Source: Candidatus Poribacteria bacterium
GTDB lineage: Bacteria > Poribacteria > WGA-4E > WGA-3G
DNA length: 64,000 bases
Assembly: GCA_003635315.1 (NCBI GenBank)
Contig: PYJD01000041.1
Location: forward strand, 1-64,000
Direction: 5' to 3'
Position numbers and translations under genes: made by a program. Of the stretch, positions 1 through 64,000 are shown one piece after another. The stretch's first letter is position 1. Each line of letters starts with the position of its first letter. The notes beneath the pieces were generated by a model. It made no database searches and was not told the DNA's origin. It was given only the letters and a program-made list of their open reading frames with translations.

Positions 1-282
1 ATGGAATTGAGTGATAAGGAATGGGAAGTTATCGAACAACTAATACCAGAACCCCCTTCGAATAAACCAGGGAGACCTTGGCGTGGTAATAGAGAAGTGT
101 TAGATGGTATACTCTGGGTGTTGCGAACAGGTGCGCCCTGGCGGGATTTACCAAAAGAGTATCCCCCCTATCAAACCTGTCATCGTCGTTTCCAGCAATG
201 GTCTTCGGATGGAACACTTGAAAATGTCCAAATGGCACTCACAGAAATACTTGAAAAACGAAAAAAAAATAAATGTGAGTGA
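1..282 (+). CDS. IS5-family transposase, N-terminal frame (DUF4096-like)
   Basis: 93 aa. Residues 1-75 show the IS5 N-terminal signature: an L-S-D-x-E-W start, GRP followed by the conserved R-E-V-L-D-G-I-L-W-V-L-R-T-G-A-P-W-R-D-L-P block. The frame ends at TGA 280-282 just after a run of nine A (261-269). The catalytic domain continues in another frame from about 260. To join them a ribosome or polymerase must shift by +1 (equivalently one A fewer in the transcript). This could be programmed slippage, as in several IS families, or a one-base inactivating insertion. Base 1 is the ATG, so a few upstream codons could be missing. Confidence 0.8.
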   Translation: MELSDKEWEVIEQLIPEPPSNKPGRPWRGNREVLDGILWVLRTGAPWRDLPKEYPPYQTCHRRFQQWSSDGTLENVQMALTEILEKRKKNKCE

Positions 283-766
283 GTGTTGTATTGATGCGAA
301 GTTTGTTCCTGCCAAGAAAGGTGGCACTTGTGTTGGTAAAACGAAGTGTGGTAAGGGGACAAAACTGGTAGCGATTACAGACAAGAGTGGTAGACCTGTG
401 AGTGTATTGATTACAGATGCTTCTTGTCATGAAGTGCGTTTAGTTGAACCGGCATTGGATGCGTGTTGGACATCGGAATACCCCGCAGTGTTGATAGGGG
501 ACAAAGCCTATGACTCTGATCCTTTAGATGCGTCTTTGAGGAGTCGTGGTGTTGAAATGGTAGCACCCCATAAAAAGAATCGTAAAAGACAGGCGACACA
601 GGATGGTCGTCGTTTACGTCGGTATAAGCATCGTTTCAAAGTAGAAAGATTTTTCAGTTGGTTAGAGGATTTTCGTCGTTTAGTTGTTCGTTGGGAACAT
701 TATGCCGAAAATTATTTAGGTTTTGTACTTCTTGCTTGCATACGAATGTCATTGAAGTATTTATGA
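260..766 (+). CDS. IS5-family transposase, catalytic DDE frame
   Basis: Frame 2 continuation of the transposase. The first catalytic Asp is in C-C-I-D-A-K-F, followed by the A-K-K-G-G-x-x-x-G-K-T-K-x-G-K-G-T-K block typical of the ISL2/IS427 side of the IS5 family. The second Asp is in L-I-G-D-K-A-Y-D-S, and the Glu is in K-V-E-R-F-F-S-W-L-E-D-F-R-R-L. All three acidic residues are present, so the enzyme would be complete if the A-tract shift at 261-269 occurs. An independent start could be GTG 275, but that would give only a catalytic fragment. The coordinates mark the open frame from the A tract, not a proven start. Confidence 0.75.
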   Translation, partial: EKKINVSECCIDAKFVPAKKGGTCVGKTKCGKGTKLVAITDKSGRPVSVLITDASCHEVRLVEPALDACWTSEYPAVLIGDKAYDSDPLDASLRSRGVEMVAPHKKNRKRQATQDGRRLRRYKHRFKVERFFSWLEDFRRLVVRWEHYAENYLGFVLLACIRMSLKYL

Positions 767-894
767 GATATGCTGTACTTAGAAATGGTATAAATAAATT
801 AGATTAGGTATAGTCTTCTATTTTTGATAGAATATATAAACTACGATTCATTATCTATAGAATAGAAATATTTCATTGGATTAGGTAACCGATT

Positions 895-1632
895 TTGACA
901 TCATCACAACTAAACCACTACAAACAAAGCGGTTTTGTAATCCTCAAGAGTGTCTTCTCTAAAGAGGAATGTGAAAAAGTTGTAAGCCACATGGAAGATC
1001 TCCATACTGGTAAGAAACTACTTGAGGGTTTTTTCCAACAAGATAAATATGGAGCACGCACATTCAATCAACATCTGTATGATCCAATAGTTTTAAGACT
1101 ATTAATTCATCCACGTTTACATGAACCATTGTCTACATGTTTCGGGGATGAACCAGAAGGCGTACAATCGATGCATTTTTATGAGGGTTCTGAACACCCA
1201 TTACATCAAGATCAATACTATTTACCTGAGTGTATGTCAGCATGGATGGCAATGGTAGATGTTAATGAGAACAATGGAGCATTAGTTGTTCAACCCGGAT
1301 CTAACAACGGTAAGTTAGTCACCAAAGATGATGTGTCTATGATCCTTGAACCCAATGAAACCTATGAACAGCAACAACACAACCGTTATTTTCCTGCAGT
1401 TGAAAAGGTATTTATAGAAAACGGAAATAAACTTATGCATATATATGTTGATGCAGGTGATGTTGTTTTGTTTGATGGAAAACTCATACATGATGGAGCA
1501 AAAATTCTAACACCAGGAAAAAGGAGACACGCGTTGGCATGTCATTATATCCCATATAGTTCTGAGAAATGGGAACGAGATTGGCCAAGGTTTTCATTCG
1601 ATGGAACTAAACGAGTTCATAATATAAAATAA
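895..1632 (+). CDS. Phytanoyl-CoA dioxygenase (PhyH) family protein
   Basis: 245 aa with a TTG start; no in-frame ATG lies nearby upstream. It belongs to the Fe(II)/2-oxoglutarate oxygenase PhyH family. The iron-binding facial triad is visible: H104-x-D106 in H-Q-D-Q-Y-Y and the distal H199 in L-I-H-D-G. R211 in R-R-H-A-L is the likely 2-oxoglutarate-binding Arg. Substrate cannot be read from sequence; family members hydroxylate CoA esters, amino acids and small metabolites. It stands alone between the IS5 element and a repeat island, so context gives no function. It is one of five PhyH paralogs in the window. Confidence 0.88.
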   Translation: MTSSQLNHYKQSGFVILKSVFSKEECEKVVSHMEDLHTGKKLLEGFFQQDKYGARTFNQHLYDPIVLRLLIHPRLHEPLSTCFGDEPEGVQSMHFYEGSEHPLHQDQYYLPECMSAWMAMVDVNENNGALVVQPGSNNGKLVTKDDVSMILEPNETYEQQQHNRYFPAVEKVFIENGNKLMHIYVDAGDVVLFDGKLIHDGAKILTPGKRRHALACHYIPYSSEKWERDWPRFSFDGTKRVHNIK

Positions 1633-2059
1633 CGGAATTCTATCAGTGTGAAATAAGGTATGCTATTCATAAACTTCTACACTGTTGGTAAAGACTGTTT
1701 CAATCAACTCTACATAGACTATCCTGCATAACATACTCTTGATGAGAAACTGCATATTCTAAAAGTTAAAATTCCATAAACCTATATGGAAATGAAGTTA
1801 GATAAATGTTATACTATTGCAAAGTGTATATAGTCTATTTAATATATTACTATAGTTTGGCAGTTTAAGAATTAAACAGAGATTTGGCAGTCTATTTTTT
1901 ATGTTTAGACACATCTCTCACTTCTGGTGCTTGGGATTTATTGAAGCTAATACTATTGCACTCCATTCACACCTTACGCGCTTATTTTTTGGGTATCCAT
2001 ACAGACTACACCATAGGTGTCAATTTAAGAAGACCACTCACGTGTACCCAATTCAGGTA

Positions 2060-2080
2060 GGAGCGGTTTGGAACCGCTCC
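2060..2080. repeat. REP-like palindrome
   Basis: Perfect 9-bp inverted repeat GGAGCGGTT / AACCGCTCC with a 3-base loop. No T-run follows, so it is not an obvious terminator. Related phrases (gagcggttt..aaactgctc) occur near 38632-38655. Confidence 0.6.
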
Positions 2081-2187
2081 GGATTTTAGTCAGATACAGG
2101 GGTTAGGTACGAAACACAACATAAGACCCTGTTTTAAAAATAAATTGAAGAAATTAAAAAAACAGACATCATATATACGAAAAGAGA

Positions 2188-2216
2188 TTGACACAAGCGA
2201 AAATATACGTTACAAT
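2188..2216 (+). promoter_or_regulatory. Sigma70-type promoter inside R1 copy 1
   Basis: TTGACA (2188-2193), a 17-base spacer, TACAAT (2211-2216). The same two boxes and 17-base spacing are kept in R1 copy 3 on the minus strand at 44450-44478, although the spacer has changed at several bases. Confidence 0.7.
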
Positions 2217-2272
2217 AACATATAGAGAACTACTATTATACTTATACTAATAATTAACAAAGGATAATCAAT

Positions 2273-2335
2273 ATGATTAAAGAAAATATACACAGTTATA
2301 CAAATGTCAATGTAACACATCTTATTCGGAAATAA
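2273..2335 (+). CDS. Putative 20-aa peptide encoded in R1
   Basis: ATG 2273 to TAA 2333-2335, encoding MIKENIHSYTNVNVTHLIRK. AGGA lies about 8 bases before the ATG and the R1 promoter lies some 60 bases upstream. The R1 copy at 44330-44392 (minus) keeps the ATG, reading frame, length and stop, with 6 base changes in 63 (2 synonymous, 4 not) and no indels. This fits a real peptide but also a well-conserved untranslated leader: the substitution pattern does not prove coding. No family is recognised. Confidence 0.35.
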   Translation: MIKENIHSYTNVNVTHLIRK

Positions 2336-2650
2336 TGTGTTAAGAAATCTATCAAGAGAACTCTTTTTATTTCTTTTATAGAAAATCGTAAATTGGCTGT
2401 AAACATAGACGGGGACAGACCTAACAGCGACTATACTAAAATTGGTGTAACAGAAAAAAGTTACGATTTCGTAACTTTTTACATAAATCCAGAAAACTAT
2501 CTAATGACTATCCAAAACATTCATAATTATCTTAAAAACAGAAACAGCATCACCTTTACCTTTTCTGAGAAAAAAAGTTCCATTGATGGTTTATGGGGAT
2601 GTCATCTATTAGGGTACGTCCTAAAATATTATGTCACAATAATGAGATAT

Positions 2651-2886
2651 TATTATTACGACTTGTGCCAGTTAACTATATGTTTGTATTAAATTCACAT
2701 ATGCTGTGTTTTACATATAAACATTTCGTCCCTACAGGACTCAAGAGGTTTATGTGACGTTTTTCTATAAACATTTCGTCCCTACAGGACTAAAGAGGGT
2801 TCAAAGAAAAAGGAAGACGCTCAAAACCTTCTGTTTATGTGAAAATATTTTCTACAATTAGTCATTTAGCACAACTCGTTATTATT
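2651..2886. mobile_element. 222-bp MITE nested in R1, with 7-bp target duplication
   Basis: The element is 2658-2879. It begins ACGACTTGTGC and ends GCACAACTCGT, giving terminal inverted repeats matching at 10 of the first 11 bases and about 18 of 25 overall. It is flanked by TATTATT at 2651-2657 and 2880-2886. Removing it restores the continuous sequence seen in R1 copies 2 and 3, which marks it as an insertion. Inside are two 50-bp units starting TATAAACAT (2716 and 2766), each with the GTCCCTACAGGAC mini-hairpin also found in the array at 44888-45085. It has no coding capacity. Confidence 0.75.
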
Positions 2887-3543
2887 TAGAAAATGTATTA
2901 CAAATGTCTGTATCGGATATTCCTCCAAGAATTATAAAAAATAAAAAAGAAGAACGACACAAAATCATACAATTCAAGAATTGTTACTATTCTAAAAAAC
3001 ACCGATAAACGCAGACTGTGACAGGGCGGACAGCCGTTTTACTAATGACACACAATGTGTCAAAAAGTGTAACATATTAAACATAATAAATAATAATTAT
3101 TACTTATGTGAATATTGAAATACCAATAATTTAGAGTGTTTTTTATACTAAGTTCTATAAAATTAGTTTCCATTACGAACACTTTTTATAGTCGCACGGA
3201 TAATGGGGGAATTTCTTAACAGCATTCATTCCCGACGAATTCCATACGCGGATTCGGCGTTGATTTGAGGGAAGCGTACCAGAAATTGACATTTATAGTA
3301 TCCGTACAGACTACACCTATTTCACCACAATACAGAGGTATAAATGTTAAATAGCATTCAACGGGTTGTTGTTTGATGTAAACTGATTAATTGGTGAGTT
3401 TAGCCACAGACTGAAAATTGTCGAAAAAGAATACTATTGACCAAATCGGCAGCACCAGAGGTGCGAATGGTGTATAAAACAGTGTTAAAAGAAAATACGA
3501 AAATTGTCCAAACTATAGTAAGTTTTAGCTTATTAATATAATA

Positions 3544-3650
3544 CCATTTCTGATGTATAATGTCTCTCTTGTAGCATAAACTTACCAGTTTGTGCCACAT
3601 TCCTCTTCATTTCTAACAATTGGTAATGGAATAAAAATTAATAGAAATGG
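3544..3650 (-). mobile_element. R2 MITE, copy a (107 bp), upstream of the metalloprotease gene
   Basis: Flanked by TA (3542-3543 and 3651-3652) with perfect inverted ends CCATTTCT / AGAAATGG. It contains a hairpin related to GTAGCACAAACT / AGTTTGTGCTAC. Other copies: 31789-31896, 32052-32158, about 32307-32400 and about 38458-38567. The ends match the right end of the IS5 element at 781-788, so that transposase, or a relative, may have moved it. It finishes 24 bases before the ATG of the next gene and so forms its immediate 5-prime region. Confidence 0.7.
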
Positions 3651-3673
3651 TATAACTTTTAGGAGAATTGTTG

Positions 3674-6295
3674 ATGCGTAAGCTTTGGATTTTCTGCATA
3701 TGTGTAATTGCCTTTTCTTATTTTTGTTACTCTATTAATGCCCAAGAGACTACAGAACAAGAACAATCTGCAGCAACAAAAGAAACAACTAAGAAGAAAA
3801 CAGAATTTGATGATTTCGATAAAGTAATTGAAGATAGCAAGAGTTATCAAGGTTTGTATAGACTCTACCAGAAGAAAGAAAACTTGTACTGTGAGATTCA
3901 ACCTAATCAATTAAACAAACCATTTCTATGTATGTTAAGTATCTCCCGAGGTATCGGATCAGGTCGTATTCTATCAGGGATGACTATGGATGAATGGTTA
4001 CTTGAGTGGCGTCGTGTTGGTGATCGGGTACATCTTGTTCGAAAAAATGTTAGGTTCCGGGCGAAAAAAGGCACACCTATAGGACATGCGGTTGATTTTG
4101 GTTATAGTGATTCTGTACTATTCGCATTAAAATTAGAGAGTATACATCCTCAACGAAAAAGTCTATTAGTAAATATCACTCCGGTATTTATCTCAGATCT
4201 ACCTCCATTGTCAAGTAGTATTGGGGGTGGTGCAAGATTTGATAAGAGCAGAAGCACCTGGGAATCAATCAAGGTTTTTCCTAAAAATGTAGAATTAAGA
4301 GTCGCAGCTGTATACTCAGCTGGAGGAAGTCGGGAGACCATTCCAGATTCAAGAGGAATACAGGTCGGCATTCATTACAGTCTCGCTGCACTACCATCCA
4401 ACAACTATCAACCACGTTTCGCTGATGATCGTGTTGGCCACTTTATGACGACTGTTAAAGATTATTCACTACAAACAAGCGATGAACCATATATTCGATA
4501 TGTCAATCGGTGGCATTTAGAAAAAGCAGATAAGAAAGCTAAACTTTCTCCCCCAATTGAACCAATCATCTTTTATATTGAAAAGACTGTACCGCATAAG
4601 TTAAGACCTTATGTGAGACAAGGTATATTAGAATGGAATAAGGCTTTTGAAGCAGCGGGTTTTGTTGACGCCATTGAAGCACGTATACAACAAGATCATG
4701 AAGATTGGGATCCAGAGGATGCAAGGTATAATACTATTCGATGGATTGTTGGCGCTTCTTTTGCAATTGGACCATCACGTGTAAATCCGCTAACTGGACA
4801 GATACTCGATGCTGATATACTCGTTGGGGAAAGTTGGATACGATATTGGCAAAGGGAATATACTACCTTCTTAGAAGAAATTGAACATGAGCGGGAACAC
4901 CCAATTGATCATTCATCACGTTTCAATTGTCAAATGGCAAATGGATTAGCAAGACAGATGGGATTCATGGCAAGTGTATTACAAGCACGGGGTATAATGG
5001 ATGATGGTGGTGAAATACCTGATGAATTTATCGGACAAGCACTCAAAGCATTGATCATGCACGAAGTGGGACATACTTTGGGATTACGACATAACTTTAA
5101 AGCAAGTACTGTTTATACGTTAAAAGAAATTCAAGGTAGAAAAGGTAAACCACTTGTAGGTTCAGTTATGGAATATGATGCTGTCAATATTGCCCCAGAG
5201 GGTAAAAAGCAAGGAGATTACTATACCTCAACACTCGGACCTTGGGATCACTGGGTAATTGAATATGCATATAAACCTGTCAGTGGTGGATCTCCTGAAG
5301 GGGAATTAAAAGATCTTGGTAAAATTGCTTCTCGTGCCCCACAATCTGAATTAAGGTATGGAACTGACGGTGATGCATCTATGTACCAATATCGTGATTT
5401 AGATCCATTGGTAAATCGGTGGGATATGGGAGCAGATCCTCTAAATTTCGCTAAGAATCAAAGGGAAATTGTGTCAGAACTTTGGGATAAGATTTCTAAT
5501 AAAGTCACAAAAGAAGGTATGGGTTATCAAAGGGTAAGACGTGCCTTTAGATCTCTACTCAGTGAATATAGTTCGTCAATGTTTCTTGCTACTCGTTTCA
5601 TAGGAGGGCAATACCATCATAGAGACCATCGTGGTGATGAAAATGCACGTTTACCTTACGTGCCTGTGCCAGCAAAAAAACAACGGGAAGCACTAAAATT
5701 CATTAAAGAATATGCTCTTTCTGATGAAGCATTCAATTTCTCTCCTGAATTATTAAATAGTTTGGCTATAACTCGATGGAGTGATTGGGGATCAAGTAGC
5801 AATAATTCCACACGATTGGATTATCCAATTCATGATGTAATTCTGAGAAATCAATCTCAAATTCTTGGTCGTCTACTACATCCGAATATCCTCGCTCGCG
5901 TACAAGATACAGAGTTAAAATTTAATGAAGATGATGTATTTACATTACCAGAACTTTTTACAGGTATTACAGAAGCAGTATGGGTAGATCTTGATGCAAA
6001 TCCTGCTGCAAAACAGTGGACAAATGCAGAAGCATATATCTCAGGATTTCGTCGCGGTTTACAACGTGAACATCTGAAGCAACTCATTAAATTAGTCTTA
6101 GATGCCGATAGTGGAACTCCTGAGGACGCAAGATCACTTGCAAGACTCCATCTTAGCCAAATTAACTCAAGAATCCAAGATGTTCTTCAAAAATCCAAAC
6201 CACAACTTGATGATTATACCGTCGCACATTTAGAAGAATCACAAGTTAGAGTTGGTAAAGCATTAGATGCTAATTTTGAAGTTCAAAAAAGGTAA
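3674..6295 (+). CDS. Secreted zinc-dependent metalloprotease (DUF5117/DUF4953 type)
   Basis: About 873 aa from ATG 3674, preceded by AGGAG (3661-3665) at 8-base spacing; two TTG codons at 3668 and 3671 are in frame but too close to the Shine-Dalgarno. The N-terminus is a signal peptide ending near S-I-N-A-Q. The zinc site is H463-E-V-G-H-x-L-G-L-R-H, a metzincin-like HExxHxxGxxH motif, inside the DUF4953 region. The preceding half matches the DUF5117/DUF5118 layout (family knowledge). Members are large extracellular proteases found mostly in Bacteroidota and relatives. Transcription ends at the strong hairpin at 6328-6368. Confidence 0.9.
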   Translation: MRKLWIFCICVIAFSYFCYSINAQETTEQEQSAATKETTKKKTEFDDFDKVIEDSKSYQGLYRLYQKKENLYCEIQPNQLNKPFLCMLSISRGIGSGRILSGMTMDEWLLEWRRVGDRVHLVRKNVRFRAKKGTPIGHAVDFGYSDSVLFALKLESIHPQRKSLLVNITPVFISDLPPLSSSIGGGARFDKSRSTWESIKVFPKNVELRVAAVYSAGGSRETIPDSRGIQVGIHYSLAALPSNNYQPRFADDRVGHFMTTVKDYSLQTSDEPYIRYVNRWHLEKADKKAKLSPPIEPIIFYIEKTVPHKLRPYVRQGILEWNKAFEAAGFVDAIEARIQQDHEDWDPEDARYNTIRWIVGASFAIGPSRVNPLTGQILDADILVGESWIRYWQREYTTFLEEIEHEREHPIDHSSRFNCQMANGLARQMGFMASVLQARGIMDDGGEIPDEFIGQALKALIMHEVGHTLGLRHNFKASTVYTLKEIQGRKGKPLVGSVMEYDAVNIAPEGKKQGDYYTSTLGPWDHWVIEYAYKPVSGGSPEGELKDLGKIASRAPQSELRYGTDGDASMYQYRDLDPLVNRWDMGADPLNFAKNQREIVSELWDKISNKVTKEGMGYQRVRRAFRSLLSEYSSSMFLATRFIGGQYHHRDHRGDENARLPYVPVPAKKQREALKFIKEYALSDEAFNFSPELLNSLAITRWSDWGSSSNNSTRLDYPIHDVILRNQSQILGRLLHPNILARVQDTELKFNEDDVFTLPELFTGITEAVWVDLDANPAAKQWTNAEAYISGFRRGLQREHLKQLIKLVLDADSGTPEDARSLARLHLSQINSRIQDVLQKSKPQLDDYTVAHLEESQVRVGKALDANFEVQKR

Positions 6296-6327
6296 TTAAA
6301 GTCTAATAATTTGCTATCAATTGATAT

Positions 6328-6368
6328 CAACAAAATTGGCGGAGGTTACACCTCCGCCAATTTTGTTG
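6328..6368. terminator. Strong hairpin terminator after the metalloprotease gene
   Basis: A 19-bp perfect inverted repeat (6328-6346 and 6350-6368) with a 3-base loop. The GC-rich core GGCGGAGG/CCTCCGCC is flanked by AAAA and TTTT, so it could act on either strand. Confidence 0.85.
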
Positions 6369-6476
6369 AAGTTCAAAGATTATCACTCCAAAGTATTATA
6401 TAAACAGTTGCTGTTAATTTCCTACTGGTGATGATTGTATAATTAATTAAAATCTACAATATATAGGAATCATTCA

Positions 6477-7388
6477 ATGGAAATACTTCAATATACACCA
6501 GATAAGTTAAAGTCTGTAACTAACTTTTACAATCGTCTTATAAAGAATGTCCCTTATTGTTACCCAGTATCATTAGGTCAATTTGAGCATGTATTACAAG
6601 ATATTATTGATAGTCCTGAAGTGTGTAAAGATGACGAATTAATAGAAGAAACAGTCTATATTGTTAATAATAAAGGTACTGTTGAAGCATATATCCATAT
6701 TGGAATCGAAAGTGACGATGATAAGGAATATGGTGGAATTATTAGATTCTTTGGATACAGACGCGGGTCAAGAGAAGCTGGGCTATCCATACTCAAGAAA
6801 GCTGAGGAATCTATGAGAAAATACAATGTCACTCGTATATATGCATTCTCTAAAAACTATAAATATCCATTCTACCATTACAGATATGCCCACTTGTCAA
6901 ATTCACTTGACCATATTGAGGCATTGCTTGGATTAAATGGATATAAACGTGTAAACGGACAAGTCTTTCTAAACTGGGAGAATTTTCAAGTTAAACCTAT
7001 TAAACCAAAAATACAAATGCAACTTAAACCCGATTGGAAAGATGGTAGAGGGTTACTCCAAAACTGTAATATCACCGCATACAAAGACGGTGAAGAGATT
7101 GGACAGTGTTGGACTAATTCATGTGGTGAGTTTAACGATAATCCAACTATACAAGATTGGGTATATATTGACTGGTTGGGAGTAGAGGATGAATTCCAAG
7201 GAAAGGGATTGGGGAAATATCTACTTGAATATACGCTACAGGAATTAAAAAAAGTTGGCTATAAGCACACAACACTCAGTACAAGTTGGGATAATCATCT
7301 TGCATTTTTGATGTATACGAACTTAGGTTATCGTGTTATTGATTGGACTTACGGATATGAGAAGACTTTCAATGATAAATCATCTTAA
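6477..7388 (+). CDS. GNAT-family N-acetyltransferase
   Basis: 303 aa, ATG start with AGGA about 9 bases upstream. The C-terminal domain (about 195-300) is a GNAT fold: the acetyl-CoA-binding motif A is seen as V-E-D-E-F-Q-G-K-G-L-G-K-Y-L-L, followed by the motif B-like N-H-L-A-F-x-M-Y-x-x-L-G-Y. Residues 1-180 look like a second, diverged acetyltransferase half (R-R-G-S-R-E-A-G), as in mycothiol-synthase-like double GNAT proteins. The acceptor substrate is unknown. It is a single gene between a terminator and a convergent gene. Confidence 0.85.
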   Translation: MEILQYTPDKLKSVTNFYNRLIKNVPYCYPVSLGQFEHVLQDIIDSPEVCKDDELIEETVYIVNNKGTVEAYIHIGIESDDDKEYGGIIRFFGYRRGSREAGLSILKKAEESMRKYNVTRIYAFSKNYKYPFYHYRYAHLSNSLDHIEALLGLNGYKRVNGQVFLNWENFQVKPIKPKIQMQLKPDWKDGRGLLQNCNITAYKDGEEIGQCWTNSCGEFNDNPTIQDWVYIDWLGVEDEFQGKGLGKYLLEYTLQELKKVGYKHTTLSTSWDNHLAFLMYTNLGYRVIDWTYGYEKTFNDKSS

Positions 7389-7401
7389 ACATTGATATAA
7401 A

Positions 7402-7441
7402 ATGTGGTATATGAATAATTTTGTACTTACATATACCACAT
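7402..7441. terminator. Convergent-gene hairpin
   Basis: A perfect 12-bp inverted repeat ATGTGGTATATG / CATATACCACAT (7402-7413 and 7430-7441) lies between the GNAT gene and the convergent CBM9/DUF5916 gene. It is AT-rich with no long T-run; it probably serves both genes. Confidence 0.55.
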
Positions 7442-7464
7442 CATATGAATCTAAATTTACATAC

Positions 7465-9447
7465 CTACCATATGTAAGTTAATTTCGCAAAAGCCTGATT
7501 TACGGTTTCTTTAGCGTCTTGATCACCATAAACAAGATAAAAGACAAAATCTTCAAGGAATGAATATTTAAACACTGCATTGAGATTCGGTTTGTGATCA
7601 CCCCCGGTTCTTAACCGAAATGTAATCCATTTCTCCTCACCAATTTCAATATTTATGCTTGTACGAAGAGAGAATTCCTGATTTGTTATTCCATCGGGGA
7701 AAGTCTGCCATAAATTCTCACCTTTCAATCCAATCGACAGGAATTGGAAGGGAATAATATTTGTAGCTGTGGTAAGAAATGTCGCCTTCGCACCTTCAAA
7801 TTCACCATATTGACCTACAACAAATACACGTGCAGGACTCTGTCGGTTATAAACAGCTTGTGCAGCCATCACCCAATTGGTGTGAATGTCATAAGACCAA
7901 TTCCTAAAAAACGTTCCAGTTTGCCATTTTTCTCCTAAATCAAATTCAATAAGTTGAAAATGATCTCCCCGAATCCTTTCACCTGAATGATTCCAAGTAA
8001 GTGATTGGACAGATTCAAACTTAATAGTCTGAATTAGACCTTTCTCAATTGGCCAACGGTAAACTCCCCAAAAACTCGGTTGTCTTATATCTGTTAGTCG
8101 TACAAACCCGTTGATAGGATTAAATCCTTCTGTAATATCTCTATATGCAAAACTAATAATAGGATTACCTCTACGATTAATCTCAGTTAACAATGCACGA
8201 CTGTCATTTTTATCTGTTTCCGAATTGATCGCATAATTTCCAATAAAATTAAATGCTTGTGGTAGACGTATCCTTGTATCAACTGATAAAGATCTATTAT
8301 TTCTGTCTCTAAGTTCCTTGGATGCGCCAAACACTCCAACTGATGAAGAATTTCCTAAATCCCACATACCTCTAAGTAACATATTATGACTCTTATCTTC
8401 TGTTTCTATAACATTCATGAGTCCATATGTCGCATTCCCAGATTTTCCAATTATTTTTCCTCCATAATCTATTTCTCCAATTCGTCTGCTATAGAATAAA
8501 CCAATTGGAGCACGGAAAATACGACCATCTTCTTGAAAAAATGGCCTTCTATCCGTTAACCTTTGCTCAAGGTCAGATAATACAATACCTTGTACTTCAG
8601 ATTCAATATGACTAAAATCAGGAAAGAGTGTACCAATGAATCGAGTACTTGTATTAGGTTTATAAGATACATCAGCTCCAATATGTGGTGATAATCGGTC
8701 AAATAAGACATCTGATTCAATTGTTCCATCATATTTTGTAGAAAAATATCCGATAATTTCGTATTTCTTATCTGACACCTTTTGAATAAAGTTCAAATTT
8801 TCCAATGTTCCAAATCTGTTTGCATCCGAAACATTTACACCTGTATCTGCCCAAGTACTTGTACGGTCAAGACTTTGATGACGTCGTACTAAGTTTAACC
8901 CCCATCTCTGCTCAGTTTTTTCAGGTAAGTCAAGAATCTGATAGGGGATCTTCATCTCAACAATCCAATCTGATTCATTAATAATTGCTGCAGCAGACCA
9001 AACACCATCCCAACCGAGATCACCCTGTTTGTCATCAAGTTGTGTACCCAATGGATTTACAGCAAAACAATACGTTCGAATTTTATCATGGTAGGTATCA
9101 ATGTATATAGCAACATGGTCTTCAAACTTAAAACTACCATCTTTTCGTGTTTGATTAGCTATTATCTGCGATTCTTTTTGAGTACACCTAAAACCAACGT
9201 AGAGTGCATTATCATCATATCCAATATAGATTTGTGTCTTGTCCGGAACTGTAGTCTTTAACTCAGCAATATGAAATTCTACTATGGGTGTTATTTGCTT
9301 CCAAATATCATCATCCAATTTTCCATCAATCACAGGTGGGGTTTCCAGTTTCTTGACTTCGATTGTTTGAGATAACACTATTGGAGATTGATAGATGAAA
9401 ACCCAGATAACCAATATACAAATTCGAAACCAGCTTCTATTTGTCAT
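7465..9447 (-). CDS. CBM9-domain / DUF5916 outer-membrane-type protein
   Basis: 660 aa. A signal peptide (about 1-27) precedes a carbohydrate-binding family 9-like domain (about 30-210) starting with the usual P-x-I-D-G-K-L-D-D-x-I-W. The remaining 440 residues are rich in alternating hydrophobic strands ending in Y-I-W, consistent with the DUF5916 beta-barrel region and an outer-membrane location (inference). Such proteins are common in polysaccharide users. No TonB or SusD partner is adjacent. Confidence 0.82.
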   Translation of the reverse strand: MTNRSWFRICILVIWVFIYQSPIVLSQTIEVKKLETPPVIDGKLDDDIWKQITPIVEFHIAELKTTVPDKTQIYIGYDDNALYVGFRCTQKESQIIANQTRKDGSFKFEDHVAIYIDTYHDKIRTYCFAVNPLGTQLDDKQGDLGWDGVWSAAAIINESDWIVEMKIPYQILDLPEKTEQRWGLNLVRRHQSLDRTSTWADTGVNVSDANRFGTLENLNFIQKVSDKKYEIIGYFSTKYDGTIESDVLFDRLSPHIGADVSYKPNTSTRFIGTLFPDFSHIESEVQGIVLSDLEQRLTDRRPFFQEDGRIFRAPIGLFYSRRIGEIDYGGKIIGKSGNATYGLMNVIETEDKSHNMLLRGMWDLGNSSSVGVFGASKELRDRNNRSLSVDTRIRLPQAFNFIGNYAINSETDKNDSRALLTEINRRGNPIISFAYRDITEGFNPINGFVRLTDIRQPSFWGVYRWPIEKGLIQTIKFESVQSLTWNHSGERIRGDHFQLIEFDLGEKWQTGTFFRNWSYDIHTNWVMAAQAVYNRQSPARVFVVGQYGEFEGAKATFLTTATNIIPFQFLSIGLKGENLWQTFPDGITNQEFSLRTSINIEIGEEKWITFRLRTGGDHKPNLNAVFKYSFLEDFVFYLVYGDQDAKETVNQAFAKLTYIW

Positions 9448-9484
9448 TTTATTCCTTTTAATGTTTTATCTATTAAAATAAAAT

Positions 9485-9552
9485 GGCACTAAAGCATATT
9501 TGGTTGAGTATTATCTTGTAAATTCGTGATTTCAACCAAATGCTTTAGTACC
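9485..9552. terminator. Long inverted repeat between two minus-strand genes
   Basis: Left arm 9485-9507 and right arm 9532-9552 pair with one bulge and one mismatch (GCACTAAAGCA..ATTTGGTTGA with its complement) around a 24-base loop. It lies downstream of the PhyH gene at 9654 and upstream of the DUF5916 gene, so it may end the first transcript. Confidence 0.45.
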
Positions 9553-9653
9553 AGATTTGTTTTTATTTTGTGTATATTACATTCATTTTATATTCGTAAT
9601 ATTAATACCGTCAATTATTCAGGAGAATTCTATAGGATAATTTATTATAGTTA

Positions 9654-10685
9654 TTATACATTTAAATGATTCAAAACCACAATTGCTTTTTTCGCCATAT
9701 CCGTGGATGGATCGCGTTTTATGATCCTGTTTAATTGATATACTGCCCGTTCATCTCCATCCTCAGCCAAAACTAACGCCTCCTCAAAACCTTTGTTAAT
9801 ATAGCTTAAATCCCTTGGTATTACAGTTAGGTCATAATCTTTCCAATAATACTTCAATTCATCAGATTCCCATCTTTCATAGACATCATCCCACTTTAGA
9901 TTATTGAAGATATTTAGGTGGGGTTCAAGCATATGTTCGGCTATTGGATCATCAACGGCTTGATAACGGTTGTCAAGTGACACACGAAGCCTATCCTCAG
10001 TCAAATTTGGTAATGCTTTGTGAATTGTTAACGCAGGGAAAATCAATGTATCTCCAATTTCATAGTTAGTTGTATGCCATTCTCCTTCTAACTCATCCGT
10101 ATCAACGCAAAGTCCACCTGCACCGAGGGAAAAATGGTGTTCCTTCACACTCTGGATTTTATGTGATCCGGGTAATACTGCTAAACCACCTAACTCAATC
10201 GGACAATCACCGACGGGTGCCCAACATGTGTATGTTTGGAAATTACCTTGAAAATGTACAAAATCCTGATGTATCGGTGTAGTATGTTCAGTATATTTTG
10301 GATACCAAAGTCGTGCGATTTTCTGTGGATGTGGTAATACCTTTCTTCCTATGATATTCTCAACCATTTCAACTACTTCCGACCAATGGCCAGACTGGTG
10401 GAATGTCTCTAATTTATATACCTCATGATAAACATCAGTATATTCAGGATCTCCCTCAGTACACTGTGTCGAAATATCAGCGATACCATCCATTGGCTCA
10501 GTTCCAGCTATGAGCCATCCACCACTCTGCATTGTTGAAAGCATTTCCTTACGTAATTCCAAGAGTTTATTAGGATCTTGCAACTTCTTGAAAAACAGAT
10601 AACCTTCCTCCGACATTCTTGTTCGAAGCTCTACTGGATTATCCATTATATCATTTGATTTTCGAAGTTCTCGTAATTCATTCAT
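9654..10685 (-). CDS. Phytanoyl-CoA dioxygenase (PhyH) family protein
   Basis: 343 aa, the longest of the five PhyH paralogs here. Fe(II) ligands: H139-x-D141 in I-H-Q-D-F and H222 in T-I-H-K-A; R232 or R234 is the probable 2-oxoglutarate Arg. A G-G-L-A-V-L-P-G-S-H strand, typical of PhyH, precedes the distal His. Beyond residue 245 there is a C-terminal extension of about 95 helical residues with no recognised domain. An AGGGA lies about 10 bases before the ATG. Substrate unknown. Confidence 0.88.
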   Translation of the reverse strand: MNELRELRKSNDIMDNPVELRTRMSEEGYLFFKKLQDPNKLLELRKEMLSTMQSGGWLIAGTEPMDGIADISTQCTEGDPEYTDVYHEVYKLETFHQSGHWSEVVEMVENIIGRKVLPHPQKIARLWYPKYTEHTTPIHQDFVHFQGNFQTYTCWAPVGDCPIELGGLAVLPGSHKIQSVKEHHFSLGAGGLCVDTDELEGEWHTTNYEIGDTLIFPALTIHKALPNLTEDRLRVSLDNRYQAVDDPIAEHMLEPHLNIFNNLKWDDVYERWESDELKYYWKDYDLTVIPRDLSYINKGFEEALVLAEDGDERAVYQLNRIIKRDPSTDMAKKAIVVLNHLNV

Positions 10686-10764
10686 ATTTTGAGTATCCCT
10701 TAGTCATCCTGATAATTTATCGGAAATATTCTCTCACAAAACATAGGACAAGATTAAATAAAAG

Positions 10765-11523
10765 TCATCGTATCTGTTTTAACCAAGCCCATGTAATCGA
10801 TAATTTATCATTAGGTTCAACTGATAAAGGTTGCAAGTTCAGATCCTTTGTTACATCTACATAATTAGCTTTTCCAAATCCATCTTTCCCATCGTTACCG
10901 TTCTTCGTATTATCTTTTGCATTCCCTTCATCAAAAGTGTAGTGTGCATTTAGTTTTGGTTCATCACCTGATAGTACTTTCTTCATAAATTCATTGATCT
11001 CTTTTTCAGTTCTTGCAACTTCCCATATACGAATCTCATCAATTAATCCTGTGCAGAACCAGTTTTGACTGTCCCCCACACCAATATAGAGAGGTGCATC
11101 GGTGGCTGCTAATTCTTTAGTTTCAAATGGCAGTGCCCCCATCTTTTTTCCATCAATATATACAAGCATTTCTGTACCATCCCAAACACCAGCTACATGC
11201 TGCCACACATTTTGTTTTAATCCTTGAACATCAAGTATTTTCGTACCAGGCCATAATACAAACCTTAAACCATTTCCATTTTGAATAATCTCAGGAAAAA
11301 TGTAATCTCTTTTTCCACCCCAATCCTTAGCCAAACATTCTCCGTCAGGTGAGTTCATATTTAACCAAGCCTCTATGGTAATTTCACTCTTAGGATTCAG
11401 ACTGTCACTATTAGGTACTTCGATTGCGGTCTTTCCATCTAATTCCAGTGCAAGATTCTTTGCAGATATTTTCATACACATTAGACATAACACAATTATA
11501 CATAAATAACCCATCTGTTTCAT
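10765..11523 (-). CDS. Secreted LamG-domain protein with C-terminal tail motif
   Basis: 252 aa from ATG 11523, chosen because GGGAGG sits 6 bases upstream; an in-frame start at 11547 lies before the Shine-Dalgarno. Signal peptide about 1-22 (ends I-S-A-K). One LamG/concanavalin-like domain fills about 25-205 (L-D-G-K-T-A-I-E-V...I-T-I-E-A-W...G-L-I-D-E-I-R-I-W). The protein ends K-L-S-I-T-W-A-W-L-K-Q-I-R, close to the tails of the proteins at 45279 and 46259. Probably extracellular glycan or protein binding. Confidence 0.88.
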   Translation of the reverse strand: MKQMGYLCIIVLCLMCMKISAKNLALELDGKTAIEVPNSDSLNPKSEITIEAWLNMNSPDGECLAKDWGGKRDYIFPEIIQNGNGLRFVLWPGTKILDVQGLKQNVWQHVAGVWDGTEMLVYIDGKKMGALPFETKELAATDAPLYIGVGDSQNWFCTGLIDEIRIWEVARTEKEINEFMKKVLSGDEPKLNAHYTFDEGNAKDNTKNGNDGKDGFGKANYVDVTKDLNLQPLSVEPNDKLSITWAWLKQIR

Positions 11524-11605
11524 GATATACCTCCCAGATAAATACATTCAAGAATTGAATTTACATTACCCTATATATCCCAAATCTCAGATTTATTAGT
11601 AAAAA

Positions 11606-12502
11606 TTATGATGCTAAGTCATCAAGCATTTGACGAATTTTGCTTTCTCCACTATCTATAAATAGAGGCGCTAAAGGTCCTCTACCATGTAAAGTTTGCA
11701 TTAATGAATCAATTTGTATCATACGTTGTTGAGATGTACGGCATGCTGACCACTTTTTTACGAAATCACGTGCTGGTTTAGGATTACCTGTTCGAAGTGT
11801 CTGTGTACTCTTTCTCCATTCTTGCCATTTAAATTCATACCTACAATTAACGCATGACAGTTTTTCATCTTTCTTTTTAAGGCTTTTTCTATAAGCCTTC
11901 CATCTACGAATATAATTACAATCTATACATTCTATATTTCCATTTCTATGAAAGGCTGTTCCTTCACATTTGGGACAGGACAAGGTAGGTGAGTAATTCT
12001 GTCTTATGGCTTTTTTCTCTTTGAGTGGTGCCTCAGGTCTACGAACAAGATTTCGACAATGAGGACATGGTAACCTTACTCTTGTTCTCACAGATTGACC
12101 ATATGCTTTCTTTGTCCAACTTTTACCACAATTACACTGATATTTGTCTGAGACCTGCAGTAGATTATCACAAGTAAGGCAGCGTGGATTTATTCGTAAG
12201 TCTAATCGACAATCACGCCATAGCAGTCTCTTAGAACAGTGTGGACAATTGAACCAATACTCCTTTGTTCCTCCTTCACCAGAACTTGATAGTATATCAA
12301 TCTGACGCTGAATTTGAGATTGACACTGTGGACATGGAACCTTACCATATCGGTAAACATCTGCGACAGTTACAATATCACAACACCGATCATATAATTG
12401 CCAACCGATATCATGTAAAAGTATATCATCATAAACACCGATCTTAGCATAACGATAAAGACGACGTATTTTTATCTGTTTAACTCTCGGTGTCCAATTC
12501 AT
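11606..12502 (-). CDS. Multi-zinc-ribbon protein of unknown function
   Basis: 298 aa with seven CxxC pairs (CPQC, CPHC, CLTC, CPHC, CPKC, CIDC, CVNC) plus one CxC, enough for about four zinc ribbons between residues 55 and 225. The chain is basic (many R/K between ribbons), suggesting nucleic-acid binding. The N-terminal 50 residues and the C-terminal 60 (F-V-K-K-W-S-A-C-R-T through H-G-R-G-P-L-A-P-L-F-I) are not zinc ribbons and look like separate conserved blocks. I do not recognise a named family. No operon partner within 40 bases except the downstream LamG gene. Confidence 0.75.
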   Translation of the reverse strand: MNWTPRVKQIKIRRLYRYAKIGVYDDILLHDIGWQLYDRCCDIVTVADVYRYGKVPCPQCQSQIQRQIDILSSSGEGGTKEYWFNCPHCSKRLLWRDCRLDLRINPRCLTCDNLLQVSDKYQCNCGKSWTKKAYGQSVRTRVRLPCPHCRNLVRRPEAPLKEKKAIRQNYSPTLSCPKCEGTAFHRNGNIECIDCNYIRRWKAYRKSLKKKDEKLSCVNCRYEFKWQEWRKSTQTLRTGNPKPARDFVKKWSACRTSQQRMIQIDSLMQTLHGRGPLAPLFIDSGESKIRQMLDDLAS

Positions 12503-12547
12503 TAGTCTAATTTCAATTCAGCAGAAATCAATATATTCCTCTACAGA

Positions 12548-13567
12548 CTATTTAGTTATTTTTACCACTTCACCACTTTCTATGCTATGACTTATCGCCT
12601 CTAATACACGCATATTTTGATATGCATCTTCAAGACTGGCATGCGGTTGGTTTCCGTCCTTAAGGGATTGTGCCCAATGCTGCATCTCTTCAAGGTAACC
12701 AGGTCTGGATATACCATGATATGCAGTATTTAAAGTCCAATCCTCAGTCGGAGTATCGACGTAACCTCCCCCAGCACCTGTCCATGTCGGTACTTTATAA
12801 CGTCTTAACTTACGTGTTTCAAATACTTGGATGGCTTGATTATTTGTACCTTTAATAAAGACCATTGCTTCCAAAACAGGTCCGGTTCCAAGTGTCATAG
12901 TTCCAATCCCACCATTTTCATATTTTAAATTAACTGACATTGAAACACTACTCGATTGAGAATCAACTGTTCCCATAGCATAAACTTCGCTTACTTGTCC
13001 CATAAAAAATCGCATACAATCAGTAGGATGAATCACTTGATCTAACATAAAGGGCCAGGCAAATGGAGAACCCGCATCGGAAAGTCGTGGTCCTGGAGCC
13101 AGATACCTTGTATGGTATTGACATGCATTACCAAAATCCTCTTCGTCCATCAATCGTTTAGCAAGTTGATGGGCAGGAGCATGACGCCACATAGTTCCAA
13201 CCATTCCAGTTTTGCCGGATTCTACAGATGCGTCTACTAACATCTTTGCACCATCAGCCGTCGTAGCAGGAGGCTTTTCAGTATAGATATGGTATCCATT
13301 CTTAAGACACTCTATCCCTATATCTCTATGGAGTTTATCTTCAGGTCTCCCTACAACAGCAACAGCAAACAATTCCTCCTTTTTAAACATTTCGTTGTAA
13401 TCTGTATAATACCTTAATGCCCCGAACTTCCTTGCATTTGCTTTTGCCTTTTCTTCAACCAGATCACATGTTGCAACAAACTCAAAGTCAGGAATCTGTG
13501 GAATACACTGTTGTAAAATTGATGACATTCCACCACAGCCAATAAATGCAATTCTAATTTTTTCCAT
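12548..13567 (-). CDS. Gfo/Idh/MocA family oxidoreductase
   Basis: 339 aa. The N-terminal Rossmann fold shows G-C-G-G-M-S near residue 10 for NAD(P) binding. The catalytic motif E97-K98-P99 is intact (Y-T-E-K-P-P-A). The C-terminal alpha/beta domain carries the H-P-T-D-C segment where the catalytic His is expected. The family oxidises or reduces sugars, inositols and related polyols; the exact substrate is not readable. Single gene. Confidence 0.9.
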   Translation of the reverse strand: MEKIRIAFIGCGGMSSILQQCIPQIPDFEFVATCDLVEEKAKANARKFGALRYYTDYNEMFKKEELFAVAVVGRPEDKLHRDIGIECLKNGYHIYTEKPPATTADGAKMLVDASVESGKTGMVGTMWRHAPAHQLAKRLMDEEDFGNACQYHTRYLAPGPRLSDAGSPFAWPFMLDQVIHPTDCMRFFMGQVSEVYAMGTVDSQSSSVSMSVNLKYENGGIGTMTLGTGPVLEAMVFIKGTNNQAIQVFETRKLRRYKVPTWTGAGGGYVDTPTEDWTLNTAYHGISRPGYLEEMQHWAQSLKDGNQPHASLEDAYQNMRVLEAISHSIESGEVVKITK

Positions 13568-13644
13568 TATTCTCCAATGTAGGTATAAAATTGTTATTAT
13601 ACAAGTTAGACCTTAATTTTCTCAGGATTAAATTACTTTATTTT

Positions 13645-13836
13645 TCATTCTGTATTTTCTGATGTCTCTTGTCCCGAATTGACATTAGTATTATTCGATT
13701 TTGCACTTTCACGTGCAATCCATTCAAGTGAATCTGCGACTTTTTCATGTGCTAACATTGCGCGCCAACCTACTACCATCCAATATATCGCTGTAAAAAA
13801 ACCGAAGAACATTGCAAATATTGTAAGACCAGTCAT
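13645..13836 (-). CDS. Small single-pass membrane protein
   Basis: 63 aa from ATG 13836; AGGAGGA at 13842-13848 (minus) is 5 bases upstream, so the longer in-frame start at 13866 is rejected. One hydrophobic helix (about 3-24, T-I-F-A-M-F-F-G-F-F...W-M-V-V-G) is followed by a polar tail (S-L-E-W-I-A-R-E-S then Ser/Asn/Glu-rich). No family recognised. The strong Shine-Dalgarno and membrane topology support a real gene. Confidence 0.7.
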   Translation of the reverse strand: MTGLTIFAMFFGFFTAIYWMVVGWRAMLAHEKVADSLEWIARESAKSNNTNVNSGQETSENTE

Positions 13837-13995
13837 TCTATTCCTCCTATGAGTAATTGGTTTCAATCTGAACTATTATTTATTGTTACTTTATGGATAT
13901 AAATTGATGAATACATCACCAATCCTTCTCAATTTTCAAGAGAGTAAGTTCCATAATATTGATGTATATTTATTGTCAATTTAGAATTAGAAATG

Positions 13996-15102
13996 CTATA
14001 TTTCTCTTGGTTCAAACGGTGATAAGGAATGTGATGTTTTTCCAACAGTAATTAATTCTGAGATGAGTTTACCAGTGATTGGAGCAAGTAAAATACCATT
14101 CTTATAGTGCCCAGATGCCAATACAACATTGTCATAACCAGGAATGTAACCTAAACAAGGACCATTTTTGTAATAGGGTCTTAAACCCACCCATGTTTGT
14201 TCAAATTTACATTCAGTCAATTCAGGTGCAATCATAATTGCAGCATCAATCATTTGTTTCACACCGTCAACAGTAGGTGTTTTCTCATAACCTACCATCT
14301 CAACGGTTGCCCCAAGTAATATTTTTCCGTCTACACGCGGTACAATATAGATACCAAGACCGTCAATTATTCTTCCAATTATAGGTGGAACAGATTCAAT
14401 TAATACTATCTGTCCCTTTGCCGGTTCAATTGAAATCTGTAAATCAAGATCAGAAGCAATTTTACCAGACCAGCAACCGGCAGCAATTACAAACGTATCT
14501 GCATGTATTGTTTCACTATTTACTTTTACACCAATTACGCGCCCATTTTCTCTAATGAAGTTTGAAACAGGATTACCTAATAGAAATTCAGTTCCATGAT
14601 TTGATGCACCAATTGCTAATGCTTTTACCATTTTAGTATTTCGAACATGCCCATCTTCCGGAAATAGAACTCCACCAGCAATATTCCTGGAAACAGATGG
14701 TTCTAATTCCCATACATTATTTTCTGTTAATATCTCTGCTGTGAGACCTCTATTTACTCTCCGTTCTGCTAATCCAATTAATCCAGATGCCTCTCTTTCA
14801 TCAAAAAACACAGAAAGTGTACCCGAATGGATAAATTCAATATCGATGTTAGTCTCAACCCTGAGTTCCTCAGCTAAATTTGGATATAAATTCAGACTCG
14901 CTCTACATAACTCAGGATATGGTTCATTTGTTGTAGCATGGGATGTTAAAATCCCAGCACCTGCCCAAGATGATTCTGTTCCAACATCGGCTGCCATATC
15001 AATGACAGTAACGTTAACTTTTTTCTTAGCAAGTTCGTAGGCTATACAACAACCAATGATACCTGCCCCGATGATAATTACATCAGTCTTATTCTGTTTC
15101 AA
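13996..15102 (-). CDS. Glycine oxidase ThiO-like FAD-dependent amine oxidase
   Basis: 368 aa of the D-amino-acid oxidase (DAO) superfamily. The FAD dinucleotide motif I-I-G-A-G-I-I-G-C-C-I-A is at residues 10-21, with S-S-W-A-G-A-G-I-L following, typical of ThiO. Further FAD contacts are at V-I-A-A-G-C-W-S-G. The end H-Y-K-N-G-I-L-L-A-P is the family's C-terminal signature (G-H-x-x-x-G-I-L-L-A). ThiO makes iminoglycine for thiazole synthesis in thiamine biosynthesis, but no other thi gene is nearby, so D-amino acid or sarcosine oxidation remains possible. Confidence 0.8.
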   Translation of the reverse strand: MKQNKTDVIIIGAGIIGCCIAYELAKKKVNVTVIDMAADVGTESSWAGAGILTSHATTNEPYPELCRASLNLYPNLAEELRVETNIDIEFIHSGTLSVFFDEREASGLIGLAERRVNRGLTAEILTENNVWELEPSVSRNIAGGVLFPEDGHVRNTKMVKALAIGASNHGTEFLLGNPVSNFIRENGRVIGVKVNSETIHADTFVIAAGCWSGKIASDLDLQISIEPAKGQIVLIESVPPIIGRIIDGLGIYIVPRVDGKILLGATVEMVGYEKTPTVDGVKQMIDAAIMIAPELTECKFEQTWVGLRPYYKNGPCLGYIPGYDNVVLASGHYKNGILLAPITGKLISELITVGKTSHSLSPFEPREI

Positions 15103-15220
15103 TGTCTACCCCAAACAAGAAATATGAAAACTCTAATGTCTATCAGTAAGATGATTGTAATATAACATATCTGTGTACCTCTGTCAAACGATTGTAAAGT
15201 GTTTGCTGTCTTATTACATC

Positions 15221-15249
15221 TTGATTTTTGAGTATATATTGTGTATAAT
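15221..15249 (+). promoter_or_regulatory. Sigma70-type promoter for the EutN-kinase operon
   Basis: TTGATT (15221-15226), 17-base spacer, TATAAT (15244-15249). It lies in the divergent spacer, about 80 bases before the EutN start, and would drive the four-gene operon 15331-19350. Confidence 0.6.
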
Positions 15250-15330
15250 GGGATATATTAATCAATCATAATCTAATATAGAATAATGGATTACAAATAG
15301 TTATATAGTCTAATCCGAAAGGCTTAATTA

Positions 15331-15618
15331 ATGACACTTGGAAAGGTTACTGGGACAGTTGTCGCAACCCAGAAGGACGAAAAACTTGTTGGTAGTAAAT
15401 TGATGATTGTCCAAGATGTCGATTTAATGGGAGAGGTAGAAAAACAATATACGGTTGCTGTAGATGCTGTAGGGGCAGGAATAGGTGAGATTGTTCTTGT
15501 TGCTACAGGGAGCTCTGCACGACAAACAAGTGTAACCAGCAACAAACCTGTAGACGCTGTTGTTATGGCAATTGTTGACACCATTGAGGTATGTGGTGAA
15601 GTTCGATATATGAAATAG
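15331..15618 (+). CDS. EutN/CcmL-type microcompartment pentamer protein
   Basis: 95 aa, the normal length for the BMC-P (EutN/CcmL/PduN) family. The OB-like core starts G-K-V-T-G-T-V-V-A-T-Q-K and has D-A-V-G-A-G-I-G-E-I-V-L-V-A-T-G-S-S-A-R, the family's hallmark central block. BMC-P proteins form pentamers that cap vertices of protein shells. No hexameric BMC-H shell protein or signature enzyme is present in the window. It is the first gene of an operon with a histidine kinase 12 bases downstream, an unusual partner. Confidence 0.9.
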   Translation: MTLGKVTGTVVATQKDEKLVGSKLMIVQDVDLMGEVEKQYTVAVDAVGAGIGEIVLVATGSSARQTSVTSNKPVDAVVMAIVDTIEVCGEVRYMK

Positions 15619-15630
15619 TGAGAACCACTG

Positions 15631-17391
15631 ATGGAACAGGATAAATCGTTCCCCCATATAGCAGACAACGATGAACTGCCAATAAAACTGGAGTTAATCA
15701 AACAGATTGGATGGTTGGTTAAACTACGTTGGATTGCAATTGGAGGAGTGTTCTTCACGGTATCTGTAGCAAATTTAGCACGGGATATGATCTCCCATCC
15801 ATTGCCTCTATATCTCATTGCCGGTTTGATGGTGCTATACAATTTTGAACCAAAAATTCTTGGTAGAGCTCCTGAAAAGCAACAATTGATATCAATAAAA
15901 AGACAAGCCGGTATACACATTATACTTGATTTACTCTCTTTGATCGCATTGATACATTTCAGTGGGGGAGTAGAAAATCCATTTATATTTTATTTTATTT
16001 TTCATTTAATTATTGCCAGTATAATACTATCTAAACGTGTTAGTTACATTTTAGCAACCCTAAATACACTTCTTCTTAGTTCACTCATTTTTCTTGAGTA
16101 TTTCGAGATTCTTCCACACTACCATTTAAATAATTTTCTACCTTTAAATCTTTGGCGTAATCCAATATATATCTGGGGAGTCCTTTTTGTTTTTACGAGT
16201 ACTCTCTTTTTTTCTGTATACTTGGCAACTACAATTACTCAAACAGCCAGGGAAAGAGAAGCAGAAACAAGAGAACTAAAAGAAAATTTAGAGGAAAAGG
16301 TTGATGAATTGGAAGAAACCAGAAAAGAGGTAGTGTTTGAAAGAAATAAACTACAATCTATAATTGAATGTATGCAGGAAGGGGTAGTCTTTGTAGATTC
16401 TACAAATCAGACTACACTGTTTAATAAAGCAGCGCAATTAATCCAGAATGAAGAATTAAGTATAGATATAGATAATGAACGTCAGTTTGGAAGTACAGAG
16501 ACACTTGACCAAATATCACAGGACTTTTCTGAAGGTGAGGATGCAATCGAAAGAAAAAACCTGAAGATTGGCGATAAATACTTTGAAAACACTTATGCTG
16601 CTGTACGTGATGATGAAGAATTCTACTTAGGTACTGTTCTTGTTTCACGAGATGTAACTGACCGAAAACGGATGGAACAACAATTAATTTTTTCTGAGAA
16701 GATGGCTGCCGTTGGTGAATTAGCTGCAGGTGTTGCACATGAAATCAATAATCCGTTGGATGGACTATTAAACTGTATTTTAAGAATACAACGTAATCCT
16801 GAAAATAGATCACAAACTCAAGAATACTTAGTTCTAATGGAAGATGCCATACATAGGATGGAGGGAACGGTTGGAAAACTTCTGGATTTCTCTCGACCCC
16901 ACGAACTTACATTAACTGCCATTAATATTAATGAAGTAGTAGATGAATCTGTTGGCCTGTTAAATTATAGTGCAACAGAAAAAGGAATACGGATTAAGAA
17001 AGATTTTAGTGATGATATTTCAGATATTCGAGGAGATAAACACTTGTTAGAACAAGTAATCTTGAATTTGACATTAAATGCTATTACTGCAATGCCAGAT
17101 GGTGGGAGTTTACTATACCAAACGGGTGAAACACCATCCGATACATTGATAGGAAAACCAACTGTCTATGTAAGAGTAATTGACACTGGAATAGGGATCT
17201 CTGAATCTGTACAGGATAGAATTTTTGATCCTTTCTATACAACACAAATTACTGAAAAAGGTACAGGACTTGGACTTTCAGTCTCAGATAGAATTATTAG
17301 ACAACATCAAGGTGTCATTGAAGTGGAGAGTAAAGAAGGTTATGGATCCACCTTTACTGTAAGGTTACCTATAGTAGAAGTACATTCTTAG
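15631..17391 (+). CDS. Membrane-bound PAS sensor histidine kinase
   Basis: 586 aa. Residues about 25-205 hold five or six membrane helices (a six-helix 7TM-like sensor region). A coiled coil follows (about 210-240: E-L-E-E-T-R-K-E-V). A PAS domain (about 240-345) ends with V-S-R-D-V-T-D-R-K. The HisKA phosphoacceptor is H370 in G-V-A-H-E-I-N-N-P-L. The HATPase domain shows N-L-T-L-N-A (N box), D-T-G-I-G-I (G1) and G-T-G-L-G-L-S (G2). All catalytic boxes are intact. The response regulator gene begins 10 bases after its stop. Confidence 0.92.
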   Translation: MEQDKSFPHIADNDELPIKLELIKQIGWLVKLRWIAIGGVFFTVSVANLARDMISHPLPLYLIAGLMVLYNFEPKILGRAPEKQQLISIKRQAGIHIILDLLSLIALIHFSGGVENPFIFYFIFHLIIASIILSKRVSYILATLNTLLLSSLIFLEYFEILPHYHLNNFLPLNLWRNPIYIWGVLFVFTSTLFFSVYLATTITQTAREREAETRELKENLEEKVDELEETRKEVVFERNKLQSIIECMQEGVVFVDSTNQTTLFNKAAQLIQNEELSIDIDNERQFGSTETLDQISQDFSEGEDAIERKNLKIGDKYFENTYAAVRDDEEFYLGTVLVSRDVTDRKRMEQQLIFSEKMAAVGELAAGVAHEINNPLDGLLNCILRIQRNPENRSQTQEYLVLMEDAIHRMEGTVGKLLDFSRPHELTLTAININEVVDESVGLLNYSATEKGIRIKKDFSDDISDIRGDKHLLEQVILNLTLNAITAMPDGGSLLYQTGETPSDTLIGKPTVYVRVIDTGIGISESVQDRIFDPFYTTQITEKGTGLGLSVSDRIIRQHQGVIEVESKEGYGSTFTVRLPIVEVHS

Positions 17392-17401
17392 GAGAGATGT
17401 G

Positions 17402-18745
17402 ATGAAGATTCTTGTTGTTGATGATGAAAAGCTGAAATGTATGACGCTTCGAGATGATTTACGCGAATCAAATTACGATGTCATTGCTGTTGAATCGCCA
17501 TTAATTGGACTTCAACTATTACAGCAAGAACCATTTGATGTATTGGTGACAGATTTAAGAATGCCACAGATGCATGGAATTGATTTTCTAAAGAAGGTAA
17601 AAAAAGAACATCCACATATCACAGTAATTGTAATGACTGCCTATGCCAGTGTCGAAACTGCTGTCGAGGCACTAAGATTCGGTGCATATAATTATATTAA
17701 GAAACCATTCTCAAGTGGTGAATTAATATTGATGTTGGAGAAACTTAAGTCCTTAAAAGGAAAATCAACTATTCTTGATCCTTCAGAAAAAACAAAGTCA
17801 GATGATTCCGTACAAGAGCAATCTCTCTACCAAACACTTATTGGAGATAGTCAACAGATTCAAGAAATTTTTAGTCTCATTCCTAAAATATCAGCAGCAG
17901 ACAGTAATTTAATTATCTATGGTGAGGAAGGAACAGGAAAGTCTCTTTTAGCAAAAACTATCCACCTACGAAGTACCAGAAAACACGAACCTCTTGTAAG
18001 TTTGAACTGCTATGGAATGACTGAGGATGTAATTGACCAAGAGTTATTTGGGGGTGATACACGCCAAGGAAAAATACAATTAGCCAATAACGGAACTCTC
18101 TTCATTGCAAATATAGACTCAATTCCATCCCATTTACAAGCAAAACTTCTAACTGTATTAGATGATCGTTCTCTGGAATTGAATAATTCTAATAGAATTG
18201 ATATAGATATACGAATTATTTCTACTTCTCGTGAAAATTTAAAAGAGAAGGTCAAGTTGGATGAATTTATTGAAGATCTATATTATCAATTAAATGTGAT
18301 CCCTTTATTCCTACCACCACTACGCGAACGAAAAGGGGACATTCCGATGTTAATTAGTCATTTCTTAGATATATTCTCACCGAACCAACCAATCGGTATT
18401 GAGACTGAGGCAGTGAATCTTTTGACTGAATATCCGTGGCCTGGAAATATCAGTGAACTTGAAAATATAATTGAACGTCTTGTTACCATTAATTCTGGTA
18501 CAGATATTACCAGCGAAGATATTCCAATTGAATTAAAATTACCCACTCCACAGAAGTTTGATCAAGCATCAAATATTACATCCTTTCATGACATCATAAA
18601 ATCCACAGAGCGAGAATTGATTTCTTGGGCAATGCGGAAGACTGCTGGGAACAAAACTCGTGCAGCAAGACTCCTTTCGATGAAGCCTTCAACATTCCGC
18701 GACGCTCTTGCAAAACATTCGAGTCAGATTGATTTGGATAATTAG
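17402..18745 (+). CDS. NtrC-like response regulator with degenerate AAA+ domain
   Basis: 447 aa from ATG 17402 (AGGAG 8 bases upstream; GTG 17399 also possible). Receiver domain 1-115 has D7-D8, phosphoacceptor D51 in V-T-D-L-R-M-P, and K103. The AAA+ domain keeps Walker A (G174-E-E-G-T-G-K181-S). However, the segment between E-L-F-G and G-T-L-F is shortened and lacks the GAFTGA loop that contacts sigma54. The Walker B acids are replaced (G231-T-L-F-I-A236-N237-I in place of L-F-L-D-E-I). A Fis-type HTH (N-K-T-R-A-A-R-L-L-S-M) ends the protein. It is therefore likely a DNA-binding regulator that does not hydrolyse ATP or activate sigma54 in the usual way. Confidence 0.88.
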   Translation: MKILVVDDEKLKCMTLRDDLRESNYDVIAVESPLIGLQLLQQEPFDVLVTDLRMPQMHGIDFLKKVKKEHPHITVIVMTAYASVETAVEALRFGAYNYIKKPFSSGELILMLEKLKSLKGKSTILDPSEKTKSDDSVQEQSLYQTLIGDSQQIQEIFSLIPKISAADSNLIIYGEEGTGKSLLAKTIHLRSTRKHEPLVSLNCYGMTEDVIDQELFGGDTRQGKIQLANNGTLFIANIDSIPSHLQAKLLTVLDDRSLELNNSNRIDIDIRIISTSRENLKEKVKLDEFIEDLYYQLNVIPLFLPPLRERKGDIPMLISHFLDIFSPNQPIGIETEAVNLLTEYPWPGNISELENIIERLVTINSGTDITSEDIPIELKLPTPQKFDQASNITSFHDIIKSTERELISWAMRKTAGNKTRAARLLSMKPSTFRDALAKHSSQIDLDN

Positions 18746-18756
18746 AGAACTTTAGA

Positions 18757-19350
18757 ATGGATATTCTGGTGAAGAGGACTTTAATTCGAAGTGAATCACT
18801 TAAAAGAAGAAAAAAACTTCCATCTTCAACTCGAAAGTTATATAGTAAGAGGATTACCTTACATGTAATTAAATGGATCGAGAAAAATAATAAGATGGTT
18901 GACTGTGGTACTCCATATAGTGTAATGGTATATCTGAGTATGAAAAGTGAAGTAGATACACAGGGGTTGGTAGATTATCTCTTAAATACAGGTTATACAG
19001 TCATTGCACCTGTTGTGGATAATGTAAGTGGTATGTTAATTCCAAGACATATCAATAATCTTACCTCTGATCTTGTTCAACACAAACTTGGGATGCTCGA
19101 ACCCAATGAGAAATGTCCAGTTTTTCCAACTACACAATTAACGCATATTATAGTTCCTGGAATTGCATTTGATATGAATGGATTCCGATTGGGATATGGA
19201 AAGGGTTTCTATGATAGATTTCTACCCTCATGTCTGAATGTGAAAACAATTGGTCTGGCTTTTCAAACACAGCTCGTAGAGAATACTTATCCCCAATCTT
19301 GGGATATACCCGTGCAGCATATTTTTACTGAAAATGGCATACTTATCTAA
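18757..19350 (+). CDS. 5-formyltetrahydrofolate cyclo-ligase
   Basis: 197 aa, normal for the family. The N-terminus has basic residues and the R-x-x-x-x-S-x-x-Y layout; the nucleotide/substrate-binding signature is G-F-R-L-G-Y-G-K-G-F-Y-D-R-F-L near residue 148. It converts 5-formyl-THF to 5,10-methenyl-THF with ATP. It is the last gene of the EutN-kinase-regulator operon (11 bases after the regulator stop) and faces a convergent ComEA-like gene. Confidence 0.88.
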   Translation: MDILVKRTLIRSESLKRRKKLPSSTRKLYSKRITLHVIKWIEKNNKMVDCGTPYSVMVYLSMKSEVDTQGLVDYLLNTGYTVIAPVVDNVSGMLIPRHINNLTSDLVQHKLGMLEPNEKCPVFPTTQLTHIIVPGIAFDMNGFRLGYGKGFYDRFLPSCLNVKTIGLAFQTQLVENTYPQSWDIPVQHIFTENGILI

Positions 19351-19365
19351 TTTTATTTACTTCAA

Positions 19366-19797
19366 TCATTCAACATTTATATAGGGTCTAATTTTCTCTA
19401 AAGTCTTATCACCTATACCTTTCACACCAGTAAGATCCTCAACCGACTTAAAATCACTATTTTCCTTTCGATATTGAACAATTCGTTTTGCCATTTGAGG
19501 TCCAATACTTGGTAAAGTCTCAAGTTCTACTTCAGTAGCTGTGTTAATATTTAGAAGCGCAGGTACGGGATGTTTCTCAATTTCTTCTTTTCTGTCCTTA
19601 CTTATTTTTGTAGAAGTTTCTTCATTTGGAACGGCAATAAAATCTGGCTTGCCAAGGAATAATGCAGGATTATACCTTTTTATTCCCCAAAAAACTGTTC
19701 CAAGCAGTATCATTATTAGAAGGAATATCACAGAATTGAAATAATTCTTCGAAACTACGCCTTCGATTTTAGGTCGATTATCATTTTCTTTATTCAT
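19366..19797 (-). CDS. ComEA-type helix-hairpin-helix protein
   Basis: 143 aa. A membrane helix at about 22-42 (F-L-L-I-M-I-L-L-G-T-V-F-W) anchors it. A C-terminal tandem HhH domain (about 80-143) has N-I-N-T-A-x-x-x-E-L-x-x-L-P-S-I-G and V-K-G-I-G-D-K-T-L-E-K-I-R-P-Y, the ComEA DNA-binding signature. It may bind incoming DNA at the membrane during competence; no comEC is adjacent. It begins 8 bases after the stop of the adenosyltransferase gene, so they are probably cotranscribed. Confidence 0.85.
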   Translation of the reverse strand: MNKENDNRPKIEGVVSKNYFNSVIFLLIMILLGTVFWGIKRYNPALFLGKPDFIAVPNEETSTKISKDRKEEIEKHPVPALLNINTATEVELETLPSIGPQMAKRIVQYRKENSDFKSVEDLTGVKGIGDKTLEKIRPYINVE

Positions 19798-19805
19798 AGA
19801 ATTAG

Positions 19806-20348
19806 TTATGTCTTCCAGATTGGTTCAGATATATTTGATCTATTGTTTACTACTCTTGCAACTACGAACAATAGATCAGATAGTCGATTTAGACAAATAA
19901 TAATTTCTGGATTAATATCTACCTCTTTTGATAATCTAACAACACACCGTTCAGTCCTACGGCATACTGTTCTCGCTAAATGTAAAAGTCCACCAGCATT
20001 ACTCCCTCCAGGTAGGATAAAGTTTGTTAATGATGGTAATTCTTCTGACAAAGTATCAATTAGATTTTCCATTGTTACTGTAAAATCACCAGTGATCCGT
20101 ATTTCAGCGGATTTGCTATGGGATGCAGGGGTTGCTAAGTCAGCACCAAGTGAAAATAGGTGATTTTGAACGCATTCTAATACATCAGAAATATCTGATT
20201 CTTCTATCATTGTGTTTGCATAACCGATATACGCATTCAATTCATCGACTGTACCGATTGCTTCTATTTGTAAAGAGTCTTTGGTGATACGGGTTCCACC
20301 ATATAATGCAGTTTCACCTGTATCACCGAATTTTGTATAGATTTTCAT
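19806..20348 (-). CDS. Cob(I)alamin adenosyltransferase, PduO type
   Basis: 180 aa. The N-terminal K-I-Y-T-K-x-G-D-T-G-E-T-A-L-Y-G-G ATP-binding signature, T-V-D-E-L-N-A-Y-I-G, and the C-terminal R-T-V-C-R-R-T-E-R motif identify the PduO/MMAB ATR family. It transfers the adenosyl group of ATP to cob(I)alamin, making coenzyme B12. PduO enzymes often serve B12-dependent microcompartments, so its place 450 bases from an operon with a microcompartment pentamer is suggestive, though it is on the opposite strand. Confidence 0.92.
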   Translation of the reverse strand: MKIYTKFGDTGETALYGGTRITKDSLQIEAIGTVDELNAYIGYANTMIEESDISDVLECVQNHLFSLGADLATPASHSKSAEIRITGDFTVTMENLIDTLSEELPSLTNFILPGGSNAGGLLHLARTVCRRTERCVVRLSKEVDINPEIIICLNRLSDLLFVVARVVNNRSNISEPIWKT

Positions 20349-20392
20349 GATGTTTTATTCTATACTTTGTTTTGAAAGGAGTCAAAGAAATT

Positions 20393-21751
20393 ATGAGTGA
20401 TACCAATAAACATATTGAGAGTATAAACAGTATAATAGAAAATGTAGATGTTGTTGATTTACGAGTGCCAACTTCAGACACTCTCTTGGGTTCAGACCCG
20501 TTTCATAAGAAACCGAATTATTCTGCTGTATTAACTACAATTGAGACAAATACTGGTCATAAAGGCATTTCTGTTGCGTTTACCGCAGGTGCAGGTAATG
20601 ATTGGATTGCTTACGGAGTAAAGGATCTCGCAAAGCTTGTAACTGGGATAAATATGTCTTCATTCGTTAATGATCCTGGAGCATTTTTTAGATTGCTAAT
20701 TGATCATCATCAATTACGTTGGTTAGCAGATGGTGTCACTCGAATGGCAATTGGTAGTATCGTAAATGCTATGTGGGACTTATGGGCAAAACTTGTAGAG
20801 AAGCCATTATGGAAACTGCTTGTGGACTTACCTTCTGAGAAGATTGTTCAAAGTATTGATTGGCGTTATTTACAAGATGCATTGTCACCAAATGAGGGAC
20901 TGGAGATTCTTAATAGAAATTATGAATACAGAGAATTCCGTGAAAAAGCAATTACCGATATTGGACCAAAAGCATATTCTACTGCAGGTTGGCTTGGATT
21001 GACCGATGAACAAATCATTGAAACTGTTAATGAAGTCAAAGCGTCAGGTTTGGATTGTTTCAAGATGAAGGTAGGTCAGGATGTTAATTTTGATAAAAAA
21101 CGTCTTGCTTTTATTCGATCAGTGATAGGTGATGAATCTAAATTAATGCTCGATGCAAATCAGATATGGGGAGTTGATGAAGCAATTGCACACATGATGG
21201 AGTTATTTGACTTTAATCCAACATGGATTGAAGAACCAACTGCAAGAGATGATGTAATTGGTTTTGTTAAAATATCAAAATCATTAGAAAATTATGGTAT
21301 AGGTGTTGCTGCAGGAGAACAGGTCCCATCGCCAGTAATTTTCAAGCAACTAATAACCAGTGGTGGTATACAATTTTGTCAGATTGATGCGACCCGATTG
21401 GGTGGTGTGAATGACGTTCTTGCCGTAATTCTGATTGCTGCAAAATACGAAATTCCTGTATGTCCTCACGGAGGAGGAATTGGACTATGTAATATGATAC
21501 AACATTATGCTGTCTGGGATCAGATATGTGTAGCCGGTCATTCTGATACACAAGTTGTAGAATATTTGAATTTTTTACAAGATGATGTATTTATTCAACC
21601 AATACAGATTAGTAATGGTGCCTATGTGGTACCTTCAATTCCTGGATGGGGACTGGAGATGAATCCTAAATTTGTGGAAGATCATACATATCCAACCGGA
21701 TCAATTTGGAAAGATAGAGTGGAGTCAGGAGGCATTACTTTCCTTGCCTAA
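20393..21751 (+). CDS. Enolase-superfamily enzyme, L-fuconate dehydratase-like
   Basis: 452 aa from ATG 20393, with AAGGAG 11 bases upstream; a TTG at 20372 overlaps that site. The start V-D-L-R-V-P-T-S-D-T-L-L-G-S-D and the large size match the L-fuconate dehydratase (FUCD/ENOSF1) branch of the mandelate racemase subgroup. Catalytic Lys pair K224-M-K226, metal ligands D254 (L-D-A-N-Q), E280 (W-I-E-E-P-T) and E309 (A-A-G-E-Q), and the catalytic His in C-P-H-G-G-G-I-G are all visible. It would dehydrate L-fuconate to 2-keto-3-deoxy-L-fuconate. The HpcH aldolase gene on the opposite strand, ending 190 bases away, may act on such 2-keto-3-deoxy acids. Confidence 0.85.
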   Translation: MSDTNKHIESINSIIENVDVVDLRVPTSDTLLGSDPFHKKPNYSAVLTTIETNTGHKGISVAFTAGAGNDWIAYGVKDLAKLVTGINMSSFVNDPGAFFRLLIDHHQLRWLADGVTRMAIGSIVNAMWDLWAKLVEKPLWKLLVDLPSEKIVQSIDWRYLQDALSPNEGLEILNRNYEYREFREKAITDIGPKAYSTAGWLGLTDEQIIETVNEVKASGLDCFKMKVGQDVNFDKKRLAFIRSVIGDESKLMLDANQIWGVDEAIAHMMELFDFNPTWIEEPTARDDVIGFVKISKSLENYGIGVAAGEQVPSPVIFKQLITSGGIQFCQIDATRLGGVNDVLAVILIAAKYEIPVCPHGGGIGLCNMIQHYAVWDQICVAGHSDTQVVEYLNFLQDDVFIQPIQISNGAYVVPSIPGWGLEMNPKFVEDHTYPTGSIWKDRVESGGITFLA

Positions 21752-21938
21752 TTAATTCAAAATGGTATATGTCATCTTATCTATATGCTTTACCCAATAA
21801 TAATATAAATAACTCTCAATTTATAAGCGATTTTCCAGTTAGATATATATCTATGATTGCAGGAGTGAACTCCGATTCCCGACTATCATAGAACTCAGTA
21901 AGCAATTCAGAGAAGCAACCTGGCAACAACAGGTACAA

Positions 21939-22694
21939 TTAGGACATGGCATTTTCTGCAATTTGTTTATATGTAGAAGCACCTGCTGAAATCCAACCAC
22001 CTATACCTACAAGTAAGAACTGTACCCCAGCCTTAACATATTTCTCTACTGTATGATCTAATGCAAGTGTTCCTGCGATACGACCAGCATCTTGGATACG
22101 TGCCAGAGCAGAATCAATGGTGTCTTGAACATTATGATGACCAAGATTGCCAATATGTCCCATAGATGTAGCTAAATCTGATGGAGCTACAAAGAATACA
22201 TCAATATGGTCAACAGTGAGAATCTCATCTAAGTTATTAATGGCGACAATATCTTCAATTAACACGACAACCATAGTCTGAGAATTTGCCACCTCAAAGT
22301 AGTTTTCCACCCCATACCCTTGGCGACTTGTAAACATTCCCCTGTGTCCAATGGGAGCGAATTTTGTGCCATCAACCACATTCTGTGCTTCCGCTTTCGT
22401 ATTAACATGCGGCACAGCAATTCCCATTGCTCCACAATCCAATGTACGGTAGATTAATCCTTGATCATTTCGATTAACCCGGACGATCGAAGTCATCCCC
22501 CAAAGATCACATGCGCGGGTAAGATCCCCAATATTAGAGGCATTCACATTTCCATGTTCTCCTTCTAACCATACAGCATCAAACTCGTTTGGTCCGAAGT
22601 TATCTATATCATCTGGATTTGTTAACCCACTTATGACATAGGCAAGTTCACCATTAGATAGTTTCTGTTTTACTCGATTCTCTCTTATTTCCAT
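21939..22694 (-). CDS. HpcH/HpaI-family class II aldolase
   Basis: 251 aa. Motifs: W-L-E-G-E-H-G-N near residue 42, R-V-N-R-N, C-G-A-M-G-I-A-V-P-H-V, P-x-G-x-R-G, and the metal-binding I-E-D-I-V-A and V-A-P-S-D-L-A-T-S-M-G segments. The family cleaves 2-keto-3-deoxy acids such as 2-keto-3-deoxy-L-rhamnonate, releasing pyruvate. It is the last gene of a minus-strand run after the ceramidase-like gene (27-base gap). A role downstream of the fuconate dehydratase is inferred from proximity only. Confidence 0.87.
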   Translation of the reverse strand: MEIRENRVKQKLSNGELAYVISGLTNPDDIDNFGPNEFDAVWLEGEHGNVNASNIGDLTRACDLWGMTSIVRVNRNDQGLIYRTLDCGAMGIAVPHVNTKAEAQNVVDGTKFAPIGHRGMFTSRQGYGVENYFEVANSQTMVVVLIEDIVAINNLDEILTVDHIDVFFVAPSDLATSMGHIGNLGHHNVQDTIDSALARIQDAGRIAGTLALDHTVEKYVKAGVQFLLVGIGGWISAGASTYKQIAENAMS

Positions 22695-22721
22695 ATACTT
22701 TCTACCCTTTCTAATGTTATT

Positions 22722-24041
22722 TTATGCAAGAAAACTTGAAGGTAATAAATCGTGCACTGTATCAATAACAAGCTGTTCAACGCCTTGGGCAAATTTAGTT
22801 GGTTGTCCAAAATAAATCATTGCCCCACCACCTTCATATCCACCTTCTGCTAAAATTCTTTCAGATGGAATATAACCTGGAAAAGCATTTGAATAAGCTC
22901 CTACCCATAATCTGGATTTATCAAATTCTTTCTTGAGTCGCAACGAATAATCTACAACCACCTCACTTGCGAGAAAGACAATTGCTAAATCATCCCCAAA
23001 AGTCCATGCCTGAATTGGATAAGAAATATCTATTTTGATAGATTCACCTTTCTCTATCATTTCAAGGTGTTTTTCAGCATGATAACCAATTGCTCCACCA
23101 TGTGAGGCAAGTTCTTTCCATCCTTCAACTGTTGGAAGTTTATCAAACGGTAGATTTACTCTTTGTATACCACTTTCAGGTATGTCTGATAATCTTATGG
23201 CATCACGTTCAAGTTGATGAGACACCTCATGTGCAAGTGCTTTACCATGTTCTTTGGCATAGGCAAGTCGTGTTTCAAAGACCTCTTGCCCTCCCTGTGG
23301 CATAGCACGCATCCGAGATTCTGGATTTGCATCAGCACCACAACCAATGGTAATTAATGCTGTAGTTCCTGGATGTGTGAGTTGGATCTCTTCTTGTGCA
23401 TAACCTGCCCAATCCCCACAGATGTGGTTATCCGATCCAGCTAATGTCGTACAATGACATGCATAACTTACCCAAATTGCTGATAAATTTCCTTCACTAT
23501 CTGTGATTTGGATAACGGGTAAAGAATGATCAACCGGACCATCTTCAGTCCTTCTATTCTTTGCGAATCCCAATTCACCGATATTCCATCTCAAATGGCA
23601 AGGTTTCCTATTATCAAGTGCAGTAATTGCAATTGATTGTATCCAATCCTTCAACTGTTCTGTGTATTTGTCAATTGTAGCTTGTTCACCAGGTTTTATA
23701 TCAGATCCAAAAATAAACGCGGCAGAATTTGTTAGACAAGGTGCACTATGGGTATGTGTATAACATGCAACGATATTCTTACGTGGAATTCCAGTTTTTT
23801 CTCTGATCCGCTCTGACACCTCCTCAGTGAATTCATCGGGTAAACCACAATTCTCTACAGTAATCAAGATTACTGGATTTTGAACATCACTGCCAATTGC
23901 AAGTGCTTTTGCCCATATCCTTTGTATTATACCCTCAGATTCTGTACGCCTACTTCCATAACCATTTAAACGTATTGGGTAATCAGGTGTAATATCTACT
24001 TGAGCAACACCAACTTCAATATAATTATCTTTATCTGACAT
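22722..24041 (-). CDS. Neutral ceramidase-like (Ceramidase_alk N-domain) protein
   Basis: 439 aa, covering only the N-terminal domain; no signal peptide is seen. It has the start E-V-G-V-A-Q-V-D-I-T-P, the zinc-site motif Y-T-H96-T-H98-S-A-P, and C-H-C-T-T-L-A-G. In true ceramidases the nucleophile Ser is in G-D-V-S-P-N; here the matching stretch reads G-C-G-A-D-A-N-P, so the Ser is replaced by Ala. It may be a metal-dependent hydrolase on another amide or ester, or act otherwise. It sits between the ABC ATPase gene and the HpcH aldolase gene. Confidence 0.8.
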   Translation of the reverse strand: MSDKDNYIEVGVAQVDITPDYPIRLNGYGSRRTESEGIIQRIWAKALAIGSDVQNPVILITVENCGLPDEFTEEVSERIREKTGIPRKNIVACYTHTHSAPCLTNSAAFIFGSDIKPGEQATIDKYTEQLKDWIQSIAITALDNRKPCHLRWNIGELGFAKNRRTEDGPVDHSLPVIQITDSEGNLSAIWVSYACHCTTLAGSDNHICGDWAGYAQEEIQLTHPGTTALITIGCGADANPESRMRAMPQGGQEVFETRLAYAKEHGKALAHEVSHQLERDAIRLSDIPESGIQRVNLPFDKLPTVEGWKELASHGGAIGYHAEKHLEMIEKGESIKIDISYPIQAWTFGDDLAIVFLASEVVVDYSLRLKKEFDKSRLWVGAYSNAFPGYIPSERILAEGGYEGGGAMIYFGQPTKFAQGVEQLVIDTVHDLLPSSFLA

Positions 24042-24105
24042 ATATGTATACCTTAAAATTTGATTTTACTTTTTGTAGAAAATCTCCATATTGATTTGAC
24101 ACACA

Positions 24106-25023
24106 CTACACAATATCCATAACCTCTGCAAAGACATCTTCAAGCGAATGTTCTACTTCCTTTAATTGTCTGAGTTGAACACCAGTTTCATGAGCTATTT
24201 TAAAAAAGACAGTTCCTACGGTTCTCTCTTCTCTTGTTGATGTTACTCGCAAACGACCATCCGTTTTTACCTCAGTTGTAAATGAATGGTCCCCTAAAGT
24301 ATTAATAAATGTCTCACGATCACCGACTATTTTCAAATCAAACGTTTGTTTTTCATCTTTTCTTAATTCCTCTATATTCCCTTTAACTACAAGATTACCA
24401 TTAGATAGGGCAAATATCTCATGACATACAGATTCAACATCTGGAAGAAGATGTGATGATAAGATTACATTAATACCTTTATTTTCAGCAATGTCTTTTA
24501 TAAGCAATAGCATTTCCTCTCTACCAGCTGTATCCATCCCATTTGTTGGTTCATCAAGAAGTAATAATTTAGGATCATGTATTAAGGCTTGTGCTAATTT
24601 CACTCGTTGTCGCATACCTGTGGAATAACCACTGATTGGTCTATAACGTTCTTCGTCAATACCTACGTAAAATAATACCTCGTGTGCCCTTTGCATAGCA
24701 TCTTTTGTAGGCATTCCACAAATCTCACCAGCATATGAAACCAATTGAACAGCATTCATCTGTGGTATTAAACATTCATCCTCAGGCATATATCCTACCT
24801 GCTCACGTATTTCTTCCTGTTCCGATTTCACATCCAGACCGAATAGTTTTGCATCCCCTTGGGATGGTGTTACAAAGCCGAGAAGCATTTTTAGCAGTGT
24901 GCTTTTACCTGCTCCATTTGGACCGAGTAAGCCAATTGCACCACCCTCTAAATTTATTGACAGTTCATTTAATGCATGATTCGAACCGAAAATAACTGAA
25001 ACGTCTCTTACTTCTAATAGCAT
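24106..25023 (-). CDS. ABC transporter ATP-binding protein
   Basis: 305 aa from ATG 25023; an in-frame TTG at 25050 is possible, but neither has a clear Shine-Dalgarno. Walker A G-P-N-G-A-G-K-S-T, signature Y-S-T-G-M-R-Q-R-V, Walker B L-L-L-L-D-E-P and switch His in L-S-S-H-L are intact. The C-terminal 90 residues (after F-A-L-S-N-G-N) resemble the extension of ABC-2-type export ATPases. No permease gene is adjacent, so its membrane partner is elsewhere. Confidence 0.9.
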   Translation of the reverse strand: MLLEVRDVSVIFGSNHALNELSINLEGGAIGLLGPNGAGKSTLLKMLLGFVTPSQGDAKLFGLDVKSEQEEIREQVGYMPEDECLIPQMNAVQLVSYAGEICGMPTKDAMQRAHEVLFYVGIDEERYRPISGYSTGMRQRVKLAQALIHDPKLLLLDEPTNGMDTAGREEMLLLIKDIAENKGINVILSSHLLPDVESVCHEIFALSNGNLVVKGNIEELRKDEKQTFDLKIVGDRETFINTLGDHSFTTEVKTDGRLRVTSTREERTVGTVFFKIAHETGVQLRQLKEVEHSLEDVFAEVMDIV

Positions 25024-25149
25024 ATTATGATTGGTTATTAAATGTGTCAAACAATTAAAATGTAGCCAATATTCTATTGATTTCTGTCATGATCAGTAGA
25101 TTAACTTTGTGATATTTACTTATAATTTTTCATTCATAGAGTCTTGAAT

Positions 25150-27303
25150 TCATTCAGTCGGGTATATAATATCTAAATTCTCTGTGGGTTCACCATTTTG
25201 GTTGGTAATCTGTAATGAGAATCCCCTACCATTTCTTAATTCACATATTTTAACTAAGATACTATTATTGCCGGGATGTAAAGTTACAGGTATTCTATAT
25301 TTATCATCATTTCGATTTCTATTCTGTAGTTGAAATACCAAAAGACCATTCACCCAAAGTTTACTATACTCATCACCCGAGAATTGAATTTCTATATCTT
25401 GTTCTCCAGGAGAGTTTACTGTTGAGTATGCATAATAGACTCCCCACTTGTCATTATCGGGGATTTGTATATTATTATCTACAAATTCATCTGTATGGAT
25501 TCTCCATTTTTCTTGACCATACTTACCCATATAATCCAAAGAGAAATCCATCTTAGGAAGGTGTTCATTAATGTATTCTTTATCAATTCCTAAACCACCT
25601 AAACTATCAAAAGGACCAAGTAACATCCATGCAGTATCAATAATATAACCCGTATTTTTAATTAATGCATGTGATTTATCAGGCATATCATTTTCACTGT
25701 AAAATTGAGCTAAGGCAAGAAGGGAGTATTCTTGCGTAGTTATAGGCAAGGATACATCTTCAATTAGTTGATTAAGCATTAATATATAATCATTCTTATC
25801 TTCAATATTTTTCCCTGCTTTTACGATTTCCATGTATATTTGCTTTTCATAGAAAGGACTACTTAGAATTTGGCTATGCCAGTGAATATGCTGAAATACA
25901 TTCTCAAATCTATCATTTGTAAGAAATGCTTTGATTAGAGTGAGATGATATACTGCATGAATCTGTTTTTCTATAGCCATTGAAGCCAGATCCAATGCTA
26001 ATTCAGGTAATAAGTCTACATTTAATAATTTTTCTGCAGCTTGGCGCAATACTTCAGATTGATTTATATTATTGACATTGCTTTTCAATAAATCTACCCA
26101 CTTCATATATGATATTTCAGCTTTTTGATCTATATCTGCATTTTGGTAGGCATCCCCTAAGAGTTCGTATAAGAATGGGTTATTATCTATTTCAGGTTTC
26201 AGATTTTCTAATAGATTTATGAATTCTGTAACTGCATCTCTATCATAATAGAGTGTCCTCAGGTTGCTTAATGCATCGTTATATTCATCCTGTAAGAAAT
26301 CCTCTTTCAATGAATGTAGATATACCCTCTCAGCATCTAAAAGTCTATCTGACTGACTATATATTTCGGCAAGATACCGATATGTATCATAATATCTGGT
26401 ATTATGATTAAGGAATTCTTCATAAAGTGAAGATACTTCATGATATTCTTCAAATCCGATTTTTGTATATGGTTGTATGTATTTTTTCAATTGAGCATTT
26501 CCTACCATTCTACCATGATTCTGATTAACAGACAAATCTCGGATCAGTCCATTATCAACGTTGTCAAAATTCCAATAACCGACTAACCCATCTTCAGTTC
26601 CCTTTGGTTGTGAAATCATATCAGAACGAATCTCTTTGTTAGATCGTGCTAAATTCCAAACAGATACATCATCGATTTGTCCAACAAAAGGTGAATGACA
26701 TGGTCTTTCTTCTTCGTGAGATCGACCAATTCGTAATGGTAATGATGTTTTTAGCATTCGCTCTTCTCCACGAAAACTTCGCCGTTCTACTTCCACTCCA
26801 TTAATAAGAACTCTCATCACATCCTTATCAACATCAATCACTCCTGTAATAAATGTCCAGGTATTTAGTTTTACAATTGTATCTGGCACCAGGTATTGTG
26901 CTCCGTTACCATCTGGGGATGTGTCAAATGAAATACTTCCATCATGCCAAAACCAAAAGGTAAATTGACGATGCGTTATACCAGGTAATCTTCTGTTCCC
27001 TTTAAAGAGTATGTTTGCATATTCGTGAGGATAGGCTGTAGGTTTAATCCACAGAGATACTGTTACATGTTTTGTTATATTGTTTAAACTTTTACTATCT
27101 GTGATTTCAACATAACTTTCATTACCATCAAGATTAAGTGCACTGTCCAATAGATTGAAATCTGTTTTCTTCGGTACTAAATTGGTATCATCTAAAGTTT
27201 CCTTAAAATCATCAAGGTCTTGGGCAAATATCACAGGGAATAAGCAAAAAAAATGAGCATAAAACAGTAATAGATATATCTTTTTTATTTTTGTTTTTTT
27301 CAT
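25150..27303 (-). CDS. Secreted LamG-TPR protein, paralog A
   Basis: 717 aa. Signal peptide about 1-28 (ends V-I-F-A-Q). LamG domain about 50-245 (L-D-G-N-E-S-Y-V-E-I-T-D-S-K ... G-Q-I-D-D-V-S-V-W). A middle region of repeated helices, about 270-560 (Y-L-A-E-I-Y-S-Q, L-G-D-A-Y-Q-N-A), reads as TPR-like. A C-terminal beta domain, about 570-710 (L-W-V-N-G-L-L-V-F ... H-P-G-N-N-S-I-L-V-K-I), resembles a PA14 or sugar-binding fold. The next gene encodes a protein of the same layout, so the two arose by tandem duplication. Probably an extracellular binding protein. Confidence 0.85.
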   Translation of the reverse strand: MKKTKIKKIYLLLFYAHFFCLFPVIFAQDLDDFKETLDDTNLVPKKTDFNLLDSALNLDGNESYVEITDSKSLNNITKHVTVSLWIKPTAYPHEYANILFKGNRRLPGITHRQFTFWFWHDGSISFDTSPDGNGAQYLVPDTIVKLNTWTFITGVIDVDKDVMRVLINGVEVERRSFRGEERMLKTSLPLRIGRSHEEERPCHSPFVGQIDDVSVWNLARSNKEIRSDMISQPKGTEDGLVGYWNFDNVDNGLIRDLSVNQNHGRMVGNAQLKKYIQPYTKIGFEEYHEVSSLYEEFLNHNTRYYDTYRYLAEIYSQSDRLLDAERVYLHSLKEDFLQDEYNDALSNLRTLYYDRDAVTEFINLLENLKPEIDNNPFLYELLGDAYQNADIDQKAEISYMKWVDLLKSNVNNINQSEVLRQAAEKLLNVDLLPELALDLASMAIEKQIHAVYHLTLIKAFLTNDRFENVFQHIHWHSQILSSPFYEKQIYMEIVKAGKNIEDKNDYILMLNQLIEDVSLPITTQEYSLLALAQFYSENDMPDKSHALIKNTGYIIDTAWMLLGPFDSLGGLGIDKEYINEHLPKMDFSLDYMGKYGQEKWRIHTDEFVDNNIQIPDNDKWGVYYAYSTVNSPGEQDIEIQFSGDEYSKLWVNGLLVFQLQNRNRNDDKYRIPVTLHPGNNSILVKICELRNGRGFSLQITNQNGEPTENLDIIYPTE

Positions 27304-27458
27304 AATAATATTTTTGTTTTGTTTGAATATTCAGAGAGAGTGGGTTGTTGCTTTTCTGGTTAGGATATTTACAATTAGAATTGGAGACAAGAAATAAGAA
27401 ACAATGATCGGTATCAATCTTAATATATAACCTATTTTGTATCGTCAAGTAATGACGA

Positions 27459-29594
27459 CTATTCTAACTTAACGGGTTGAATTATCAAATCGGGAATTGG
27501 GTTACCGATATTATCTGTTATTCGAAAATAAAAACCCCAACCACCCCATAGTTCACATACCTTAACAAGTATACTGTTTTTGCCGGCTTTAAGAAATATA
27601 GGAATTTTATAGTCATCAATCTCAGCTGTGAAGGTCTCAGAATGTTGAAAGGCTACTTTTCCATTTAACCATATTTTACCTTGATCATCAGAATCAAAAC
27701 GGAATTCAACCTTCTGAGCTTTTGGTGATATTACGGTTGTATATGCATATCCAACTGCCCAATCCTCACCTACTCCCAGACTAACATATCCGTTGAAGAT
27801 TTCATCCTTACCATTCCTCCATTTGATTTTATCATATTTACCATCATATACTTCATCGGTGTCAAATTTGGTTAATTTTTCATTGATATACGATTTCTTA
27901 CATTCATTACCGTTCTTGTTATCAAATGGACCAAGAACAATCCAAGAGTCTTCTGTAATAAATCCTGTCTTATTGATCTCTGTTCTTGCTTTTTCATTCA
28001 TTCCATTTTCTTGATAAAAATCCGCTAAAGCCAATGTAGCATGGTAATAAGGAGATGAGTTCTCAGGCATCAAATCTATAACAGACTTCATCATTTCTAT
28101 ATATGTATCTTTATCTTTAATATTTTTGCTGGTTCTTACAATCCGTTCAAACCACCTACGTTCCATAAACGGCAGTCCAATAGATTCAATATTAGTCTCA
28201 ATAAGATGTAATGCATCCCCAAATCGTTCATTTACAAGAAAAGCATGTCCGAGAGTAATTATATATTTTGAATCATATCCGTTGTTGAATGCCAATAATG
28301 CACAATCTAATGCTTCTTCAGGGAGTATATTCTTATCAAGAAGAAATTCAGCTATATTATTATATTCAGTAGGTCGAGTAGTTAAATCGGCAAATTTTCT
28401 CACATTTTTATACCAATTCTTATATGCATTTTCTGCTTCTATATATTTCTCTAACTTTGTATATGTATCTCCTAAAAGCTTGAAAAACACAATGCTATCT
28501 TCCATTGTTGGTTTTAAACCTTCAAGAATTTCAATCAGATTAGTTTCCTTGTTTTTTGAAGTATATAGATTGAATAAATCGGTTAGAATATAATCCTTTT
28601 CGTACATTGTAAAATCAGCATTAAATACTTTGATAAACAGGTTTTCTGCATCTGAGTGACGTTTAGATTTTATTAAAGCTTGTATCAAAATGCGATAATA
28701 TTCAGAGATTATTGGATCTTTTTCAATTTTCTTTTCATAGATTCTAATAATCTCTTGAAGCTGAATTGGATTTTCACCAATTGGCTCCGGTCGGATGAAA
28801 TCTATTATTTTTGCGGTGCCTACCAAGAAACCATCGTTGTTATTTTGTGTTATGTCAGTGATTTTTTTATCATTTTTCTGGTTAAAGTTCCAATACGCCA
28901 CTAAACCTTCTTCATTTCCACTCAAATCTATATCGATCAACATTTGAATTTCATCAATTGTCATTGCTTTATTCCATATAGATACATCGTCTATCTGACC
29001 AATAAAAGATGAAAGTGCTTTTTGTTCTGTTTCATGTGAGTATCCGATCTGTAGTGGTAATTCACTCTCATAGATTTCAGGACTCCAATTATAATCGTTC
29101 GTTCCCTTTTCTTTTCCATCAACATATAGGTTCATTATATTATTTTCAGTATCAATGACACCTGCAATGTGTGTCCATTCATCTAATGCGACAGAATCTG
29201 AATGTGAAAAGATATACATTTCGTTTAAGCCCTTTGGGGAAGAGGCAAATTGAACTGCCCCATCATTCCGTAAGAATAAGACATAACTTCTATTTGTTAT
29301 TCCAGGAGTACGTTTATCACCTTTATAAATAATAGACGTGTATTTATTTGGAAATGCTATTGGTTTAATCCAAACAGAAATCGTAATCTTCTGATTGATT
29401 GTATTTAGTATTTTACTATCGGTAATTTCAACATAACTTTTGGCACCATCAAGATGAAGGGCAGTACCAAAGCTTATTTTACCAGTGTTATTATTGATAT
29501 CATTCTGTGCGATGGTAACGGAGTGTAACGAAGTCAACACAAAAATACTTATTAATGAAATGATGAGTTTAAATCGGAGTATATTAATAGGCAT
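27459..29594 (-). CDS. Secreted LamG-TPR protein, paralog B
   Basis: 711 aa, the same domain order as paralog A: signal peptide (ends V-T-I-A-Q), LamG (L-D-G-A-K-S-Y-V-E-I-T-D-S-K ... G-Q-I-D-D-V-S-I-W), TPR-like helices (L-L-G-D-T-Y-T-K-L-E-K-Y-I-E-A-E-N-A-Y) and a C-terminal beta domain (I-W-L-N-G-K-V-A-F ... L-K-A-G-K-N-S-I-L-V-K-V-C-E-L-W-G-G-W-G-F). The best conserved parts are LamG and the last domain; the helical middle has diverged. Neither paralog carries the K-L-T-T-T-W tail. Function unknown beyond likely binding. Confidence 0.85.
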   Translation of the reverse strand: MPINILRFKLIISLISIFVLTSLHSVTIAQNDINNNTGKISFGTALHLDGAKSYVEITDSKILNTINQKITISVWIKPIAFPNKYTSIIYKGDKRTPGITNRSYVLFLRNDGAVQFASSPKGLNEMYIFSHSDSVALDEWTHIAGVIDTENNIMNLYVDGKEKGTNDYNWSPEIYESELPLQIGYSHETEQKALSSFIGQIDDVSIWNKAMTIDEIQMLIDIDLSGNEEGLVAYWNFNQKNDKKITDITQNNNDGFLVGTAKIIDFIRPEPIGENPIQLQEIIRIYEKKIEKDPIISEYYRILIQALIKSKRHSDAENLFIKVFNADFTMYEKDYILTDLFNLYTSKNKETNLIEILEGLKPTMEDSIVFFKLLGDTYTKLEKYIEAENAYKNWYKNVRKFADLTTRPTEYNNIAEFLLDKNILPEEALDCALLAFNNGYDSKYIITLGHAFLVNERFGDALHLIETNIESIGLPFMERRWFERIVRTSKNIKDKDTYIEMMKSVIDLMPENSSPYYHATLALADFYQENGMNEKARTEINKTGFITEDSWIVLGPFDNKNGNECKKSYINEKLTKFDTDEVYDGKYDKIKWRNGKDEIFNGYVSLGVGEDWAVGYAYTTVISPKAQKVEFRFDSDDQGKIWLNGKVAFQHSETFTAEIDDYKIPIFLKAGKNSILVKVCELWGGWGFYFRITDNIGNPIPDLIIQPVKLE

Positions 29595-29711
29595 AAACTA
29601 CCCCTTGAATAGATAGTGATAGGTCATCTATTGTAAATTTATTTTGTATATTAAGAGGATTTATTCTATCTTGTTTGTAACGAAAAATTGGATGCAGTTT
29701 GTTAAGATCTG

Positions 29712-30518
29712 TTATAAGCCAAGAGATGCTAATGTAAATGTGTCGTGATACCATCCGGTACAATTACTATGAACATAGACAATATCGTCTATAACCATTT
29801 TCAAATTTTGTGGGAATTTTTCTACAAGATCATGACCACGTAGGTAACGTCCATCATAACGTCTAAAAAACACAGTCCGACCATTCTCATTCAAGTATAC
29901 TTCACACATTTCTCCTCCATGTTCCGCGTCAATATCAGGGTCTATGACACGAAGACAATGAAAGGTATTATCACCAATTGTAACATCATAAGTGCCAGCC
30001 CCTAAACCTTTTCCATCAGTGATTTTGTATGAACCATCTGGTTGGCGTTTATATCGTCCATCGTCAAAAATATGTCGCTTACAAGGACAACCCCATTGGT
30101 CTTCAAACCATTCATCTCCAAGGGTATTAAATATCCTTTTGCCATCAATAGTATTTACAACTGAAATCCATCTTGTGTAATTATCATCAATGGTAACATA
30201 CATTAAATCTGGGGATTGAGGCCAATCTTTTGCTAACCATTCATTAAACTGAATCTCAACACATTCAGTATCCCGAATGTATGCGTTTGCTGTTGGAATC
30301 ATCTCGGTGACAGCATCTAATTTCTGAGTTTCTCCATCGTATTCTGCCCACATATATCGTTCACCCATACGTGGAATCATAAACCACCATTGTAATTCCT
30401 GACAATCTACTTCTGTAATGGTATGTGAACTTTCAGTAATCCTAATCTCTGGGCGGGTAGGAGGAAATGGATGATCAAGAACTTCTCCAGGATGTTTTAT
30501 AGTAAATTTCTCACTCAT
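29712..30518 (-). CDS. Conserved hypothetical protein (no family recognised)
   Basis: 268 aa, cytosolic by appearance (no signal or membrane helix). It is rich in Trp, Tyr and Asp, with segments such as Q-W-W-F-M-I-P-R-M-G-E-R-Y-M-W, a Cys pair C-P-C-K, and C-E-V-Y-L-N-E-N-G-R-T-V-F-F-R-R-Y. The alternating beta-rich pattern suggests a calycin or lipocalin-like barrel (weak inference). It is separated from its neighbours, so context gives no function. Confidence 0.65.
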   Translation of the reverse strand: MSEKFTIKHPGEVLDHPFPPTRPEIRITESSHTITEVDCQELQWWFMIPRMGERYMWAEYDGETQKLDAVTEMIPTANAYIRDTECVEIQFNEWLAKDWPQSPDLMYVTIDDNYTRWISVVNTIDGKRIFNTLGDEWFEDQWGCPCKRHIFDDGRYKRQPDGSYKITDGKGLGAGTYDVTIGDNTFHCLRVIDPDIDAEHGGEMCEVYLNENGRTVFFRRYDGRYLRGHDLVEKFPQNLKMVIDDIVYVHSNCTGWYHDTFTLASLGL

Positions 30519-30559
30519 GGATTATTATCTCTTCATATTGAATAGTACTATCTGACAAT

Positions 30560-30698
30560 TTATAGTAAACTTTTGAATTACTGGAACATTTTGAGATGTA
30601 GGATGGAACTCCGATTCCCGATTGTCACCGAGTTAAATCGCGAATCGGAGATCGCTCCTACAGGGATTTTGTGTTATAATTTTCAATGTTCACTATAA
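30560..30698. mobile_element. R3 MITE-like repeat, copy A (139 bp)
   Basis: Starts TTATAGTA and ends CACTATAA, giving an 8-base near-perfect inverted end. Inside are GGAACATTTTGAGATGT and the GATCGCTCCTACAGGGATTT segment. Copy B at 39664-39922 has the same ends and two extra internal 53-bp units. A remnant (ggagtgaactccgattccc) lies near 21860-21885. Confidence 0.65.
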
Positions 30699-30834
30699 TA
30701 GCGGATTTTACAATTAACCTTATACCATTTATATAAATGATTCTCCCATGATTAGGTAATATTTATGTCTTGAAATACTACACAAACTGAAAGTTTGTGC
30801 TACATTAAAGAGGTATTATTAAAGAGCAAATTCC

Positions 30835-31395
30835 GATTTTTACTGGTTTCTATATTTCACATATGTTATATGTATTATTAATATAGTTAATAATGTTACA
30901 CTTTTTCCTACAATTTGTAGGATTACGAAAACGGCTGTCCACCCTGTCACAGTCTGGGTTCATCGGTGTTTTTTTAGAATAGTAACAATTCTTGAATTGT
31001 ATGATTTTGTGTCGTTCTTCTATTTTTAAATATCGGATACAGACATTTGGAATACTGTTTCTAAATGATAATATCTCATTATTTTAACATAACCTTTTAG
31101 GGTGTACCCTATTAGATGACATCCCCATAAACCATCCAGGCAGCTTTCTCTTTCAGGAATGGTATAAGGTGTGCTGTTTTTGTTTATAAGATTATTATGA
31201 ATGTATTGGATAGTCATTATAGAGTTTCCTGTTCTATGTAAAAAGTTACGAAATCGTAACTTTTTTCTGTCACCCCAACTTTAGGTTATTTGCTATAAAG
31301 TAAGTGTTCATCTATGTTTACAGGCAATTTACGACTTTGTTCTAAAAAATAAAAAAAGTTCACATGATTGATTCCTTAGTAGCACATATTTCATA
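30835..31395 (-). repeat. R1 structured repeat, copy 2 (truncated)
   Basis: Reverse-complement of R1 copy 1 over about 560 bp. It keeps the 12-bp palindrome (31240-31265), the GACTGTGACAGGG block and the terminal 7-bp hairpin (30906-30922), whose stem is TCCTACA/TGTAGGA in place of TGACACA/TGTGTCA in copy 1. The promoter and 20-codon ORF part is missing. Confidence 0.75.
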
Positions 31396-31406
31396 AATCC
31401 TATGTC

Positions 31407-31422
31407 GCGACCAGGAGGTCGC
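31407..31422. repeat. REP-like palindrome
   Basis: GCGACC / GGTCGC with a 4-base loop, followed by GCTCCTACA as in the R3 repeats. Confidence 0.5.
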
Positions 31423-31788
31423 TCCTACAAAAGAGGTGTGGGACGCGAATTGGTTTATATAAACATTTTCACAACACTTTTTTTAATCCACATGTTTTAA
31501 TATGTCCTTAAGTCAGTTATAGAGTGGGTTTATAGATATTCCTGTAAATTGCTATATTTTATTTTTATTTTTTGAATTTTATGCTCTGTACTTGTTATAG
31601 TTCGTGTAAACCCTTATCTGGTATAGGTTTGTCGACTTCTCAGATTTAATTTTCATTTCACAACTGTTGTGAAAGTTTCACAACACATTTTTATGTGGTG
31701 TTTTACTGTAATATATATAGTAACATAATAAAAAGCATAAATCAATGAAAAAATCATATTATGTGATACTATTTTTTACTATATTATG

Positions 31789-32400
31789 TCATTTCTATTA
31801 ATTTTTGTCTCATTACCTATAGTTTGAAATGAATCGGAATGTAGCACAAACTGGAAAGTTTGTGCTACAAAGAGAGACAATATATATCAGAAATGGTATT
31901 ATTTTCTTTTGTTATTGATGTATTGATGTATTGATGTATTATTTCATTATTTTATGTGTTTAGATGTGTTATGTTTAGGTTTTCTTCAATTATTTTTAGT
32001 TGTTATGTATTCTGTTGTATTATACAATTCTGAATGAATACGCTTGTTATACTATTTCTATTAATTTATGTCCCATTACCTATTAATAGAAATGAATCGG
32101 AATGTGCACAAACTGGAAAGTTTGTGCTACAAAGAGAGACAATATATATCAGAAATGGTATTATTTTCTTTTGTTATTGACGTTTTAATGTATTATTTCA
32201 TTATTTTATGTGTTTAGGTGTGTTATGGTTTGGTTTTCTTCAATTTTTTTTTAGATGTTATGTATTCTGTTGTATTATACAATTCTAAATGAATACACAT
32301 GCTATACCATTTCTATTAATTTATGTCCCATTACCTATTATTAGAAATGAATCGGAATGTGCACAAACTGGAAAGTTTGTGCTACAATCAGATATAAATG
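31789..32400 (+). repeat. Tandem array of R2 MITE plus spacer, about 260-bp period
   Basis: Three R2 copies (31789-31896, 32052-32158, about 32307-32400, the last lacking its right end) alternate with a similar AT-rich spacer (tattattttcttttgttatt and onward). Spacing between copies is about 263 then 255 bases. Each R2 carries the GTAGCACAAACT / AGTTTGTGCTAC hairpin, the first perfect and the others with a lost base. The spacer being repeated too means that segmental duplication, not repeated insertion, made the array. Confidence 0.75.
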
Positions 32401-32418
32401 AAAATAGATATTTTCAAC

Positions 32419-32523
32419 TCAACTATCTTTGGGATTGATAAATAGAATTATTGTTAATATAATTCCTACTACAAAAATAGCCACAAAGAACAAGACTCCA
32501 ATTTCAAATAGTCCTATTGACAT
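32419..32523 (-). CDS. 34-aa single-pass membrane peptide
   Basis: ATG 32523 to TGA 32419-32421 on the minus strand. The product starts M-S-I-G-L-F-E-I-G-V-L-F-F and has one long hydrophobic helix (about 4-29) followed by N-P-K-D-S. GAGG lies about 8 bases before the ATG. It lies 80 bases downstream of the PhyH stop at 32604 on the same strand and may share its transcript. A strong Shine-Dalgarno plus an uninterrupted helix in AT-rich sequence support a real small membrane protein; no family is recognised. Confidence 0.55.
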   Translation of the reverse strand: MSIGLFEIGVLFFVAIFVVGIILTIILFINPKDS

Positions 32524-32603
32524 AAGAATATCCTCAAATAAAAGTTAATGTTTTATGTTTCAATTGATTAATACTCAAAATATCATCTTATGAAAGTTAG
32601 TAG

Positions 32604-33419
32604 TTAATTGTCTTCCTTCCAACGTTTTACAGCATCCAATTTTGTTTGTTGCCAATCCGTCCAATCTTTTTTACCTTCATATCTGACAACGTCATGAATT
32701 GTAGCACGGGGTTGATATGTGATGTAGTTCCCTGTATGCCACGCAAGGTTCCTATATATCATAAAATCTCCTGGTCCAAGGTGTACTTGAACAGCACCAG
32801 GAAACTGTTGACAATGTTCTAAATTATAACGTTCAGCTTCGACATTTGAATGTCCTTCTTGTGGTTTTCGTAACTTAGGATCTTTTGTAGACTGTTCTTC
32901 TCCCGGCATATCCCATTGACGAAGATGACTGCCAGGAACAAACCATGTACATGAATCCGAATAAATTGCACAATTAACCTGATTGAAGTGGCGTAAGTCA
33001 TACCAAACTTCTGCTAACTTAGCTACAACCTGTTCATCTCTTGCTTCTGGTGGAACTTCAACAACACCATCACGATGCCATCCAATATGCCAGGGATGAT
33101 CCAATGGTTCAACCAATAAACCCATTATATCTACATGACCGTGTGTATAGTCATCTCCGAGCAATTTTTGTATGGCATCTTTAAGTTCAGGAAGTTCTGT
33201 ATAATCGTAGAAAGGTTGAAGGTTCAGTTCATCCCCATAATTTGAAAGAGGTTGTATACGTTGAGTTTGAGGTCCATTAAGTTTGTGTGCCAAGGGACGT
33301 GCTTTCTCTGCTTCAGCACGTAAATCTGTGAGTAAAGATGGAGGAACAATACCGCGAAGTATTAAATACCCTTGGGATAGATATTCATTTACCATATAGT
33401 CGAAAAATTTGAAGGACAC
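32604..33419 (-). CDS. Phytanoyl-CoA dioxygenase (PhyH) family protein
   Basis: 271 aa with GTG start at 33419, preceded by AGAGG at 7-base spacing. Fe(II) ligands H115-x-D117 in G-W-H-R-D-G and H228 in L-A-W-H-T-G; R238 is the probable 2-oxoglutarate Arg. The W-H-R-D and W-H-T-G contexts resemble PhyH members acting on small polar substrates, but the substrate cannot be named. It is divergent from the sulfatase operon. Confidence 0.88.
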   Translation of the reverse strand: MSFKFFDYMVNEYLSQGYLILRGIVPPSLLTDLRAEAEKARPLAHKLNGPQTQRIQPLSNYGDELNLQPFYDYTELPELKDAIQKLLGDDYTHGHVDIMGLLVEPLDHPWHIGWHRDGVVEVPPEARDEQVVAKLAEVWYDLRHFNQVNCAIYSDSCTWFVPGSHLRQWDMPGEEQSTKDPKLRKPQEGHSNVEAERYNLEHCQQFPGAVQVHLGPGDFMIYRNLAWHTGNYITYQPRATIHDVVRYEGKKDWTDWQQTKLDAVKRWKEDN

Positions 33420-33723
33420 GGTTTACCTCTGTGGAAGGTTTATTCATACTAAATTTGGGATTAGGTAAGCCATCAATTGGAATGAAGATTTAAACATAAT
33501 TGGTATGTGTGATGGTATGACTTTTATTGTATTACTGGTTACAATAACCCATATTTTACATTAAGAATTCTCAGAAGTCAATAGAATGTATCGGTCAATC
33601 GGTCATGAATCAAGAAATAGACAAAATGAAAACTTAAATCATGATTCAGTAATTATCTTATCAATATATTCTGATTGAAACTACAACAATGTATATATTC
33701 CTAAGTCTAAAATCTATTTCTAC
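33420..33723. other. Divergent spacer with no further feature seen
   Basis: About 300 bases between the PhyH gene (minus) and the sulfatase promoter. AT-rich; I see no repeat family, RNA gene or coding frame here. Confidence 0.5.
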
Positions 33724-33751
33724 TTGACGATTGTTAATTCTTATGTATAAT
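33724..33751 (+). promoter_or_regulatory. Sigma70-type promoter of the sulfatase operon
   Basis: TTGACG (33724-33729), 16-base spacer, TATAAT (33746-33751). Transcription would start near 33758, which rules out the ATG codons at 33731-33743 as starts of the sulfatase. Confidence 0.65.
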
Positions 33752-33784
33752 GAGGAAAGTATATCCTGTCGAGGATTGATCTAC

Positions 33785-35236
33785 ATGTCTCTCCCAAATT
33801 TGTTATATATCCACTCCGATCAACACAATCCTTATGTTACAGGTTGTTATGGGGATGATTTGGTAAAAACGCCAAATTTGGATAAGTTAGCATCCGAAGG
33901 TGTGGTATTAGAGAATGTATATTGTCCATCTCCAATCTGTGTTCCATCCCGCATGTCTATGTTGACAGGTCGTTATCCTTATGAAAACCGTGTTTGGACA
34001 AATAGTCATATACTTGATTCAGGTATCCCAACATTTGCTCATGCGATGGGGGCAGCAGGATATGAACCAGTTTTGATTGGTCGTATGCATGCATTGGGTC
34101 CAGATCAACTTCACGGTTATACAGAAAGGTTAGTTGGGGATCACGGTCCAAATTATCCAGGTGGAATAGGTGTTGATCATGGTAAACTATCGGGTACCGC
34201 AGGTCCTGCAAGAGTTAGTCTTGAAAAATCAGGTCCTGGTCAGAGTGCATATCAGGTGCACGATGAAGATGTAACTGCTGCTACTGTTGATTATATCAAT
34301 AGACTTGGTGTTCAGAAAAGAGCAGGACTCTTGGAAAAACCATTTTCAATTTCAGTTGGTTTTATGTTACCACATCAACCATTTGTCGCAAGAAAAGAAG
34401 ATTATTCTCTCTATGAAGGTAACATAACATTGCCCCAATATCCTGAACCCTTCTCAGATAGTTTACATCCATATTTTAAGTGGTGGCGGGAGAAATGTGG
34501 TATTTCACATGTGGGAACTGATGAGATTATACGTGCTCGAACAGCATATTGGGGACTTGTTACACGTATGGATCTAATGATAGGACAAATATTGACTGCA
34601 CTTAGTGTTAACAATCTTGATGAAAACACCCTCATCATCTATAGTTCTGATCATGGTGAACAAGTTGGCGAACATGGTCTTTGGTGGAAACAGACTTTTT
34701 ATGAAGACTCAGTGAAAGTTCCAGCAATTTTATCATGGAAAGGTGTTATACCTGAAGGTAGTCGTTGCGAAAGAATTATAAGTTCTTTGGATATAAATGC
34801 AACTATGATTGATGCACTTAATGCACCCCAGTTGCCTAATTCCCGTGGAAGAACTCTTTTGCCTCTATTAAAAGATAAAAATACTGATTGGGAAGATATT
34901 GCATTCTCAGAATACTGCACTTATGATGATTGTTTTCATAGGATGATTCGACAAGATGAATGGAAATTGAATTATTATCATGGGCAACCACCTCAACTAT
35001 TTAATCTTAATGATGATCCTAATGAACTTAATGACATTGCTAATGATCCAAAATGTCAAGATATTAAAAATGTGTTAATAGAGAAAGTATTGGATGGTTG
35101 GGATCCTGATGAAATAAAACTTCAGATGGAAGAGAAGAAATCAGATACACAAATACTGAGTAGATGGACTCGGAATACCCAACCTTCTGATCAATATAGA
35201 TGGAATCTCTTACCAGAAATGGATTATTTGGATTGA
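33785..35236 (+). CDS. Cys-type sulfatase (S1 family)
   Basis: 483 aa from ATG 33785, downstream of the promoter and with GAGG 10 bases upstream. The formylglycine motif is C52-V-P-S-R with the following M-S-M-L-T-G-R, so it needs a formylglycine-generating enzyme (not in the window). Metal-site elements: S-D-Q-H (11-14), Y-S-S-D-H-G-E and W-K-Q-T-F-Y-E. No signal peptide is evident, so it may act in the cytoplasm on imported sulfated compounds. It is the first gene of a sulfatase-PhyH-amidase operon. Confidence 0.92.
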   Translation: MSLPNLLYIHSDQHNPYVTGCYGDDLVKTPNLDKLASEGVVLENVYCPSPICVPSRMSMLTGRYPYENRVWTNSHILDSGIPTFAHAMGAAGYEPVLIGRMHALGPDQLHGYTERLVGDHGPNYPGGIGVDHGKLSGTAGPARVSLEKSGPGQSAYQVHDEDVTAATVDYINRLGVQKRAGLLEKPFSISVGFMLPHQPFVARKEDYSLYEGNITLPQYPEPFSDSLHPYFKWWREKCGISHVGTDEIIRARTAYWGLVTRMDLMIGQILTALSVNNLDENTLIIYSSDHGEQVGEHGLWWKQTFYEDSVKVPAILSWKGVIPEGSRCERIISSLDINATMIDALNAPQLPNSRGRTLLPLLKDKNTDWEDIAFSEYCTYDDCFHRMIRQDEWKLNYYHGQPPQLFNLNDDPNELNDIANDPKCQDIKNVLIEKVLDGWDPDEIKLQMEEKKSDTQILSRWTRNTQPSDQYRWNLLPEMDYLD

Positions 35237-35282
35237 AAATTGACAATTTCTTATACCATTTCTTACTAATTTGGAGAAAATT

Positions 35283-36146
35283 ATGGTTACAAGTCCAATT
35301 CTAAAAGGTGAACCCTTCAGCGAAGAGAAGACTTCAGAAATTGCAGAACAATTCTTTCAAGAGGGATATGTCCATATCCCTGGTGTACTTACCGAAAATG
35401 AAGTATCTGCATTAAGAGATAAGTCAGATGAACTATTTAATGATCCTGAATTGATGGAGAGGACAAACCCTGATCTGGCAGATGTACGGTATATCCAAAT
35501 GGGTAGCCATGCAGAAACTGGAGACCCACTTCCTTTTATACTACGTAACACAATTGAACTTGATCCGATTTTTCGTGATATGCTGCTCCGTGAACCTATC
35601 CTCAGTCTGGCAGAAGCAATTGTGGGAAAAAACTGCAAATTTTGTGGACAGAATGTACTTAGAAACCTCCCTGGACTCTCTATTAGTACTTGGCATGTGG
35701 ATGGATCTGTGCATTTTCCAGTAACTGATGAGATGCCACAGCATGATCCACGTTTAAGGATGCCAGTGATGTGGTTCACTGTTCAAATGGCGTTAAATGA
35801 TATTGACACTATTGAAGAGGGACCAACACAATATGTGCCTCAAAGTCATTTCTCTGGTAGAAATCCTAACGATCAAGAGAATCCAGAATTTAATGGAAAC
35901 AAACCTGTTTCTATCTTCTGTAAGGCTGGCGATATCTATCTACAAGATCCACAATGTTGGCATCGTGGTGCACCCAATAATTCCGATAAAACACGCTATA
36001 TCCTACAATCACAATATGCAGCATATTGGGCATACTGGCGTTTTAGTTTATGTAATAATGTACCTGTCTCAGATAAAGAGTTGAAATCAGCAGATGATGA
36101 TTTGTTACGATTGTTGGGTAAAAGTAGACCCAATGGATCAAATTAA
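35283..36146 (+). CDS. Phytanoyl-CoA dioxygenase (PhyH) family protein
   Basis: 287 aa from ATG 35283 (GGAG 6 bases upstream; a TTG at 35271 overlaps that site). Fe(II) ligands H138-x-D140 in W-H-V-D-G and H227 in C-W-H-R-G-A; R238 is the probable 2-oxoglutarate Arg. It sits between a sulfatase and an amidase gene on one transcript (46 and 21-base gaps), so it may oxidise a sulfated or amidated small molecule. A lone TACCATTTCT, like an R2 end, is just upstream. Confidence 0.9.
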   Translation: MVTSPILKGEPFSEEKTSEIAEQFFQEGYVHIPGVLTENEVSALRDKSDELFNDPELMERTNPDLADVRYIQMGSHAETGDPLPFILRNTIELDPIFRDMLLREPILSLAEAIVGKNCKFCGQNVLRNLPGLSISTWHVDGSVHFPVTDEMPQHDPRLRMPVMWFTVQMALNDIDTIEEGPTQYVPQSHFSGRNPNDQENPEFNGNKPVSIFCKAGDIYLQDPQCWHRGAPNNSDKTRYILQSQYAAYWAYWRFSLCNNVPVSDKELKSADDDLLRLLGKSRPNGSN

Positions 36147-36167
36147 GGTAATGTTGAGGATAAATCT

Positions 36168-37568
36168 ATGTCAGAAACACCCCTTCATTATAAGACGATT
36201 ACTGAGCTTTCTAAGTTAATCTCGTCAAGAAAACTGTCCCCAGTAGAGTTAACCAACTCAATTCTACAACGAATAGATCAACACGATGAGAGATTAAAAA
36301 GCTATGCTACTCTCATGGCTGACCAAGCTTTGTATTCTGCTAAGAAAGCTGAACAGGATATTATTGAGGGTAATTATAAAGGACATCTTCACGGCATCCC
36401 AATTGGTGTGAAAGATCTTTGCTTTACCAAAGGTGTTAGAACGATGGGTGGGGCGAAAGTATTGGAGAATCATGTACCCACCTACAATAGTACTGTTGTG
36501 GATCAGTTGGAATCTGCTGGGGCAGTAATACTCGGTAAATTGAATCTAACTGAGGGTGCAATGGGTGGATATCATCCTGAATTCGACATCCCAATCAGTC
36601 CTTGGAATCCAGACAGATGGACAGGATCATCATCAAGTGGGTCTGGTGTTGCAACATCTGCTGGGTTATGTACAGTTTCTATAGGAAGTGATACAGGTGG
36701 ATCCATTAGATTTCCCTCAGCTGCTTGTGGAATCGTGGGTATTAAACCTACCTGGGGTAGAGTCAGTCGATATGGTGTTTTTGCACTTGCTGAATCTATG
36801 GATCATGTCGGTCCAATGACACGAGGTGTATCTGATGCTGCTATTTTATTACAGACGATTTCTGGTTATGATGAAAAAGACCCTACTTCATTACCCAATC
36901 CTGTACCAAATATGCTTGATGGCATTGAAAATGAAATTAAGGGGATCCGAATTGGATTTGATAAACTCTATACATCTAAAGATGTTGATGATGAACTATC
37001 TGAAGCTGTATGTTTAGGAGTGAATATCTTAGAAAACTTAGGAGCAGAAATCGTAGATGTGGAACTACCATGTATGGACGAATATGTCCTTGCATGGCCA
37101 ACGATCTGTACTGCAGAAGCTGTCTTAGCACATAAGGATACATACCCATCAAGACGTGATGAATACGGTCCTTGGTTTCAAGGTTGGCTTGATATGGGAG
37201 CTGGAATTACTGGAGCACAATATGCTGAAGCAAATAACCTACGAAATGAATGTTCAGGACACCTTAAGAGGATCTTTAAGGATATTGATGTGTTAGTATG
37301 TCCATCTATGTCTGCCCCACCTCATCCTGTCACGCCTGAATTACTTTATGGACCAAAAGAAACAAGACCCGCAAGATTCCAACGATTCACCGCTCCTTTT
37401 GATTACAATGGTGCACCAACGCTTTCTGTACCATGTGGGATGACAAAAGATGGCTTACCTCTAAGTATTCAATTTGTAGGCAAACATCTAAGTGAACCGT
37501 TATTATGTCAAGTTGGATTTGCCTATGAACAATCAACAGAATGGCACAATTTACATCCCAATATCTAA
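36168..37568 (+). CDS. Amidase signature family protein
   Basis: 466 aa. The Ser-cisSer-Lys triad is visible: K82 (G-V-K-D-L), cis-Ser S155 (T-G-S-S-S-S-G-S-G) and nucleophile S179 (G-S-D-T-G-G-S-I-R-F-P). The layout resembles GatA, but the gene is not near gatB or gatC and is linked to a sulfatase and a dioxygenase, so a catabolic amidase is more likely than the tRNA-Gln transamidation subunit. Third gene of the operon. Confidence 0.9.
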   Translation: MSETPLHYKTITELSKLISSRKLSPVELTNSILQRIDQHDERLKSYATLMADQALYSAKKAEQDIIEGNYKGHLHGIPIGVKDLCFTKGVRTMGGAKVLENHVPTYNSTVVDQLESAGAVILGKLNLTEGAMGGYHPEFDIPISPWNPDRWTGSSSSGSGVATSAGLCTVSIGSDTGGSIRFPSAACGIVGIKPTWGRVSRYGVFALAESMDHVGPMTRGVSDAAILLQTISGYDEKDPTSLPNPVPNMLDGIENEIKGIRIGFDKLYTSKDVDDELSEAVCLGVNILENLGAEIVDVELPCMDEYVLAWPTICTAEAVLAHKDTYPSRRDEYGPWFQGWLDMGAGITGAQYAEANNLRNECSGHLKRIFKDIDVLVCPSMSAPPHPVTPELLYGPKETRPARFQRFTAPFDYNGAPTLSVPCGMTKDGLPLSIQFVGKHLSEPLLCQVGFAYEQSTEWHNLHPNI

Positions 37569-37688
37569 TATTTAATAGTGAAAATGAAATAAATATACAC
37601 TTCCATAGGCGTCAATTTTCTGTAATGTAGTCACCGTATGTCCATTTTTTCTCATTATGTGGATGATGGCTTGTCTGTGGGTGACGGC

Positions 37689-37973
37689 TTAAATTACGGG
37701 TTTACGGATGTCTTGAATTGCGGGTTGTGGGACTACAGGTTGGACTTCTCGAATGGCATTCCAATCAATCACCGCTGTCCACAACTTTTCTTCATCTGAA
37801 TAGTGAACGACACCTTCTACCTCCAACTCTTCGCTATAGATGATAAGGGATTGTCCATCTCGCAGTATAATTCCGTGTTGTTCGAGATCAGCCTTCGAAC
37901 CAGCGCAATTCAACCGCACCCTGCCTTCAACATCTGCGTTGTGGAAGTCTGCAAAAATTCTGACTTTGTTCAT
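37689..37973 (-). CDS. Small hypothetical protein, second of an overlapping pair
   Basis: 94 aa; its ATG overlaps the stop of the upstream gene by 4 bases, so the two are translationally coupled. The sequence has regular beta-strand spacing (V-R-I-F-A-D-F-H-N-A, G-R-V-R-L-N-C-A-G-S) and acidic residues, with no known motif that I can name. Less AT-rich than its surroundings. Probably acquired as a pair. Confidence 0.6.
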   Translation of the reverse strand: MNKVRIFADFHNADVEGRVRLNCAGSKADLEQHGIILRDGQSLIIYSEELEVEGVVHYSDEEKLWTAVIDWNAIREVQPVVPQPAIQDIRKPVI

Positions 37974-38311
37974 ATTTTTTCTCTCCCAGGATTTGGAATT
38001 GTTGGTGTAAGTAGTTTACTAACTTGCTCAGGTGTCAGTCCTGTTAATGTGGCATGATAAGGACTCCGTCCAGAAGTTCGTACCACATCACCACCTGCTT
38101 TTCTGACCTCTGCAACGGTTGTCCTGCCAATTTGCCCGTGAGGAATGTTTTTTGCCAGTTCCGTAACGGGAACATCTTCTGCACATTCTACCGATTCACC
38201 AGTGACTCCATTTGGATGTGTGCCAGTTCCTCGTTGAATGTCGCTTGCATGGTTTTTACCGCCCCGAATAACAAGAGCATCATCGGGAATTCTTAAGCCG
38301 ATAATTTCCAT
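37970..38311 (-). CDS. Small hypothetical protein, first of an overlapping pair
   Basis: 113 aa starting M-E-I-I-G-L-R-I-P-D-D-A-L-V-I-R-G-G, with a T-V-A-E-V-R-K-A-G-G-D-V block, S-P-Y-H-A-T-L-T-G-L-T-P-E-Q-V and a final P-T-I-P-N-P-G-R. I recall similar short proteins in cyanobacteria and other bacteria but not a function. Base composition is more GC-rich than the neighbours. The two-gene coupled layout is compatible with a toxin-antitoxin or effector-immunity pair, but nothing in the sequences proves it. Confidence 0.6.
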   Translation of the reverse strand: MEIIGLRIPDDALVIRGGKNHASDIQRGTGTHPNGVTGESVECAEDVPVTELAKNIPHGQIGRTTVAEVRKAGGDVVRTSGRSPYHATLTGLTPEQVSKLLTPTIPNPGREKI

Positions 38312-38683
38312 ACCATATAATTATCCATTCTAACGTATTAATTTAAACGTTGTCAAGTAGTAACAAAACCTTCGCCAATAAAGATATGCTGTTAGTATGG
38401 GTGTGGAGAAGCATATACTGTTAGATTGTGCGTCAATGCGTAGCACATGCAGTTATACCATTTCTATTAATTTTTATCTCATTACCTATTGTTAGAAATG
38501 AAGCGGAATGTAGCACAAACTGGAAAGTTTATGCTACATGAGAGACATTATATATCAGATAAATGCCACACGCGCATTTGGCGGGACTGAGGAGGGTTTC
38601 TGCATTTAAATGTTCCTTAAGTTGACACCTATTGAGCGGTTTGAAACTGCTCTGGTGATGATCGTAAAATCTACTATAAGATA
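38312..38683. other. Intergenic stretch with R2 copy and repeat fragments
   Basis: 372 bases. It holds an R2 MITE (about 38458-38567) and a 50-bp phrase (ctgaggagggtttctgc .. ttccttaagttgacacctat, about 38588-38632) that recurs near 43547-43590. No gene seen. Confidence 0.6.
38458..38567 (+). mobile_element. R2 MITE, copy e
   Basis: Starts TA/CCATTTCT, contains the GTAGCACAAACT hairpin with one changed arm base, and ends CAGATAAATG, a decayed form of CAGAAATGG. Confidence 0.6.
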
Positions 38684-39631
38684 TTATTTCTGTGGAAGAT
38701 GATATCCTTCTATTCCAACCTGTATTCTTAGGAGACTTCCTCCTGCAGTAATGTAGAGTTTCTTGCTTTCATCACCCCGTCCAAAGGCAACATTCGTTGG
38801 TAATTCAGGTGTATTGATAAATCCTAATTCCTCTCCATCTGGAGCATATATTCCAATTCCAAATTGCGTTGCGTCACGAACAGCAACATACAAATTACCT
38901 TCCACATCAACTTCAAATCCATCCGGTCCGTGTTCAGGTGCATAGTCCACAAGGGTTTCACGATATGTTGCATATCCATCAGCTGATAAATCATAGGCGA
39001 GGAGTGCCATTCTACCCATACATGTTGGTATATCATCTGGCATTTCTCTCAATGAACCGCTATCATTACTGCCAACATATAGTGTTTTCTGGTCTGGTGA
39101 AACAGCAATTCCATTTGGTTTTCCAGAATCCGCTATGACTAATTCAATTGATCCATCAGTATCAATTCGATATACTCCCATCACAGGTTGTTCAACAGGT
39201 TCATGTCCAACATACCTTGGATCCGTAAAATATATTCTACCTTTCTCGTCTATAGTCAAGTCGTTTGGTGAATTGAAAGGTCTCCCTTCATATAACCCTG
39301 CAATAATATCACTTTTTCCACTGTTCATATCGGTTCGTGTGATACGTCGTCCACCAAAATCTGCACCTTCAGCAACAACCAATCTTCCGTGTGCATCAAA
39401 CTTCATACCGTTGGACATTCCACTCGGAGATCGGAATACAGACGTTTCATCTGTAGATGGATCGTATACCATGATATGTCCTGCTTGCATATCTGCTTGG
39501 TGTGTGAAGGTAATATCACTGAAATAAACCTTTCCATCATGTGCGACAGTCGGTCCCTCCGTGAAATGTGCTTGGTTATATAGTTCTTTTAAAACAGAAT
39601 CCTTTGGTAATACATTATCAGATTTCGCCAT
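38684..39631 (-). CDS. SMP-30/gluconolactonase/LRE family protein
   Basis: 315 aa six-bladed propeller. Divalent-metal ligands of the family are visible: Glu in F-T-E-G-P (about 22), Asn in S-P-N-D-L, and Asp in G-P-D-G-F-E-V-D. The Y-F-S-D, Y-F-T-D-P-R and L-Y-V-G-S-N-D strands repeat in the expected way. It likely hydrolyses sugar lactones formed by the Gfo/Idh or other oxidations encoded nearby. No signal peptide. Confidence 0.88.
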   Translation of the reverse strand: MAKSDNVLPKDSVLKELYNQAHFTEGPTVAHDGKVYFSDITFTHQADMQAGHIMVYDPSTDETSVFRSPSGMSNGMKFDAHGRLVVAEGADFGGRRITRTDMNSGKSDIIAGLYEGRPFNSPNDLTIDEKGRIYFTDPRYVGHEPVEQPVMGVYRIDTDGSIELVIADSGKPNGIAVSPDQKTLYVGSNDSGSLREMPDDIPTCMGRMALLAYDLSADGYATYRETLVDYAPEHGPDGFEVDVEGNLYVAVRDATQFGIGIYAPDGEELGFINTPELPTNVAFGRGDESKKLYITAGGSLLRIQVGIEGYHLPQK

Positions 39632-39663
39632 ATCTACTCCTATGAAATATCGTTGTAATCAGA

Positions 39664-39922
39664 TTATAGTGTCCTTTTGAATTAATGGAACATTTTGAAA
39701 TGTTGGAGGCCAGTTAACATGATTCTGGACGATTCCCAACTATCACTGAGTTCAATCGCGATTCGGAGATCGCTCCTACAGGGATTTTGTGTTATACACT
39801 GAGTTCAATCGCGATTCGGGGATCGCTCCTACAGGGATTTTGTGTTATACACTGAGTTCAATCGCGATTCGGGGATCGCTCCTACAGGGATTTTGTGTTA
39901 TTGTTTTCAATGATCACTATAA
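39664..39922. mobile_element. R3 MITE-like repeat, copy B, with expanded 53-bp tandem units
   Basis: Ends TTATAGTG (39664-39671) and CACTATAA (39915-39922) form a perfect 8-base inverted repeat. From 39748 a 53-bp unit (gagttcaatcgcgattcggg and onward) is repeated three times (39748, 39801, 39854), while copy A at 30560 has one. Each unit contains GCGAT/ATCGC arms. The element ends one base before the stop codon of the Gfo gene. Confidence 0.75.
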
Positions 39923-39923
39923 A

Positions 39924-40940
39924 TTAACCCATTGGATGAGGACCGTTAGTGTTTACATTATTTCGTGCATGTCTATAAACAGCATCTTGTATTTCAAGTA
40001 TTCGCACTGCATCTATTACCGAGGGAACAAATGTATCTCCATTCTGTATTGCATCGAATGCCATATTCATAATCCTTCGGATTCTTTCTCCATGTGAGAT
40101 ATCTTCACTAAATTCAACACCATCCGTTGTATGAACTTCTATGAGGGGTTCACCATTTTTTCCATATTGTTCAAAAACCGATGCCTTCGTTCCAATAAAC
40201 CTAAAGAAATGATCTCCACCACGTCTACCTGCGGGGTAGGTGTATCCAGATTCAATTATTCCTGTTGTGCCATTTTCTGTTCTTAAGACACCTATACCAC
40301 TATCCTCAACACTCCTGCTATACATTGAATTAGACATGACACCGCCAACAACACTAATTTTCTGATCCCCGACAAATTGAAGGAAGGTGTCTATACCGTG
40401 AGCAGCCTCAACTGCCCAACAACCACCACCAGAAATTGACGGATCATTATGCCAGTATGATGGGGTAGGGTCGTATCTGGAAGGTGGACCATTATTCAAT
40501 CTACTATTATACAGAACAAGCTCACCAAAATCTCCAGCTGCGATCAACTCTGAGACAGCATTGACAATACGACTTGCTCTGTTCGGTAGGACAAGTGCAC
40601 TAAATACACTATGTTTCTCAGATTCTTCTGCTACAGGTTTAAGACTCTCAGCTGAATCAGCAAACGGTTTGTCTAATAGATATGGAATACGCCTATCAAC
40701 ACAGGTTTGAATATGGTCTGGCATTTCAGTATGCTTGCCAGCCACAAGAACAACTTCAGGTTTTGTAGCATCAAGACATCCAGCTGCGGAATCATAGGCT
40801 GGACACTGAAAGTCATTTGCTAATTGTTCACGTGGAGTGTGTTCAGCATCCATCACCCCTATAATCTCGTGTCCGAGTGATTCCGCTGTTTTAGCCATGC
40901 TACGTCCATGGTGACTATAAGAGAGAAGTGCAATTTTCAT
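39924..40940 (-). CDS. Gfo/Idh/MocA family oxidoreductase, divergent
   Basis: 338 aa. The Rossmann Gly motif is weak (L-L-S-Y-S-H-H-G-R-S in place of GxGxxG) and the catalytic motif is D-K-P (L-L-D-K-P-F-A) instead of E-K-P; the Lys is kept. The C-terminal domain has the usual G-G-G-C-W-A-V-E-A-A-H-G-I-D segment with the expected His. Third gene of the GlcD-PhyH-Gfo operon, 65 bases after the PhyH stop. Substrate unknown. Confidence 0.85.
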   Translation of the reverse strand: MKIALLSYSHHGRSMAKTAESLGHEIIGVMDAEHTPREQLANDFQCPAYDSAAGCLDATKPEVVLVAGKHTEMPDHIQTCVDRRIPYLLDKPFADSAESLKPVAEESEKHSVFSALVLPNRASRIVNAVSELIAAGDFGELVLYNSRLNNGPPSRYDPTPSYWHNDPSISGGGCWAVEAAHGIDTFLQFVGDQKISVVGGVMSNSMYSRSVEDSGIGVLRTENGTTGIIESGYTYPAGRRGGDHFFRFIGTKASVFEQYGKNGEPLIEVHTTDGVEFSEDISHGERIRRIMNMAFDAIQNGDTFVPSVIDAVRILEIQDAVYRHARNNVNTNGPHPMG

Positions 40941-41005
40941 ATTTTGATTAAATGCCGATTGTGTTTATCCCACCTAAGAATATTATCCTTTATATTCATA
41001 TTTTC

Positions 41006-41920
41006 TTAACCAGTAGCATAATCATCTGGATTATTTTTACGCCAATTTGGTAGATAACCTTCAGAGTGTCCAAACCCATAGGAGGGTCCAATTTGGTTGA
41101 CACTCGACCAGGGCCAAGCCTGACCCCCGATTAATCGAAATTCATCACCCTTCCCACATAGCCAATAGAACATATGTGCAACATATCTTGCAATGCCATG
41201 TCCACCATATTCTGCCGTTTGAAAATCGAAATCAGGTTCATGTACCCAATCACGATGTGGTTGTTCAGTTCGCCAATAACTGTATTTCAACATATGTCGT
41301 AATCCAGATGCAGTAGATTCACCACGTCGATGTAGAATACTCTGAGAGTGAATGACAAATGATCCAGCAGGACCATCGCTTGAGAAACCTTTCTCAGAAA
41401 TATCACGACTTGTTGGAGAAATATGCGATCCAGGCAATATCTCTGTCGGTCCTAATTCCATAGGTGTATCTTGAGGAAAATAGAACACTTCGACGAAGTT
41501 GGTTTCAGGACCAAATACATGATCCGCATCGTGATGCCATCCTTGAGCAGGCATGGGACATTCTACCCGATGATTGCTCACTAAAACGGGAAGACCAACA
41601 TTATTACCAAGCAAGGAACGTAAGGTGCCAGCCAGTTCCTTATTTAGAAGTACATGCTCAATATACCAATCTTCAAGTAGAAGTGTACTGGGTTCGTGTG
41701 TATCCCGCATCCTTTCTAAATCAGCATGGGTCATTCCTTTAGGGATATAACAAGGATTTATCGGTATATCACCGTTTAGATAATCAAAAGTACGTTGGTT
41801 AATCTCGTCAGGAACAACCCCCTTTAGCTGAAGAAATCCATCACGGCAATATTGCAGTACTTGAGAATCAGTGAGTGTTGGTTGACAATCAAAAGTACGG
41901 TTTGTCTTATCATATTTCAT
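41006..41920 (-). CDS. Phytanoyl-CoA dioxygenase (PhyH) family protein
   Basis: 304 aa. Fe(II) ligands H129-x-D131 in G-W-H-H-D-A-D and H197 in S-I-L-H-R-R-G; R208 is the probable 2-oxoglutarate Arg. E-L-G-P-T-E-I-L-P-G-S-H is the typical strand before the lid. It starts 25 bases after glcD and is followed by a Gfo/Idh gene, suggesting a short oxidative pathway on a hydroxy acid or sugar acid (inference). Confidence 0.9.
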   Translation of the reverse strand: MKYDKTNRTFDCQPTLTDSQVLQYCRDGFLQLKGVVPDEINQRTFDYLNGDIPINPCYIPKGMTHADLERMRDTHEPSTLLLEDWYIEHVLLNKELAGTLRSLLGNNVGLPVLVSNHRVECPMPAQGWHHDADHVFGPETNFVEVFYFPQDTPMELGPTEILPGSHISPTSRDISEKGFSSDGPAGSFVIHSQSILHRRGESTASGLRHMLKYSYWRTEQPHRDWVHEPDFDFQTAEYGGHGIARYVAHMFYWLCGKGDEFRLIGGQAWPWSSVNQIGPSYGFGHSEGYLPNWRKNNPDDYATG

Positions 41921-41945
41921 AAATATTTACCTTAATATCTCTAAA

Positions 41946-43379
41946 TTAAACATTATCAATAATATATGGTTCCATACCAAGCTTTTGGTACGATTCGGGT
42001 GTAGGAAATATCTTTCCAGGATTACAAAGTCCTGTAGGATTAAATATCTCTTTAACATTCGCCATTACTTGTAAATCTGCTGGACTGAAGATCAGCGGCA
42101 TATAATCCATTTTCTCTACACCAATCCCGTGTTCTCCGGTGATTGTACCACCTACTTCAGCGCATACAGTCAAGATTTCTTTATTAACATGTTCCACTCG
42201 TTCACATTGGTCTGCATCACGTTCGTCAAATAGTACAATTGGATGGATATTCCCATCACCGGCATGAAACACATTGGCAATAGCGATTTGATACTTTTCA
42301 GAAATCTCAGAAATACGTCTTAATACCTTTGGAAGTGTGGTTCGTGGTACAACCCCATCTTGAGTAATATAGTTTGGTGCTAATCTTCCAAATGAACCAA
42401 AAGCACTTTTTCTTGCTTTCCACAGTTCCTGCCGTTCTGCATCATCTTTCGCATAGTTTACTTCCCTTGCATTATAATCATTGAAAATCTTGAGAATCTT
42501 ATCCGTTTGATTCTGCATGCCAGCTTTAATTCCATCAAGTTCAACGATCAAAATCGCTTCTGCATCTAATGGAAAACCGAATTTGAAAGCATCTTCTAAT
42601 GCTTGTATCACCAAGGTATCCATCATTTCAAGTGCAGCAGGGATGATACCTTCCCCAATTATAGTTGATACTGCATTAGAAGCATCATCCATACTATCAA
42701 ACACTGCCATAGCTGTTTGATAGGCTTGCGGATTTCGGGTTAATCGAACAGTTGCTTTGGTTACGATACCAAATGTACCTTCTGAACCAATGAATACGCC
42801 CCGAAGATCGTATCCAATTTCTTCCTCTACTGCTCCACCAAACTCAAGTATCTCACCATCAGGCATTACGACCTCCATGCCAAGAATATGGTCTGAAGTT
42901 ACACCATACTTCAAGGTATGAGGACCACCTGAATTTTCAGCTATGTTACCACCAATAGTGCACGCTTTCTGACTTGAGGGATCAGGAGCATAATGGTAAC
43001 CTTGTTCCTGAACAGCTTGAGATAATAGCAAATTAACAACCCCTGGTTCAATCACAGCACGTTCATTCTCAAGATCAATCTCAAGAATACGGTCCATTCT
43101 ATTCAATGCAATGATAATCCCACCTTGGACTGAAAGCATACCTCCACTTAATCCAGTACCACCACCTCTTGCAATGAACGGTGTATTATATTTATTCGCT
43201 ATTTTTACTATGTCAGAGACCTGTTGTGTTGTATCAGCGAAGACAACAACATCTGGCATAGCTTTAAAAGAAGGTGCAGCATCACATTCATAGACAGAAA
43301 GTGCGGTGGCATCTGTCAATACATTTCGTGATCCTAATAGTTCGATGAGATCAGAAAGAAGTCGTTCCTTATTTTCCAC
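41946..43379 (-). CDS. glcD: FAD-linked oxidase, glycolate oxidase subunit GlcD-like
   Basis: 477 aa with GTG start. The PCMH-type FAD-binding domain shows F-I-A-R-G-G-G-T-G-L-S-G-G (about 70-82) and N-I-A-E-N-S-G-G-P-H-T-L-K-Y-G. The C-terminal FAD-oxidase domain has H-A-G-D-G-N-I-H-P and T-G-E-H-G-I-G. Members oxidise glycolate or D-lactate; glcE and glcF are not adjacent, so the electron acceptor partner is not known. First gene of a GlcD-PhyH-Gfo operon. Confidence 0.9.
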   Translation of the reverse strand: MENKERLLSDLIELLGSRNVLTDATALSVYECDAAPSFKAMPDVVVFADTTQQVSDIVKIANKYNTPFIARGGGTGLSGGMLSVQGGIIIALNRMDRILEIDLENERAVIEPGVVNLLLSQAVQEQGYHYAPDPSSQKACTIGGNIAENSGGPHTLKYGVTSDHILGMEVVMPDGEILEFGGAVEEEIGYDLRGVFIGSEGTFGIVTKATVRLTRNPQAYQTAMAVFDSMDDASNAVSTIIGEGIIPAALEMMDTLVIQALEDAFKFGFPLDAEAILIVELDGIKAGMQNQTDKILKIFNDYNAREVNYAKDDAERQELWKARKSAFGSFGRLAPNYITQDGVVPRTTLPKVLRRISEISEKYQIAIANVFHAGDGNIHPIVLFDERDADQCERVEHVNKEILTVCAEVGGTITGEHGIGVEKMDYMPLIFSPADLQVMANVKEIFNPTGLCNPGKIFPTPESYQKLGMEPYIIDNV

Positions 43380-44329
43380 TTATTCTACCCAAAATATCTA
43401 TAATTCCATTATATTCAGATTACCACATTTCAGATTATATGTCCAATATGTTAACTATGAGGTAGGCATATTTAGTTTTCAATATATTCGGTACATTTAA
43501 TCTATTCCGTTATTGTTCAAATTGGTCTTGAGTTCCGTAGTGACTGAGGAGACTTTCTGCATTTGAAAATTCCTTAAGTTAACACCTATAGGTTTCGTTC
43601 CTATACCCATAGGAGGCAATTTAAGGATCACTTCACTAAAATCAATGACGAATCAGTAGAATTAAGAAATTGTGGAAACATTGGAATGAATATCATTAAG
43701 ACATTCCTGCCCCTTATCAAAGTGACTCTTAAGAAGCATTCGTAATGGGAACTAATTAAATAGAATTCACATCACGATTTTTCAAATTTTATAGGTTTAC
43801 AATTTATCACATATGTTATATATTGTGTATATATTGTTAAAAATGTTACACTTTTTGACACAATCTGTGACATAGGTAAAACCGCTCTCCGCCCTGTCAC
43901 AGTCTGCGTTCATCGGTGTTTTTTTTAGAATAGTAAAAATTCTTGAATTGTGTGATTTTGTGTCTTAGCTTCCTTTTTGGATATTATCCGATTCAGACAA
44001 TTGTAATGCTTTTGAAAAATAATAATGTCTCATTATTTTTATATAACTTTTTAAGGTGTATCCTATTAGATGACATCCGCATAAACCATCCATGCAGCTT
44101 TTTTCTCAGAAATGGTATAAGTTATGTTGTTTTTAAGATTATTATGAATGTATTGGATAGTCATTTGAAAGTTTCCTTCTTATGTAAAAAGTTACGAAAT
44201 CGTAACTTTTTTCTGTCACCCCAATTTTAGCGTATTCTCTATAAAGTCAGTGTTCATATATGTTTACAGCCATTTTACGAATTTCTAATAAAAGAATAAA
44301 AAAGTTTTCTTGATGGATTTCTTAGCACT

Positions 44330-44392
44330 TTATTTCCCAATAAGATGTGTGACATTGACCTTTGTATAAATGTGTATTTTCTCTTTAATCAT
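44330..44392 (-). CDS. Putative 20-aa peptide encoded in R1 copy 3
   Basis: ATG 44392 to TAA 44330-44332, encoding MIKEKIHIYTKVNVTHLIGK. Same frame, length and stop as at 2273-2335. The Shine-Dalgarno is weaker here (GGA). Function unknown; see the copy 1 entry for why coding is unproven. Confidence 0.3.
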   Translation of the reverse strand: MIKEKIHIYTKVNVTHLIGK

Positions 44393-44449
44393 AATGATTT
44401 ATCCAATATTAAGTATTAGTATGCGTATAATAATTATTCTCTATATGTT

Positions 44450-44478
44450 ATTGTAATGTATATTTACGCCTGTGTCAA
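44450..44478 (-). promoter_or_regulatory. Sigma70-type promoter inside R1 copy 3
   Basis: On the minus strand: TTGACA (44473-44478), 17-base spacer, TACAAT (44450-44455), identical boxes and spacing to copy 1. Confidence 0.65.
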
Positions 44479-44887
44479 TCTCTTTTCGTATATGTGATGT
44501 TTGTATTTTAAAATTCTTCAATTTATTTTAAAAATACTAAGAAATTATAACGTCAATCTTTAGACGGATCAATTTCGTAGAATCTATACAAGTATTCTAT
44601 ATTCCTAACACAGCACTGCCAACTATAGGTGTCAATTTCCATGATTACATGTGTTCGTAGGGAATCAACGCAGCATGGGGGTATGGAATGCTGCGTGGTT
44701 AAACCGAATGTGAAACCCAACAATTCGATATGTAAACGGGTTTCAGGTTAGGTTTCGTACCACAACCCAATTATAAACATTTCGTCCCTACCAAATCAAC
44801 GCCAAATGCGCGGAATCAACGGTATGAATGCCTTAATGGCATTCCCCGGGCATTTGTCGGGACTCAAGAGGTTTATGTAACGTTTTC

Positions 44888-45085
44888 TATAAACATATCG
44901 TCCCTATGGGACTCCCTATTTGGTATATACCTTGCTATAAACATTCCGTTCCTTCGGAACTCCCTATTTGGTATACACCCTTACTATAAACATTCCGTAC
45001 CTACGGAACTCAAAGATTGTATTGACATTTTCTCTATAAACATTCCGTTCCTACGGAATTCCTATGGGGTATACACCCTTCCGAT
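44888..45085 (+). repeat. 48-50-bp tandem repeat array with covarying mini-hairpins
   Basis: Units start TATAAACAT at 44888, 44936, 44985 and 45035, with a partial relative at 44774. Each has a short palindrome that changes on both arms: GTCCC/GGGAC in the first, GTTCC/GGAAC in the second. The interval between palindromes is also repeated (ccctatttggtatacaccc), so this is a tandem repeat and not a CRISPR array. The MITE at 2658-2879 carries two units of the same kind. Confidence 0.75.
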
Positions 45086-45150
45086 TCTTCAGGAAAGGAT
45101 GGGACTTTACGTAAGTCCTCTCATACTTATGAGATACACCGTAAATTAAT

Positions 45151-45179
45151 TTGATGATATAAATTTCAGATGTTATAAT
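45151..45179 (+). promoter_or_regulatory. Sigma70-type promoter of the LamG gene
   Basis: TTGATG (45151-45156), 17-base spacer, TATAAT (45174-45179), about 95 bases before the ATG at 45279. Confidence 0.6.
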
Positions 45180-45278
45180 TGATGTATCCTCAGAATTGGA
45201 TTCTAATGTCCAATTGAGGATAAGATTAAACTTACATTCATATCGTTACTATCGTTCTACATCCAATAAGGAGTGAAA

Positions 45279-46058
45279 ATGCGTATAATATGTCTGATAT
45301 TAGGTATGGTTTTTTCAATTGCTCTAATTTTACCACAAATTAGTATAGCGAAAATAGACCCAGATACTGCTGCTGGCGTTTGGTTGTTTGATGAAGGGGC
45401 AGGTGATGATGCAGTAGATTCATCTGGAAAAGAGAACCATGGTAAAATCAACGGTGCAAAATGGAAAGATGGGAAATTTGGAGAAGCATTGGAATTTGAT
45501 GGTGCTCATTCTGTTTCAATTGAATCTACACCTGATTTACAATTAGGTGAACAACACACCATGATGGCATGGTTTTATGCTACAGATATTACGACTTGGC
45601 GACAACTAATTGCAAAAAATGGTGAATATCTCTTACGAATTGATCCTCCCCAAGAAGGTAATAAAATGTCTTCGTTTGTTCATTTAGGGGGATGGGAACC
45701 CAGAGCTTCTGCAAGTGTGCCAGACACAGATACATGGATTCATTTTGCAGCCACTTATGATAATTCTGCAAACAACAATCAGCTTAACGTTTTTGTGAAT
45801 GGAAAACATGCTGGGGCAAGTACACGTCCTGGTAACCCTGCAGGTAATGCTGATCCAGTTACCATAGGAACATGGAATGGGGGTTCATTGTTTGTTGGAA
45901 TTATAGATGAAGTGGCAATCTTTAAGGCTATATTAACTGAAGCGGATCTTCAGACAATCATGGATAATGGATTAGATAAAGCATTAGGTGGTGTCGCAGC
46001 AGTTGATGCTAAGAAGAAATTAACAACAACATGGGCTAATTTGAAAGCTGATAATTGA
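45279..46058 (+). CDS. Secreted LamG-domain protein with C-terminal tail motif
   Basis: 259 aa from ATG 45279 (AAGGAG 5 bases upstream; GTG 45273 overlaps it). Signal peptide about 1-23 (ends I-S-I-A-K). One LamG domain (about 35-225: G-V-W-L-F-D-E-G-A-G-D-D-A-V-D-S-S-G-K ... I-I-D-E-V-A-I-F). It ends K-K-L-T-T-T-W-A-N-L-K-A-D-N, the tail shared with 10765 and 46259. Followed by a strong terminator, so it is transcribed alone. Confidence 0.9.
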   Translation: MRIICLILGMVFSIALILPQISIAKIDPDTAAGVWLFDEGAGDDAVDSSGKENHGKINGAKWKDGKFGEALEFDGAHSVSIESTPDLQLGEQHTMMAWFYATDITTWRQLIAKNGEYLLRIDPPQEGNKMSSFVHLGGWEPRASASVPDTDTWIHFAATYDNSANNNQLNVFVNGKHAGASTRPGNPAGNADPVTIGTWNGGSLFVGIIDEVAIFKAILTEADLQTIMDNGLDKALGGVAAVDAKKKLTTTWANLKADN

Positions 46059-46078
46059 ACTTAATGTCATTCTTTATA

Positions 46079-46112
46079 AAAAAGGACAGAATTTTGGAAT
46101 TCTGTCCTTTTT
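46079..46112 (+). terminator. Rho-independent terminator after the LamG gene
   Basis: A 15-bp stem (46079-46093 and 46098-46112) with TTGG loop; the 3-prime arm ends in TTTTT. Confidence 0.9.
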
Positions 46113-46203
46113 CTGTTACTGATAGCCAATTATGTAAATACTTAACCCGTCTTATATTCAGTCAATTTCATTATATAAAGAATGGGGATACAATGGTTCA
46201 GGT

Positions 46204-46233
46204 TTGCAACATAATACGAATGCATGTTATAAT
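46204..46233 (+). promoter_or_regulatory. Promoter of the 46259 gene
   Basis: TTGCAA (46204-46209), 18-base spacer, TATAAT (46228-46233), between the terminator and the ATG at 46259. Confidence 0.55.
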
Positions 46234-46258
46234 GATACAAACTATGGGAGGTATCGTT

Positions 46259-46999
46259 ATGAATAGATTCGTATTTATCCTCGTTGGACTCACAATTATC
46301 GGTCTCATATCTAATATCTCTGCAGATGTTTGGACAGATAATTTCGATGGAAATAAATTAGAAGAAGGATGGGAATTCCGTGATCATAATGCCAAGGCTT
46401 CTAAGTACGAAGTTAAGGATGGATTCCTACACATTACCAATCCTGGAAATTGGGGACATACAACACCAGATAAACCGATGATAGAACGTGATGTTCCAAA
46501 TAGTGCTGCAAAAAACATCACTGTTAGCGGTATATTTACAACTGAACCAGATAAACCAGCTGATGCCTGGATCGGAATCTTCTTATATAGTGATAGTGAT
46601 CTCAATTATGCATGTTTCTTATTTGGTGGAGAATCAAATCAACCACAGAAAACGCTAATCGGAAGCATGGTTGAGGGAAATTGGCAAGACAAAGGACATC
46701 CACAGACCGGTTTTGATGTTCCTCTTCATTTGAAAATAGTCAAAGAAGATGATACATTTTCTGGCTATTTTCGAAGAAATGAAAAAGATGATTGGACGCT
46801 TGCCGGTGGAAAAATGTGGAATCATAGTTTCAATGTAGAGCAAGTTGGTATCGGATTTATGAATAATTGGGGTGGAAAGACTGTAACTTTCATGATTGAT
46901 CAATTATCGATTGATGGGGATGGTATTAAACCTTTTGCTGTTGATCCTCTCTCAAAATTAACAACCACCTGGGGCAACATAAAATCCATTAACAATTGA
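46259..46999 (+). CDS. Secreted concanavalin-like-fold protein with C-terminal tail motif
   Basis: 246 aa from ATG 46259 (GGGAGG 7 bases upstream). The open frame extends back to 46055, but that part overlaps the previous gene's terminator and precedes the promoter, so it is not used. Signal peptide about 1-23 (ends I-S-A-D). The body (D-N-F-D-G-N-K-L-E-E-G-W ... W-I-G-I-F-L-Y-S-D-S-D) resembles DUF1080/DUF1349-type jelly-roll domains. It ends K-L-T-T-T-W-G-N-I-K. Function unknown, probably extracellular binding. Confidence 0.8.
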   Translation: MNRFVFILVGLTIIGLISNISADVWTDNFDGNKLEEGWEFRDHNAKASKYEVKDGFLHITNPGNWGHTTPDKPMIERDVPNSAAKNITVSGIFTTEPDKPADAWIGIFLYSDSDLNYACFLFGGESNQPQKTLIGSMVEGNWQDKGHPQTGFDVPLHLKIVKEDDTFSGYFRRNEKDDWTLAGGKMWNHSFNVEQVGIGFMNNWGGKTVTFMIDQLSIDGDGIKPFAVDPLSKLTTTWGNIKSINN

Positions 47000-47214
47000 T
47001 TAAAGAAGGATGTCTCTCTCATTGAATCTTTATTTACATACAAATTGTATATTTACTAAATGAATGTTAGTATATTATGGATATTTGGGAAGAATTCCAC
47101 TCTAACCAAATATCCATATTGTTGTGATACGGTATTATTCTTTATATGACAAAACAATTATCAAATATTATAGAACCCTATCATTAGAATAAATTAAGGA
47201 GTAGTATAAAATAA

Positions 47215-50200
47215 ATGTCCATTCCAAAGATATCTGTGAACAACCCTGTCTTAGCAAATATGCTGATGATACTAATAATGATATTTGGGTTGTATGCATG
47301 GATAAACCTGCCAAGAGAACTCTCTCCTGAAATTGACCTTCAAAGCGCGCTGATTACTACTCTGTATCCTGGTGCCTCACCAGAAGAGGTGGAAAAACTC
47401 ATTAGTGCACCTATAGAAGATTCCATAGAGGAAAATGTCAATAAGATCAATCTCATGATTTCTACATCTTCTGAAGGTAGATCCATCATCTCAGTGGATT
47501 TTGAAGAAATGACTGATAGGGAATTCGATAAGGAATTGGAGAATCTACGAACAGCCGTAGAACAAGTTAATAACCTTCCCGATGAGATTTTAGATGATCC
47601 TTTAGTGCAAGAGTTGGATATTACTTCTGGATTTCCCATGTTAACTATAGTAGTTGGTGGAACAATATCTGAGTCTCAAATGCGGGATATCGCTGAGAAT
47701 CTAAAGAATGAGATATTGGAAATAAAAAATGTCGCTGATGTACAAATTGCAGGACTTCGAGAAAGAGAAATTTGGATTGAAGTTGACCCAGATAAATTGA
47801 AAGCATATAACCTACCAATTGCTGCTGTTAGTTCAGCATTACAACTTAGAAATCTAAATCTCCCTGCTGGTACAATGGAAATTGCCAACACTGAATTTAT
47901 GGTTAGAACAATGGGAGAATTCTCAAATCCAGATTATATTGGGGATACGATCCTCTCTGTTCTTCCATCTGGTACACCTCTACGACTGAGCGATGTAGCA
48001 ACTGTCTCTGATACGTACGAAAAACCGAGAACTTTATCCAGAATAGATGGAGGATCCTCTATCAGTTTGAGCGTTCAAAAGAAAAAGGAAGGAAACACAA
48101 TATCTTTAGTAGCACAACTTCGAGAATTAGTAACAGAACATAATAAAAACCTTCCTGAAGGGGCAGTTTTAACGCCTGTTAATGATTATTCTGTAATCCT
48201 TAAAGAACGCCTTGGTATTCTTGAAACGAATGCTGCCTTCGGATTAGTACTTGTTATATTCATGCTTTTTATTTTCATAGGATGGAGAAATGCATTGTTT
48301 GCAGCACTTGGAATACCTGTGGCATTTATGGCAACCTTCTGGTTTATGTCTATTACAGGATATACATTAAGTGGAGTATCATTATTTGGTCTCATTTTGG
48401 TAGTAGGAATTGTTGTTGATGATGCAATTGTTGTTATAGAAAATATATATAGACATATTCAATCTGGTGCTACACCTAAGGAAGCTGCTATAAAAGGTGC
48501 AGAAGAAGTTGGCTGGCCAGTCTTGGCTGCCAGTTTAACAACAATTGGTGCATTTGGTCCACTCATGTTCATGTCAGGCGTCTCTGGACAGTTTATGCGG
48601 ATCGTACCTATAATGGCAATTCTTGTACTACTTGCTTCGCTTTTTGAGGTATTTTTTATTTTACCCGCACATGTATCTGAATGGGGTAGACCGGAGTATA
48701 AACAATCCAGATCGAATAGATGGTTTAACATTATACGAAGCTTTTATGTAAAAATATTGAAACGAACAATTAGACATCGTTATGTTTTTGTGGCAACTGT
48801 ATTGATGATTGGCTTAGTAACATGTGTCGGGGCGTTTATTATACTTGATAAAGAACTATTCCCAGGTGAAGATTTTCCACAGTTCTATGTAAAAGCAGAA
48901 ATGCCAACTAATTATGGACTTCAGGAAACAACAGATGTCATTGCACAACTTGAAAATGCAGCAAAGACACTACCAAAAGAAGAGGTGGCAGCTGTAGTAA
49001 GCAATATAGGAATTCATACACCAACTGGTGGATTAATGGAGGGGATTACTTACGGTTCTAATTTTGGGGAACTCATTATTGAATTAGTTCCAAAAAATCA
49101 AAGAATTCGTACCACAGATGAAATCATCGCTTCCATAAGAAATGCCACTGTGAACATTAGTGGTATAGAAAAACTGAATTTTGAAAAAATACAAGGTGGA
49201 CCACCACAAGGACAAGATGTTGAAGTAAAAGTTAAAGGTCCACGTTTCAATCAACTAATTGAAATTGTGGATAGGTTAAAGTCCACACTAAATGATATTG
49301 ATGGTGTAGAAGATATCCGAGATGACTTCAGAATCGGGAAATCAGAATTACGTATATATCTAAAACCAGAAAAAGCTGCACAACATGGTATGTCAACTTT
49401 ACAGGTGGCACAGACGGTACGTACTGCAATCGAAGGTGCAATTGCTACCACTTATCGAGAAGCTGATGAAGAAATTGATGTAATTGTTAGGTATCCTGAA
49501 AATCGTTTACAGTCTGTTAATGAACTCCGAGATCTATTATTAACAACCCCAATCGGTACAATAATTCCTTTAAAAGAGGTTGCAAATATAGTTGAGGAAA
49601 AGGGATATGCTGATATCAAGAGATTTGAAGGTGAAAGAGCAATTACTGTTTTTGCTTCTGTAGATAGATCTATTACAACGCCATTTAAAGTAAATCAAGC
49701 GTTAATTTCTGCATTTGGAGATATAGAAACTTTGTTTCCAGGATATAGACTTGATTTTCGAGGTTTATTTGATGATATACAACAGTCATTCGGAGAGCTA
49801 TGGAAACTCTTTGTTGTGGGTGTTTTTGTCATATATATGATATTAGGGGCACAATTCAAATCATTCTTACAACCTATCATAATTCTATTAGCAGTTCCCT
49901 TTGGAATGATAGGAGCGATGTTTGGACTTCTCTTTTCAAATGCTACTTTGAGTTTAGTTGCGATGTTTGGTATCGTTGCACTTGCGGGGATTGTGGTGAA
50001 TGACTCAATTGTATTAATAGATTTTATTAATAAATTTTGTGAACGTGGTTACAATAGATGGTATGCTATATTCAAAGGGAGTAGTCTTAGATTACGTCCA
50101 ATTATGCTTACTTCAATGACAACAATTATAGGGTTAATACCTATGGCGAGTGGATTAGGTGGAAAGTCACCTATATGGATGCCAATGGCAAATACCATTA

Positions 50201-50364
50201 TCTTTGGTTTAGCTTTTGCAACCGTTATGACACTCTTTGTTATGCCTTCTCTGTATGCGATTACATCAGATATAAAGCTTCTATTTAGTAGAAGTAAACA
50301 GGAACAATATAGAACTGTTGAACACGAAGATATGATAGGAACACCAGTCCCAGCGGATGATTAA
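47215..50364 (+). CDS. RND efflux transporter permease (AcrB/HAE1-like)
   Basis: 1049 aa, full length for the family. The first membrane helix follows N-P-V-L-A-N-M-L-M. TM4 carries the proton-relay pair G-I-V-V-D-D-A-I-V-V-I-E-N, and the second half has G-I-V-V-N-D-S-I-V-L-I-D. Two large periplasmic loops are present (after TM1 and after TM7, about 35-340 and 560-870). No membrane-fusion or TolC-type gene is adjacent, so partners must be elsewhere. Substrate unknown. Confidence 0.92.
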   Translation: MSIPKISVNNPVLANMLMILIMIFGLYAWINLPRELSPEIDLQSALITTLYPGASPEEVEKLISAPIEDSIEENVNKINLMISTSSEGRSIISVDFEEMTDREFDKELENLRTAVEQVNNLPDEILDDPLVQELDITSGFPMLTIVVGGTISESQMRDIAENLKNEILEIKNVADVQIAGLREREIWIEVDPDKLKAYNLPIAAVSSALQLRNLNLPAGTMEIANTEFMVRTMGEFSNPDYIGDTILSVLPSGTPLRLSDVATVSDTYEKPRTLSRIDGGSSISLSVQKKKEGNTISLVAQLRELVTEHNKNLPEGAVLTPVNDYSVILKERLGILETNAAFGLVLVIFMLFIFIGWRNALFAALGIPVAFMATFWFMSITGYTLSGVSLFGLILVVGIVVDDAIVVIENIYRHIQSGATPKEAAIKGAEEVGWPVLAASLTTIGAFGPLMFMSGVSGQFMRIVPIMAILVLLASLFEVFFILPAHVSEWGRPEYKQSRSNRWFNIIRSFYVKILKRTIRHRYVFVATVLMIGLVTCVGAFIILDKELFPGEDFPQFYVKAEMPTNYGLQETTDVIAQLENAAKTLPKEEVAAVVSNIGIHTPTGGLMEGITYGSNFGELIIELVPKNQRIRTTDEIIASIRNATVNISGIEKLNFEKIQGGPPQGQDVEVKVKGPRFNQLIEIVDRLKSTLNDIDGVEDIRDDFRIGKSELRIYLKPEKAAQHGMSTLQVAQTVRTAIEGAIATTYREADEEIDVIVRYPENRLQSVNELRDLLLTTPIGTIIPLKEVANIVEEKGYADIKRFEGERAITVFASVDRSITTPFKVNQALISAFGDIETLFPGYRLDFRGLFDDIQQSFGELWKLFVVGVFVIYMILGAQFKSFLQPIIILLAVPFGMIGAMFGLLFSNATLSLVAMFGIVALAGIVVNDSIVLIDFINKFCERGYNRWYAIFKGSSLRLRPIMLTSMTTIIGLIPMASGLGGKSPIWMPMANTIIFGLAFATVMTLFVMPSLYAITSDIKLLFSRSKQEQYRTVEHEDMIGTPVPADD

Positions 50365-50394
50365 ATGAGAATAATTCCAGTCTCATTAGTCCAA

Positions 50395-51519
50395 TTAAGA
50401 AAAGGTATAGGCATTTAACTCCAATTCTGACGGGAATTTAGTCAATGGTATCGTCTCCTTAGATGTAACATAGAATGTATCTTCTAATCTTACTCCTCCT
50501 GTACCTGGTACTGAAAGAACAGGATGTCCAACAGTCATTACCATGCTATCACATATTGTAATACCTGAATCTCCAGGATGTATTGTAGGTGCAGGTGTCT
50601 CTTCAAAGCTTAGACCTATACTATGCCCTATTCCAGCAACATAGTACTCATCGTAACCATTTTCAGTATAGATGCTTTTAGCAGTAGCATCTAAATCACG
50701 GACTTTTACACCCGGTTTCAAGGCATCTATAGCAGCTGATTGTGCTCTTTTATATGTATCATACATATCCATTTGTTTGTTATTTAGCTTCCCAATTACG
50801 AAAGTTCTACATAAGTTCGCACAATATCCTTGATAGCGTGGAACTAAATCCAACACAACGAGATCCCCATCTTCAATAATCTTATCTGATGCAGTTCCAT
50901 GCAACCATCCAGAACGAATCCCTGAATTAACATAAACTGGGGTAGCTACTCCATGTCCTCCAGCCTTCCTCATTGAATATTCTACTTCTGCAGCAACTTC
51001 ATTTTCTGTAATTCCAGCTTTTAACGTCTTCACTGCAGTTTTCATACCTATAGCAGCTATATCTGCTGCACGTTGTATCAAATTAACCTCAGATTCATCC
51101 TTTATCATTCTCAGTTCATCCATCACTGGTGCAATATCAACGACTTCAACTATTGGATTTGCTCTTTTAAACATATTGAGTAAAAAGGCAGGTGTGCCAA
51201 ACCACATTTGAACCCCAATTTTAAGCTTTTCTTTATCTCCAATCATTCCCCGCATAATTTGTACTACATCTTTTATTTGTTGTCCAACTGAACCAAATAT
51301 ACGAACATCTTCTACACCTAATGACGCTTTAACCTCTTCCTCCTCACCTGAAAATGTAACTATTATCGGCATTCCTTGTGCGGGAATAACCGCCCGAGGT
51401 TGGTATCTATCCTCACAGAAGAAATAGATATAGTCATCATGTGTTAATATAAGGTAAGCATCAATTCCTTGTTGTTTCATTCTATCTTGAGCTTTTTGTA
51501 TTCTGGTGTTATTTATCAC
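50395..51519 (-). CDS. M24-family (Xaa-Pro) aminopeptidase-like protein
   Basis: 374 aa with an N-terminal creatinase-like domain and a C-terminal pita-bread domain. Metal-ligand positions: D224 (V-V-L-D-L-V), N235 where the second Asp is expected (G-Y-C-A-N-L-C-R-T-F), H299 (G-I-G-H-S), E306 or E307 (F-E-E-T-P) and E346 (G-V-R-L-E-D). The Asp-to-Asn change may weaken one metal site; I recall other M24 members with G-Y-C-A-N, so it may mark a subfamily. Convergent with the RND gene. Confidence 0.88.
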   Translation of the reverse strand: MINNTRIQKAQDRMKQQGIDAYLILTHDDYIYFFCEDRYQPRAVIPAQGMPIIVTFSGEEEEVKASLGVEDVRIFGSVGQQIKDVVQIMRGMIGDKEKLKIGVQMWFGTPAFLLNMFKRANPIVEVVDIAPVMDELRMIKDESEVNLIQRAADIAAIGMKTAVKTLKAGITENEVAAEVEYSMRKAGGHGVATPVYVNSGIRSGWLHGTASDKIIEDGDLVVLDLVPRYQGYCANLCRTFVIGKLNNKQMDMYDTYKRAQSAAIDALKPGVKVRDLDATAKSIYTENGYDEYYVAGIGHSIGLSFEETPAPTIHPGDSGITICDSMVMTVGHPVLSVPGTGGVRLEDTFYVTSKETIPLTKFPSELELNAYTFS

Positions 51520-51804
51520 TGTGTACTCCTAAAATTGTATATGTTGTTATTCATTATGAGAGTAATTATACTTAGATAGATGCAATTTAAATCAAAAAGG
51601 TTACATTTATTATACAACAGAATGATAGGATGGTAAATCTTGAGATACTATCAGTTTTTAATTGCATATATCATGAATAAGACTGCACAGAATAGCATAT
51701 TTTCGATCTAACTGTAAAATAATACACAATCTTACGAGAATATGTATATAATATTTGCATATCATATAAATTGACTGTCAATCAGAGTAAATTAAGGAGA
51801 AAAT

Positions 51805-52764
51805 ATGAAGATTGGATTTATTGGTGTGGGAGGAATAGCAGGTAATTATCGGGGAAGTTTAAGAAGATTAAATAAACCTATTTCAGCTGTATGCGATATA
51901 AATTCTGATAGAGCAAATTCTATTGCATCAGATGAAAATGCAACATCCTATACAGATCACCATGAGATGTTGGATAAAGAGAAACTGGATGTCGTTTTTA
52001 TATGTATTCCTCCTGGAGCACATACTACACAGGTGGCAGATTCAGCAAAATCAAGTGCTGCAGTTTTTGTGGCAAAACCTATTGCACCAAATCATGAGAT
52101 TGGTAGGTCTACAAGTCAGGCTATTGCCGAATCTGGCGTAATCAATCAGGTCGGTTATATGGCAAGATATAGCGATATTACCGATATGACAAAGGAATTA
52201 ATTGGTGATACACCACTTACCATGGGAATAGGTAGATTTCTCTGTAGAATGGGTGCAAGTCATCCTTGGTGGGGCAAGTTTGATATCTCTCTTGGTCAGA
52301 TGGTAGAACAGACTACCCATGTCTTTGACCTAATACGATACTTCCTTGGAGATGTAGACAGTGTACAGGCTTTTGGGATTAAGAATGTTTCAGAAGATAT
52401 TGCAGATTTCGAGGAATGTACCGTTTGTAACCTTAAATTTAGTAGTGGTGCTGTAGGGAGTATTACAAGCACATGTGCTGCACGAGCACACGATCATTTT
52501 GCTACCGAGTTGATAGGAGATGACATATATCTTAAACTGACCCATGATTTAGGTTTACGTGGGCAAATTAGAGGTGAAGGGGTCGACTACAATGGTGAAG
52601 AAGCAGGATATTATCGTCAAGTTGAGCAATTCATCAAGGCTGTTGAAACAAACGATCAGCGTATAGTTCGATCTTCTTATGCTGATGCATATAAGACACT
52701 TACTGTCACACTTGCTGCGAATAAATCCTTGGAATCTGGAAATGTTGAAAACGTTGATGATTGA
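51805..52764 (+). CDS. Gfo/Idh/MocA family oxidoreductase
   Basis: 319 aa, AAGGAG 7 bases before the ATG. The Rossmann motif is G-F-I-G-V-G-G-I-A-G. The catalytic motif is A-K-P (F-V-A-K-P-I-A) with the Lys kept and Glu replaced. The H-V-F-D-L-I-R-Y segment matches the family's catalytic-His helix. It is convergent with the GH88-like gene; a role in sugar-acid metabolism is possible but unproven. Confidence 0.88.
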   Translation: MKIGFIGVGGIAGNYRGSLRRLNKPISAVCDINSDRANSIASDENATSYTDHHEMLDKEKLDVVFICIPPGAHTTQVADSAKSSAAVFVAKPIAPNHEIGRSTSQAIAESGVINQVGYMARYSDITDMTKELIGDTPLTMGIGRFLCRMGASHPWWGKFDISLGQMVEQTTHVFDLIRYFLGDVDSVQAFGIKNVSEDIADFEECTVCNLKFSSGAVGSITSTCAARAHDHFATELIGDDIYLKLTHDLGLRGQIRGEGVDYNGEEAGYYRQVEQFIKAVETNDQRIVRSSYADAYKTLTVTLAANKSLESGNVENVDD

Positions 52765-52788
52765 GTATAAATCCTTATCAGGAATATT

Positions 52789-54162
52789 CTAAGAGAAAAA
52801 TGTCAAATAAGGTTTGCCCTCTATCTCGCGGAGCAACAATACAGCCAATTCTCTTGCATGATAATCACCCCACATAGATGCTTCTCCACAAGGTATATTT
52901 CTGTCCTCTGGAACATAATCCCATCCGTTAGGTCTGTGATATACTGAATGGAGAAGTAAACCTTGGTGCGAATCTGAAGTTGACAAATAGGGTTCATCAA
53001 AAAGAGTGTTTGCAACTGTTAAACCAGCTTGGTAATATTTGGTTCCAGATTCATTTTCCTGATGTTTTGTAAGGAAGTTACCATATCGAATTAACCCTTG
53101 TGCCGCAATTGCTGCAGCAGAACTATCGACGGGTTCATAATCATTGTATGGATCAGACGGCTTTGATAGGTAATTCCCTAATTCCACCAAACCGGGAGCA
53201 CCCGTATCCCAGTATGGGATACCATCCTGTGCTGTGTTCTCAATAAAGAAATCTGCTGTTGCTTCTATGGCTTTCTTCATATGGGATGTCACTTCAGCCT
53301 TCCCACCAAAGCTCTCAAGGTCATCATCAGATAATGTATCAAAGAATTCAAGTTGTTCTGCATAACCTGTAATTATCCAGGCTAAACCGCGTGTCCAGGT
53401 AGAAAATGGAGAATAACCTTGTTGTGTACTTGGACAACGGTAATTTCCGTCATTTGTATTGAAGATAGATTCGTGAACCACACGACCCGGTATATCGAAT
53501 GCATCACGACCTTCACCGTAGTAAACATTATACTGTGCTGTTGTTTGAGAATGTTGAATTAACCGTTCCAATAAGTTAATTGCCACATCACCTTCACCCA
53601 TAAGAACAGCACCAAGTGTATGACCAACAGCTAATACGCGTAAAGACCGAATGGTATCGGAAAATAGAGAATGTGGACCATTAAAAGAAGCAATATAACC
53701 TGATCCATCCTTGATCTGAGTCCATCGACTTGCTTGTACTGCAGCTGAAGATTTAAGGGCAATTTCATAAAAGTGCATTTCATTTTCGTTCATGGGCATT
53801 ACACCTTCACGCATAAGTCGACGAAGATTTCCATAGGTAGAGACGTTGTTAAAACCGTGATCATGTACGCCAATATGAGTAACATGGGGATACATTTTTT
53901 CTATCGTATTTCGTCTACCAATTTCTAAGAATTGGTCATCCCCAGTTGCATCATATTGAAGAATAGCAGAACCGAATTGAAATCCTTGTGTCCATTCTGT
54001 CCATCCTCTGGTTGTGTATGTGCCAGCAACTGTAAAAACAGGTGTACCATTCTCTGGTAACCATGTGTCCTCAATCGACAAGATTTTCTCTCCTGAATAC
54101 TCAAAAAACCTGTCTATTTTCGTCTTCAGATTATGTATCTTCAGTGTATTGTTTATCTTCAT
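52789..54162 (-). CDS. GH88-type unsaturated glucuronyl hydrolase-like protein
   Basis: 457 aa alpha/alpha-barrel. H-D-H-G-F-N-N near residue 100 matches the G-V-H-D-(H/I)-G-F catalytic Asp segment of GH88. The barrel end W-T-R-G-L-A-W-I-I-T-G-Y-A-E matches the W-(S/T)-R-G-Q-A-W motif. A second Asp (D-S-S-A-A-A-I-A-A) is also conserved. GH88 removes the unsaturated uronic acid from lyase-cut glycosaminoglycans or ulvan. No lyase gene is nearby, and no signal peptide is present, so it should act on imported oligosaccharides. Confidence 0.85.
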   Translation of the reverse strand: MKINNTLKIHNLKTKIDRFFEYSGEKILSIEDTWLPENGTPVFTVAGTYTTRGWTEWTQGFQFGSAILQYDATGDDQFLEIGRRNTIEKMYPHVTHIGVHDHGFNNVSTYGNLRRLMREGVMPMNENEMHFYEIALKSSAAVQASRWTQIKDGSGYIASFNGPHSLFSDTIRSLRVLAVGHTLGAVLMGEGDVAINLLERLIQHSQTTAQYNVYYGEGRDAFDIPGRVVHESIFNTNDGNYRCPSTQQGYSPFSTWTRGLAWIITGYAEQLEFFDTLSDDDLESFGGKAEVTSHMKKAIEATADFFIENTAQDGIPYWDTGAPGLVELGNYLSKPSDPYNDYEPVDSSAAAIAAQGLIRYGNFLTKHQENESGTKYYQAGLTVANTLFDEPYLSTSDSHQGLLLHSVYHRPNGWDYVPEDRNIPCGEASMWGDYHARELAVLLLREIEGKPYLTFFS

Positions 54163-54198
54163 TTGTCCTCTATTTTCCTATATAACCAACACTATATA

Positions 54199-54687
54199 TC
54201 AAGATGTTCCATATTGTTCACATATTACTTCAATCAAGTTAGTAGTAGATTTACCTGGAACATTTATACCTACAACTACCCTACCACCATTTTTTTCAAC
54301 AATTTCTCTCTCGACAAGCTGCTCTAACTTATAGTCTCCACCTTTCACATGGATATTAGGCTTTAATTCGGAGAGTAATTCAATGGGTGTTAATTCTGGA
54401 AAAATCACAACATAATCAATACATTCTAATCCCGATAACATCTCTGCTCGTTCGTCCTCAGGTACAAGTGGACGATTTTCTCCTTTGAGCTTTCTAACAG
54501 AATCATCACTGTTAACTGCGACTACAAGATGATCCCCCAACTTCCTCGCAGCTTGAAGATAACGTAAATGCCCTAAGTGTAATACATCAAAACAACCATT
54601 TGTTGTTACCACTACACGACCCTGTTTTCTAAGGTCTTTTAATTGCAATGATAGTTCAGCACGGGTGTATATTTTATTTTGTGTCAT
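54199..54687 (-). CDS. rfaE2: D-glycero-beta-D-manno-heptose 1-phosphate adenylyltransferase
   Basis: 162 aa, the stand-alone C-terminal (HldE/RfaE2) enzyme of ADP-heptose synthesis. The nucleotidyltransferase motif is T-N-G-C-F-D-V-L-H-L-G-H (about 27-38), followed by V-A-V-N-S-D-D-S-V and the substrate loop K-G-G-D-Y. It implies a heptose-containing lipopolysaccharide or glycan and therefore a diderm envelope. The kinase half (rfaE1) is not in the window. Confidence 0.9.
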   Translation of the reverse strand: MTQNKIYTRAELSLQLKDLRKQGRVVVTTNGCFDVLHLGHLRYLQAARKLGDHLVVAVNSDDSVRKLKGENRPLVPEDERAEMLSGLECIDYVVIFPELTPIELLSELKPNIHVKGGDYKLEQLVEREIVEKNGGRVVVGINVPGKSTTNLIEVICEQYGTS

Positions 54688-54758
54688 AATGATCCATTTT
54701 TAGTAAGTACTTAAGGAAATTACTCTCTAATTTGTCACCCAGATTCTACCTTACATTA

Positions 54759-54787
54759 TTGCATATTCACTATACTTTTGCTATAAT
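54759..54787 (+). promoter_or_regulatory. Promoter of the EF-Tu-like gene
   Basis: TTGCAT (54759-54764), 17-base spacer, TATAAT (54782-54787). It lies inside the longer open frame that begins at 54732, which supports the later ATG 54843 as the start. Confidence 0.55.
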
Positions 54788-54842
54788 AAACATACACTTA
54801 ATTCCTAATCCATCCTCCTTTAACAATTCTATCGGTGTAAAA

Positions 54843-56000
54843 ATGAATAAGAAAAAGACATCCTCTCATCTGTCGCTACCAATTTGTATGCTTGGTGCTG
54901 ATGGACATGGTAAGACTACATTAACAACTGTCATGGAAAGAGTCATAGAGAAAATTGGAACAATACATTCAGATTCCAGTAATGAATTATTTAATCAGTT
55001 GCCAAATCACCACCCGATATGTGAAGGAGTTGGATTTACATATCGGTCTATTGACTATGAAACAAGTGGAAAACACTATACCCAGATTGATTGTGAAACA
55101 CATCAGGATATTGTAAAATTATTGGTCAGTGGTGCCCTGGATATTCAAGGCGCGATATGGGTAGTCGATGCAGATTACGGTGTAACTCAAGAATCTGAAG
55201 AACTCATTCGTATTGCCAATAGTGTTAAAGTGTCCAATATTGTGTCATTCTTAAATATACACAACACCGATGACAATGAGTTGGTCAACATCTGCAAACA
55301 GGAAATGACAGAAATACTCACTGAATGTGGATGGAATGAAAATAACACACCAATATTAGTAGGTGATGCACATAATGCTATAAATTATAAAACCATAAAT
55401 TTAGGATCAGACCAATGGAAACCTATTGTTGATACTATTTCTGCCTTGAATAGTATTATGCCGAATCCAATCAATAAATCAGAACTTCACCTTATGTTCC
55501 CTATTCACAAAATTGTAGAAGAGAATAAAGAGACTGTGACATTTTCTGGGGAATTAATACAAGGACATCTTTCTGTAGGACAGTCCATTGATATTGTTGG
55601 TAAAGGTGATAGGATAAAAACTAAATGTTTAAATATTAAAGACCATGAAATTACAGTTGAATCTGAACCGGACTGGTTATCTGTTGGTCAGGTGGTTTGT
55701 TCTCCTAAGACAATAAAAGCTCATACAGAATTTACTGCAATCGTTTATCTATTAAACCAAGATGAGAGTGGAACCCATATCCCAATTGTTGAAAATGATA
55801 AGCTTGAAATTCATCTATGGGGAATAGATATACATGCACGAGTCCAGCTTCCACCAGGTTTATCAATTATATCTCCAGGTTCAAATTCTGATATTTCTGT
55901 TTCACTTGATCTTCCGCTTGTAATGGAAGTTGGAACAACCTTCGAAATTAAAAAGATGGATATAAGAATCGGTTTAGGTATAGTTACAGAAACTGTATAA
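54843..56000 (+). CDS. EF-Tu-like paralog with degenerate GTPase motifs
   Basis: 385 aa from ATG 54843; EF-Tu is about 395 aa. All three EF-Tu domains align: P-loop G18-A-D-G-H-G-K-T-T-L (Asp21 of EF-Tu is Gly), then H-Y-T-Q-I-D83-C-E-T-H87 where EF-Tu has H-Y-A-H-V-D-C-P-G-H. The domain II stretch V-T-F-S-G-E-L-I-Q-G matches V-V-T-G-R-V-E-R-G, and domain III has G-Q-V-V-C-S-P-K-T-I-K-A-H-T-E-F. However, G3 D-x-P-G is D-C-E-T, G4 N-K-C-D is N138-I-H-N141, and the switch I R-G-I-T-I is E-G-V-G-F. The protein has probably lost normal GTP specificity and acts outside standard elongation. No Shine-Dalgarno is clear. Confidence 0.85.
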   Translation: MNKKKTSSHLSLPICMLGADGHGKTTLTTVMERVIEKIGTIHSDSSNELFNQLPNHHPICEGVGFTYRSIDYETSGKHYTQIDCETHQDIVKLLVSGALDIQGAIWVVDADYGVTQESEELIRIANSVKVSNIVSFLNIHNTDDNELVNICKQEMTEILTECGWNENNTPILVGDAHNAINYKTINLGSDQWKPIVDTISALNSIMPNPINKSELHLMFPIHKIVEENKETVTFSGELIQGHLSVGQSIDIVGKGDRIKTKCLNIKDHEITVESEPDWLSVGQVVCSPKTIKAHTEFTAIVYLLNQDESGTHIPIVENDKLEIHLWGIDIHARVQLPPGLSIISPGSNSDISVSLDLPLVMEVGTTFEIKKMDIRIGLGIVTETV

Positions 56001-56018
56001 GTGGCTTTTTGTTGTATT

Positions 56019-56726
56019 TCAACTCGCAGTCTTTATTGCATCAGAGAGTAATAGGTCTCCAGTATATAGAGCCCGTCCAATAATAGCACCTGATGCACCA
56101 ATATCTTTCAAAGCTTCTAAATCTGAAAGGGATGTGACACCTCCAGATGCAATGACATGTGCAGATGCAGCATCTACTATTTCTGCGGTTGCATCTACAT
56201 TCGGACCTTTCAACATCCCATCACTTTTTATGTCTGTATATACCAATGTCTGAACTACAGATAGTTCTTTAGCAAAATGTATAGCAGACTGTTCAGAAAC
56301 TTCTAACCAACCATCTGTAGCAACCATTCCATCTCTTGCGTCAATACCCACTGCAATTCTTTCATGATATATACTGCAGGCTTTTGTAACAAGTTCAGGT
56401 TGTTTTAAAGCTGCTGTACCCAAAATTGCTCTATCTACACCTAAATCCAATACAATCTTGATCTGTTCCATAGATCTAATACCACCACCAAGTTGGGTTG
56501 GTATTGTTAGTTTAGAGACAATCTCCCCAACAATCTTTAAGTTTGTTGATTCGCCTTTGAATGCACCATCAAGATCTACGAGATGTAGATATTCTGCTCC
56601 TTCCGATTCCCATCTCATTGCCATATCAACTGGATTATGTGAGAAAACTGTTTCTTGTTCCGCAATACCTTGGATAAGATTGACACATTTTCCTCCACGT
56701 AAATCTATTGCTGGTAATATTTGCAC
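56019..56726 (-). CDS. hisA: HisA, ProFAR isomerase
   Basis: 235 aa. The N-terminus I-L-P-A-I-D-L-R-G-G-K-C-V-N-L has the catalytic Asp8. The second catalytic Asp is in Y-T-D-I-K-S-D-G-M. G-G-G-I-R and I-A-S-G-G-V phosphate-binding motifs are present, and I-I-G-R-A-L-Y closes the TIM barrel. It performs the fourth step of histidine synthesis. Unusually, no other his gene is present; it is the last gene of a sugar ABC operon, 12 bases after the permease stop. Confidence 0.95.
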   Translation of the reverse strand: MQILPAIDLRGGKCVNLIQGIAEQETVFSHNPVDMAMRWESEGAEYLHLVDLDGAFKGESTNLKIVGEIVSKLTIPTQLGGGIRSMEQIKIVLDLGVDRAILGTAALKQPELVTKACSIYHERIAVGIDARDGMVATDGWLEVSEQSAIHFAKELSVVQTLVYTDIKSDGMLKGPNVDATAEIVDAASAHVIASGGVTSLSDLEALKDIGASGAIIGRALYTGDLLLSDAIKTAS

Positions 56727-56738
56727 TGACTATCCTTT

Positions 56739-57641
56739 CTATTCCTCACGAAAAATACCGAGTAATTTTAATTGTGCGATTGAGATGATTGCAATAATTA
56801 TAAAAAGCACCCAACCTATCGTTGCAGCATATCCAAGTCGCATAAATTGAAATCCATTCTTATATAAATACATTACAATTGTAGATCCTGCATCTGCAGG
56901 TTCACCACCATTTGTTAGAATAAATGGTAGATCAAAAAGTTGAAATGATCCTATCATTGAAACAACGACGACGAAGGCAATTACTGGACGTAATGAAGGA
57001 AGAGTGACATGAAGAAAGGCTTGCCACCAATTTGCACCATCAACAGCGGCAGCTTCATACAAATCCTGACGTATTCCTTGAAGTCCCGCAATAAAATAGA
57101 TCATGTTAAATCCTGCCCATTGCCATACACCTGTAAGTATCACAGCTGGCATTACATATTTAGCTTCATTTAACCATCCTATCTCTTTACCAAGAAGTAT
57201 ATATTCATTGTTGATTATACCTGCCCGTTGATCATAGATAAGATTAAAGATGATTGCAACAAATACACCTGCCACAAGTACGGGTGTAAAAAATGCCAAA
57301 CGTAATAAGTTCTTACCTTTGACATGTTTTGAATTTAAGATGAGGGCAAGTAATAAGGCAATTGGTAGTTGGAGAGTTAATGTACCCAATGCAAAATATG
57401 TGGTATTCCAGACTGATTTCCAAAAAATAGGATCACTAAATAGATCTATAAAGTTGCTTAAACCAACATATATTTTACTTTGAAATCCACGCATCTCATA
57501 GAAACTCAAAATTAGAGATGAGAGTAGTGGATACCCCATAAATACAATAAATAGTATATAGAATGGAGCAATAAACAGATAGGGAGCAATTTTCTGCTGG
57601 TGGTTCCAAATATTCTTCTGAAAGGTTTTATTGTTTGACAT
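56739..57641 (-). CDS. Carbohydrate ABC transporter permease (MalF/UgpA type)
   Basis: 300 aa with about six membrane helices. The cytoplasmic coupling motif E-A-A-A-V-D-G-A-N-W-W-Q-A-F-L-H-V-T-L-P is intact. It pairs with the solute-binding protein gene 33 bases upstream. The usual second permease (MalG type) is missing from the operon; its partner must be encoded elsewhere. Confidence 0.92.
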   Translation of the reverse strand: MSNNKTFQKNIWNHQQKIAPYLFIAPFYILFIVFMGYPLLSSLILSFYEMRGFQSKIYVGLSNFIDLFSDPIFWKSVWNTTYFALGTLTLQLPIALLLALILNSKHVKGKNLLRLAFFTPVLVAGVFVAIIFNLIYDQRAGIINNEYILLGKEIGWLNEAKYVMPAVILTGVWQWAGFNMIYFIAGLQGIRQDLYEAAAVDGANWWQAFLHVTLPSLRPVIAFVVVVSMIGSFQLFDLPFILTNGGEPADAGSTIVMYLYKNGFQFMRLGYAATIGWVLFIIIAIISIAQLKLLGIFREE

Positions 57642-57674
57642 AAGTGAGTTGAAATTGTAATTTTGAAAGTATTT

Positions 57675-59030
57675 TTATTCTGTTCCCCATCTCGTATGGT
57701 CTTTTGAGATTATTTTCCTAACTGTTGTAGCAAGTTCTGTCAATGCCTTTCTTGGATGCTCATTTTCCGTTACCACTTTAAAGATAGCATCATTCAATAA
57801 ATCTGAAGCTTCCGACCAATATGGATTCTGATAACGTGGTGGAATATCAGGTACGAGATCAATAAACAATTCCCCAATTTTCTGCCCACCTAAGTACTCT
57901 TCAGGTTCATGAAAAACCGGGACATCGAATGCAGATTTTATCGGTGGTATAATCATCGTAGTTTCAAATCTATTTGCCAATCCCTCTCTGTTGAAATATG
58001 TAAATTCAATTAATTCCCAAGCAAGATCAGGATTCTTGCACTGTTTTGTTATACCAATCATTGTTCCGCCTCGGGTCGTTGTACGTCGTCCTCCGTCTTC
58101 CCAAGCCGGCATTGGTATCGCTTTCCACTTCCCAGCCATCTGAGGCACTTGACTTTTTAGTATACCAACATACCAATCTGGTGCCAAAATAGATAGGATC
58201 TTATCATCCTGCATCGCAGCAAAATTACTTGGATGTCCATGCCACGTTCCGTAAACAGGTGTAGCAATTTTATGTTCATTAAAGAGTGAATTATAAAAGG
58301 TTAAAGTTTCAATAGCAAGTTCACTATCTATAATTACATTTCCATTTTCATCAAAAAAACCACCTCCCCTTTGCAGTAAAAAGTTGAAGTAATCGCTCTC
58401 TGTCTTGTTATCCAGAACGATTGCATATTGGTCAATGTTACCGTCTCCATCGGTATCACGAGTTGCCTTTTTGGCAGAAATAATAAATTCATCCCAAGTA
58501 TTTACTTTTGTGAGATCAACTCCTACCGCTTTAAACAGGTCATCTCTATATAAGAGAACTACAGGATGTAAGTCGTGTGGGATTCCGTAAATTTTACCAC
58601 TATAGGACCAAGGTGTAAAACGATTTGGAAATAAATCATCTATCCGACCCTTACTTTCCAGTAATGGACGAAGATCTATAAACCCAATTTCATCTATTGC
58701 CCCTTTCAAAAAACGACCAATAGAGTTTATTTCTACTTCAACAATATCTGGCGCACCAAAATTAGAGAGTAAAGCGGTGAGTAGTTTATCATGCATCGTA
58801 CCACCAAAATTAACCAGATGTACATTTACTTCCGGATATAGTTGATTAAATAATGGAAGTCTTGCTTGATATTCGTCATAATGCGTATTTGCATAAATCC
58901 AGAACTCCAAACTCTCATCTTTCTTCTCTATAGATATGACAAGCAATATTGAAGAGATTACAAACAGAATCAACATTGCAATTGGGGCTTTGCCTATTGG
59001 AAAATTATCACTATCAAATGGTATTGCCAT
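57675..59030 (-). CDS. Extracellular solute-binding protein, sugar ABC type
   Basis: 451 aa. Residues about 16-34 form an N-terminal hydrophobic helix (I-A-M-L-I-L-F-V-I-S-S-I-L) with no lipobox Cys, so it is either cleaved by signal peptidase I or stays anchored. The body is family 1 like (F-W-I-Y-A-N-T-H-Y-D-E-Y, T-D-G-D-G-N-I-D-Q-Y, G-I-T-K-Q-C-K-N-P-D-L-A-W-E). First gene of the operon with the permease and hisA. Confidence 0.9.
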   Translation of the reverse strand: MAIPFDSDNFPIGKAPIAMLILFVISSILLVISIEKKDESLEFWIYANTHYDEYQARLPLFNQLYPEVNVHLVNFGGTMHDKLLTALLSNFGAPDIVEVEINSIGRFLKGAIDEIGFIDLRPLLESKGRIDDLFPNRFTPWSYSGKIYGIPHDLHPVVLLYRDDLFKAVGVDLTKVNTWDEFIISAKKATRDTDGDGNIDQYAIVLDNKTESDYFNFLLQRGGGFFDENGNVIIDSELAIETLTFYNSLFNEHKIATPVYGTWHGHPSNFAAMQDDKILSILAPDWYVGILKSQVPQMAGKWKAIPMPAWEDGGRRTTTRGGTMIGITKQCKNPDLAWELIEFTYFNREGLANRFETTMIIPPIKSAFDVPVFHEPEEYLGGQKIGELFIDLVPDIPPRYQNPYWSEASDLLNDAIFKVVTENEHPRKALTELATTVRKIISKDHTRWGTE

Positions 59031-59121
59031 GGAAATGCTTGGGTTTCTATTGTATCCTATTGAAATGTAGCAATTGTTCTACCACAAGTCTTATATCTCA
59101 ATCAAAAGGGTCAATTTTGTC

Positions 59122-59150
59122 TTGACAATTTGGAATTGACTAATTAAAAT
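59122..59150 (+). promoter_or_regulatory. Promoter of the FmdB gene
   Basis: TTGACA (59122-59127), 17-base spacer, TAAAAT (59145-59150), about 50 bases before the ATG at 59201. Confidence 0.6.
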
Positions 59151-59200
59151 TTATCAAATCAATACCTTTTTATCAATGAATAAATGGAGGAAACATCTAT

Positions 59201-59509
59201 ATGCCAACATATGATTATAGATGCCTTGAATGTGAAACAGAATTTGAGAAGTTTCAAGGCATCACGGAAGATCCAATAGAAGAATGTCCAGAATGTAATG
59301 GAAAAGTCAAAAGACTGATTGGTGCAGGGGCAGGTTTAATCTTCAAGGGATCTGGTTTTTATATCACTGATTATCGTAGTGATGGATATAAAGAATCTGA
59401 AAAAAAGGATACGAATACTTCATCCGATAAAAGTGAGAAAAAGGATAAGAAAGAAAAGAAAACTGATAACAGTAGTGAATCAAAGAAAGATTCGAGCGAC
59501 TCAAAATAA
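59201..59509 (+). CDS. FmdB-family zinc-ribbon protein
   Basis: 102 aa. The FmdB zinc ribbon (C8-x-x-C11 ... C29-x-x-C32) begins M-P-T-Y-D-Y-R-C-L-E-C. A G-S-G-F-Y-x-T-D-Y motif follows near 50. The last 35 residues are low-complexity Lys/Ser/Asp. GGAGG precedes the start. The family is often called a regulator, but its role is not established. Confidence 0.88.
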   Translation: MPTYDYRCLECETEFEKFQGITEDPIEECPECNGKVKRLIGAGAGLIFKGSGFYITDYRSDGYKESEKKDTNTSSDKSEKKDKKEKKTDNSSESKKDSSDSK

Positions 59510-59552
59510 CGGATAGATTCTCTACATCCCATTCGTAATATAGGTTTCAAAA

Positions 59553-60494
59553 TTGCATACTCAACAGGACCATCATCACCATAATCACGGTGAAGAACAC
59601 TCCCATCAACATCATCTTCAAAAGAAATTCAAGATAGCGATCCTTGTTACATTCTGTGTGTTTTTAGGAGAGCTAATAGGAGGTATATGGTCCGGAAGTC
59701 TTGCCCTATTGAGCGATGCTGCACATATGATGTCTGATGTCATCTCATTGCTAATTAGCTGGTTTGCTATATATCTATCTACCCGTCCTGCAACTTCAAT
59801 CCGAACATACGGTTACCATAGAACAGAGGTATTTGCAGCATTTTTAAATGGTGTCACCCTCATAGGTATTTCTATCTGGATTTTTTATGAAGCATATCAT
59901 AGATATACTTCTCCACATGAGATAAAAGTAACCGGAATGTTCATCGTTGCTTGTTTTGGTTTTATCGCAAATTTGGTTATTCTTTGGCAATTACACGGTG
60001 AAAGTCATGGAAACCTAAATGTACGAAGTGCAGTACTCCATGTTATTGGAGATACACTGTCCTCTGTCGCTGTTGTCATCGGAGGTGTCATAATACTTTT
60101 TACCAATTGGACACCTATTGATGCATTATTGAGTATACTAATTGGGGGAATAATACTGTTTAGTGCTATAAATGTAACAAAGGAAGCAGTATATATTCTT
60201 CTTGAGAATTCTCCTCGAAACGCAGATGCCGATACTGTAGCAAAATATCTATGCAATTTGGAACCAGTTAAGGATGTCCATGATTTGCATGTATGGTCAT
60301 TGTGCTCAAACTATAGTGCCCTCAGTGCACATGTGGTCATAAATGAAAACACAATTCTACCATACGATCAAATTCTAAAACAGATCAATACAGAATTGAT
60401 ACAACGTTTTGGGATACACCACACCACTATTCAGCTTGAAAATGTTGCATGTTCACAAGAAACAAATTTATTGTGTAATGCACAACACACCTAA
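59553..60494 (+). CDS. Cation diffusion facilitator (zinc-type) transporter
   Basis: 313 aa, TTG start (no nearer ATG; AGG 9 bases upstream). A His-rich N-terminus (D-H-H-H-H-N-H ... H-S-H-Q-H-H) is followed by six membrane helices. Metal site: L-L-S-D-A-A-H-M-M-S-D (TM2) and H-V-I-G-D (TM5). The cytoplasmic C-terminal domain (V-K-D-V-H-D-L-H-V-W-S-L) is of CzcD type. It likely exports Zn or related ions. Confidence 0.92.
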   Translation: MHTQQDHHHHNHGEEHSHQHHLQKKFKIAILVTFCVFLGELIGGIWSGSLALLSDAAHMMSDVISLLISWFAIYLSTRPATSIRTYGYHRTEVFAAFLNGVTLIGISIWIFYEAYHRYTSPHEIKVTGMFIVACFGFIANLVILWQLHGESHGNLNVRSAVLHVIGDTLSSVAVVIGGVIILFTNWTPIDALLSILIGGIILFSAINVTKEAVYILLENSPRNADADTVAKYLCNLEPVKDVHDLHVWSLCSNYSALSAHVVINENTILPYDQILKQINTELIQRFGIHHTTIQLENVACSQETNLLCNAQHT

Positions 60495-60506
60495 AATCCA
60501 AACTAC

Positions 60507-61082
60507 CTAAATATGTTCTTCCCTTAATCGATGTGCTTTTCTTATTAGTGCGGTGTCTTTTGAAAACTGTTGGGTCGCTTTGATAAGACCATCCACATGC
60601 GAAACCATTTCCTTCTCAATTTGTGTAATCCTTGCTAACAGATAAGGTTGATTACTTTCACGTATCGCTTGTCTGATGATGGACAATAGATACATATAGA
60701 TTGTATCTGCTTCACTTCCCTCAATTGCTATTGCTATTTCAAAACCTTCATCTAAAGATATTCTACCACTATTAACCTTATTCTCATGGGACTGTAACGC
60801 ATTCGTTATTTCTTGGATAGACACATTTGGAAAGGGTGGTAAATCTGTGTTTCCAATCGGGTCATCAGAAAAAATATCCGTATTAAGTCCAAAAGTCTCT
60901 ACACATAATGCACGACCAAAATCAACAAGTATATAGTGTTGCCATTCCTCAGTACTCATTTTCTCCCAAAATCGCGCAATCCGTTCATCAACATCACCCA
61001 ATAATAGCGAAAGTGATGCGTATAATTTCGCTTGTCGCAACTCCAAATCTTTACAAAGTTCAAACAGAGTTTCTAATGTCAA
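60507..61082 (-). CDS. Ferritin-like-domain protein (putative)
   Basis: 191 aa, all-helical by pattern. E-x-x-H is seen as E46-W-Q-H49 in the second helix, with E13 or E15 in the first (D-L-E-L-R-Q). In the third and fourth helices, acidic residues recur (A-I-E-G-S-E-A-D-T and I-E-K-E-M-V-S-H), resembling a rubrerythrin or ferritin-like four-helix bundle, though the last motif is ExxxH rather than ExxH. A diiron function is plausible but not proven. Convergent with the CDF gene. Confidence 0.6.
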   Translation of the reverse strand: MTLETLFELCKDLELRQAKLYASLSLLLGDVDERIARFWEKMSTEEWQHYILVDFGRALCVETFGLNTDIFSDDPIGNTDLPPFPNVSIQEITNALQSHENKVNSGRISLDEGFEIAIAIEGSEADTIYMYLLSIIRQAIRESNQPYLLARITQIEKEMVSHVDGLIKATQQFSKDTALIRKAHRLREEHI

Positions 61083-61136
61083 TTTTTCTCCTTCATAGAA
61101 TCCTTAGTATTTCTTTTCTTACTCTATTAATTTATT

Positions 61137-62174
61137 TTATATTTGTAGTGGTAATGAAATCGTTGTTCCTGACATCATACTGCGAGTTACGGCTTCAGTA
61201 AATTCCATATATTTTACGCCAGTGTCAAAATCGGTGTGTGTAATTACCTCTTCCCCTCGTATAGCGTTTATAAATTCTTCTTCAACTCTCCATGCACCCT
61301 CTTCTTCAGTTGGAATATCAATTTCCATTAAGCTGTTATCAGTTTTTTGTCCACCAAAGAGTTTGTTTTCTGAGAATCGTAATGTCCCATCACTTCCGAA
61401 AATTATTGCCTCAGGTTGTCCTGCTAATCCTGTAACAGAGGATACTTGCATGTGTAATTGAGCGCCGCAAGTGAGTTCTCCAACAACGTCTATATGTTCA
61501 GGTATTCTCACCGATTTTATGTTACCATCTGTATCCATCCGATTTTTTACAAAGGTATTCCCCATTGCCATAATCTTTGTGGCTTCACCAATCCATCGCA
61601 TCAATGCTTCATACCAAATACCCATACTCATTATATTCATGCCACTTAGATCGAAATCTTGCCGCCATTGAATGGGTGATTCTCTATCCAGAAAACTACC
61701 ACCAGCGCGAACTTCAATTGCGAGTAAGTCGCCAACATATCCTTCAACTAAAAGCCGTTTAATAGTATTATCTACACGGAGCGTCATGGGTGATGGTACA
61801 ATCTGTGCGATAAGTTCAGGTTTCTGTCGGGACATCATTCGCATTATGTGCGCCTCGCGAGCATTCATTGCCATTCGTGCTTCACACATAACATGTTTGT
61901 TTGCCATTAAGGCAGCAACTGTTGTCCGACAATGCATATATGGCCATGTGCCAATCACAATTGCATTTGTCTCGTCATCTTTTATGGCATCCTGCCAATT
62001 ATTATATGTTTTTGGAATACCAAACTCATCAGCAACTGCTTGGGATGATTCTTTACTCCTATTGCATACTCCAATAATTTCCACACCATCAATTGCTTGT
62101 AAACCGGGTATGTGGCGCGATTTAGTGTTTCTACCTGCTCCTATGATTCCAACTCTAATGGGTTCTGTTATCAC
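61137..62174 (-). CDS. Gfo/Idh/MocA family protein without the catalytic EKP lysine
   Basis: 345 aa from GTG 62174, chosen for AAGGAG 7 bases upstream; the frame is open back to a TTG at 62213 that overlaps no Shine-Dalgarno. The Rossmann motif G-I-I-G-A-G-R-N is present. At the EKP position the sequence reads C-E-A-R-M-A, so both Lys and Pro are replaced. The family dehydrogenases need that Lys for catalysis and NAD binding, so this is probably a non-canonical enzyme or a binding protein. The C-terminal domain is otherwise normal. Confidence 0.85.
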   Translation of the reverse strand: MITEPIRVGIIGAGRNTKSRHIPGLQAIDGVEIIGVCNRSKESSQAVADEFGIPKTYNNWQDAIKDDETNAIVIGTWPYMHCRTTVAALMANKHVMCEARMAMNAREAHIMRMMSRQKPELIAQIVPSPMTLRVDNTIKRLLVEGYVGDLLAIEVRAGGSFLDRESPIQWRQDFDLSGMNIMSMGIWYEALMRWIGEATKIMAMGNTFVKNRMDTDGNIKSVRIPEHIDVVGELTCGAQLHMQVSSVTGLAGQPEAIIFGSDGTLRFSENKLFGGQKTDNSLMEIDIPTEEEGAWRVEEEFINAIRGEEVITHTDFDTGVKYMEFTEAVTRSMMSGTTISLPLQI

Positions 62175-62357
62175 TCCTGTACTCCTTTTGTGTGTACTAC
62201 TACTTAGATACAATCGTAGCAGATAAGGAGCATCCTGTCAAGAATAGATTGGGTTTTTGTAGATTCATTTCAATATATATAATGTCAGATTGTTAATATC
62301 ATTATTCCACTGAAACATATCATTTGACACTCTAACACCATTACAATTATTATTGAA

Positions 62358-62386
62358 TTGATATATTCAAACTTATGAAGTATACT
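62358..62386 (+). promoter_or_regulatory. Promoter of coaE, suggesting a leaderless transcript
   Basis: TTGATA (62358-62363), 17-base spacer, TATACT (62381-62386). Only 7 bases separate the -10 box from the ATG at 62394, so transcription would start at or next to the ATG. No Shine-Dalgarno is present. Confidence 0.5.
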
Positions 62387-62393
62387 CAATTGT

Positions 62394-63074
62394 ATGAAAT
62401 CCAAATACGATAAAGAAAATGGTATCATTATAGGAATCACTGGTGGAATTGCTTGTGGCAAGACAACTGTCTCAAAATTACTTGCCAAGAAAGGAGCAAT
62501 ACCTATCAATGCTGATGAGATTGGACATCAACTTTTATTAGCTGATAGTCCTGTTTTAGATCAGCTTACTGATACCTTTGGGTTTGAAATTCTTGAGGAG
62601 TCTGGAGATGTTAGTAGAGAGAAATTGGGATCCATTGTTTTTAAGGATGATAAAGCACGTAAGAAATTAAATAACATACTTCATCCAATAATAATTGAAA
62701 GATCACGTACAGAAGCAAGAAAACTGGTTTCTAATAATCCAGAATGCGTGGTTTTATTGGATGCACCACTACTGATTGAAGCTGGTGCATACGATTCTGT
62801 TGATCTAATTATCGTTGTATATGCTTCACAGGAAATACAATTAGAGAGAATCATTGGGAGAAGTCATTTATTAGATAAACCTTTTAATCGAGAAGAAGCA
62901 CAAGCCAGGATTGATTCACAAATGCCTGTGTCAGAAAAACTTAAATATGCTGATATTGTGATAGAGAATGAAGGAAATCTAACTGAACTTAAGGATCAGG
63001 TTGATGATCTGTGGGAGCAGATACAGACAAGTCTAAAGAATCCTGCAGGAGTAGATTCACTGCGTTTGCTTTGA
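62394..63074 (+). CDS. coaE: Dephospho-CoA kinase CoaE
   Basis: 226 aa. The P-loop is I-T-G-G-I-A-C-G-K-T-T-V (about 13-24), followed by I-N-A-D-E-I-G-H (the conserved D-A-D-x-x-x/H segment) and the lid region L-E-R-I-I-G-R. It phosphorylates dephospho-CoA in the last step of CoA synthesis. The 3-prime end overlaps the convergent modC end by 86 bases. Confidence 0.94.
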   Translation: MKSKYDKENGIIIGITGGIACGKTTVSKLLAKKGAIPINADEIGHQLLLADSPVLDQLTDTFGFEILEESGDVSREKLGSIVFKDDKARKKLNNILHPIIIERSRTEARKLVSNNPECVVLLDAPLLIEAGAYDSVDLIIVVYASQEIQLERIIGRSHLLDKPFNREEAQARIDSQMPVSEKLKYADIVIENEGNLTELKDQVDDLWEQIQTSLKNPAGVDSLRLL

Positions 63075-64000
63075 TAACACAATATACATCGGTGTTTTGA
63101 GATAAATTTAGTTGTTCTTTTGCACTATGTGTAATTTTTACTGATAGATGAAAACCTTCTACAATAATAGACAATATTGTCTTATCGCCAATTTTCTCTA
63201 TTTTGTCTATACACCCTTTTAATGAATTACGTGCACTTATCGGTAGATTGGGTTCAAGTGAAATTATAATATCTTCAGCACGAATTCCAATTGGAATAGA
63301 ATCCCCTGTATTCCTATCAATATAAGGTATTATAAGAGTTTGTTTACCAATTTCTAATTCAGTTATTCCTTTCTCTTTATCAACTTTCGACACAGGTAAT
63401 GTGAAGACATTTTCCACACCTGTCATATTTGCAATTGGCATTGCAGATGGAGAAGTAAGCAGTTGATGGGGATCTCCATGTGCTGTTATTTTTCCATCAG
63501 ATAAAATATATGCTTCATCAGCAAGTGCCATTGCTTCTGATATCGTATGCGTGACATACAAGATTTGTATCTCAAACCTTTCTTTTATATGATGCAAATA
63601 AGGTATGATTCTGTTTTTCAGTCCTGAGTCAAGTGAAGCAAGGGGTTCATCCATAAGTAGGAGCGATGGTTCCATAGCAATGGATCGTGCTATTGCTACC
63701 CTTTGACGTTGACCCCCTGATAACTGCTTGGGGTATCGCTTTAGAAGATCTTCTATTTCAAGTATATCGATAATTTCTCTAACATCCGCATACTGCTTTT
63801 GTTTTCTTCGCGATTGTCCATATCGAATGTTTCCGGCTATATTTATATGTGGGAAAAGGTGTCCTTCCTGAAAAACATACCCAATTCTTCTCTTTTCTGG
63901 TGGTAAATTAATTTTATGTTTAGATGAATAAAGTTTTCGGTCTTGATATACAATTTCTCCCTGGTCGGGACTTAGAATCCCACTAATACAATTTAGAAGT
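62989..64000 (-). CDS. modC: Molybdate ABC transporter ATP-binding protein ModC (partial, runs off the window)
   Basis: The frame is open to the window edge, so the true start and Walker A lie beyond 64000. Visible: Q-loop V-F-Q-E-G-H-L-F-P-H-I-N, signature S-G-G-Q-R-Q-R-V-A-I-A-R, Walker B S-L-L-L-M-D-E-P, and switch His in V-T-H-T. The C-terminus carries a TOBE/Mop domain (N-S-L-K-G-C-I-D-K-I ... V-Y-C-V-I-K-A-N-A-V), typical of ModC. It likely powers molybdate or tungstate import. Its tail overlaps coaE. Confidence 0.85.
   Translation of the reverse strand, partial: LLNCISGILSPDQGEIVYQDRKLYSSKHKINLPPEKRRIGYVFQEGHLFPHINIAGNIRYGQSRRKQKQYADVREIIDILEIEDLLKRYPKQLSGGQRQRVAIARSIAMEPSLLLMDEPLASLDSGLKNRIIPYLHHIKERFEIQILYVTHTISEAMALADEAYILSDGKITAHGDPHQLLTSPSAMPIANMTGVENVFTLPVSKVDKEKGITELEIGKQTLIIPYIDRNTGDSIPIGIRAEDIIISLEPNLPISARNSLKGCIDKIEKIGDKTILSIIVEGFHLSVKITHSAKEQLNLSQNTDVYCVIKANAVNLLLQDSLDLSVSAPTDHQPDP

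Follow-up and report, generated by a model that had tools for sequence, protein, structure and literature searches.

The threonine of the RGITI motif and the glycine of the DxPGH motif bind the gamma-phosphate (PMC3037878). Yeast Ski7, a eukaryotic, Hbs1-related paralog of the translational GTPases (trGTPases), has altered catalytic residues and is proposed to be non-hydrolysing, with its Ski7C portion binding GTP in an active conformation (PMC4509514) and its N-terminal region binding the exosome (PMC4933942). In the archaeal aSelBL proteins, which originate from archaeal SelB, decay of the G motifs is graded along the phylogeny, with G2 and G3 changed and the P-loop partly deleted in some members; binding of tRNA and of the ribosome has been inferred to be kept (PMC3037878). 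Among bacteria, Streptomyces EF-Tu3 (actEF-Tu) is a divergent second EF-Tu; the cited work singles out actEF-Tu as the one EF-Tu-like subfamily that can be clearly told apart from EF-Tu, and describes its members as apparently condition-specific translation factors (PMC4342817). On hibernating ribosomes, open EF-Tu(GDP) is held by bL12, h5 and Balon, whose site is formed by tRNA-binding residues of domain III, a description that the cited text makes no more specific (PMC10901736).

The window analysed here, a 64,000-nucleotide stretch of a Candidatus Poribacteria genome (contig PYJD01000041.1), encodes a protein that shares with canonical EF-Tu (TIGR00485) the parent fold, an end-to-end alignment, the P-loop, helix D and three domains, but lacks Thr61, DxxG, NKxD and the tRNA-end loop and is only about 28–30% identical to the EF-Tu of its own genome. 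Like Ski7, it is a trGTPase paralog with altered catalytic residues; unlike the GTP-binding Ski7C, it has lost both Thr61 and DxxG, and its predicted structure appears GDP-like. The graded motif decay recalls aSelBL, but the present protein is bacterial and the tRNA-end loop is gone. It is a divergent second bacterial EF-Tu, as is actEF-Tu, but one that has lost the switch and guanine motifs. Ski7, aSelBL and actEF-Tu are analogues and not the same family. In the open-access PMC literature, outside whose coverage most subscription journals lie, no report of this protein appeared among the records listed.

The gene and its relationship to EF-Tu

The open reading frame (54843–56000, forward strand) begins with an ATG and is intact over 385 amino acids, so that the full frame described by the first-pass annotation is borne out. 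Searches of the PDB aligned EF-Tu over query residues 6/14–383, which is near full length (best E = 1.8e-50), and the best 60 of the 62 matches at E<=0.001 are of EF-Tu type, except for one EF-1alpha. An end-to-end alignment at this E-value shows that the match is not due to chance, in agreement with the annotation of an EF-Tu paralog. Among profiles, the best score was for EF-Tu (195.7 bits, against 37.0 bits for selB), which, together with PDB matches to EF-Tu, does not fit the archaeal SelB descent of aSelBL. The score against TIGR00485 (182.9–188.8 bits) is well under the curated cut-off of 522.4 for canonical EF-Tu. The same genome has one copy of canonical tuf, on contig C2, which scores 717.8 bits to TIGR00485 and lies near a 704-amino acid frame that matches in part and is EF-G-like by size and place.

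Cross-identities with tuf, together with the surface-site and window comparisons given below, were computed for 13 hand-picked representative paralogs. For the protein set exact duplicates were merged, leaving 47 sequences, and L081, a tuf with an in-frame stop, was dropped; alignment A3 was made without L120, L134 and L139, and L047 and L051 occupy separate columns of one motif alignment. Overall cross-identity is 0.30. Domain 2 is the most eroded, at 0.22 versus 0.33 for domains 1 and 3, and in Pfam domains 1 and 3 alone rise above the cut-off. The claim that all three domains are present holds by alignment and by the AlphaFold2 model described below, but not by Pfam detection. The features discussed in the following are listed in Table 1.

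Table 1. Features of the EF-Tu paralog locus (window coordinates; residues in E. coli EF-Tu numbering; counts over 71 genomes unless stated)
Feature	Position	Strand	Evidence or conservation
Promoter: -35 TTGCAT (54759–54764), 17-nt spacer, extended -10 TGC-TATAAT (54779–54787)	54759..54787	+	Conserved in upstream alignment of six loci
Gene of the EF-Tu paralog (pseudo-GTPase), 385 aa and a stop codon	54843..56000	+	ORF, PDB match, profiles, orthologs
G1/P-loop GADGHGKTT, intact Walker A	54894..54920	+	Kept in 70/71
Switch I (G2) EGVGF for RGITI, Thr61 lost	55023..55037	+	Thr61 in 0/71
G3 DCETH for DCPGH; Asp80 and His84 kept, Pro82-Gly83 lost	55089..55103	+	Motif census
G4 NIHN for NKCD/NKAD	55254..55265	+	Strict NKxD in 2/71
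Helix D (142–157)	55272..55319	+	Cross-identity with tuf 0.50; Glu144, Glu152 in 71/71
G5 GDA for GSA	55362..55370	+	Asp173 in 68/71
Domain 2, site of deleted EF-Tu loop 268–281	55656..55667	+	Loop missing from 46/46 order members checked
NDKLEIHLW signature of domain 3, with newly invariant Asp326 and Trp333	55794..55820	+	71/71
KKM signature of domain 3, where EF-Tu has REG (377–379)	55950..55958	+	Lys377, Lys378 in 71/71; Met379 in 69/71

Relatives outside the cellular genomes were also sought. The plasmid and phage records listed (10 of 101 and 10 of 19, respectively) are less than 30% identical to the query, and the annotated ones are labelled EF-Tu. A scan of viral contigs with a paralog-specific pattern matched 25 stretches and yielded no relatives. 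Separately, in EF-Tu-type proteins encoded by viral contigs L118, L119, L124, L125, L127 and L129–L132, the RGITI of switch I is replaced by K-[QT]-V-T-[IV]; Thr61 is present and a stretch such as IAKGG precedes switch I.

GTPase motifs

A motif census was compiled from 72 rows representing 71 genomes; G035 contributes two rows, its ortholog lying in pieces at the ends of two contigs. The first-pass annotation had reported an intact P-loop GKTT alongside broken G3, G4 and switch I motifs; GADGHGKTT is indeed present, and DCETH, NIHN and EGVGF against RGITI were all seen. Such breakage is no oddity of this copy; it is the rule across the ortholog family. Asp80 is found in 71 of 71 sequences, Gly83 in one (DxxG is lost in the other 70) and His84 in 52; Lys89 and Asn135 are each kept in 70, and Ser173 is replaced by Asp in 68. 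G4 takes 22 forms among the 71 sequences (NTGG in 20, NTDG in 8, NTRN in 7, NKAE in 7, and others), and the cross-identity of switch I with tuf is 0.09. His84 is the catalytic histidine of EF-Tu, and its retention in these sequences is evidence that the catalytic residues have not all been lost outright.

The intact G1–G5 set of canonical EF-Tu is not seen in the family, in which G1 is kept in 70 of 71 and Thr61, DxxG and NKxD are lost. Nor does the census agree with membership of the actEF-Tu/EF-Tu3 family, which we take to comprise translation-competent second EF-Tus with intact GTPase motifs. What the family does display are the marks of a pseudo-translational GTPase: descent from a trGTPase, loss of switch and catalytic residues (with His84 still present in 52 of 71) and purifying selection. 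The description of the protein as a pseudo-GTPase derived from EF-Tu stands on these counts (Thr61 in 0, Gly83 in 1 and NKxD in 2 of 71).

Several members are of intermediate character. The ortholog of G042 (L051) has NKID and the domain 2 loop, with Pro at Thr61 and Val-Asp at Pro82-Gly83, and has the domain 3 signature already in place. Remnants of NKxD occur in families f2–f4, and in G029 (L047) the P-loop is lost and the gene is still there. From these sequences we infer an order of losses in which the GTP switch went first and guanine specificity followed on repeated occasions, with a single loss of phosphate binding.

Predicted structure and conserved surfaces

The modelling with AlphaFold that the first-pass annotation had proposed was carried out. 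AlphaFold2, given an alignment of 6 paralogs and 21 EF-Tu-type proteins from viral contigs, returned a model with the EF-Tu fold (pLDDT 90.1, pTM 0.86) in which switch I residues 55–60 and 63–73 are strands; on the 6 sequences alone the model was useless (pLDDT 40.9). The best 50 PDB matches from Foldseek are EF-Tu or complexes containing EF-Tu, with query TM-scores of 0.81–0.90 in 49 and 0.73 in one, in keeping with the three-domain EF-Tu fold. Entries 6mij, 1efc, 1tui and the Balon-bound EF-Tu(GDP) 8rdw gave TM-scores of 0.86–0.88. The titles of these 50 rows name GDP in 9, GTP in 1 and neither in the rest, and GTP-form entries are presumably missing from them, judging by the entry codes. 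The model suggests an open, GDP-like arrangement, a shape that may come from the 21 EF-Tu-type proteins in its alignment.

Helix D, with a cross-identity of 0.499 versus 0.30 overall, is in this comparison among the three best-kept stretches. Sixteen of 377 windows score above it, 13 of them within the P-loop and helix A and the other 3 within stretch 98–115, which is slightly ahead at 0.506. It is kept also in L047, the member without a P-loop. EF-Ts docks on helix D of EF-Tu. The C-terminal domain of bL12 docks there as well, and with the L148A substitution association is reported to be five times slower (PMC5770553); of the 71 paralogs, 67 have Ile and 3 have Met at position 148. Because stretch 98–115 is kept slightly better, helix D may be kept for folding alone.

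The surfaces by which EF-Tu binds tRNA have fared differently. The domain 2 loop corresponding to E. coli 268–281, which in EF-Tu helps to form the pocket that receives the aminoacyl end of tRNA, is present in G042 and absent in all 46 order members checked. Positions 66, 215, 216, 259 and 261, which presumably belong to the same pocket, have no residue in common with tuf in the 13 representatives. With these residue roles, the aminoacyl/CCA-end pocket of domains 1 and 2 is not that of canonical EF-Tu. A tRNA had been among the ligands suggested by the first-pass annotation; canonical tRNA binding appears unlikely because the aminoacyl-end pocket loop is deleted. Stretch 215–234 of domain 2, part of which we assume to contact 16S rRNA, has a cross-identity of only 0.17.

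In domain 3, Trp333, Lys377, Lys378, Asp326 and His319 are invariant in 71 of 71 sequences. Seven sites (318, 319, 329, 338 and 377–379), taken here to be T-stem contacts of EF-Tu, have an identity of 0.70 within the family and 0.08 to tuf, and only 0.3% of random domain 3 sets are as extreme. Judged from these alignments, the domain 3 face that holds the tRNA T-arm in EF-Tu is one that was rebuilt and then frozen.

Distribution, descent and selection

The search for orthologs and the dN/dS comparison with tuf, both proposed at first pass, were run. Of 84 genomes returned for the phylum, 72 are in the same order (families f1–f4), and 70 of these have an ortholog. The two without, G052 and G053, are assemblies of about 590 and 880 contigs that are 86% and 78% complete. 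Outside the order, the only one of 12 genomes with an ortholog is G042 (family f7), or 1 of 10 for the other families of the class; canonical tuf or pieces of tuf were found in 10 of the remaining 11, and in G039 no tuf row was seen, only other matches. None of the ortholog rows listed has an internal stop. A frameshift was considered for G019 and G031, where the match falls in two pieces, and rejected, as each is a single open frame with an insertion.

A tree of 17 paralogs and 21 tufs places the paralogs, including that of G042, on one side of a branch with support of 100/100. The paralog subtree mostly mirrors the tuf subtree (f3, the f4 pair G028/G031, and the f1 clade with its pairs), apart from open forks and from disagreements of weak support at G021 and G003/G009. 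Since the paralog groupings repeat those of tuf, descent looks vertical from one old duplication; with an unresolved root and long branches, the exact origin is unsafe. By the Nei–Gojobori method, as implemented in our own script, dN/dS is 0.062–0.135 for 15 ortholog pairs and 0.017–0.063 for 8 tuf pairs, in both cases hand-picked near relatives. Purifying selection on the paralog, as estimated from these pairs, is strong, though weaker than on EF-Tu.

Some observations concern tuf itself. Short tuf pieces, many at contig ends, occur outside the order in G038, G041, G044, G045, G047 and G048, as expected if two near-identical tuf copies break the assembly. Among the rows listed there is no genome with a paralog and two full canonical tufs, and the pseudo-GTPase may have descended from a second tuf copy. 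The canonical tuf of one metagenome-assembled genome (G048:C394) has one in-frame TAA, probably an assembly error. The assembly of G042 is 79% complete, with no EF-Ts match and no canonical tuf, and carries the paralog on a 4,240-base contig, so its placement is provisional.

Promoter and gene neighbourhood

The first-pass annotation had given the gene its own promoter, and this is supported by a TTGCAT-17-TATAAT site with an extended -10. In family f1, 31 of 33 ortholog upstreams have the block at a common location (-76 to -90), scoring between 19 and 35 out of 35. The exceptions are L052, with the block at -171, and L020, without it. The best windows of 14 sequences outside f1 score 15 to 19, and L058, which has the lowest f1 score (19), is set apart from them by place and shape only. 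A generic consensus scan did not list the site, returning 11 sites versus 8.4 in shuffles.

In several genomes of the same family the neighbours are rfaE2-like and hisA genes, divergent and convergent. Comparison of the ortholog contexts found no neighbour common to the families, and an operon or neighbour clue to function was rejected, as other families have different neighbours. None of the neighbour genes read is a translation gene, judged by eye. At L056 and L065 a tandem array of related long ORFs adjoins the paralog; one of them, L056:7594, looks by eye like a TolB-type propeller repeat.

Discussion

The paralog very probably has a new job, perhaps still at the ribosome. We read it as an EF-Tu-derived bacterial pseudo-GTPase and, tentatively, as one that acts as an adaptor, docking through helix D and carrying a new ligand on domain 3. 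By its sequence it is an old EF-Tu duplicate whose three-domain body is kept, whose GTP switch and later guanine specificity were lost, and whose aminoacyl-end pocket is partly gone. In the predicted open, GDP-like shape it would most likely not be cycling. Helix D of domain 1 would dock on the bL12 stalk and/or EF-Ts, the rebuilt domain 3 face (W333, K377, K378, D326) would hold a new protein or RNA partner at the place of the T-arm, and a nucleotide at the kept P-loop would be structural only, as in the 'pseudo-trGTPase' scenario of the Ski7 paper. Hibernation, quality control and dampening of elongation are candidate processes. For the adaptor we count the lost motifs, the constraint, the lost pocket loop, helix D, the rebuilt T-arm face, the fold and the Balon precedent; against it count the slightly better conservation of 98–115, the change of Leu148 in 70 of 71, the cross-identity of 0.17 in 215–234, the finding of no Balon-type partner and the lack of a neighbour common to the families.

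The same helix D could instead serve a decoy that binds EF-Ts or bL12, competes with EF-Tu and damps elongation with no ligand of its own. The conservation of the helix, the occurrence of EF-Ts in 82 of 84 genomes and the loss of the switch motifs and tRNA-end loop fit such a role, but the frozen domain 3 face (W333, K377 and K378 in 71 of 71) would be left unexplained and, EF-Tu being usually very abundant, high expression would be needed; we think a decoy rather unlikely. We are also doubtful of a moonlighting scaffold outside translation, in which the EF-Tu body would be a frame for a cytoskeletal, metabolic or membrane partner. Most translation surfaces have changed (switch I at 0.09, the tRNA-end pocket, domain 2) and the neighbours read by eye are not translation genes, yet one of the best-kept stretches is helix D, the surface on which translation partners of EF-Tu dock.

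Two further readings, one with a nucleotide and one with a tRNA as ligand, both seem improbable. As a sensor of a nucleotide other than GTP, the protein would use the P-loop and Asp80 that it has kept, next to a base pocket that has changed; this agrees with the retention of Walker A (70 of 71), Asp80 (71 of 71) and Asn135 (70 of 71) beside the loss of NKxD and Thr61, and with the newly fixed Asp173 (68 of 71), but 22 forms of G4 in 71 sequences are unlike a specific new base site, and G029 still has the gene with no P-loop. A specialised carrier, for instance of an odd or deacylated tRNA, working outside the EF-Tu GTP cycle as proposed for aSelBL, would account for Lys89 (70 of 71) and for the new basic Lys377-Lys378 on the T-arm side; the aminoacyl-end pocket loop is, however, deleted in 46 of 46 order members, in contrast to aSelBL, which is inferred to keep aminoacyl-tRNA and ribosome binding (PMC3037878). 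A decaying tuf copy has next to no probability. The loss of G2, G3 and G4 is what a pseudogene might show, but dN/dS is far from neutral (0.062–0.135 in the 15 chosen pairs), orthologs persist in 70 of 72 genomes, no stops occur among the rows listed and the promoter is conserved in the family. This agrees with the first-pass view that the gene is not a decaying pseudogene, and the frame error that had been named as a possible refutation fails on the same ortholog rows. That the paralog answers the loss of a rescue or exchange factor was likewise rejected: of 84 genomes, 77 have SmpB and 82 have EF-Ts, and the paralog shows no association with either.

For the adaptor, the Balon system offers a working model, as open EF-Tu is there held on bL12 with a protein on the tRNA face of domain III, and the adaptor is by this analogy physically plausible (PMC10901736). 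Unlike that system, which uses ordinary EF-Tu, the present one yielded no Balon-type protein with the three models tried (baeRF_family2 in 0 of 1 genome, baeRF_family10 in 0 of 84 and eRF1_3 in 0 of 13). None of these families turned up in the genomes searched, which makes a ligand other than a Balon-type protein probable. Of the options offered by the first-pass annotation, a regulator or another ligand fits best as the putative ligand. A narrower version of the adaptor, in which a nucleotide-locked 'EF-Tu(GDP)' would deliver its ligand to ribosomes, in the service of hibernation or quality control, by way of helix D and the T-arm face, strikes us as unlikely.

A copy of one of life's most conserved proteins has here lost its switch, yet is kept in 70 of 72 genomes of an order. 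The intermediates (G042 with NKID and the loop, the NKxD remnants of f2–f4, and G029 without a P-loop) make up a natural series of EF-Tu losses, and a partner still to be discovered is indicated by the frozen face of domain 3. If the narrower, nucleotide-locked adaptor reading is true, bacteria would have in the paralog their own counterpart of Hbs1/eRF3/Ski7, one that arose from EF-Tu.
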